DNA of 32,587 nucleotides from Deltaproteobacteria bacterium (GTDB taxonomy: Bacteria > Desulfobacterota > Syntrophia > Syntrophales > UBA8958), in assembly GCA_029561465.1 (NCBI GenBank), contig JAKQIZ010000101.1, positions 1-32,587 of the forward strand, given 5' to 3'. Of the stretch, positions 1-32,587 are shown one piece after another. The notes under the pieces are model-generated. The model had not been told where the DNA came from. It worked only from the letters and a program-made list of their open reading frames with translations, and did not search any database. The position numbers were made by a program, and so were the translations under genes. Numbering within the stretch: position 1 is the stretch's first letter; each line of letters opens with the position of its first letter.

Positions 1-1
1 G

Positions 2-1582
2 CTCTACACCACCCTGGAGCACGAACAGACCTTCTCCCTGGAGTTTCCCTGCCGTCGCAAGGACGGCAAGGAGATCGTCTGCATGATCAACGCCTCCCGG
101 ATCGGCGAGACCCTGAAGGATAAGCAGATCGTCATCACCTACGAGGACATCACGGACCGCAAGCAAGCGGAAGACGTTTACAAGACCCTGGCCAAGAGTT
201 CCCAGGCGGGGGTCTATGTGGTCCAGAACGGGGCCTTCCAGTTCGTCAATCACCACGCCGCCGCCTATGCGGGATATGGAGAGGATGAACTCGTGGGCAT
301 GGATTCCATGAGTCTCGTCCACCCCGAAGATCGGGCGATGGTACGGAGGAACGCCAAGAGCATGCTCAGCGGAAAGAGGAAAGCCCCCCACGAATTCCGG
401 ATCATCACCAAAAACGGCGACATCCGCTGGATCATGGAAACGGTTACCATGATCCCCTTCCGGGGAGAGTTGGCCGTTTTGGGCAATTCCATGGACATCA
501 CCGAGCAGAACAACGACCGGAAGAAGCTGGAGGAGTTGGAGGCCCTGGAGGCCTCGATCCTGGAGGCCATACCCCACGCCGTCATCGGCTTGCAGGACCG
601 GCGGATCATCTTCGCCAACGACGGTGTTCAGACCGTCTTCGGTTGGAAGGCCCGGGACATCATCAGCATGAGCACCCGGATCCTCTATCGCAGCGACGAG
701 GATTACGAGGCCATGGCCCGGGCGCTTTACAGCGCCTTGGAGAAGAAGCGGACCGTTAACCTGGAGTTCCCCTGCCAGCACCGGGACGGGCGAGGCATCG
801 AATGTATGGTCACCGCCGCCCGGATTGGCGCCAGTCTGGTGGAAAAAAACATCGTCATCACCTACGAGGACATCACGGACCGCAAGTTGGCCGAAATGGA
901 GCTGGCAAACTCCCGTGAACAGCTCCGGAATCTCACGGCCCACCTCCAGTCCATTCGGGAAAAAGAGCGGTCCCACATCGCTCGAGAACTCCACGACGAG
1001 CTTGGTCAACTCCTCACCGCCCTGAATACCGAGATCATCATGCTGGGGAAGAAGATCCCCCCGGAACATACCGCCCTTATCGAACGGACCCAGTCCCTCT
1101 CAAGCCTCATCGACATGACCATGCAGACCCTCAAGCGGATCTACATGGACCTGCGTCCGGGGATGCTGGATCATCTTGGCCTTACCGCTGCCATCGGCTG
1201 GCAGGCCGAAGAATTTCAGAAGCGGACGGGTATCCACTGTCATGTCCGTTTTGCCCCGGAAGAAATCGTCCTCGATCCCGATTTGACCACCGCCCTGTTC
1301 CGGATCTTCCAGGAGACCCTGACCAATGTTTCCCGACATGCCGAGGCTTCCCGGGTCAACGTGAACCTCCGGGCCACGGACCGTGAGATCCAGCTCACCG
1401 TAAAGGACAACGGCAGAGGAATAACCCGGGAGCAGATGAACAAGCCCAACTCCTTCGGACTCCTGGGCATCCGGGAACGGGCGGAGTACTGGCGCGGCGA
1501 GGTGACCATCAAGGGCAAGCCCGGCAGGGGAACGACGGTGAGCGTCACCATCCCCTTGGAGCAGAAAGGAGCGCCGTCATGA
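2..1582 (+). CDS. PAS-PAS sensor histidine kinase (NarX/DegS type), 5' partial
   Basis: The frame is open from base 2 with no start, so the gene begins upstream of the window. The visible 526 codons hold the end of one PAS domain, a complete second PAS domain (about codons 55-175), a third (about 180-300) and a C-terminal kinase module. The kinase is of the HisKA_3 type: the phosphoacceptor His lies in EKERSHIARELHDELGQ (bases about 958-1008), followed by a HATPase with DNGRGI and GLLGIRERA motifs. No membrane segment is visible, but the N-terminus is missing. Kinases of this class phosphorylate NarL/FixJ-type regulators, and such a regulator follows with a 4-nt ATGA overlap, so the two are almost certainly a cognate pair. 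The ligand is unknown. The truncated and the last PAS copies are near-duplicates, sharing a 36-nt identical stretch (128-163 and 851-886). Confidence 0.93.
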   Translation, partial: LYTTLEHEQTFSLEFPCRRKDGKEIVCMINASRIGETLKDKQIVITYEDITDRKQAEDVYKTLAKSSQAGVYVVQNGAFQFVNHHAAAYAGYGEDELVGMDSMSLVHPEDRAMVRRNAKSMLSGKRKAPHEFRIITKNGDIRWIMETVTMIPFRGELAVLGNSMDITEQNNDRKKLEELEALEASILEAIPHAVIGLQDRRIIFANDGVQTVFGWKARDIISMSTRILYRSDEDYEAMARALYSALEKKRTVNLEFPCQHRDGRGIECMVTAARIGASLVEKNIVITYEDITDRKLAEMELANSREQLRNLTAHLQSIREKERSHIARELHDELGQLLTALNTEIIMLGKKIPPEHTALIERTQSLSSLIDMTMQTLKRIYMDLRPGMLDHLGLTAAIGWQAEEFQKRTGIHCHVRFAPEEIVLDPDLTTALFRIFQETLTNVSRHAEASRVNVNLRATDREIQLTVKDNGRGITREQMNKPNSFGLLGIRERAEYWRGEVTIKGKPGRGTTVSVTIPLEQKGAPS

Positions 1583-2217
1583 AGAAGATCAGGATTCTTA
1601 TCGCCGACGATCACCCCATCGTCCGGGCGGGATTCAAACTCGTCATCTCCGACACCCAGGACATGACCGTGGCCGATGAGGCGGGAAATGGTCAGGAAGT
1701 ACTCAATCTGATCAGAAAAAAAGATTACGACATCGTCCTTCTCGATATCTCCATGCCGGGCCGGAACGGCCTCGAGGTCCTGAAGGACCTGAAGGCGGAA
1801 AAGCCCAAACTGCCCGTCATGATCCTCAGCATCTATCCGGAGGAACAGTACGCGGTCCGGGCCCTCCGGGCCGGGGCCTCGGGCTACATGACGAAGGCCA
1901 GCGCCCCCAACGAACTCATCGCTGCGATCCGCAAGATTTCCCAGGGGGGAAAATACATCAGCGCCTCTCTGGCGGAAAAACTCACCGAGTATCTGGACGA
2001 GGACGCGAACAAACCACTCCACGAAAAGCTCTCGGACCGGGAATACCAGGTGATGCTCCTCATCGCCTCGGGGAAGACCGTGTCCGACATCGCCGACGAA
2101 CTGTGCCTGAGCGTCAAGACCATCAGCACCTATCGGAGCCACATCATCGACAAGATGCGGCTGAAGAACAATGCTGAGATCACCCTCTATGCCGTTCAGA
2201 ACAATCTCATCGGTTGA
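1579..2217 (+). CDS. NarL/FixJ-family response regulator
   Basis: A 212-residue two-domain response regulator, the usual length for the family. The receiver domain (about 1-120) shows the acidic pair Asp10-Asp11, phosphoacceptor Asp56 in LLDISMPG, and Lys106 in the YMTKAS segment. The C-terminal LuxR-type helix-turn-helix (about 148-210) carries LSDREYQVMLLIASGKTV and LSVKTISTYRSHI. Phosphorylation by the kinase encoded just upstream is expected to drive dimerisation and DNA binding. The start is well supported: AAAGGAG lies 7 nt before ATG, and the ATG overlaps the kinase stop (ATGA), so the pair is translationally coupled. Target genes cannot be read from the sequence; the PAS-LuxR gene downstream is a reasonable candidate. 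Confidence 0.95.
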   Translation: MKKIRILIADDHPIVRAGFKLVISDTQDMTVADEAGNGQEVLNLIRKKDYDIVLLDISMPGRNGLEVLKDLKAEKPKLPVMILSIYPEEQYAVRALRAGASGYMTKASAPNELIAAIRKISQGGKYISASLAEKLTEYLDEDANKPLHEKLSDREYQVMLLIASGKTVSDIADELCLSVKTISTYRSHIIDKMRLKNNAEITLYAVQNNLIG

Positions 2218-2256
2218 GTCCGCGCCAGTCACGGAGGTAAGGGAGAAACGGCAGCG

Positions 2257-3594
2257 GTGAAAATGACACCAGGAATCAAGGTACTTGAGGAAAAGATCCT
2301 CGCCCTGGAAAAGGAGTCGGCGGACCACCGGCAGGTCGAGGCCTCTCTCAGACAGAGTGAAAGCCTCTTCCGCACCTTGGCGGAGCAATCCTTCGCCGGG
2401 ATCTACGTCGTCCAGGACGGCAAATTCAAGTACGTCAACAGCAACGCCGCCTTCTACGCGGGGTTGACCATAGAAGAACTCACGGGCCGGAAGTCCGACA
2501 GCATCGTCCATCACGAGGACCGGGAGGATGTAAAGAAGAATGCCCGGGCCATGCTGCGCAGTGAAAGCACCTCCCCCTACGAATTCCGGATCGTAACCAA
2601 GACGGGCGAGATCCGCTGGATCATGGAAACGGTCACCTACATCCATTATGACGGCAAACCGGCGATCCTGGGCAATTCCATGGACGTCACCGAACAACGC
2701 CGCCTGCGGGAGGCCCTGCGGGAATCGGAACAACGGCTGGCGGACATCATCGAGTTTCTCCCCGACGCCACCTTTGCCATCGACCGGAGAGGAACGGTCA
2801 TCGCCTGGAATCGGGCCATTGAGGAGATGACCGGCGTCAAGGCCCCGGACATCATCGGCAAGGGCGACCACGAATACGCCCTCACCTTTTATGGCGTGCG
2901 GCGGCCCATCCTCATCGATCTAGTCCTCCAGCCGGACGACGAGATCGAACGAAGCTATTACGTCCTCAAAAAGGAAAGGGATCTGCTGATCATCGAAACG
3001 GACGTCCCGCAGGTCAAGGGTCAGAAGGCCTTCCTCTGGGCCAAGGCCAGCCCCCTTTACGACAGCCGGGGCAATATCGTGGGGGCCATCGAATCCATCC
3101 GGGACATTACCGACAGGAAGAGCGCCGAAGAGGCGGTCCGGAAGCGGGGCAAGGAACTGGAAATCAAGACCCATGAACTGGAGGAACTCAACGCGGCCCT
3201 GCGGGTCCTCCTCAAGCGCCGGGAAGAGGACCGCGACGAGCTGGAGGAAAGGATGCTGCTCAACATCAAGAAACTCGTCCTCCCCTATCTGGAAAAACTG
3301 AAAACGAACCGCATGGAACCCCGGGAGCAGGCCCATCTCAACATCCTCGAGTCCAACCTCAAGGACCTGATCTCACCCTTTGCCCGCCGACTCTCCACTA
3401 AATACATCAACCTTACGTCCCGAGAAATCCAGATCGCCAACTTCATCAAGGAAGGACTCACCAGTAAGGAAATCGCCGACATCCTCCACGTATCCGCCGG
3501 CGCCGTAAACATCCACCGCTACCGGATCCGGAAAAAAATGGGCATAACCAACAACAAGCACAATCTCCAGGCCTTTCTCTCATCTCTGACGTAA
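2257..3594 (+). CDS. PAS-PAS-LuxR transcriptional regulator
   Basis: A 445-residue soluble protein with two PAS domains (about 28-150 and 155-285), a charged coiled-coil stretch (about 285-375) and a C-terminal LuxR-type helix-turn-helix (about 380-440, with LTSREIQIANFIKEGLTSKEIADIL). It has no receiver domain and no kinase domain, so it looks like a one-component regulator that senses through PAS and binds DNA directly. The first PAS closely resembles the middle PAS of the upstream kinase: both have RWIMETVT followed by LGNSMD[IV]TEQ. GTG at 2257 is preferred as start, with GGGAG 11 nt upstream; ATG at 2263 is the alternative. It lies 39 bp after the response regulator, probably in the same transcript. 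The signal sensed is unknown. Confidence 0.88.
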   Translation: MKMTPGIKVLEEKILALEKESADHRQVEASLRQSESLFRTLAEQSFAGIYVVQDGKFKYVNSNAAFYAGLTIEELTGRKSDSIVHHEDREDVKKNARAMLRSESTSPYEFRIVTKTGEIRWIMETVTYIHYDGKPAILGNSMDVTEQRRLREALRESEQRLADIIEFLPDATFAIDRRGTVIAWNRAIEEMTGVKAPDIIGKGDHEYALTFYGVRRPILIDLVLQPDDEIERSYYVLKKERDLLIIETDVPQVKGQKAFLWAKASPLYDSRGNIVGAIESIRDITDRKSAEEAVRKRGKELEIKTHELEELNAALRVLLKRREEDRDELEERMLLNIKKLVLPYLEKLKTNRMEPREQAHLNILESNLKDLISPFARRLSTKYINLTSREIQIANFIKEGLTSKEIADILHVSAGAVNIHRYRIRKKMGITNNKHNLQAFLSSLT

Positions 3595-3614
3595 AATTAC
3601 ATTTTCTGTAATTT
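3594..3614 (+). terminator. AT-rich hairpin after the PAS-LuxR gene
   Basis: AAATTACA (3594-3601) pairs with TGTAATTT (3607-3614) around a 5-nt loop, starting on the last base of the PAS-LuxR stop codon. T-rich sequence follows. The stem is weak, so termination strength is uncertain. Confidence 0.4.
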
Positions 3615-3634
3615 ATAGTTTAATTCTTTTAATA

Positions 3635-3662
3635 TTGCACATTTTTTTAAATATCGTACTAT
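3635..3662 (+). promoter_or_regulatory. Putative promoter of the candidate small RNA
   Basis: TTGCAC (3635-3640) and TACTAT (3657-3662) are separated by 16 nt, inside an AT-rich island just before the hairpin-rich segment. The matches to sigma-70 consensus are partial (about 3/6 and 4/6), so this is a suggestion only. Transcription would begin near 3669. Confidence 0.35.
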
Positions 3663-3668
3663 CCGGCC

Positions 3669-3773
3669 AACTCAGCTCACCCAGGGGGGTGAACGTCCAC
3701 TGAAGAGGTGGAGTGTGTCGCCAACCTCCTCCCAAGCAGGGACCGGAGCCTGAAACTCCGGTCCCTCTCTCTT
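3669..3773 (+). ncRNA. Candidate structured small RNA
   Basis: The segment lies between a promoter-like pair and an 11-bp terminator hairpin, giving a predicted RNA of about 105 nt. It contains hairpins TCACCC-AGGG-GGGTGA (3677-3692) and TCCAC-7 nt-GTGGA (3696-3712), then a short single-stranded part, then the terminator. It has no good reading frame with a ribosome-binding site. It could equally be a 3'-end processed fragment of the sensor operon. I do not recognise a known RNA family; the c-di-GMP and fluoride riboswitch cores I looked for are absent. Confidence 0.35.
3738..3773 (+). terminator. Strong terminator-like hairpin
   Basis: AGGGACCGGAG (3738-3748) pairs perfectly with CTCCGGTCCCT (3756-3766) around a 7-nt loop, and a pyrimidine tract CTCTCTT follows. 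The layout fits an intrinsic terminator on the + strand, although the tail mixes C with T. Confidence 0.6.
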
Positions 3774-3824
3774 AGAGTTTCATACCTACAAAGACAGCAC
3801 GGCGTCAGGCAGGTGTTGTCTTCA

Positions 3825-3870
3825 GGGGACCGGGCCTTACGCCCCCGGTCCCCCCTCCTTCCTTTCCTTC
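3825..3870 (+). terminator. Second hairpin sharing the GGGACCGG core
   Basis: GGGGACCGGG (3825-3834) pairs with CCCGGTCCCC (3844-3853) around a 9-nt loop, followed by a C/T-only stretch. The core repeats that of the hairpin 76 bp upstream, so the two look like tandem copies of one element: a double terminator or a small palindromic repeat. Confidence 0.45.
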
Positions 3871-4104
3871 CCTGCTACCGGCGGAATTATCCTTATGGTT
3901 GCCGCCGAACACATCCAGCATGCGCGGGCCATCAAGAATTTACATTTAAGAGTAGCGGTCCGCCACGGACAAGATCCAGCAATTACTCGTCATTCTCTCC
4001 TCGCCATGGATCAAAACCTTTGTGAAGACGCCTCCCCGCTTGCCTTAAAGACGGTTTTATGCCTATTGATGGTGCCGGTGATCAAGGTTTGACAAGAGGG
4101 AAAG

Positions 4105-5673
4105 ATGCCCGCAGGCAATTCATACAGGTTTTTTTCCAAGCCCCCTTCGTTCCGGAAGCTCATCGCCCTCCTCAAGATCCGCCTGATGGGGGTTTGGGAT
4201 GTAACCATCGACGCCATAGTCAATTTCGACAAAAACGGTGACACCAACCAGGCCGCGGCCATCTCCCTGTATGCGATCCTGTCCTTCATCCCCCTGTTCA
4301 TTCTTACCATTATCATGGCCAACGAGATCCTCGGTGCCTATCCTCGCATCCAGCAGCAGTTGGTGGAAGGGGTCAAAAATCTGAGCCCTTATTTCTCCGA
4401 CCCCCTCCTTAAGCAATTGGGGGGCATCGAGGAGAAGAAGGGGGTCCTGGGCTGGATCGGCATCATCACCCTGATCTGGTTCTCCTCCATGATCTTCGGG
4501 GCCATCGAAACGGCCTTCCACATGATCTTCCGCTCCCATCGCCACCGCAACTATCTCTGGTCGAAACTGCTGGCCATCGCCATGATCCCTATGGGGTGGA
4601 CCGTGGCCATAGTAAGCATCATCATCACCTCTCTGGCCACCCTGATCACCAGACAACCGCTGCTGGCCGAAAAGATCCTCCCCCATTTCCCCATGCTGCA
4701 AGGTTTCTTCTTCCAGTACGGCATCCCCTACCTGGTTACGGTCCTGTTTTTCACCATCGTCTATAAAGCCATCCCCACGGTAAAAATTCCTCTCGGCGTC
4801 GCCGTTGCGGGCGGAGCGATCTTTTCCGCCCTCATGGAACTGGCGAAGCACTTCTTCACCTGGTATGTAGCCAACTACACCCGCTACAACATCATCTTCG
4901 GCTCCCTGGAAGCGGTGGTCATCCTGTTGATTTGGATCTTTTACGTCGCCCTGATCCTCCTGTTCTGCGCCGAGATCATGGCTTCTTTCATGAGACGGGA
5001 TCTGCTGCTGCTGCAAAAGGCCTTCTTCACGTCGAGAAAAAAAACGGATCTTAATGTTAATAAGTGGCTGAACATCGACGAAAGGCTCTTTCACAAATTC
5101 GGCCGCCTCTATTCCCAGGACAGCTACATCTTTCGGGAAGGAGACCCGAGCCGGGACCTCTTCTACATCCTTTCGGGGCGAATTCAGCTTGAAAAGACGG
5201 TGGGGGCGGTAAAAAAGGTCCTGTCGGACATGGGACCGGGGGCCTATTTCGGGGAAATCGCGGCCCTCATCGAGTCCCCGCGCACCGCCTCGGCTAAGGT
5301 TTACGAAGTGGCGGAAGTGGCGGTGATCGACGGCGAAACCTTCCACAAACTCCTGAGGGAAAGTGACCATGCGGCACTGCTCATGCTCAAGGAATTTTCC
5401 CGGCGGATAAAGCACACCAACGAGATCCTGGAAGGGGCCACCCATTCCTGGCTGTGCCTGGTCATGATCATGTATTTTCTCAAAAACGATCCTCTTCCCC
5501 GAAACCGGAACTTCCTGGAGGAGTTGGCGTCCATCACGGGAAAAGACGCCAATGAGATCGAAGAGACCGCCCAGGAACTCATCCAAGCAGGGGTTCTGAA
5601 GCCTGAGGGGGACCGGATTGTCGCCTTTGATCGGGAGCGGGCCTGGAAGGTCGCCTTCAGGAAGACGGGGTGA
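4105..5673 (+). CDS. YihY/BrkB-family membrane protein fused to a cyclic-nucleotide-binding domain
   Basis: A 522-residue fusion. Residues about 30-300 form a YihY/UPF0761 (old name BrkB) domain with six hydrophobic segments, near 50-75, 114-136, 154-180, 200-221, 228-250 and 265-297. Residues about 328-430 are a CRP-like cyclic-nucleotide-binding domain with a nearly canonical phosphate-binding cassette (FGEIA at 382-386 and PRTAS at 392-396). The last 90 residues resemble a winged-helix end (about 480-515), as in CRP-family regulators. The predicted topology is an inner-membrane protein with a cytoplasmic nucleotide sensor. YihY proteins have no settled function; the fusion suggests gating or control by cAMP or a similar nucleotide. 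GAGGG upstream supports the ATG. Its 3' end overlaps the convergent radical SAM gene by 17 bp. Confidence 0.9.
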   Translation: MPAGNSYRFFSKPPSFRKLIALLKIRLMGVWDVTIDAIVNFDKNGDTNQAAAISLYAILSFIPLFILTIIMANEILGAYPRIQQQLVEGVKNLSPYFSDPLLKQLGGIEEKKGVLGWIGIITLIWFSSMIFGAIETAFHMIFRSHRHRNYLWSKLLAIAMIPMGWTVAIVSIIITSLATLITRQPLLAEKILPHFPMLQGFFFQYGIPYLVTVLFFTIVYKAIPTVKIPLGVAVAGGAIFSALMELAKHFFTWYVANYTRYNIIFGSLEAVVILLIWIFYVALILLFCAEIMASFMRRDLLLLQKAFFTSRKKTDLNVNKWLNIDERLFHKFGRLYSQDSYIFREGDPSRDLFYILSGRIQLEKTVGAVKKVLSDMGPGAYFGEIAALIESPRTASAKVYEVAEVAVIDGETFHKLLRESDHAALLMLKEFSRRIKHTNEILEGATHSWLCLVMIMYFLKNDPLPRNRNFLEELASITGKDANEIEETAQELIQAGVLKPEGDRIVAFDRERAWKVAFRKTG

Positions 5674-7612
5674 ACGATCCGCCTCCCATTGCCGTGAACG
5701 GGGCGTGATTGGAAGTGAAGACGGGCGGCGTCCGCCTGAGGATCGCGGCGATGGCGGGATGCCGCTTCACCTCACCGGCGAGGAAGCGGCGGACCTCCCT
5801 GCGGGACCATCCCCGGGGGTGGTCGAAATCCACGTAGAGGGACAGATCGCCGTCGGAGAAGGTCCGGGTCGCCAGGCCCGAGACAGCGGCGGCGAAGGCC
5901 GGCAGATTGAAGAGGGCGATATTGAGAAATCCGATCGCCGTACTGTGGGCCGCCACGAACTCCACGGTGCGCCGGGCCGCTTCCCGGTCCTCAGCCGGAG
6001 TTCCGAAGAGTAGATAGACATAGGCGGCTATCCCCGCCGCCTTCAGGCTCCAGAGCACCCGGGAAGCCGTCTTCAGGTCGATCCCCTTGTCGAGGGCATC
6101 GAGCACCCGTTGATCTCCCGACTCCAGCCCCAGCTTCAGCATGATGCAGCCGCTGTCCCGGAGGCGGCGGCAAAATTTCGGCGCCGCCAGTTGTTCCGTG
6201 ATCCGTGCGAACCCGTACCAGGGAACGCCGACGGGATGCCGGGCCAGCGCCGCCAACAGAGCGGGGCTCATGGCATTGTCGAGGAAATGGATGAGGGCGG
6301 GGTTCATTTCTTTCGTGAGGCGATCCAGGTCCGCAAAGACCTTTTCCGCCGGGAGGGGACGGTAGGGATTGCGCTCCGCCGTTTCCGGGCAGAACCGGCA
6401 GCGGCGCCACCAACACCCCGCCGCAGCGCTGTAGGGGAGGATCGGACCGGGAGCCAGGTAGAGTTCTCCGGGAAAGGCACGGTAATCGGGGCAGGAAGAG
6501 ACAACCTCTGGCCTTGCCTCGGCCCCGGTCCACCCTGGCCCTGGACCATTATCTGCCAGACCAGCCCGCCCTGACGCCGCACCGTTATCGGACCAACAGA
6601 CCCGGGACACTGGCGCATCGTGTGACACCAGATCGCTGTGAATCGCCGTCGTATCATGTACCACCGTCATATCGTACGCCGGCGCTTGTATCGACCGCGC
6701 CGCCGGCTTGCGGTTGTCATCCCGGGAAACCATTGTATCCCAAATCTCTCCGCCGCCGCTGTGATGCCCGCCCTCTCTTATCCCGCTCCCACAATTCTTC
6801 GCCAGGTTCAGGAGGAACTCCTCTCCCGGACCGGCCACTAAATTATCCACCAGACCGTCGAAGGGATCCCGTGCGTGGGGCCGGCGGAGCCAGGAGGTCA
6901 CCAGCCCCCCGCCAAGAACGATCCGGGTCTGGGGGTGGCGGGTGCGCAAAAACCCAATCATGGCAAAGGCGCAGAGGGCCTGGCTGAGATAATTCAGAGA
7001 GATGCCGATCGCCAGGGGCGGGGCGACCACCGCCAATCTCGGTGCCAATCCGCTGATAAAATAAGGATAAAAGGGATTTTTTTCCGGATGGCCGGCGGCG
7101 GCCAGGAGATCCCGGGACCGAACGGGGGAGAGTTCGCCGTCCTGATAGTCGGCGAGGCCCAAGACAACCTCTCGTCGGTATGGTAGGCACGCCAGGATGC
7201 GGCCGAGATCGGCGATGGCCCGGCGGTAGCGGTCCGGCTGCGAGTAAAGGGGCGAGGACCGCAGATCCCGGAGGTGCCGATCCAGGTTCCGCATCGCCCG
7301 CCGTGTCCAGGTGTCGAGGTTGGTAAGATTACGTTCAGCCGTTGTCTCCCCCGGCGCTTTTACCCGCTCCGAGCGTCCTTCGGCGGCCGGATACATGCCG
7401 CGGCGGCCGGGGGATCCTACTTCTTCAAACCGGAGCGCCGGACCGAAGAGGAAGCGGAATCCCTCGCTGTTGGCGTCGATGAGGTCACAGGACACGCCCT
7501 GCGCCTCCAGATATCCCGCCAGCCGCGCGATCCCCGCCGGCGGCTCACAGGGCTTGGATACGGGCGGATGGATGAGCACCAGGTGGGCTCCAGGAGCGGT
7601 TGGGATTTGCAT
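5657..7612 (-). CDS. B12-binding-type radical SAM protein of unknown function
   Basis: About 651 residues from the chosen ATG (complement of 7610-7612). The N-terminus (LVLIHPPVSKPCEPPAGIA) and a GGG segment (VLGGGLVTS) resemble the cobalamin-binding half of B12-dependent radical SAM enzymes. The radical SAM core follows with the cluster motif CWWRRCRFC, spaced C-x4-C-x2-C instead of the classic C-x3-C-x2-C, and later GLESGDQRVLDALDKG, typical of this family. Between the halves lies an unusually long, low-complexity linker of about 120 residues rich in Asp, Gly, Ala and His. An in-frame ATG 84 bp upstream would add 28 residues, but the family-like sequence begins at the chosen start. Substrate unknown. 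Its 3' end overlaps the convergent YihY-like gene. Confidence 0.82.
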   Translation of the reverse strand: MQIPTAPGAHLVLIHPPVSKPCEPPAGIARLAGYLEAQGVSCDLIDANSEGFRFLFGPALRFEEVGSPGRRGMYPAAEGRSERVKAPGETTAERNLTNLDTWTRRAMRNLDRHLRDLRSSPLYSQPDRYRRAIADLGRILACLPYRREVVLGLADYQDGELSPVRSRDLLAAAGHPEKNPFYPYFISGLAPRLAVVAPPLAIGISLNYLSQALCAFAMIGFLRTRHPQTRIVLGGGLVTSWLRRPHARDPFDGLVDNLVAGPGEEFLLNLAKNCGSGIREGGHHSGGGEIWDTMVSRDDNRKPAARSIQAPAYDMTVVHDTTAIHSDLVSHDAPVSRVCWSDNGAASGRAGLADNGPGPGWTGAEARPEVVSSCPDYRAFPGELYLAPGPILPYSAAAGCWWRRCRFCPETAERNPYRPLPAEKVFADLDRLTKEMNPALIHFLDNAMSPALLAALARHPVGVPWYGFARITEQLAAPKFCRRLRDSGCIMLKLGLESGDQRVLDALDKGIDLKTASRVLWSLKAAGIAAYVYLLFGTPAEDREAARRTVEFVAAHSTAIGFLNIALFNLPAFAAAVSGLATRTFSDGDLSLYVDFDHPRGWSRREVRRFLAGEVKRHPAIAAILRRTPPVFTSNHAPFTAMGGGSFTPSS

Positions 7613-7696
7613 GCTTCTCGTTCTAACTTGCCTCGACGTTTCCCGCCTCGGATAGCCCTTCCCATTGCCTCGACATGACGCCACGCCCCGGTGCAA

Positions 7697-7722
7697 GGCC
7701 GGAGAAAATCTTTTCTCCGGCC
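7697..7722 (-). terminator. Perfect inverted repeat downstream of the acyl-CoA synthetase gene
   Basis: GGCCGGAGAAAA (7697-7708) and TTTTCTCCGGCC (7711-7722) are perfect reverse complements around 2 nt. The repeat starts 8 nt after the synthetase stop on the - strand. The T run is inside the arm, not after it, so it may be an intrinsic terminator or an RNA-stabilising hairpin before the radical SAM gene. Confidence 0.55.
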
Positions 7723-7730
7723 GCCGGGGA

Positions 7731-9821
7731 TCAGTCTTCTAACTGTCGCTGGGCAAAGAAGATCCGGGCATCCACCAGGGAAACCCCCTTGCCGGCTGGA
7801 TGGACGATCACGGGGTTGAGGTCCAGTTCGGCGATTTCCGGGGTGGCGGCCAGGAGGGTGGAAACCCGGCAGATCACCTCCTCCAGGGCCGCGATATCGG
7901 CGGCTTCCCGCCCCCGGAAACCTCTGAGGAGCGGATAGGCCTTCAACTCGGCGACCATGTCCGCCGCCTCGGCCTTGGTCACCGGCGCCAGGCGGATAGC
8001 CGTGTCCTTGAAGACCTCAATGAAGATACCCCCCAGCCCCACCATGACCACGGGACCGAACACCGGGTCCCGGCGCCCGCCGACAAAGCATTCCACGCCC
8101 GGCCCCGCCATTTCTTGGATCAGGAATCCGTCGGCGATGGAGGCGAATCGCTCCGCCATCTCCCCCAGGACCTTGCGGAGGGACCTCCGCGTTCGGACGG
8201 AGAGCCGCACCCCGCCCACGTCGGTCTTGTGGGAGGCCTCCCGGGAAAGGAGTTTCACCGCTACAGGAAAACGGACGGCAAGGGTCTCCCCTTCCTCGGG
8301 ACGGCGGACGGTCCAGGCCGGCGCTGGCGTGAGTCCCGCCGCCCGGCAGATTTCCAGGGCCTCGTCCGTCCAGGGGATCCGCCGTTCCCGGCGGCAGCGC
8401 TCCCGGACGGCAGCAATGCGCGCCTCGTCCAGGGAGATCGGCGGCGGTGCGCCCCGGTTATCCCGCCGGGTCTTCCGTTCGTGATAGGTCGCCGACATAT
8501 CGAGGGCCGCGGCGGCCTGTGTGGGAGAGGTGAAGATGGGATAGGGCTGGCTCCGGGCGACGTCAAGAAGCTCCGCGGGTTCGGAGAGCATGGCCACAGC
8601 CACGGGCTTTCCGTATTGATCGACGAGTTTGGCTACCCCGGCGAGGAAGGTCCGGGACATCTGCGCCTCATAGGCGGAGGCGTAGAGGTGATTGAAAAGA
8701 ACCCCGTCGATGTTGTCCAGTTTCAGGGTTTCCTCGAGGATGCCGGTAAAGATCGTGTAATCGAAGATCTCGCCCAAATCCAGGGGATTCTGGTGGGCGA
8801 TGACCCGGGTGTGGTAAAGGGTCTTGAGCTTTTTTAGAAAGGCTGACGGGAAGGGCGCCATGTCAAAGCCGTATTTGTCGCAGGCGTCGGCGGAAAGCAC
8901 GGCATGACCGCCGGACCGGGACAGGACGGCGACGCGCCGGCCCTTCATCAGGGGCAGGCGGATGATCTTGATGGCATTGAGGAATTCCCCCTCGTCCTCG
9001 GCTCGGATAACGGCGGCCTGGCGGAACATGCCGTTCACGACGTCATCACCGGCAGATAGGGCCGTGGTATGAGACTGGGCGATCTTTGCGCTCATCTCGC
9101 TCCGGTTTGATTTCTGTACAATGATGGGCTTGTGGGAACCCATGGCCAGATCATGGAACATCCGGCCCCTACTGAAACCCTCCAGGTACAATGTAACAAC
9201 GTCCGTTTCCTCGTCCATGAGAAAATATTCAAGAAAATCAACCTCATCCAATTGGAGTTTGTTGCCGACGGCGACAAATTTCCCGGGAATGATGGCGTTC
9301 TCAGGCAGGGCATGGAGATAGGTCCCGCCGACACCCCCACTCTGGGCAATCATGGCCAACCGGCCTCCGGAGGGAGGAGCCTTGAAGAAGGCGAAGGGCA
9401 TCATCATCTTGATGTCGAAATTCACCGTCCCCACGCAGTTGGGACCGATGAACCTGATCCCGTGTCTGGCGGCGGCATCCAGGACCTCCTGCTCCAGGGA
9501 ATGGTCACCGTGGGCGTATTCACTGAAACCGCTGGATTCGATAACCACCCGCCGGATGCCTTTCCGGCCACAATCTTCCAGGAGGGCGGGAATTGTCCTG
9601 GCTGGCGTGAGCATGATCGCCACCTCGGGGATTTCGGGCAGATCGTCGATCTGGGTGTACACGGGTATCCCGGCCACCTCTCCCGCCTGTGAACCCACGC
9701 CGTAAAGTCTGCCCTGATAGCCGCACTGCTTGTTGTTGAGGAGGATGATCTGCCCCAGGTTCATCTTCGTGGCCGATGCTCCGACCACCACCATGCTTTT
9801 GGGATAAAAAAACGATTTCAT
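7731..9821 (-). CDS. Acyl-CoA synthetase, NDP-forming (acetyl-CoA synthetase ADP-forming family)
   Basis: A 696-residue fused alpha-beta enzyme, the usual length for single-chain members. An N-terminal CoA-binding fold (VVVGAS at 11-16, GPNC at 127-130) is followed by the succinyl-CoA-ligase-like domain with the phosphorylated-His region SHTTALSAGDD (His251). The C-terminal ATP-grasp domain has AVKLLSREASHKTDVGGV. The family interconverts acyl-CoA plus ADP and phosphate with free acid plus CoA plus ATP, which conserves energy in fermenting or syntrophic bacteria. The acyl substrate cannot be read from sequence. ATG at 9819-9821 is well placed downstream of a clear promoter. It is divergent from the CoA-transferase/GNAT fusion, suggesting a joint role in acyl-CoA turnover. 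Confidence 0.93.
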   Translation of the reverse strand: MKSFFYPKSMVVVGASATKMNLGQIILLNNKQCGYQGRLYGVGSQAGEVAGIPVYTQIDDLPEIPEVAIMLTPARTIPALLEDCGRKGIRRVVIESSGFSEYAHGDHSLEQEVLDAAARHGIRFIGPNCVGTVNFDIKMMMPFAFFKAPPSGGRLAMIAQSGGVGGTYLHALPENAIIPGKFVAVGNKLQLDEVDFLEYFLMDEETDVVTLYLEGFSRGRMFHDLAMGSHKPIIVQKSNRSEMSAKIAQSHTTALSAGDDVVNGMFRQAAVIRAEDEGEFLNAIKIIRLPLMKGRRVAVLSRSGGHAVLSADACDKYGFDMAPFPSAFLKKLKTLYHTRVIAHQNPLDLGEIFDYTIFTGILEETLKLDNIDGVLFNHLYASAYEAQMSRTFLAGVAKLVDQYGKPVAVAMLSEPAELLDVARSQPYPIFTSPTQAAAALDMSATYHERKTRRDNRGAPPPISLDEARIAAVRERCRRERRIPWTDEALEICRAAGLTPAPAWTVRRPEEGETLAVRFPVAVKLLSREASHKTDVGGVRLSVRTRRSLRKVLGEMAERFASIADGFLIQEMAGPGVECFVGGRRDPVFGPVVMVGLGGIFIEVFKDTAIRLAPVTKAEAADMVAELKAYPLLRGFRGREAADIAALEEVICRVSTLLAATPEIAELDLNPVIVHPAGKGVSLVDARIFFAQRQLED

Positions 9822-9905
9822 TATGTTACCGCCATAAGAGTCAATTGTTTCCGGCCTTACCCGCCACGGGACGGAGAACCGGCGGGGCCTTCATGGCCCG
9901 GAACT

Positions 9906-9934
9906 CCTATAAATAAATCCCCTGTCCATGTCAA
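9906..9934 (-). promoter_or_regulatory. Promoter of the acyl-CoA synthetase gene
   Basis: On the - strand a perfect TTGACA (complement of 9929-9934) and TATAGG (complement of 9906-9911) are 17 nt apart, the ideal sigma-70 spacing. Transcription would begin near 9899. Confidence 0.6.
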
Positions 9935-10027
9935 TCCTTCGTTTGTCCCGAAGAGGCGCAGGACATCATGACCCCTTCCGGAGGAGGCGGTGCCGTGGTT
10001 TCGCCCCGCCCCGTTCATGGTTTCACC

Positions 10028-10055
10028 TTGACATCTCATCCATTTATGCGAAAAT
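10028..10055 (+). promoter_or_regulatory. Putative promoter of the CoA-transferase/GNAT gene
   Basis: A perfect TTGACA (10028-10033) is followed after 16 nt by GAAAAT (10050-10055, 4/6 match). The -10 element is weak, so the assignment is tentative. Confidence 0.4.
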
Positions 10056-10140
10056 GGGCTTACGGTGGCAAATCCCGATCTTACCTTCCCTCGGCGCCGG
10101 CCCCGGAACAACATATTTCTTTCGAGCGAGGAATAAGATT

Positions 10141-12015
10141 ATGTCGTTGGAGAAATGGAAGACCCTTTATCCGGATAAATTCGTCCCGGAAGCGGAGATC
10201 TTCAGTCACATCCACCGGGGGGACACCATCTTCATCGGCTCGGCCTGCGCCGAACCCCAGCATCTGGTCCAAGGTCTGATCCGTTATGTAAAGTCTTACC
10301 CCAAGGCCTTTTTCGACGCCGAAGTAATCCATATCCGTTCCCTCGGCGTGGCCCCGTATGCCACGGAGAAATTCAAGCAGAACTTCCGCCACAACTCCTT
10401 CTTCATCGGCGACAGCACCCGGGACGCGGTCAACAAGGGCGTCGCCGATTACACCCCCGTCCTTCTCTCGGAAACGCCGGAGTTGTTCCGCCGGGGGCTG
10501 GCCCGGGTTGACATTGCCCTCATCCAGACCTCCCTCCCGGACGAGCACGGCTATCTAAGCCTGGGCATCAGCGTTGACATCGTCAAAGCCGCCGCCGAGG
10601 AGGCCAAGATCGTCGTCGCCCAGGTAAACCATTTCATGCCCCGGGTCCACGGCGACTCCTTCATCCATATCCGGGACATCGATTATATCGTCCCTTATGA
10701 CGAGCTCCTCCTGGAATACACCAAAGGGGTCAACTCGGAGATCGTCATGGGGATCGGCAAGTACGTCGCCCGCCTCGTGGAGGACGGGGACACCATCCAG
10801 GTGGGCTACGGCAGCATCCCCAACGCCGTCCTGGCCAATCTCAAGGACAAGCGGCATCTCGGGGTCCACACGGAACTGATCGGCGACGGGATCATCGAAC
10901 TCATGAAGACGGGGGTCATCGACAACTCCAAAAAGACCCTCAATCCCGGCAAAACGGTAACGACCTTCTGCCTCGGTAATCAGGACACCTACCGTTATCT
11001 CCATGACAACCCGGCCATCGAGTTTCGGACTATCGACTACACCAACAACCCCATGATCATCGCCCGGCACGACCGGATGACGGCCATCAACAGCGCCCTG
11101 GAGATCGACTTGACCGGTCAGGCCACGGCGGAGTCCATCGGCCGGATCTTTCACAGCGGCGTAGGCGGCCAGGCTGATTTCATGCGGGGGGCCGTCCTGT
11201 CCAGGGGGGGCAAGTCAATCCTCACCCTCCAGTCCACCGCCGCCTGCGATGTCGTATCCCGCATCGTCCCCATGCTCCGGGAAGGTTCCGGGGTCACCCT
11301 GACCCGGGGGGACATCCACTACGTCGTCACGGAGTACGGAATCGCCTACCTCCACGGCAAGAGCATCCGGGAACGGGCCATGGAACTCATCGGCATCGCC
11401 CATCCCAAGTTCCGCCCCTGGCTCATCGACGAGGCCAAGAAGCTGGGGCTCATCTACCGGGACCAGGCCTTCATCCCCGGCGTCCGGGGGGAATACCCCG
11501 AGCACCTGGAGACCTACCGGACCACGAAGAAGGGGATCAACATCCTCTTTCGTCCCATCAAAATCAGCGACGAACCCCTCCTCAAAGACTTCATCTACTC
11601 CCTCTCCGATCAGAGCCTCTACCGCCGCTTCATGTCGGCCCGGAAGGACATGCCCCACGAGGCTCTTCAGAAACTGGTAATCATAGATTATACAGTTGAA
11701 ATGGCCATCCTGGCCATCATGTTCCGGGAGAAGGCGGAGGAGATCGTCGGCGTGGGCCGATACTACATCGACGAAACGGCCCATGCGGCGGAAGTGGCTT
11801 TTGCTGTAAAGGATACCCACCATCGCATGGGCATCGGGACGGAACTGCTAGCCTACCTGACCTATCTGGCCAAAAGACAGGGGCTGTTGGGTTTCACGGC
11901 GGAGGTCCTCTCGGAGAACCAGCCCATGCTCCACACCTTCGAGCAGGGAGGTTTCGACCTGGAGAGGAAAAACGTCGCCGGCCTCTGGGAGCTCAAGATG
12001 ACGTTCCGGGAATAG
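10141..12015 (+). CDS. Acetyl-CoA hydrolase/transferase fused to a GNAT acetyltransferase
   Basis: 624 residues. About 1-465 form an acetyl-CoA hydrolase/4-hydroxybutyrate CoA-transferase domain, with GYGSIPNAVLANL followed by HTELIGDG; the Glu near residue 245 is the likely catalytic glutamate of family I CoA-transferases. About 470-624 form a GNAT domain with the acetyl-CoA pyrophosphate loop HHRMGIGTEL. The first half moves CoA between acyl groups or hydrolyses acyl-CoA; the second probably acetylates a protein or small molecule. The frame extends upstream to 9928, but ATG 10141 is preferred: GAGGA lies 8 nt before it, and the extension falls in the promoter region with no homology. It is divergent from the acyl-CoA synthetase, whose activity the GNAT domain might modify; that link is inference. 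Confidence 0.9.
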   Translation: MSLEKWKTLYPDKFVPEAEIFSHIHRGDTIFIGSACAEPQHLVQGLIRYVKSYPKAFFDAEVIHIRSLGVAPYATEKFKQNFRHNSFFIGDSTRDAVNKGVADYTPVLLSETPELFRRGLARVDIALIQTSLPDEHGYLSLGISVDIVKAAAEEAKIVVAQVNHFMPRVHGDSFIHIRDIDYIVPYDELLLEYTKGVNSEIVMGIGKYVARLVEDGDTIQVGYGSIPNAVLANLKDKRHLGVHTELIGDGIIELMKTGVIDNSKKTLNPGKTVTTFCLGNQDTYRYLHDNPAIEFRTIDYTNNPMIIARHDRMTAINSALEIDLTGQATAESIGRIFHSGVGGQADFMRGAVLSRGGKSILTLQSTAACDVVSRIVPMLREGSGVTLTRGDIHYVVTEYGIAYLHGKSIRERAMELIGIAHPKFRPWLIDEAKKLGLIYRDQAFIPGVRGEYPEHLETYRTTKKGINILFRPIKISDEPLLKDFIYSLSDQSLYRRFMSARKDMPHEALQKLVIIDYTVEMAILAIMFREKAEEIVGVGRYYIDETAHAAEVAFAVKDTHHRMGIGTELLAYLTYLAKRQGLLGFTAEVLSENQPMLHTFEQGGFDLERKNVAGLWELKMTFRE

Positions 12016-12040
12016 GGAAAACTTTATTTCTCGGCCTTTT

Positions 12041-13090
12041 TCAGTTCCGGGTTTGCAACCATGTTTGCAGGCGTCGCAGTCCCTCCGCCATGGAGACGCG
12101 GGGCTCGTAGCACAGTTCCCGCCGGGCGGCGCCGATGTCGAACCAATGGGTCGTAGCCAGTTCCTCGGCGAGGAAGCGGGTCATCCGGGGTTCCCCGGGC
12201 AGCTTCAGGACAAGATGGAGCCGCTCGATGACCCCCCCCATAAGGACCGCGACGGTTTTGGGGATTCCCCGACGGATCGGCGGGATCTCCGCCAGGGCCA
12301 GAATGCGGTTGACAAAATCCCAGAGATTCACGGGCTCGCCGTTGGAGATGAAATAGGGACGCCCCGCGGCCCAGGGATTCTCCGCCAGGGCCTGGGCGGC
12401 AAGGAGATGGGCGGCGGCGGCGTTGTCGATATAGGTGGTGTCGATGATGTTCTTTCCGTCACCGACACGGAGGATCTTGCCGGCCCGGGCCTGGGCGAGG
12501 ATGCGGGGAATGATCTGGGTGTCTCCCGGCCCCCAGATGAGGTGGGGACGGAGCGACAGGGTCCTCAGGGCGGGCCTGTCGGCTTCCAGAACCATTCTTT
12601 CCGCCTCCGCCTTCGTGGCCGTATAGGGGGAGCGGGGCCGGTCCGGATAGGGAACCGATTCATCGACTCCAGCCAGATCGGCATCGCCGAATACTACGCT
12701 GGCGGAGCTGGTAAAGACCAGCCGGCCCACGCCGGCGCGACCGCAGGCCGCCAGGATATTCTTCGTGCCGACCACATTGGGGCGGTAAAAGGAGTCGAAA
12801 TCCCCCCATACCCCCGCCCGGGCGGCGTTGTGAAAGACGACGGCACAGTCCGCGCAGGCCCGCCGCACCGCCTCGGGATCCGCCAGGTCGCCCCGGATCA
12901 CTTCCACTCCCCGGCGCCGCAGCTCCGGATAGTCACTCCGAGCAAAACTCCGGACGGCGTAACCCGCCGCCAGAAGGTGGGAGACGATGGCGCCGCCCAA
13001 AAACCCGCCGCCGCCGGTCACCAGGGCCACCGATCCCCGCGCCGCTCTTGCCGGTGAGTCTCCTTTTATTTCTCCGGCATTAACGGGCAT
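12041..13090 (-). CDS. oleD: OleD, NAD(P)-dependent 2-alkyl-3-ketoalkanoic acid reductase
   Basis: An extended short-chain dehydrogenase/epimerase-like protein of about 349 residues. The Rossmann motif GGGGFLGGAIV is near the N-terminus; the active-site YxxxK occurs in SPYTATKAEAERMV, with the partner Ser in FTSSASVVFG. Family members in ole clusters reduce the beta-keto acid made by OleA to a beta-hydroxy acid. Its place as last gene of an oleA-B-C-D series, 36 bp after the oleC-like gene, is the main argument for OleD over a generic 3-beta-hydroxysteroid dehydrogenase-like enzyme. ATG 13088-13090 is chosen; a TTG 18 nt upstream is also open. Neither has a clear ribosome-binding site, so translation may depend on coupling. 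It converges with the CoA-transferase gene, 25 bp away. Confidence 0.85.
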   Translation of the reverse strand: MPVNAGEIKGDSPARAARGSVALVTGGGGFLGGAIVSHLLAAGYAVRSFARSDYPELRRRGVEVIRGDLADPEAVRRACADCAVVFHNAARAGVWGDFDSFYRPNVVGTKNILAACGRAGVGRLVFTSSASVVFGDADLAGVDESVPYPDRPRSPYTATKAEAERMVLEADRPALRTLSLRPHLIWGPGDTQIIPRILAQARAGKILRVGDGKNIIDTTYIDNAAAAHLLAAQALAENPWAAGRPYFISNGEPVNLWDFVNRILALAEIPPIRRGIPKTVAVLMGGVIERLHLVLKLPGEPRMTRFLAEELATTHWFDIGAARRELCYEPRVSMAEGLRRLQTWLQTRN

Positions 13091-13126
13091 AGGGGCACCA
13101 AAGGGCAAAGAGGAAGGTTCTCAACG

Positions 13127-14800
13127 TCATTTCAGCCGTTCCTCCGCCCAGACGGTGAGCTTTTCCCGGAAGATCTTGGCGTTGTGGCGGATATCCACGG
13201 GGAATCCGTGATGGTATAGCACGGTATTTATCATCCTGGTGATGGCGTTGTCCCGGGCAATCGCCAGGAGTTCCTCCGTCAAGCGGTCCTTATCACGACC
13301 ACTGTCTCCGGCCTTCAGTTCGATGATGATGACCGGCCGTTTGTTTCCCGAGACGCCCACCCCCACCAGGGCCGAACGTCTTACCCGGGGATGGCGGTTG
13401 AAGAGGGCTTCACAGGGGATGGTATAGAGGGTGCCGCCGGCTGTTTCCACCCGATGTGCCTTCCGGCCGCAGAACCACAGCCGTCCCTTGTCGTCCAGAT
13501 ACCCCACATCGCCCATCCGATGCCAGACACCGCCGTCGTCGTCCCGCATCTTCGCCAGCAGAGTCGCCTTGGGATTCTGGAAATATTCCTTGGTCGTTAC
13601 AGGTCCCCTGACGGCGATCTCCCCAATATGTCCCGGCGGGAGGATTACGGCTTCTCGGATCCGGGACAGGGGTTCCTCGGTTATACCGATGATTCGGACT
13701 TCCATACCCGCCAGCGGCCGGCCGACGCAGGTCCCACCCCCACTTTCGGAAATCTTACGGGTCTCCGTCAGGACCTCCCGGCTGTCGATATCGCTCACCG
13801 GCAGCACTTCCGTGGCGCCGTAAGGGGTATGGATCCGGGCATCGGCGGGCAGCAGGCAATGCACGGCCTCCATGAGGTCGGGCCGTACCGGGGCGCCGGC
13901 GGTTATGATCCGTTTGACGGCGGGAAGTTTCTTGCCCGTCTCGGCCCCGTAGCGAGCCAGGTTCTCCAGCAGGGCCGGGGAGCCATACATGCTCTTGCAG
14001 TTGTGGGTCTCCAGGGCGTGGATGATCTTCCGGGGGTCCGCCTGGGCCGGCCGGGTGGGGTCCATATCGGGGATGACGGAGGTCATCCCCAAAACGGCGT
14101 CGAAGAGAGAAAAGAGCGGGAAGGTCGCCAGATCCACCTCATCCCGACCGTAACCGAAATGGGTACTCAGATAGCGCACCTGGGCGTCGAACATCCCATG
14201 TTCGTAAACGACACCCTTGGGGGGACCGGTGCTCCCGGTGGTGAAGAAGATCGCCGCCCGTTCGCCGGGATGCGCGGGTACGGGCGTGAAGGGACGCCAG
14301 GGCCCGCGGCGGAAATCGTCCAGGGTATAGCCGCCCCAGAACAGGCGCCGACCAACGGTAATTTTTACCTTTACCGTGGAGAATTTTCCCGGCGAGAGAA
14401 CGCGCAGTATATGGGCCAGAGGAATCCCGATAAAGGCCTCGGCGCTTATGGAAGAAAGGTTTTCCACGAGTTTCTGCCGGCCCATGCCGGGATCGATCAT
14501 CACCGGGACGGCCCCGACTCGGAAGAGGGCGAAGGTGACGGCGAACAGCTCCAGGGACGGCCGCACCATCAGGATCGTCTTTACCCCCTTGACAATCCCC
14601 GCTTGGTGAAAACCATGGGCAAGGCGGTCCGCCTCCTCCTCCAGTTCCCGGAAGGTCCAGTGGATAAAATCATGTGCCCCGGGCGCGGCCGGGCAGATCA
14701 CCGCCTTTTTATCCGGCATGAGGTGTGCGACACGGGTGAGATGCTCGCTGAGGTTCGCGGTGGCAACGGTTTTATCTTCCACTTCCTCTACCCTTCCCAC
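13127..14800 (-). CDS. oleC: OleC, beta-lactone synthetase (AMP-dependent ligase superfamily)
   Basis: A 557-residue ANL-superfamily enzyme. Visible motifs include the phosphate loop FTTGSTGPPKGVVY, the YGATE adenylate motif, GDVGYLDDKGRLWFCGR and a C-terminal HGFPVDIRHNAKIFREKL with the late catalytic Lys. The HGFPVDIRHNAKI ending is typical of OleC proteins, which use ATP to close a beta-hydroxy acid into a beta-lactone with release of AMP. The start is GTG (complement of 14798-14800) with GGAGG 9 nt upstream. It is followed 36 bp later by the oleD-like gene and preceded by the oleB-like gene. An ordinary fatty-acyl-CoA ligase is less likely given the context. Confidence 0.88.
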   Translation of the reverse strand: MGRVEEVEDKTVATANLSEHLTRVAHLMPDKKAVICPAAPGAHDFIHWTFRELEEEADRLAHGFHQAGIVKGVKTILMVRPSLELFAVTFALFRVGAVPVMIDPGMGRQKLVENLSSISAEAFIGIPLAHILRVLSPGKFSTVKVKITVGRRLFWGGYTLDDFRRGPWRPFTPVPAHPGERAAIFFTTGSTGPPKGVVYEHGMFDAQVRYLSTHFGYGRDEVDLATFPLFSLFDAVLGMTSVIPDMDPTRPAQADPRKIIHALETHNCKSMYGSPALLENLARYGAETGKKLPAVKRIITAGAPVRPDLMEAVHCLLPADARIHTPYGATEVLPVSDIDSREVLTETRKISESGGGTCVGRPLAGMEVRIIGITEEPLSRIREAVILPPGHIGEIAVRGPVTTKEYFQNPKATLLAKMRDDDGGVWHRMGDVGYLDDKGRLWFCGRKAHRVETAGGTLYTIPCEALFNRHPRVRRSALVGVGVSGNKRPVIIIELKAGDSGRDKDRLTEELLAIARDNAITRMINTVLYHHGFPVDIRHNAKIFREKLTVWAEERLK

Positions 14801-14869
14801 GGGTCCGCGCCTCCATCCGGAAGCGTTGCCCCGATCGCGAAGTACGGCCGGGGCGGCCCAGTAAAATTT

Positions 14870-15817
14870 TTACGTCATAAGCGGATGCCGCTCTAAAAAA
14901 TCCCTGATCAGGGCTACGACTGTCTCGCCTTCGTCTTCGAGTATGTAATGCCCTCCCCGGGGAAAGACATGGACCTCCGCCTCGGGAAACCGCCGTCGCC
15001 ATTCCGCCAGAGCGACCTCATCGAAGACGAAGTCCTTTTGCCCCCAACAGATCATCATGGGGATCCCACCCAGAAGATGGAGGTGCTCGTCCGTCCATTG
15101 GGTGAGCGGATAGCTCCGGTCCCCTGGATATAGAGGGATGTCTTGAACAAATCGCAGGGTGGCGATCCGGTTTTTCCAGGTATTGTAAGGGGCGGTGAGT
15201 CCCGTGCGCACATCCGCCGGCATGTCCTTTTCCACGCCCAGGAAGGTTGCCAGATAAGAAAAGGCATTCAAACCCCGGACCAAAAGAGCCGGCAGGACCG
15301 GGAAGTGACGGAGGAAAGACAACTGCCAGGGGATGCCTTTGTCCGGTGGAATGACAAAGGCCCAGGTATTGAGGATCACGATCCGGGCGATCCGCTCCGG
15401 GCGCCGGGCCGCGCAGGCCATGCCGATCATCCCCCCCCAGTCATGAACGATGAGCGTTACGTTATTCTTAAGATCCAGATAATCCAGGAAGGATTCCATA
15501 TTGTCCACGTGACTTGTCAAAGTATAGGTAAAATCCTTCTCCGACGGGCGGGAGGAAAGTCCGCAACCGACATGATCGGGAACGATTACCCGGTAATCGG
15601 GACGGAGGGCCTTCACGATCTCCCGGTAATAAAAGGACCAGGTGGGATTGCCATGGACGGCTACCACCGGATCGCCCTGCCCTTCATCAAGATAGTGGTA
15701 AATAAACCCCGGAGCCTTCAGCCAATAATCGGCAAAGGGATAAAGACGCCGATGCGGGGCAATATCAAAGGGGAGACTTATGTTATCGGCGTCGATATCG
15801 GCAGGCGTGAATCTCAT
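14870..15817 (-). CDS. oleB: OleB, beta-lactone decarboxylase (haloalkane-dehalogenase-like alpha/beta hydrolase)
   Basis: 315 residues with the alpha/beta-hydrolase fold of the haloalkane dehalogenase branch. The oxyanion motif VHGNPTWSFYYR, the nucleophile elbow VHDWGGMIG (Asp nucleophile) and a C-terminal catalytic His in PRGGHYILED are all visible. OleB uses this Asp to open a beta-lactone and release CO2 and an alkene. Gene order between the ketosynthase pair and oleC supports OleB. The in-frame upstream TTG at 15847 would add 10 residues, but ATG at 15815-15817 is preferred; no strong ribosome-binding site is seen for either. True haloalkane dehalogenase activity cannot be excluded by sequence alone. 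Confidence 0.87.
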   Translation of the reverse strand: MRFTPADIDADNISLPFDIAPHRRLYPFADYWLKAPGFIYHYLDEGQGDPVVAVHGNPTWSFYYREIVKALRPDYRVIVPDHVGCGLSSRPSEKDFTYTLTSHVDNMESFLDYLDLKNNVTLIVHDWGGMIGMACAARRPERIARIVILNTWAFVIPPDKGIPWQLSFLRHFPVLPALLVRGLNAFSYLATFLGVEKDMPADVRTGLTAPYNTWKNRIATLRFVQDIPLYPGDRSYPLTQWTDEHLHLLGGIPMMICWGQKDFVFDEVALAEWRRRFPEAEVHVFPRGGHYILEDEGETVVALIRDFLERHPLMT

Positions 15818-15903
15818 CAGGACAATATCATCGATGACAAAAAACAATATAGATTTATACCCGGCTCAGGATCCCGGTCTCCGTCGCCGCCGGGAAACTA
15901 CCG

Positions 15904-16791
15904 TCAGGCCTGATTTCTGTATAGCGCCAGGGATGCCGTCAGTCCGGCGCCGACAGTCAGAAAGAGGCAGTTCTTCGCCGCGGCGAAGCGACCCGTACTC
16001 ATGGCTCGCTCCAGGGCAAAACCGATGCCGGCGGTGTGAACATCGGCGAGCTTATCGGTCACATCCACCAGTTTTAATTCCAGATCCCTCTTCTTTTTGA
16101 GCTCTTCCAGAAATCCCCGAGGACTCTGGGAGGGAATAACCAGGTCTATGTCCTTCATGGTAAGGGACAATTCCTTTAAAAAGGAATCGAGATTCTCCCG
16201 GGCAAACCGGGCACAAGAGGCGGCAAACCCTTCCGCCTGTTTCACAACGAGGATGTTGCGCATCTTGCCCTTATATTCCATCCATTCGATGCGCCCGGTC
16301 AGGTCGTCGATAAACCGGCCTTCCGTAGCCGTCCGGTAATGGAGAAACCCATGGCCCTCCGTGCCGCGGGACAGCAGAATCGCCGCCGCGGCCGGGGTAA
16401 AGTGGAAGCCCTCGGTTCTACCCGGCACCGGGTCGGCATCGGCGGTCACCACCATGCCGTAGTCGATGTCTCCGGAATGGAGATAGCCATCGACGACCAT
16501 CATGCCGGTGAGCATCCCGCAGCCACCGTTGGTCAAATCGAAGGAAAAGGTACTGCCGCCGCCGGCGAATATTTCGTTGGCCCCGATTTCCTTTTGAATC
16601 AGGGTGGCTATGGCCGGCTCCCCGATATTACGATCCCGATAGACCCCCGTGTTGACGAGCAATCCCAGCATATTGGGATCCAGACGGGTTTTTTTCAGAC
16701 ATTCTTTCGCCGCCCTGATCTCCATGTCGATAGACCCCCGACGGAAAAATCCGGGGGTGTTCAAAGCCACCGCTTCAATTTTCGATCCCAT
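15904..16791 (-). CDS. Second OleA-like (KAS III/thiolase-fold) subunit lacking catalytic His and Asn
   Basis: 295 residues, shorter than the roughly 340 of OleA because the N-terminal region before the first core strands is abbreviated. The segment TGVYRDRNIGEPA matches the OleA region that carries the catalytic Glu (here Glu58), and FDLTNGGCGMLTG carries Cys91. The position of the catalytic His reads VIPSQSPRG (Ser221 instead of His), and the Asn position reads DVHTAG (His252). It therefore probably cannot complete Claisen condensation alone. It overlaps the 3' end of the full OleA-like gene by 17 nt, with GGTGGAAA before its ATG, so the two are translationally coupled, suggesting a heterodimer like LstA/LstB (lipstatin) or NltA/NltB (nocardiolactone). 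It has its own Cys motif and fold, so it is not a fragment of its neighbour. Confidence 0.85.
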   Translation of the reverse strand: MGSKIEAVALNTPGFFRRGSIDMEIRAAKECLKKTRLDPNMLGLLVNTGVYRDRNIGEPAIATLIQKEIGANEIFAGGGSTFSFDLTNGGCGMLTGMMVVDGYLHSGDIDYGMVVTADADPVPGRTEGFHFTPAAAAILLSRGTEGHGFLHYRTATEGRFIDDLTGRIEWMEYKGKMRNILVVKQAEGFAASCARFARENLDSFLKELSLTMKDIDLVIPSQSPRGFLEELKKKRDLELKLVDVTDKLADVHTAGIGFALERAMSTGRFAAAKNCLFLTVGAGLTASLALYRNQA

Positions 16792-17881
16792 ATCTTTCCA
16801 CCAAATGATCCATAGTAAAGATTAATACGCCAATGATCAGACCGGAAGCGAGGGCGATAAACATCAGTTTCTCTCCCGGTCGGAAAAGTCTTTCGTTGAG
16901 ATAACGGTACAGGGCCAGGAAGTGAGACGTCGAAGCGGTGTTGCCGTACTCCTGGAGATTGACGACGATGTTTTTCGCCCGGACGCCGAAATAATGGGCC
17001 AGATGCTTGTCTCCCGAACGTATGGCCCGTATGGATGTCTGATGGGGAACGACATGATCGATATCTCCAAACTCCAGGCCCGCTTCTTTCAAGGCCTTCT
17101 CCAGAATAGGCGGCATATCGGCTATGGCCACCTGATGAATCTTGCGCGCATTGGTTACCATCTGGGCCCCGGGGGCACGAGGACAGGCCCAGCCGGTACA
17201 GAGATCGCTGTACCGGGCCAGGGTGATGAAATTGGACATCTTCAATTCCGCCTGCCCGACCTGAGATCTCTCCAGAATCACCGCCGCGCCGCAATCACCG
17301 ACGGTAAGCGACGCCAGTTGATCGCTGAAGATGGTCTTGACCCGGGGTACAGCGTTGCGGCTGATGGAAGTAATATTCTCCCCGGAGATGACCATTCCGC
17401 GCTTGATCACCCCGCGGCGGATGAAATCATTCAGGATGGAAACCCCCGTCAGCATCCCGGCACAGGCGTTGGCAATATCGAAGTTGAGGGCGTTATTCGC
17501 CCCTAGGGCTTCCTTGACGTAAAGGGACAGGGGCGGCTCGAAGACAAAGGCATTGCCGTCCTTGTATTTGGAAATGGAGCAGCAGATGATCATTTCCAGA
17601 TCCGCGGCCTGGTATGCGGAGTGTTTCAGGCAATCGCGAGCGGCGTCAAGGGAAAGGACATAGGAATCCTCCGTTTCCGAACATACCCGCCGTTCCCGGA
17701 TGCCCGTGAGCCGTTCCAGATCGAACTTCCCCCACATCTTCACCCCACTCATCAGGTCCCGGGTGGAAAGGCGTTGCTCGGGCACCTTGACGCCGATGCT
17801 TTCGAAGCGGCTGGAAAAAGGAGGCGATGATTGCTTCCCTGTTATCGGCGGCGTTTTTCCTTGCGTAGCTGCTGTCTTCAT
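16775..17881 (-). CDS. oleA: OleA-like ketosynthase with complete Cys-His-Asn triad
   Basis: 368 residues from ATG at 17879-17881. A KAS III/thiolase-fold protein with Cys140 in NFDIANACAGMLTG, His280 in VVPHQTS and Asn314 in EYGNTAST. Glu115 in VFEPPLS matches the position of the OleA glutamate that acts across the dimer interface. The spacing is very close to that of Xanthomonas OleA (Cys143, His285, Asn315, Glu117). OleA joins two fatty acyl-CoAs head to head, giving a 2-alkyl-3-keto acid. The frame stays open to a TTG at 17962, but that stretch contains the likely promoter, so the ATG is preferred; GGAGG lies 15 nt upstream, rather far. First gene of the ole operon. A plain FabH role is less likely because of the context and the Glu motif. 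Confidence 0.87.
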   Translation of the reverse strand: MKTAATQGKTPPITGKQSSPPFSSRFESIGVKVPEQRLSTRDLMSGVKMWGKFDLERLTGIRERRVCSETEDSYVLSLDAARDCLKHSAYQAADLEMIICCSISKYKDGNAFVFEPPLSLYVKEALGANNALNFDIANACAGMLTGVSILNDFIRRGVIKRGMVISGENITSISRNAVPRVKTIFSDQLASLTVGDCGAAVILERSQVGQAELKMSNFITLARYSDLCTGWACPRAPGAQMVTNARKIHQVAIADMPPILEKALKEAGLEFGDIDHVVPHQTSIRAIRSGDKHLAHYFGVRAKNIVVNLQEYGNTASTSHFLALYRYLNERLFRPGEKLMFIALASGLIIGVLIFTMDHLVERYGIEN

Positions 17882-17932
17882 GATCGGTGCGGCCCACCTC
17901 CGAGGAATGATAAGATAATTGGCATGTCTGAC

Positions 17933-17962
17933 AACATAATGTAAAGACCCCCGGCCTGTCAA
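17933..17962 (-). promoter_or_regulatory. Promoter of the ole operon
   Basis: On the - strand a perfect TTGACA (complement of 17957-17962) is followed after 18 nt by TATGTT (complement of 17933-17938, 4/6). Transcription would begin near 17926, giving a leader of about 45 nt before the oleA ATG. Confidence 0.5.
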
Positions 17963-17982
17963 CGGAAAAATCCAAAAAAACC

Positions 17983-18003
17983 AGCCAATTGTTAAGCCAA
18001 TTG
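17983..18003. promoter_or_regulatory. Candidate operator: paired AGCCAATTG repeats
   Basis: AGCCAATTG occurs at 17983-17991 and again at 17995-18003, 12 bp apart start to start, with a 3-bp spacer. Each contains the palindrome CAATTG. The pair lies between the -35 boxes of the divergent ole and phasin promoters and 4 bp from the latter, a place where one regulator could control both operons. Confidence 0.45.
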
Positions 18004-18007
18004 CTCA

Positions 18008-18035
18008 TTGACACGAACGGAGCACATAGTATATT
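18008..18035 (+). promoter_or_regulatory. Promoter of the phasin-like gene
   Basis: TTGACA (18008-18013, perfect) and TATATT (18030-18035, 5/6) are 16 nt apart. Transcription would begin near 18042, about 40 nt before the ATG at 18083. Confidence 0.6.
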
Positions 18036-18082
18036 TAAGGGCCAAAGTAAAAAGAGTTGAGGAATAAAAGGGGAGGCAAACC

Positions 18083-18460
18083 ATGCTGGATATGGCGAAA
18101 AAGGCGGCACTGATCGGCACGGGGATGGCCCTGGCGACAACGGACAAAATCCGGGAAGTCGTTGAAGATTTGACCCACAAGGGTGAATCCGCGCAAACGG
18201 ACGCGCAGACAGAGGCGCGAAAGGCGGTGGAAGTCCTGACCGAAAAGACCCGTCAGACCCGTGAGTCGATAGAAGGAGAGACGGAAAAGATAATGACGGA
18301 TTTCAGCGCCTTTTGGTACTACACCAACCTCGCGGACGAATTGGAGGAACGGGTGGAAAAGATTGTCGCCGTCATCTTGAAAAAACTCCATATCCCGGAG
18401 CGGCAGGAGCTGGAGGATATCAAGAAGCGGATTGAGAACATGGAAAGGGAAGAGGTCTGA
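18083..18460 (+). CDS. Phasin-like coiled-coil protein
   Basis: 125 residues. A short hydrophobic, Ala/Gly-rich N-terminus (about 1-20) is followed by long charged helices that look like coiled coil (about 20-75 and 85-125). The ending, LKKLHIPERQELEDIKKRIENME, resembles the COG3937 phasin-like proteins, which are proposed to coat polymer or lipid inclusions. GGGGAGG 7 nt before the ATG gives a strong start. It is divergent from the ole operon, with its own strong promoter, and heads a set with the LolA-like gene 48 bp downstream. A role in binding storage granules or hydrocarbon droplets is inference. Small coiled-coil proteins are easily misassigned, so the family call is moderate. Confidence 0.7.
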   Translation: MLDMAKKAALIGTGMALATTDKIREVVEDLTHKGESAQTDAQTEARKAVEVLTEKTRQTRESIEGETEKIMTDFSAFWYYTNLADELEERVEKIVAVILKKLHIPERQELEDIKKRIENMEREEV

Positions 18461-18508
18461 AGCATTATCGTTGAACAATCACGATCTTTTATTATGAGGA
18501 GGCGGGAA

Positions 18509-19321
18509 ATGGCAAAAAGGGCGATTATCTGGGTGTTCGGGATCTTGTTTCTGTTCAGTGCCGCCGGTGTATCGGCGCAGATGACGGGGCGGCAGGTCAT
18601 GGAGAAACAGAAGGAACGTCACAAGGTAAAGACGGAAATCGGCAAGGAAGACATGATGCTGGTGGAAAAGAGCGGCGCCAAGGAAAACCGCCAGGTGGTT
18701 CGTTACGCCAAGGAGGTGGGCAGGGATCTGCACCGTTATCTGGTGGTCTTCCATAGCCCTGGCGACATCCGGGGCACCGCCCTGCGCACTTGGGAAAAAA
18801 AGGGTGGCGACAATGACCAGTGGCTCTACTTGCCGGCGCAGAAGAAAGAGCAGCGTATCGCCAAGGCCGGTAAGAAAAATTACTTCATGGGTACCGATTT
18901 TACCTATGAAGACATGGAGCCGGAAGACCTGGACAACTTCAATTACAACATCATCCGCTCAGAACAGTTCAACCATGAAGGAAAGGCCCACGACTGCTAT
19001 GTAATCGAAGCCCTGCCCGCCAATGCAAAGAAAAAGAACGAGAGCGGTTATGCCAAACGGATCATGTGGATCGAAAAGGCCAACCTCACCACCCTGAAGA
19101 CGGATTTCTACGACAAGCGTAACAAGCACCAAAAAACCCAGTTCAACTATAAGTTCGAGACGATTTCCGGCACCGTCATGCGCCCGAAGCAGACCCTAAT
19201 GAACAATATCGAGAAAAACCACAAGACGGTGACGGCCACCAGAAACCGGCAGGTCAACATTAATCTTAGCGACGGCACCTTCACCGAGCAGTTCATAATC
19301 TCCGGGAAGCATCTTCAATAG
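18509..19321 (+). CDS. LolA-like outer-membrane lipoprotein-sorting protein (exported)
   Basis: 270 residues from ATG 18509, which has GAGGAGG 6 nt upstream; another ATG at 18494 overlaps that site and is less likely. A Sec signal peptide covers about 1-20 (cleavage likely near VSA-QM). The mature part has the pattern of the LolA_like (PF17131) group: QWLYLPAQKKEQRI, then NYFMGTDFTYEDMEPEDLDNFNY. Members of this group commonly accompany an outer-membrane barrel protein and an RND/MMPL transporter, and are thought to carry lipidic molecules across the periplasm. A barrel gene follows; no RND gene is within the window. It is not the housekeeping LolA by length or motif. Confidence 0.82.
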   Translation: MAKRAIIWVFGILFLFSAAGVSAQMTGRQVMEKQKERHKVKTEIGKEDMMLVEKSGAKENRQVVRYAKEVGRDLHRYLVVFHSPGDIRGTALRTWEKKGGDNDQWLYLPAQKKEQRIAKAGKKNYFMGTDFTYEDMEPEDLDNFNYNIIRSEQFNHEGKAHDCYVIEALPANAKKKNESGYAKRIMWIEKANLTTLKTDFYDKRNKHQKTQFNYKFETISGTVMRPKQTLMNNIEKNHKTVTATRNRQVNINLSDGTFTEQFIISGKHLQ

Positions 19322-19375
19322 CACGGAATAATCTCCCGGGGGACACGGTTTGCATTACGTTCTTTCAACAAAAAA

Positions 19376-19431
19376 CACCTGATGTCGGGAACCTGATCGT
19401 TTTCATTCGGAAGCATGGGAACGATCAGGTG
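19376..19431 (+). repeat. Inverted repeat with two alternative left arms
   Basis: AACGATCAGGT (19420-19430) can pair with ACCTGATCGTT (19391-19401, 11 bp, 18-nt loop), or its part ATCAGGTG (19424-19431) can pair with CACCTGAT (19376-19383, 8 bp). The pairings are mutually exclusive. The element lies about 50 nt before the barrel gene start, with no U tract, so it may be a leader switch, an operator or an RNA-stability hairpin. Confidence 0.45.
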
Positions 19432-19482
19432 CTTATACCTTTCATTCCTCATGACGGAGAAAAAACCGGGAGAATACTGCCT

Positions 19483-20970
19483 ATGGAGAAAGGCTGCCTG
19501 ATCAAAGGTTCCCTTGTCCTGCTGATCATCATTGTTTTTATCTGTCCCTCTCTCGCCGGGGCCCAGCCGCCCATGGATCTGCAGCAGGACGATCTCCTCA
19601 AAGAGATGGAAAAGGTCTCAGAAGAGGGTGATCAAGGGGCGACACCTGCCGCCACGCCGACCAAACCGGCAACAATCCTCTCGAAACTGGTCGATAATTT
19701 TCACGGCAGTCTCCGCCTCCGGGGGATGCATTTTTGGCAGAACCCCCCGGACCGGGAGGGGGCGGACAACCGCAACGACTTCGGGAACACCCTGCTGAAG
19801 ATATCCGACAAGACGGGATATAAAAACCTCGATTTGAATATCGGCGCGTGGGTGGAATACGGAAACGAGGAAAACACCTATTCCGGCACGGTGTTCAGCG
19901 AATTCTGGCAGGATCTGGATCGACGGCGGCGGATCTTCTACATCAACGATCTCTACCTCAACTACAGCCGCGATAACTTCAATTTTCTGGTAGGCAAGAA
20001 GACTATCACCAACGGTATGTCAACCCTCTACCTGCCCTCGGACCGGATGCGTCCCCAGGACCTGAACGACCCCCTGGACGTGAAGGATCTCAACATCTGG
20101 CAGGCGAAGCTGGACTGGGAGGTCGCCGAATCTTCAACGATGACCCTGGCCTTCCTGCCGGTTTACCAACCCCAGAAACAGCCCAGTGAGACTTCCCGCT
20201 GGATGGGGGAACGCAAACAGGGGGACAACACGGAATTCGATCTCTACGATGCGGGCAATGTCAACATGAAAGACGACGTCGCCAAGGTTACGGATACGAA
20301 TTTCGGTTATTTCGCCCGTTTCAAGAAGAAAGGATTTCACGGCTGGGACTTCTTCGCCTCCTTCTACCACGGGCCCAATCCCTTCTGGGTCGTCCGTGAA
20401 GAAAGGATTCCGGGGCCGTTCCCCGGAATTACCTTGATTCAACGCGTCAAGGAGGTAGTCAAGGTGGATGATTACGCCGCCGGCTTCTCCACTACCTATG
20501 AAAGCTGGGAGTTCCACGGCGAGTTGGTCTATAATTACAGCTATGACCGCAAGGACGACGATTATTTCAACTATGTCGCCGGTTTCACCTATACCTTCGA
20601 CGATTTTGCCAAAAAGATCTGGCTGGAAAAGATCGATGTCACCGTGGAATATGCCAACGAGATCATCACGAGATTCCAGAACGCCGAAAACTACGTGGCC
20701 AGTTCCAAAAAATCGCGTCTAGGCCGCAACGACATCCTGAGCCGGATAAATTTCGAGTACAGCAACAAGCTGTCTTTCCAGTTTATATGTAATTTCCAGC
20801 TCACCCGGGGAGAAGAGGGGCGGTTTCAAAGACTGGAGGCAAAATACAAATTACGGGACGGTCTCATCACTAAACTTGCCGGAGAATTTTTCGGCGGTCA
20901 ATCGGACAGTATGTACGGCCGCTGGGTCCGCAACGACAGGATCATCTTGGAAATGGAATACAGTTTTTAA
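19483..20970 (+). CDS. Outer-membrane beta-barrel protein (DUF1302-like)
   Basis: About 495 residues from ATG 19483. A signal peptide with a long hydrophobic core covers residues 1-28 (cut near LAGAQ). Then come a short acidic and Ala/Pro-rich linker (about 30-60) and alternating strand-like segments to the C-terminus, which ends EMEYSF with the terminal Phe expected of barrel proteins. The stretch FNFLVGKKTITNG with MRPQDLNDPLDVKDLNIW resembles DUF1302-type proteins. Such proteins often pair with LolA-like and RND genes; here it follows the LolA-like gene. An open frame reaches 19429 upstream, but the added residues break the signal peptide and run into the inverted repeat. Substrate unknown; export of a lipid or hydrocarbon is a guess from position. 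Confidence 0.8.
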   Translation: MEKGCLIKGSLVLLIIIVFICPSLAGAQPPMDLQQDDLLKEMEKVSEEGDQGATPAATPTKPATILSKLVDNFHGSLRLRGMHFWQNPPDREGADNRNDFGNTLLKISDKTGYKNLDLNIGAWVEYGNEENTYSGTVFSEFWQDLDRRRRIFYINDLYLNYSRDNFNFLVGKKTITNGMSTLYLPSDRMRPQDLNDPLDVKDLNIWQAKLDWEVAESSTMTLAFLPVYQPQKQPSETSRWMGERKQGDNTEFDLYDAGNVNMKDDVAKVTDTNFGYFARFKKKGFHGWDFFASFYHGPNPFWVVREERIPGPFPGITLIQRVKEVVKVDDYAAGFSTTYESWEFHGELVYNYSYDRKDDDYFNYVAGFTYTFDDFAKKIWLEKIDVTVEYANEIITRFQNAENYVASSKKSRLGRNDILSRINFEYSNKLSFQFICNFQLTRGEEGRFQRLEAKYKLRDGLITKLAGEFFGGQSDSMYGRWVRNDRIILEMEYSF

Positions 20971-21050
20971 ACCGGCCCCAGAGATCCCCTTACCGCATAT
21001 CGGTGCCGAGCACGGTCTCAATCCCAATCCTGGGTCAGGACGCGCGCATC

Positions 21051-21073
21051 CTTCCTGAACTGAGATCAGGAGG
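21051..21073. terminator. Hairpin between convergent genes
   Basis: CTTCCTGA (21051-21058) pairs with TCAGGAGG (21066-21073), with one G-T pair, around a 7-nt loop. It lies between the ends of the barrel gene and the inositol-phosphatase gene and overlaps the latter's stop. No clear T tract follows on either strand. Confidence 0.3.
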
Positions 21074-21893
21074 TCTTGTCCACCCCCTGTAGAACGGACA
21101 GGATTTGGTCATGGATCAGCCCATTCGAGGCAACGACATGAGGAGAAGTAAGCAGGAAGGCCTCCCCCCGCAGATCCGTGACGGTCCCGCCGGCTTCCCG
21201 GACCAGCAGGCAGCCGGCGGCCGTATCCCAGGGGTGGAGCTTGAGCTCCCAGAAACCGTCAAATCGTCCGGCCGCCACATAGGCAAGGTCCAGAGCGGCG
21301 GAACCGGCGCGGCGGATGGCTTGGACCTCCACGGCCATGGCCTGAAAGAAATTCATGTTGTTTTCCTGACTCCAGCGGATATCGTAAGGAAAACCCGTGG
21401 CAAGGAGACCCTCCGAAAGGATTCCCGTTTTCGACACGACCAGGGATCGATCGTTGAGATAAGCGCCCCGGCCTGCTTCCGCAACAAACATCTCCTCTAG
21501 CATGGGATTGTATACCACCCCTAAGATACAATTTCCTTCCCATTCCAAGGCGATGGAGACGCAAAATACAGGATATCCGTGGGCGTAGTTGGTCGTTCCG
21601 TCCAAAGGGTCGATGATCCACCGGTATGGAGAACCCGTCGTAAACGCCGCGGATTCTTCCGCCAAGATATCATGATGGGGATATTGCCTGTGAATGGCGC
21701 CGACGATCATATCTTCCGCTTGTTGATCCGCTTCGGTGACAATGTCGATCACCCCTTTGAACCGAACCTGGTGGCGGTTGTTTAGATTGTCTCTTAGATA
21801 CCGGCCGGCTTCGGCGGCTACCGCCATCGCAAAGTACCGGTAGGCGCCTTCGACACCGTCCGTCTGCTCCGGACATCGTTTCATCCTCATCAT
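21066..21893 (-). CDS. Inositol-monophosphatase family protein
   Basis: About 275 residues, typical for the family. The metal-binding motifs are present: DIVTEAD, the EES Glu pair, WIIDPLDGTTNYAHG (motif A) and HPWDTAAGCLLVREAGG (motif B). Enzymes of this family dephosphorylate inositol-1-phosphate, NADP, fructose-1,6-bisphosphate or similar sugars with Mg2+; sequence alone does not decide between them. The start is ambiguous among closely spaced codons: ATG at 21891-21893 is chosen because GAGGAG lies 10 nt upstream, while a TTG two codons earlier and ATGs a few codons later also fit. It is convergent with the barrel gene and stands alone on its strand. Confidence 0.92.
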   Translation of the reverse strand: MMRMKRCPEQTDGVEGAYRYFAMAVAAEAGRYLRDNLNNRHQVRFKGVIDIVTEADQQAEDMIVGAIHRQYPHHDILAEESAAFTTGSPYRWIIDPLDGTTNYAHGYPVFCVSIALEWEGNCILGVVYNPMLEEMFVAEAGRGAYLNDRSLVVSKTGILSEGLLATGFPYDIRWSQENNMNFFQAMAVEVQAIRRAGSAALDLAYVAAGRFDGFWELKLHPWDTAAGCLLVREAGGTVTDLRGEAFLLTSPHVVASNGLIHDQILSVLQGVDKTS

Positions 21894-21933
21894 TATCAAA
21901 CATCTCCTCGGTTAAGTTGAACCTTTATTTCCA

Positions 21934-21971
21934 CCCCGGCAAGTGGGACGCGTTAACGCCTTTTGCCGGGG
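21934..21971. repeat. Nested inverted repeat upstream of the inositol-phosphatase gene
   Basis: CCCCGGCAA (21934-21942) pairs with TTGCCGGGG (21963-21971), and the 20-nt loop contains the palindrome GCGTTAACGC. It lies 41 bp upstream of the inositol-phosphatase start in the divergent gap, so it may be an operator or a leader hairpin. Confidence 0.4.
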
Positions 21972-22179
21972 ATTCTCACCCACCCGGATTTAGATCCAGC
22001 AGACCCCGCCCGGACAGCGATCACTGACGGCGAAACCGCCTCAAAACCAGATCGTCAATTTGTTTGCACGGCTGTATCATTGATGCTAAGTAATGGCAAG
22101 GATTGACGCATAAATCGGCTGGCCGCATTGATTGCGGCGGCCTCAGGGGTAAACAATCGGATAAGGTAACCATTGAATA

Positions 22180-23034
22180 ATGAAGGAAAACCAGGATAAA
22201 GATAAAAATACTACGCAAATGGAACCGGCAACCATCGACACGGAATCCATGTATCCTGACCTCCGGGGCATCCGCAAAGCCAAAGGGCTCTCTCTTAAGG
22301 ATGTCTATGAAGAAACGCGGATTACATCTACCAATCTGGAAGCCATCGAAGCAGGCCGATTCAATGCACTGCCCGAACCGGTTTACACCCGCATGTTCAT
22401 CAAGAACTACACCCGATATCTTGAGGTGGATGGCGCCCCCGTTCTAAAGAGATATGAAGCTTATCTCGCCTTTCAGCACAAACCAACAGGTCGCCCCACG
22501 GAAAAGAGGCGGGACGAACAGCCGGTAAAAAAAGGTAAGAAGAAATACCTCCTCGGTTCTTTTCTTGCCCTTGGTCTGTTGGTCGTTATAGTCGCCGGAA
22601 TCTTTTTCCACGGCGCCGAATCCCCTGATCACGTTCCCTTCCCCCCTGGCGTTCAAAAGGCGCCGCCCAACCGGGAGGCCCAACATCCCTCCCCCCTTCC
22701 ACCGTCAATGCCGAAGGAGCGGATGGCCGTAACCACTCTTTCCCCCTCTCCGCCGGCAGGACCGTCCACCCCGTCAACTCCGCCGCCGGGTTCGGCTGAC
22801 AAGGACTTGATGCTGAGCATCGCGGCTACGGAGAAAACCTGGCTTCGGATAACCTCAGACGGCGGTAAAGCGGAAGAATTGATGCTGAGAAAGGGGGAGG
22901 CCATCGAACGTACGGCCCGGAAAGCCTTTCAGATCACTGTCGGCAATGCCGGGGGGGTTCAAGTCCGGTTTCAAGGGAAACAGCTCCCCGATCTGGGGAA
23001 ACGCGGGGAGGTAAAGCATCTGAAACTGACGTGA
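22180..23034 (+). CDS. rodZ: RodZ-like protein (HTH, membrane segment, DUF4115)
   Basis: 284 residues with the RodZ layout. A cytoplasmic helix-turn-helix (about 28-95, with IRKAKGLSLKDVYEETRITSTNLEAIE and YTRMFIKNYTRYL) is followed by a Lys-rich stop-transfer stretch, one membrane segment (about 123-143) and a Pro/Ser-rich periplasmic linker (about 148-208). The end is a DUF4115-like domain (about 209-284, TEKTWLRITSDGGKAEELML). RodZ links MreB filaments to the membrane in rod-shape control. In desulfobacterial genomes proteins of this plan are often simply called helix-turn-helix domain proteins, so the functional call is moderate. The ribosome-binding site before ATG 22180 is weak. tatA follows after 145 bp. 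Confidence 0.82.
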   Translation: MKENQDKDKNTTQMEPATIDTESMYPDLRGIRKAKGLSLKDVYEETRITSTNLEAIEAGRFNALPEPVYTRMFIKNYTRYLEVDGAPVLKRYEAYLAFQHKPTGRPTEKRRDEQPVKKGKKKYLLGSFLALGLLVVIVAGIFFHGAESPDHVPFPPGVQKAPPNREAQHPSPLPPSMPKERMAVTTLSPSPPAGPSTPSTPPPGSADKDLMLSIAATEKTWLRITSDGGKAEELMLRKGEAIERTARKAFQITVGNAGGVQVRFQGKQLPDLGKRGEVKHLKLT

Positions 23035-23109
23035 GGTCGTCACGCCATTTCACGTCACGGCAGCCAGGACATGTGGACGGGTGGTCGTGCCGATTGAGTG
23101 CCGAAAGAT

Positions 23110-23138
23110 TTGACAACCCCGGCACAATGTTTTAAAGA
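23110..23138 (+). promoter_or_regulatory. Putative tatA promoter
   Basis: A perfect TTGACA (23110-23115) and TAAAGA (23133-23138) are 17 nt apart. The -10 match is weak (3/6). Transcription would start about 35 nt before the tatA ATG. Confidence 0.4.
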
Positions 23139-23179
23139 CGTTTCGGAAGCAAACTCAACCTCCAGAAAGGAGTCCTGAT

Positions 23180-23365
23180 ATGTTTGGTATCGGCATGCCG
23201 GAATTGCTCGTTATTCTGGTGATCATCCTGATAATATTCGGGGCCGGGAAACTCCCGGAAATCGGCGGGGCTATCGGGAAGGGCATCAAGAATTTCAAGA
23301 AGGCGACCCGGGAACCCGAAGAAATCGACGCTACCCCGGAAAACAAAAAAATCGAACCCAAGTGA
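23180..23365 (+). CDS. tatA: TatA/TatE, twin-arginine translocase subunit
   Basis: 61 residues. One N-terminal membrane helix (about 5-22, [24 protein letters not shown]) is followed by the FGAGKLPE hinge and an amphipathic helix ([14 protein letters not shown]), then a short charged tail. This is the standard TatA plan, slightly short. TatA oligomers form the conduit for folded proteins in the Tat system. AAAGGAG lies upstream of the ATG at a good distance. No tatB or tatC adjoins it, a common arrangement in desulfobacterial genomes, where a TatA/E is encoded alone. Confidence 0.93.
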
Positions 23366-23689
23366 CACCTCGGGAGCGGCATACGGGTCCTTGGCGGAAG
23401 GCGGCGGCGCGGGTGCGCTATGCCAGTTCGGCCCGGGGGTGAATAAAATGACCCGCGCCTGACCGGGAACACCGCAAAGTCCATGGCAACGGGATGCCGA
23501 GATATTCAAGTCAGCGATGCCCTTACGATCAAGTCCGGAATTACGGGGAAAGATATATCATTAAAATTCTTGGAAGGTGGCAAGCAGTAAATCATCGCCG
23601 CCCCAACCCGCTTCCCTGATCAATACCAAAATGCCTGCCAGGCTCGGACCTGGCAGGCATTAGTTTACATACCTTCCTTAAGGTAGCCG
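23366..23689. other. Intergenic region between convergent tatA and ssb
   Basis: These 324 bp hold no convincing gene. The tatA-proximal part is GC-rich and contains CGCGGGT (from about 23408) that could pair distantly with ACCCGCG (about 23451). The far end has two hairpins that serve ssb. I saw no tRNA or riboswitch here. Confidence 0.5.
23630..23661 (-). terminator. Strong hairpin downstream of ssb
   Basis: AATGCCTGCCAGG (23630-23642) and CCTGGCAGGCATT (23649-23661) pair over 13 bp around a 6-nt loop. On the - strand the stem is followed by TTGGTATTG after the arm's own TT, so it fits best as the ssb terminator. A smaller hairpin, TACCTT-CCTT-AAGGTA (23670-23685), sits between it and the ssb stop. 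Confidence 0.65.
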
Positions 23690-24109
23690 CTAAAAAGGCA
23701 CGTCGTCACCGGGAAGGGATTCCGGACTGAAATAGGACGGCGCCGGCGCTTCGGCGGCATTAGCCGCCGGTCCTTTCTGCTGGCCCTTTGCTTCCAGCAT
23801 CTGCATATTGCCGGCAATGATCTCGGTAGTATAACGTTTCACCCCCTCCTTGTCTTCCCATGCCCGGGTCTGGATCCTTCCCTCGATAAAGACCAGCCGG
23901 CCTTTAGTTAGATAACTATTGCATATCTCGGCGAGTTTTCCAAAGGTAACTATGCGATGCCACTCGGTCTTTTGAATCCGCTCTCCATTTTTGTCCTTTC
24001 TTTGCTCATCCGTGGCGAGGTTAAAATTGGTTATCATTAACCCATCGGGTGTGTAGCGAACTTCCGGGTCGCCCCCCAGTCTGCCGACAAGAATAACTTT
24101 ATTGATCAT
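23690..24109 (-). CDS. ssb: Single-stranded DNA-binding protein
   Basis: 139 residues. The N-terminal OB-fold (about 1-105) opens with [23 protein letters not shown] and includes [21 protein letters not shown] and [17 protein letters not shown], standard for bacterial SSB. A short flexible tail rich in Ala, Pro and Gly leads to the acidic tip DDVPF, which recruits replication and repair proteins. The protein is somewhat short compared with E. coli SSB (178) because of the compact tail. AAGGAGGG just before the ATG gives a very strong start. It is divergent from lysS and read alone. Confidence 0.97.
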
Positions 24110-24127
24110 AAGCCCTCCTTATATATG

Positions 24128-24156
24128 TTTATAGACCCGCCAGTAATGAACATAAA
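24128..24156 (-). promoter_or_regulatory. Putative ssb promoter
   Basis: On the - strand TTTATG (complement of 24151-24156) and TATAAA (complement of 24128-24133, 5/6) are 17 nt apart. The leader would be only about 12 nt, just enough to hold the ribosome-binding site. Confidence 0.4.
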
Positions 24157-24235
24157 GCTTCGTTTTCAGAAGACCATACATAAGTTTCACCACGATGGCA
24201 ACATTATTCGGATGTCTGCCACAAGGAAATCATCC

Positions 24236-24264
24236 TTGACTATTGACGGAAAAAAGGATAGCAA
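24236..24264 (+). promoter_or_regulatory. Putative promoter of the lysS-lol-bamA-lpx operon
   Basis: TTGACT (24236-24241, 5/6) and TAGCAA (24259-24264, 3/6) are 17 nt apart, about 35 nt before the lysS ATG. The -10 is weak. Confidence 0.4.
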
Positions 24265-24298
24265 ATCGAACCCTTTTTAACGATGAGGCGAACATTCG

Positions 24299-25783
24299 AT
24301 GGAAGAAAGCGAACTGATAAAGACACGCAAGGAAAAGATTGCCGCCCTGCGGGCCGCGGGGATCGATCTCTATCCCAACGAGGTCCGGGTGGGCCATACC
24401 TCGGCGGAGTTGCGGACGCGTTTTGACGCCCTGGATAACGACGCCCTGGCGGAGGTCAAAGACACATTTTCACTCGCCGGCCGGCTCATGGCCATCAGAA
24501 ATTTCGGCAAGGCATCCTTCATCAGCATCCAGGACCGCAAGGGCCGCCTCCAGGGTTTCATCCAGAAAAAGACGCTGCCGGAGGAGGAGTATGACCTCTT
24601 CCGGCGCCTCGACGTGGGCGACATCATCTATATCGAAGGAAAGATATTCAAAACGAAAACCGGTGAGTTGACCATCGAGGCCGGGCGGCTCCGTCTCCTG
24701 GCCAAGGCCGTGCATTCCCTGCCGGAGAAATGGCACGGATTGACGGACATGGAAATGAGATACCGCCGCCGCCATCTCGACCTGATCATGAACCCGGACG
24801 TTCGGGAAGTCTTCCACCGGCGGAGCCGGATCATCAAGCTGATCCGGGACTTTATGGACGGTCATGACTTTCTCGAAGTGGAAACCCCGATGATGCAGCC
24901 CCGGGCCGGCGGGGCCGCCGCCAAGCCGTTCAAGACCTTTCACAATACCCTGGGCATGGATTTGTACCTCCGCATCGCCCCGGAGCTCTATCTCAAGCGG
25001 CTCGTAACCGGGGGACTGGAAAGGGTGTACGAGATCAATCGCAATTTCCGCAACGAGGGGATCTCCACCTTCCACAATCCGGAATTTACCATGATGGAAT
25101 TCTACCTGGCCTACGCCACTTACGAAGACCTTATGCGATTCACCGAGGAACTCTTCCTTTTCCTTGCGGAAAACGTCTTCGGCGCGCCCCGGTTTACATA
25201 CCAGGGAACGGAGATTAATCTGTCTCCCCCCTGGCGGCGGATCTCGGTCCGGGAGGCCGTCGAGACGCACCTGGGCATCGCCCCCGAGATCATGGCCGAC
25301 CGGCGGCGTTTGCTTGCCACCGCGGCGGAAATGGGTCTGGAGCCGGAGGAGAATGCGGTGGTGGGTAAGATCCTCATGATGATCTTCGAAGAGAAGGTGG
25401 AAAAAGAGCTCATCCAGCCCACCTTCGTAACCCAATACCCGGTGGAGGTCTCCCCCCTTTCGCGCCGGAACCCCCGGGATCCGGGCTTCACCGACCGCTT
25501 CGAGCTCTATATCTGCGGCCGGGAGATCGCCAACGCCTTCTCCGAACTCAATGATCCCGAAGACCAGCGGGAACGGTTCCTGATGCAGCTCCGGGAACGG
25601 GAGGCGGGGGATGAAGAGGCCCACGAGATGGACGAGGATTACGTCCGGACCCTGGAATACGCCATGCCGCCCACGGCGGGGGAAGGCATCGGCATTGACC
25701 GGCTGGTAATGCTTTTCACGGACTCCGCCTCGATCCGCGACGTCATCCTCTTTCCCCAGCTCCGGATCAGAGACGAGCAGTAA
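24299..25783 (+). CDS. lysS: Lysyl-tRNA synthetase, class II
   Basis: 494 residues, normal length. An N-terminal OB-fold anticodon-binding domain (about 50-150, FSLAGRLMAIRNFGKASFISIQDRKG) precedes the class II catalytic core. Motif 2 is seen as RVYEINRNFRNEGISTFHNPEF, and motif 3 as GIGIDRLVMLFTDSASIRDVILFP near the C-terminus. It attaches lysine to tRNA-Lys using ATP. GAGGCG upstream supports ATG 24299. The gene ends 3 bp before the lipoprotein-release permease gene, so it is almost certainly co-transcribed with the envelope genes. lysS followed by lolC/E and lolD is an arrangement also seen in other desulfobacteria. Confidence 0.97.
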   Translation: MEESELIKTRKEKIAALRAAGIDLYPNEVRVGHTSAELRTRFDALDNDALAEVKDTFSLAGRLMAIRNFGKASFISIQDRKGRLQGFIQKKTLPEEEYDLFRRLDVGDIIYIEGKIFKTKTGELTIEAGRLRLLAKAVHSLPEKWHGLTDMEMRYRRRHLDLIMNPDVREVFHRRSRIIKLIRDFMDGHDFLEVETPMMQPRAGGAAAKPFKTFHNTLGMDLYLRIAPELYLKRLVTGGLERVYEINRNFRNEGISTFHNPEFTMMEFYLAYATYEDLMRFTEELFLFLAENVFGAPRFTYQGTEINLSPPWRRISVREAVETHLGIAPEIMADRRRLLATAAEMGLEPEENAVVGKILMMIFEEKVEKELIQPTFVTQYPVEVSPLSRRNPRDPGFTDRFELYICGREIANAFSELNDPEDQRERFLMQLREREAGDEEAHEMDEDYVRTLEYAMPPTAGEGIGIDRLVMLFTDSASIRDVILFPQLRIRDEQ

Positions 25784-25786
25784 TCC

Positions 25787-27064
25787 ATGCCCTTCGAACT
25801 CTTCATCAGCCTGCGCTACCTCAAGGCCAAGCGAAAGCAGGTCTTTGTCTCCATCATCACCTTCCTGTCCATCGGCGGCATCGCCTTGGGCGTCGCCGCC
25901 CTGATCATCGTCCTGGCGGTGATGAACGGCTTCGAAACGGACCTGAGGAACAAGATCCTGGGGATGAACTCCCATGTCCTGCTCATGGAATACACGGGAC
26001 CGATGAAGGGGCACCGGGAAGTGGCGAAAAAGGTGGAGGCCATCGGAGATGTCATGGCCACGACACCGTTCATTTACAGCCAGGCCATGCTGAAGAGCCA
26101 AAACGGCGTTACGGGGGTAGTTCTGCGGGGGCTGGCGCCGGAAAGCGCCTTCCGAGTCATCAGTTTGGGGAAGATCAAAGAAGGCAAGGTGGAGCACCTG
26201 GATCCACGGACCAGGACCTCCCTCACCATCCCACCGGACCGGATAGAACTCCCCGGCATCCTGATCGGTAAAGAACTGGCGAAGATGCTGGGGGCTTACC
26301 TCTACGACACCATCACGGTCGTCTCGCCCCTGGGGATTTCGACCCCCATGGGTATGGTTCCCAAGATGAAGCGCTTTATCGTCGCCGGCATCTTCGATTC
26401 GGGTTTTTATGAATACGATTCGACCCTGGCCTACATCGACCTGAAAGACGCCCAGGAATTTCTCAATATGCCGGGGATCGTCACGGGTCTGGAAATCAAG
26501 GTCAAGGACCTGTACCAGGCCGACGTGGTCGCGAAAAACATCGAGAAGGTGCTCGGTTATCCCTATTGGGCGCGCAACTGGATGGAAATGAACAAGAACC
26601 TCTTTGCCGCCCTGCGGCTGGAAAAGCGGGTTATGTTCATCATCCTGAGTCTTATTGTCCTGGTGGCGGCATTCAACATCATCACCACCCTGATCATGGT
26701 GGTCATGGAGAAGAGCAAGGACATCGCCATCCTCAAATCCATGGGGGCAACCGCAAGGAATATCATGAAGATATTCATTTTCCAGGGATTGACCATCGGG
26801 GCGGTCGGCACGATCATCGGCACCGTCGCCGGGCTTTCCATCGCCTTCAACCTGGCCGCCATCTCGGCATCCATAGAGCGCCTCCTGGGGATAAAGATCC
26901 TGCCGGGAGACGTCTATTATCTCTCGGAGCTTCCCTCCAAGGTAAATTACGGCGATGTGGCCATGATCGTCATCGGGGCCATGACGATTTGCTTTCTCGC
27001 CACGATCTATCCTTCCCGACGGGCAGCGAAGATGGATCCGGCGGAGGCGTTGAGGTACGACTGA
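25787..27064 (+). CDS. lolC: LolC/LolE-family lipoprotein-releasing ABC transporter permease
   Basis: 425 residues with the MacB/FtsX layout. One N-terminal membrane helix (about 22-45) carries SIITFLSIGGIALGVAALIIVLAVMNGFE across its length in two parts, then comes a large periplasmic domain (about 50-265) and three membrane helices at the C-terminus (about 280-305, 330-360, 382-405). LolC/E takes mature lipoproteins from the inner membrane and hands them to LolA. Only one permease gene is present, so it likely acts as a homodimer (LolF type) with LolD. It starts 3 bp after lysS without its own clear ribosome-binding site, and its TGA overlaps the lolD ATG by 1 nt (TGATG); both imply translational coupling. 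Confidence 0.93.
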   Translation: MPFELFISLRYLKAKRKQVFVSIITFLSIGGIALGVAALIIVLAVMNGFETDLRNKILGMNSHVLLMEYTGPMKGHREVAKKVEAIGDVMATTPFIYSQAMLKSQNGVTGVVLRGLAPESAFRVISLGKIKEGKVEHLDPRTRTSLTIPPDRIELPGILIGKELAKMLGAYLYDTITVVSPLGISTPMGMVPKMKRFIVAGIFDSGFYEYDSTLAYIDLKDAQEFLNMPGIVTGLEIKVKDLYQADVVAKNIEKVLGYPYWARNWMEMNKNLFAALRLEKRVMFIILSLIVLVAAFNIITTLIMVVMEKSKDIAILKSMGATARNIMKIFIFQGLTIGAVGTIIGTVAGLSIAFNLAAISASIERLLGIKILPGDVYYLSELPSKVNYGDVAMIVIGAMTICFLATIYPSRRAAKMDPAEALRYD

Positions 27065-27741
27065 TGATTCAGGTCAAGGATTTGAAGAAGACCTTTATCA
27101 AGGACGGCAACCGCATCAACGTGCTGAAGGGTCTTGACCTCACCGTCCGCAAGGGGGAATCACTGGCCCTGCTCGGGGTATCCGGGGCGGGAAAGAGCAC
27201 TCTGATTCATATCCTGGGGGCGCTGGATCGCCCTACTTCCGGAGAGGTGCGCTTCGATAACGTGAATATCTTTACCTGGGACGAAGACAAGCTGGCCGAT
27301 TTCCGCAACCGGAAGGTGGGGTTCGTCTTTCAGTTGCACAACCTGCTGCCGGAATTCAGTGCCCTGGAAAACACCATGATGCCGGCCTTGATCCACGGCG
27401 TCTCGCACCGGGAGGCAAAGCAGCGGGCGGAATCCCTGCTCGTGAGCGTCGGCCTCGCGCACCGCTTCACCCATAAATCAGGCGAACTTTCCGGGGGAGA
27501 ACAGCAGCGGGTCGCCGTGGCCCGGGCGTTGATAATGGCGCCGGATGTCTTGCTGGCCGATGAACCAACAGGAAACCTTGACACGGAAACAGGAAAAAAG
27601 ATAGAAGACCTACTGGTGGAATTGAATGTCACCAAAAAGATAACCCTGGTCGTGGTCACGCACAACAAAAACCTGGCGGACCGTCTGCAACGAAAGGTCG
27701 GCCTCCGTGATGGAAGGACTTATGACATCTCGAAGACATAA
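27064..27741 (+). CDS. lolD: LolD, lipoprotein-releasing ABC transporter ATPase
   Basis: 225 residues, the usual size. Walker A is GVSGAGKST (about 39-47), the ABC signature LSGGEQQR, and Walker B VLLADEPTG, followed by the switch His in VVVTHNK. The Q-loop sits in FVFQLHNLLPEF, a form typical of LolD. It powers lipoprotein release together with the permease encoded immediately upstream, with which it shares one base (TGATG). Its 3' end overlaps the bamA start by about 20 nt, so bamA expression is likely coupled to it. Confidence 0.95.
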   Translation: MIQVKDLKKTFIKDGNRINVLKGLDLTVRKGESLALLGVSGAGKSTLIHILGALDRPTSGEVRFDNVNIFTWDEDKLADFRNRKVGFVFQLHNLLPEFSALENTMMPALIHGVSHREAKQRAESLLVSVGLAHRFTHKSGELSGGEQQRVAVARALIMAPDVLLADEPTGNLDTETGKKIEDLLVELNVTKKITLVVVTHNKNLADRLQRKVGLRDGRTYDISKT

Positions 27742-30379
27742 AATTGCGGCCTCTTTGTTAATAGGATCGCTGATCGCTTTTTTGTGGTGGATCGGGCCGG
27801 CGGCGGCAGCCCCGCCCGAGCCGGTAGCGGTGGCGATAATCCCCTTCACGGTCCACAGTAAAAGCCCGGCGGCCTTTCTGCAAGATTCCTTTTACGACAA
27901 TCTGGCCCGGGAACTGGGAAAAGCTAAAAACGTCCGGATAATCGAAAAGGGGAAAATACTGCCCCTCCTGGCGGGGCAGAAGACCGACGATAAAGCGATC
28001 ACCGCCGTGGGGAAAGCGGTCGGGGCGGGATATGTGGTATCGGGAACGGTCACGGAACTGGGGGAAACCCTGAATGTGGACATGCGGATCTTCGACGTCG
28101 CGGCGGGGAAGTATCTCCCTCCCGTTTCCGCCCAGGGCAAGGGACCGGAAAGCATTCTGGCCATTGCCGGACAGTTGCGGGGGGACATCCTCATCAAGAC
28201 CTCGGCGACCCAGAGGATTGCCGCCATCGGGTTCCAGGGAAACAAAAAGATTGAGAACAGCGCCATCAGTCAGGTCCTCAAAAGCACCCCAGGGGGAATA
28301 TATTCGGAAACCAATCTCAACGAAGATATCCGGGCGATCTATAAGCTTGGCTATTTCGACGATGTCGCCGCCGATGTCGCCGACACCCCGGAAGGGAAAA
28401 CCATCACCTTCATCGTGAAAGAAAAGGGACTCATCACGGATATCCAGATCAAGGGGAACAAAAAGCTGGATACCAAAGACATCGAAGCGGTCCTGACCTT
28501 CAAGACCCGTCAGGCATTGAGCAAGGAAAAGATCGCCACCTCCATGGAAAAGATCAAGGCCCTGTATGACGACAAGGGCTATTTCAACGCCGAGATCTCT
28601 TACGCCATAGAAAGGGAACGGGAGAAAGACATCCGGGTGATCTTTACCATCAAGGAAAACTCCCGGCTGTATATCAAGAAGATCTCCTTCGAAGGCAACC
28701 GTTCCTTCCGGGACAATGAACTCAAGAAGATCATGAAGACGTCGGAACAGGGCTTTTTCTATTTCTTCACCGACTCGGGCCTTCTGAAAAAGACGGAACT
28801 GAAGCAGGACATAAACCGTCTCAATGCCTTCTATCTGAACAACGGGTTCATCACCGCCCAGGTAGGAGACGGGATCATCAGCTATGACAAAAAAGGGGTT
28901 TATATAAAGATCCCCATCACCGAAGGCCAGCGGTTCAGGGTGGGCCGGGTGGACGTCACCGGCGATGAGTTGAAGGTAAAACGATCGGAACTGATGGAAA
29001 AACTGAACATCCGGAAACAGGAGCACTTTGATCGGGGCGCCGTCATCAAAGACATGGAACTGCTCACCCAGGCCTGCAACGACGAGGGCTATGCCTACGC
29101 GGAAGTTACGCCGATAACGAGAGTGAACGACAATGCCCTTAATGTGGATATAAATTATGACTTAAAGAAGGGAAATCTGGTTTACTTCAACAGGATATCC
29201 CTCATCGGCAATACCAAGACCAGAGACAAGGTTATCCGAAGATCGCTCCAAATGACGGAAGGCGAGCTCTACAGCAGCACCAAGATGAAAGACAGCTACA
29301 AGAATCTTATGCGGATGAGGTACTTCGAAGAAGTGGATTTCCAGTCGGAAAAAGGTCCCGACGATTCCCTGGCGGATGTAAATATCCGTCTCAAGGAAAA
29401 ACCCACGGGCATGGTGAGCATGGGGGCCGGCTACAGCGCCCTGGACAAGGCCATGGTGATGGCGCAGATCTCCCAGCAGAACCTTTTCGGGCGGGGACAG
29501 ATTTTGAGCTTGAAAGCCAACATCGGTTCGGTATCCTCCTATTATGACATTTCCTTTACGGATCCCTGGCTCTTCGACATCCCCCTGTGGAGCAAGTTCG
29601 ATCTCTGGAACTCCAGCCGGATTTACGATACCTACGATCTGGGTACCAAGGGCGGCGGCGCCGTCTTTGGCTATCCCCTCTGGGAGAAGGTCACCGGCTA
29701 TGTCTCCTATACCTTGGCCTTCACCGATGTCACCAATATCTCCCCCTTTGCCTCGAATTACATCAAACAGCAAGCCGGCAATGCCACGACGAGCAGCATG
29801 GGATTCACCATTTCCCGGGACACCACGGACGACGATTTCTTCCCCACCACCGGCTCCAAAAACGCCGCTACCATTCTTCAGGCCGGCTGGCTCCTGGGGG
29901 GTACGGTGAGTTTCACCAAATACACCGGCACTTCCACCTGGTTTTTCCCCCTGCCCCTGGAAACGGTGTTCGACATCCGGGGCCGTATAGGTTTCCTCCA
30001 GCCTAACGAGGGAAAGGAACTGCCCGTTTATGAACGATATTACCTCGGCGGCATAAACAGTCTGAGGGGTTTGCGGGACATCGGCCCCCGCGACCCGGTA
30101 ACCGGTGACTTGATCGGTGGTAAAACCATGCTTTCTTTCAACGCTGATTTTGTTTTTCCCCTGATCAAGAACGCCGGCATGAAGGGTGTGGTCTTTTACG
30201 ATACCGGCAACGCCTGGGAAAATGGATATCACTTGGACGACATGCGCCAGACCGCCGGTGTCGGCATCCGCTGGTACTCCCCCGTGGGGCCGTTACGCCT
30301 GGAGTGGGGATATGTCCTGGACCGCAAAGAGGGCGAAGACCCGAGTCGCTGGGAATTCATGATTGGCATGATGATGTAG
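27722..30379 (+). CDS. bamA: BamA, outer-membrane protein assembly factor with extra N-terminal domain
   Basis: About 885 residues from ATG 27722, which has GGAAGGA 3 nt upstream; ATG 27710 is the alternative. A signal peptide (about 1-30, ending PAAAA) is followed by an added domain (about 35-157) resembling the TolB/CsgG/FlgO N-terminal fold: AVAIIPF, then RIIEKGKI, then YVVSGTVTELG. Five POTRA domains follow, starting near 165, 236, 314, 403 and 482. The barrel begins near 562 and includes the loop-6 motif SLRGL. BamA folds and inserts outer-membrane barrels. Its own C-terminus reads EFMIGMMM, ending in Met rather than the usual Phe or Trp. It is followed by skp and lpxD, as in many Gram-negative bacteria. 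Confidence 0.95.
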   Translation: MTSRRHKIAASLLIGSLIAFLWWIGPAAAAPPEPVAVAIIPFTVHSKSPAAFLQDSFYDNLARELGKAKNVRIIEKGKILPLLAGQKTDDKAITAVGKAVGAGYVVSGTVTELGETLNVDMRIFDVAAGKYLPPVSAQGKGPESILAIAGQLRGDILIKTSATQRIAAIGFQGNKKIENSAISQVLKSTPGGIYSETNLNEDIRAIYKLGYFDDVAADVADTPEGKTITFIVKEKGLITDIQIKGNKKLDTKDIEAVLTFKTRQALSKEKIATSMEKIKALYDDKGYFNAEISYAIEREREKDIRVIFTIKENSRLYIKKISFEGNRSFRDNELKKIMKTSEQGFFYFFTDSGLLKKTELKQDINRLNAFYLNNGFITAQVGDGIISYDKKGVYIKIPITEGQRFRVGRVDVTGDELKVKRSELMEKLNIRKQEHFDRGAVIKDMELLTQACNDEGYAYAEVTPITRVNDNALNVDINYDLKKGNLVYFNRISLIGNTKTRDKVIRRSLQMTEGELYSSTKMKDSYKNLMRMRYFEEVDFQSEKGPDDSLADVNIRLKEKPTGMVSMGAGYSALDKAMVMAQISQQNLFGRGQILSLKANIGSVSSYYDISFTDPWLFDIPLWSKFDLWNSSRIYDTYDLGTKGGGAVFGYPLWEKVTGYVSYTLAFTDVTNISPFASNYIKQQAGNATTSSMGFTISRDTTDDDFFPTTGSKNAATILQAGWLLGGTVSFTKYTGTSTWFFPLPLETVFDIRGRIGFLQPNEGKELPVYERYYLGGINSLRGLRDIGPRDPVTGDLIGGKTMLSFNADFVFPLIKNAGMKGVVFYDTGNAWENGYHLDDMRQTAGVGIRWYSPVGPLRLEWGYVLDRKEGEDPSRWEFMIGMMM

Positions 30380-30406
30380 AAATCAATTAACTACGGAGGA
30401 TTATTA

Positions 30407-30937
30407 ATGAAAAAAACAATATGGGCCATAGGGGCGGCCATCGCTTTTTCCATCTTCCTGGTCGCACCGACCGCATCACAGGCGGAAAAGATCGGCTTTA
30501 TCCATGTGGAGCAAGTTTTAATGAACTCCCAAGTCGGTAAAGCCACCATGGAGGAATTGAAAAAGAACTACGACAAGAACCGCGCGAACATCCAGAACAA
30601 AGAGAAGGAGCTGCAGCGTCTCAAGGATGAACTGGAAAAACAGCGTCCCGTCCTCACCGAAAAGGCCCTCCGGGACAAGGAGCAGTCCTACCAGAAAAAG
30701 TTCCGTGATTATCAGGATATGGTCAAGGACGCCAACGACGAGATGCAAATCAAGCGCCAGGAATTCCTGGGCAAGAACGTCCCGGAGATCCTCAAGATCG
30801 TGAATGCCATCGGGGAAAAGGAGAACTATACTTTGATCATCGACCTCAGCACCCTCCCCGTCGCCTACCATGCCAAGGGCAACGTCCTCACCCAACGGGT
30901 CATCGACGAATTCAACAAGATAAAGAAGTCCAAATAG
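30407..30937 (+). CDS. skp: Skp/OmpH-family periplasmic chaperone
   Basis: 176 residues. A signal peptide (1-26, cut after ASQA) precedes a short strand ([14 protein letters not shown]), long helices (about 45-120, rich in Lys, Glu and Gln, coiled-coil-like) and a C-terminal return segment ([18 protein letters not shown]). This is the jellyfish-like Skp plan, in which tentacle helices hold unfolded outer-membrane proteins on their way to BamA. CGGAGGA 7 nt before the ATG gives a good start. It lies between bamA and lpxD, the classic order. Confidence 0.95.
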
Positions 30938-30944
30938 CGAAACC

Positions 30945-32000
30945 GTGGAGATAACTTTAAACGAGTTGGCCGCCCATCTGGACGGCCGGGTAATCGGGGA
31001 CGGCACGGTGCTGATCAAGGGGGTCAACGGACTGGATGAGGCCCGGGAAGGAGACCTGTCCTTTCTGGCCAACCCCAGGTACCAGGAGAAGATTATCACT
31101 ACCGGTGCCGGGGCGGTGCTGGTCAAACCGGGTGTCGAGTGCCCCGGGAAAAACCTCCTCGTCGTCACCGATCCCTATGCGGCCTTCGGTCGGGCCCTGG
31201 AGCTGTTCCACCGACGTCAACGACCGGCGCCGGGGATTCATCCCCAGGCAATTATCGCCACCGGCGCGGAAGTGGATCCGGAAGCGACGATCTACCCCCA
31301 GGTCTATGTAGGCGCCGGGGCCATAATTGCCGCCCGGGCCGTTCTCCATCCCGGCGTTGTGATCGGGGACAACGCAGCCGTAGGCGCGGAATCGATACTT
31401 TATCCCAACGTCACGATCTATGAGGGCTGCATTATCGGCCAGCGCGTCATCCTCCATGCCGGAGTCGTGGTCGGCAGCGACGGGTTCGGATTTGCCGTCC
31501 CCGGGCAGGAAAACCGCAAGATACCCCAGGTCGGCATCGTCCAGATCGACGATGACGTGGAGATCGGCGCCAATACCACCATCGACCGGGCGACCCTGGG
31601 CCGGACCTGGATTCAGAAAGGCGTCAAGATCGACAATCTCGTCCAAATCGCCCATAATGTAGTAGTCGGCGAGCATGCGATAATCGTGGCCCAGGTAGGC
31701 GTCTCCGGCAGCACCCGCATCGGCCGGGGCGTCCTCATCGGCGGCCAGGCGGGCATTGTGGGCCATATCAGCATCGGCGATCATGCCATGGTGGCCGCTC
31801 GAGCGGGGATCTCCAAAAACGTCCCCGCCGGACAGATTTACGGCGGCGCCCCCCAGCAGCCCTATCGGGAATGGCTCCGGGCGGCCTCCTCTATCCCTAA
31901 ATTGCCGGAAATGAGGAATAAGATAGCAGCGCTAAACAGGCGTGTCGCCGCGCTTGAGCAAATAATCAGCAAAAAGGAAGGGGAAACAACCGACTTATGA
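30945..32000 (+). CDS. lpxD: LpxD, UDP-3-O-(3-hydroxyacyl)glucosamine N-acyltransferase
   Basis: 351 residues from a GTG start 7 bp after skp; a clear ribosome-binding site is not visible, so coupling is likely. The N-terminal uridine-binding domain (about 1-97, [21 protein letters not shown]) is followed by hexapeptide repeats forming a left-handed beta-helix (about 98-305) and a C-terminal helix (about 315-345). The catalytic His is His237 in [13 protein letters not shown], matching E. coli His239. It adds the second 3-hydroxyacyl chain in lipid A synthesis, from acyl-ACP, in the cytoplasm. Its TGA overlaps the lpxA ATG (ATGA). Confidence 0.96.
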
Positions 32001-32587
32001 ACATTCATCCCACCGCTGTCGTCTCCGGGGCGGCGAATCTGGAGGAAGGGGTCGTAATCGGTCCTTACTCCATCGTTGCCGCGGATGTCAATATCGGCAA
32101 GAATACCGTCATCGGACCGCATGTCGTCATCGACGAACATACCGACATCGGCGCGGGATGCCGGATCTTTCAGTTTGCCTCCATCGGCGCCGTACCCCAG
32201 GACCTCAAGTTCCGCGACGAGGTTACGCGGACGATCATCGGCAATCACAACACGATCCGTGAATTCGTTACCATCCATCGTGCCACCGCCGCTGATATCG
32301 GCGTCACGATCATGGGGGATGGCAATCTCATCATGGCCTATTGTCACATCGCCCACAACTGCAAGCTCGGCAACCGGATCGTCATGGCCAATGCCGCCAA
32401 CCTGGCCGGCCATATCCATGTGGAAGACAACGCCATCATCGGCGGAATGACGGGGATCCATCAGTTCACCCGCATCGGCGCCCATTGTATTATCGGCGGC
32501 TGCTCCGCCGTTGGGAAAGACGTCCCGCCCTTTACCATGGCCTCGGGAAACATGGCCAAACTCTACGGCTTGAATCTCATCGGCCTG
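31997..32587 (+). CDS. lpxA: LpxA, UDP-N-acetylglucosamine acyltransferase, 3' partial
   Basis: The first 197 codons are present; the window ends within the gene (full-length LpxA is about 260). Hexapeptide repeats run from residue 4 onward. [12 protein letters not shown] holds His117 and His120, which match E. coli His122 and the catalytic His125, and [11 protein letters not shown] is also typical. LpxA transfers the first 3-hydroxyacyl chain to UDP-GlcNAc. The acyl-length ruler position (E. coli Gly173) is Gly168 here, within IIGGCSAVG, which predicts a long (about C14) chain instead of C10; this is inference from known mutants. ATG 31997 overlaps the lpxD stop. fabZ, often between lpxD and lpxA, is missing. 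Confidence 0.96.

Follow-up and report, generated by a model that had tools for sequence, protein, structure and literature searches.

The window, i.e., the whole stretch of 32,587 bases analyzed here, is contig C47 of a draft genome of 2.6 Mb, which is an estimated 92% complete and 5.6% contaminated. According to the ORF list and the sequence, five minus-strand genes follow each other in one direction, namely oleA1, oleA2, oleB, oleC, and oleD (Table 1). The earlier note had described two thiolase-fold (KAS-III) genes overlapping by 17 nt, and this was borne out, with both proteins matching Pfam ACP_syn_III_C above its cut-off of 26.6 bits (OleA1 65.2 bits, OleA2 40.9 bits). A ribosome-binding-like sequence, GGTGGAAAG, was read before the ATG of oleA2, within the 3' end of oleA1, and the overlap itself suggests that the two genes are translationally coupled. 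The pair is not a product of chance, because it was present in the same order in nine of the 11 genomes that make up the window's family-level group (the window's own genome among them). The overlap was 17 nt in six and 11 nt in two of the eight relatives carrying the pair in this group. An overlap of 17 nt was also found in three annotated A-B pairs on Rhodococcus plasmids and, within the same order, in the pairs of L051 and L055 from a different family.

Table 1. Features of the pair-containing ole operon in the window
Feature	Position	Strand	Description	Evidence
oleA1 (A subunit)	16775..17881	-	368 aa; KAS-III with Cys140, His280, Asn314, Glu115; LstA-like, putative catalytic subunit	ORF, Pfam/NCBIfam, residues, tree
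oleA2 (B subunit)	15904..16791	-	295 aa; KAS-III fold with Gly90, Ser221, Asp250, Glu58; TGIxxRR segment deleted; LstB-like	
oleA1/oleA2 overlap	16775..16791	-	17 nt	ORFs; same overlap in relatives and Rhodococcus plasmids
oleB	14870..15817	-	alpha/beta hydrolase, likely beta-lactone decarboxylase; H-D-W-G-G nucleophile motif	Pfam Abhydrolase_1; ole-operon OleB tree
oleC	13127..14800	-	olefin beta-lactone synthetase type ligase	NF006754 709 bits (cut-off 478); OlefBLtnSynXan 624 bits (cut-off 900)
oleD	12041..13108	-	2-alkyl-3-oxoalkanoate reductase type	NF042422 404 bits (cut-off 580)

Two neighboring regions lie on the other strand. Just past oleD, an ORF at 9928-12015 (+) joins acetyl-CoA hydrolase/CoA-transferase domains to a GNAT acetyltransferase domain. 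On the oleA1 side, a divergent block at 18083-20970 (+) encodes a phasin-like protein, a LolA-like protein, and a 513-aa protein without a Pfam match. The phasin/LolA-like block adjoined the pair operon in seven of the nine carriers of the group (the window, L042, L043, L044, L046, L048, and L049), and it could possibly serve in storage or outer-membrane delivery of the product.

As to the active site, the pair, the overlap, and the OleA1 residues of the earlier note stood, while its account of OleA2 had to be revised concerning Cys91, His252, and a "shortened N-terminus". Cys140, His280, Asn314, and Glu115 of OleA1 were all present in the sequence and in the alignment. In OleA2, the supposed catalytic Cys91 was off by one: the N-G-G-C-G of OleA2 aligned gap-free with the N-A-C-A-G of OleA1 in MAFFT, and therefore Gly90 occupies the catalytic position and Cys91 is the next residue. 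The same register was obtained with hhalign when a 16-row B alignment was compared with 10 canonical OleA sequences (probability 99.7, E 2e-25). Ser221 had been assigned correctly to the His position (MAFFT), but the residue at the Asn position was Asp250, with His252 lying two residues further. Loss of this Asn is not a trait of the B family, since 10 of 29 B proteins have Asn there. The N-terminus was also not simply shortened; the first strand is kept, and an internal deletion removes about 31 residues, the counterpart of residues 37-67 of OleA1. The deleted segment is the region of the TGIxxRR motif (TGIRERR in OleA1), which, judging by FabH structures, presumably helps bind CoA. An AlphaFold2 model of OleA2 built from a three-row alignment (the window, L009, and L010) reached a mean pLDDT of 32.7 and was set aside.

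The retention of Glu58 in OleA2, on the other hand, was confirmed. It falls in the same column as LstB E60 and Glu117 of Xanthomonas campestris OleA, and both OleA1 (Glu115-Pro116) and OleA2 have Glu-Pro at this column. An alignment with OleA and with the LstA/LstB orthologues of lst clusters, as proposed in the earlier note, placed the triad in A and showed the Glu column to be common to B, LstB, and OleA. The column mapping is anchored by the orthologues themselves, since they show the published residue numbers of LstAB, i.e., C128, H271, and N305 in the A proteins of L084 and L085 (two of the five clusters) and E60 in the B protein of L085 (one of five, the others having the Glu at positions 57 to 59). 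In residue counts that take in the partial A row of L057 and the rows of G185 and G038, the catalytic Cys was found in 29/29 A proteins with data vs. 0/29 B proteins and the catalytic His in 30/30 vs. 0/29 (one B row being gapped there). Glu occupied the Glu58 column in all 29 B proteins; among the 30 A rows there were 26 Glu, two Lys, one Asp, and one row without data. In separate alignments, all 16 B rows and all 10 canonical OleA rows had the Glu, whereas the 16 A rows were not uniform at this position. These counts are consistent with only the B Glu being important for activity. They are suggestive only, because the three exceptions among 29 A proteins represent two lineages, probably two events, and are not significant alone.

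Sequences of the A and B proteins formed separate clades in a 60-row tree (98/97 for A and 100/99 for B), each including the proteins of five complete lst-type clusters, while canonical OleA together with X. campestris OleA constituted a third clade (100/100). The partial A of L057 and the rows of G185 and G038 were left out of this tree, for which the program issued a long-branch warning, concerning FabH above all. The window's group was sister to the Rhodococcus stand-alone pairs (100/98 for A and 91/83 for B), and the lst pairs grouped with the pairs of the other family (94/95 for A and 100/98 for B). A-A and B-B distances were correlated with r = 0.959 over 28 pairs, a value reached in none of 2000 permutations (maximum 0.242); however, such agreement is expected for any adjacent genes that are inherited together. 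Identity of the window proteins to two lst orthologues was 35 and 37% for A and 30 and 30% for B.

OleA1 is therefore not an OleA proper: it was only 22% identical to X. campestris OleA, fell outside the clade of that protein, and scored 141 bits against the OleA family NF006720, whose cut-off is 285 bits (OleA2 70 bits). No protein above this cut-off was found in the window's genome, which is 92% complete, and its remaining KAS-III matches were FabH on contig C29 and one on C10.

A tblastn search of 72,556 plasmid records with OleA2 matched 25 records, among them eight of Rhodococcus and six of Streptomyces. Eight plasmid stretches were inspected, of which five held complete lipstatin-type clusters (A, B, ligase, reductase, NRPS, and formyltransferase) and the other three, from Rhodococcus, held A and B alone. 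Searches with further B proteins recovered the same Rhodococcus and Streptomyces records and weak matches, the one new match being a second lst-type B on a Rhodococcus plasmid already listed. The R. qingshengii plasmid NZ_CP077418.1 carries a stand-alone A-B pair at 229620-231591 and a B gene at 387326-388231, the latter being 96% identical to the B of the lst-type cluster in L088. The three stand-alone pairs (L081:8794-10756, L082:7914-9885, and L086:7914-9912) lie near universal stress protein genes, and wax ester/triacylglycerol synthase genes were found near two of the three.

Within the order, 24 of 155 genomes were matched by OleA2 at E values up to 1e-6. The 17 genomes with E below 1e-20 were taken to carry a true B, and the seven at E between 1e-6 and 1e-10 were treated as FabH background. 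Many genomes were drafts in many contigs, and absence of a gene beside a contig end does not amount to true absence. Nine of the 17 belong to the 11-genome group of the window, and in all nine A and B were followed by oleB; six of these operons had all five genes, two were cut by contig ends, and that of G153 was without oleD in the stretch. Two further stretches, L009 (a Lake Pavin metagenome, Deltaproteobacteria) and L010 (Syntrophus sp. UBA8958), are apparently the same contigs as two of the nine and were not recounted. L011 (Ca. Hebobacteria) was rejected as a relative, since it read as an ordinary FabH.

The other eight B-carrying genomes of the order held ten pairs. In L050 and L052, the pair was followed by an OleB-OleC fusion (L050:5813-8476 and L052:9048-11642), with oleD behind, and the same genomes hold a separate canonical oleA operon (L122 and L124). 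In L051, L055, L056, L057, L058, and L059, the pair occurred without oleB or oleC in the stretch, some of the stretches being short. The pair of L059 (7475-12089), without oleBCD, adjoins genes of the PEP phosphomutase and thiamine-pyrophosphate enzyme types, a neighborhood that suggests a phosphonate-linked lipid; a methyltransferase gene lies upstream of the pair in both L059 and L058. In two genomes of one genus, A and B were fused in one ORF of about 690 aa (L053:6609-8666 on the plus strand and L054:7964-10051 on the minus strand, 686 and 696 aa from stop to stop). An OleD-like reductase adjoins both, and no OleB or OleC relative was seen in the stretch around either fusion. The product of such a set could be 2-alkyl-3-hydroxy acids.

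In a draw of 395 genomes from the phylum, a B profile scored at least 290 bits in six genomes, five of which had supplied rows to the profile. The sixth, G185, lies outside the order and carries two pairs, scoring 321 and 290 bits. The draw then dropped to 121 bits, and everything from there down was treated as FabH background. The two pairs of G185 (L119:5612-7659 and L120:4477-6578) are about 10 kb apart, and the only OleD-like (25%) and OleC-like (24%) matches seen in their vicinity were weak. Canonical OleA exceeded its cut-off in 11 of the order's 155 genomes, all of them members of a single family other than the window's. In seven of these the neighborhood was inspected and oleB was directly behind in each, and two of the eleven, G034 and G039, possessed a pair operon in addition to the canonical one. 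OleC exceeded its cut-off in 44 of the 395 genomes of the phylum draw. Beside it were the pair in four genomes (all of the window's group), a single canonical OleA in 24, and none recognized in the stretch in 16; the B-profile search of the phylum, apparently on the same draw, detected no B protein of at least 290 bits in the other 40.

The genes behind the pair are clear relatives of ole genes that are divergent from the characterized proteins, since OleC exceeded the cut-off of NF006754 while OleC and OleD remained below their equivalog cut-offs. OleB gave a match below cut-off to the haloalkane dehalogenase family (scanned from 15814). Its H-D-W-G-G motif was present in 9/9 pair-carrying genomes of the window's group and in the two pair operons of the other family. 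The pair thus stands in the same operon as an oleB gene, as the earlier note had claimed, and a beta-lactone decarboxylase role of OleB is likely from its sequence. The window OleC was 45-53% identical to that of single-OleA operons from other parts of the phylum (21 loci) vs. 42-45% to lst ligases (five loci), and the respective values for OleD were 46-57% (19 loci) and 34-37%. However, the window OleC shared only 42-43.5% identity with that of canonical single-OleA operons within its own order (five loci), and is thus no closer to these than to the lst ligases, which argues against the window having simply taken oleBCD from those operons. In the OleC and OleB trees the pair operons were scattered among other ole operons and did not fall together. 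Constraining them was nevertheless not rejected in AU tests, either for OleC with the window group, the two pair operons of the other family, and lst held together (p-AU 0.086), for OleC with the pair operons together without lst (p-AU 0.11), or for OleB with the pair operons together (p-AU 0.147); the long OleC rows L193 and L198 were dropped before the OleC test. A repeated exchange of OleA for the pair is accordingly the favored, if not demonstrated, history.

Several features of known systems are relevant here. According to the review PMC12141560, activity is lost in LstA C128A, LstA H271A, and LstB E60A, neither LstA nor LstB could be obtained in soluble form by itself, and counterparts of LstB are widespread and always clustered with LstA. 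In X. campestris OleA, the Glu of one subunit acts as the base in the active site of its partner (mBio 2020, PMC7064751). The system of Streptomyces toxytricini for lipstatin, a lipase inhibitor, resembles the window in its adjacent A and B KAS-III genes, with Cys-His-Asn in A and an essential Glu in LstB, and the lst-cluster orthologues share the two clades and the residue columns, their B being likewise the smaller subunit. The difference lies in what follows: in the five lst clusters, genes for ligase, reductase, NRPS, and formyltransferase come next and no OleB is annotated, whereas in the window the pair precedes oleB, oleC, and oleD, and the gene adjoining oleD is the CoA-transferase and not an NRPS or formyltransferase gene. 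Single-OleA oleABCD operons, such as that of X. campestris, have their OleA in the same place before oleB-oleC-oleD, and OleA1 shares its Glu-Pro and Cys-His-Asn; but there one homodimeric protein takes the place of two.

Based on these comparisons, it is quite probable that OleA1 and OleA2 assemble into an obligate heterodimer of KAS-III subunits from the LstA/LstB lineage, which would perform the OleA step for oleBCD with Glu58 acting in the OleA1 site. The gene order, the residues, the two clades shared with lst-cluster proteins, the fusions in relatives, and the oleBCD genes with the OleB motif are direct observations, from which we infer the formation of the dimer, its chemistry, substrates, and product, and any mixed-chain selectivity. 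In the OleA1 site, where Cys140 would be acylated by a first acyl-CoA, a second acyl-CoA would lose its alpha proton to Glu58 of OleA2, acting across the dimer interface. The 2-alkyl-3-ketoacid formed in this way would pass to OleD for reduction, OleC would then form the beta-lactone ring, and OleB would decarboxylate the lactone to an internal olefin; an internal olefin is expected mainly because oleB is present. OleA2, without a working site, would contribute the Glu and make up half of the interface that binds the chains. The earlier note had already proposed an LstA/LstB-like heterodimer; the triad-less B with its Glu, the shared clades, the LstAB residue columns, and the A-B fusions of relatives speak for this part, although OleA1 cannot be called an OleA. 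The trans role which it suggested for the Glu of the second subunit agrees well with the LstB E60 column, the 29 of 29 B proteins, and, by analogy, the division of labor in LstAB (PMC12141560). That OleA2 also shapes an acyl pocket, so that two different chains could be joined, is conceivable by extension. The natural A-B fusions are further evidence for a one-to-one complex.

Since OleA1 keeps Glu115 and the triad, a homodimer like that of X. campestris OleA, working through Glu115, could by sequence be active, and OleA2 could then have a different role as a non-catalytic stabilizer or regulator, or be a decaying duplicate. PqsB/PqsC of Pseudomonas aeruginosa offers a precedent, being a KAS-III heterodimer of one catalytic and one triad-less subunit in which PqsB is described as lacking catalytic residues and as probably serving as a scaffold; however, PqsC is without the Asn that OleA1 has as Asn314, and the chemistry is different (PMC4807248). 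We consider a homodimer unlikely. The Glu is kept in 29 of 29 B proteins, none of which has the catalytic Cys or His, and B is therefore not decaying at random. Moreover, three of 29 A proteins carry Lys or Asp in place of the Glu, A-B fusions exist, and LstB E60A abolishes LstAB activity (PMC12141560). A very improbable reading is that OleA2 is FabH-like, has nothing to do with OleA chemistry, and came into the operon by happenstance. Its best NCBIfam matches were indeed general beta-ketoacyl-ACP synthase III models, below cut-off. The earlier note had named a grouping of the second gene with FabH as evidence against its interpretation, but B formed one clade with the LstB orthologues, apart from host FabH. 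All 29 counted B proteins adjoin or are fused to an A protein, and the two B copies of G185, outside the profile's own rows, scored far above the next match.

A heterodimer would also be compatible with an operon that makes a beta-lactone or another natural product and no olefin, with the OleB-like hydrolase serving, e.g., in resistance or release. The membership of the pair in the lipstatin-type lineage, the OleC and OleD scores below equivalog cut-offs, and an OleC no closer to the same-order canonical operons than to lst ligases would fit such a product. On the other side are the oleB with H-D-W-G-G inside the operon, for which the five lst clusters have no annotated counterpart, and the greater proximity of the window OleC and OleD to single-OleA operons from other parts of the phylum than to lst ligases and reductases. 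In addition, a Pfam scan of eight flanking ORFs in the part of the window before position 24000 detected no NRPS or formyltransferase domain. We regard a non-olefin product as improbable, and an olefin made through the OleA1/OleA2 heterodimer is preferred.

Nocardiolactone is another product with paired OleA homologues, NltA and NltB, encoded in a beta-lactone cluster, and this cluster is not known to contain OleB. LstAB-type heterodimers are already known, and it is the coupling to OleB and the A-B fusions that look new. Neither a two-subunit OleA in an oleB-containing operon nor A-B fusions were found among the top-ranked papers of the literature searched, judged by title and opening of the abstract, most subscription papers being outside its scope, and this is not proof of novelty; PMC7158056 had no match for a second oleA. 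It appears from the genes that a two-protein condensing enzyme opens the olefin operon of an uncultured Syntrophus-like bacterium, while most of the examined relatives use one protein.

A broader proposal may be advanced tentatively, with somewhat more doubt than confidence: an obligate heterodimeric hydrocarbon synthase replaced the homodimeric OleA, possibly more than once, its subunits were fused in one lineage, and its asymmetry lets bacteria choose donor and acceptor chains and so make defined mixed-chain olefins. "More than once" here refers to the window's family-level group and, separately, to the two genomes of the other family with fused OleB-OleC. In homodimeric OleA the active sites are equal, and the roles of donor and acceptor chain are therefore hard to separate by mutation. 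With one live site and one Glu donor, standing before a complete olefin gene set, these roles would be separable and directly testable, and the natural A-B fusions offer a single-chain version for structure work. The results suggest that use of the LstAB module is not confined to making beta-lactones and that a Syntrophus-like bacterium could build a single hydrocarbon from two different fatty chains.
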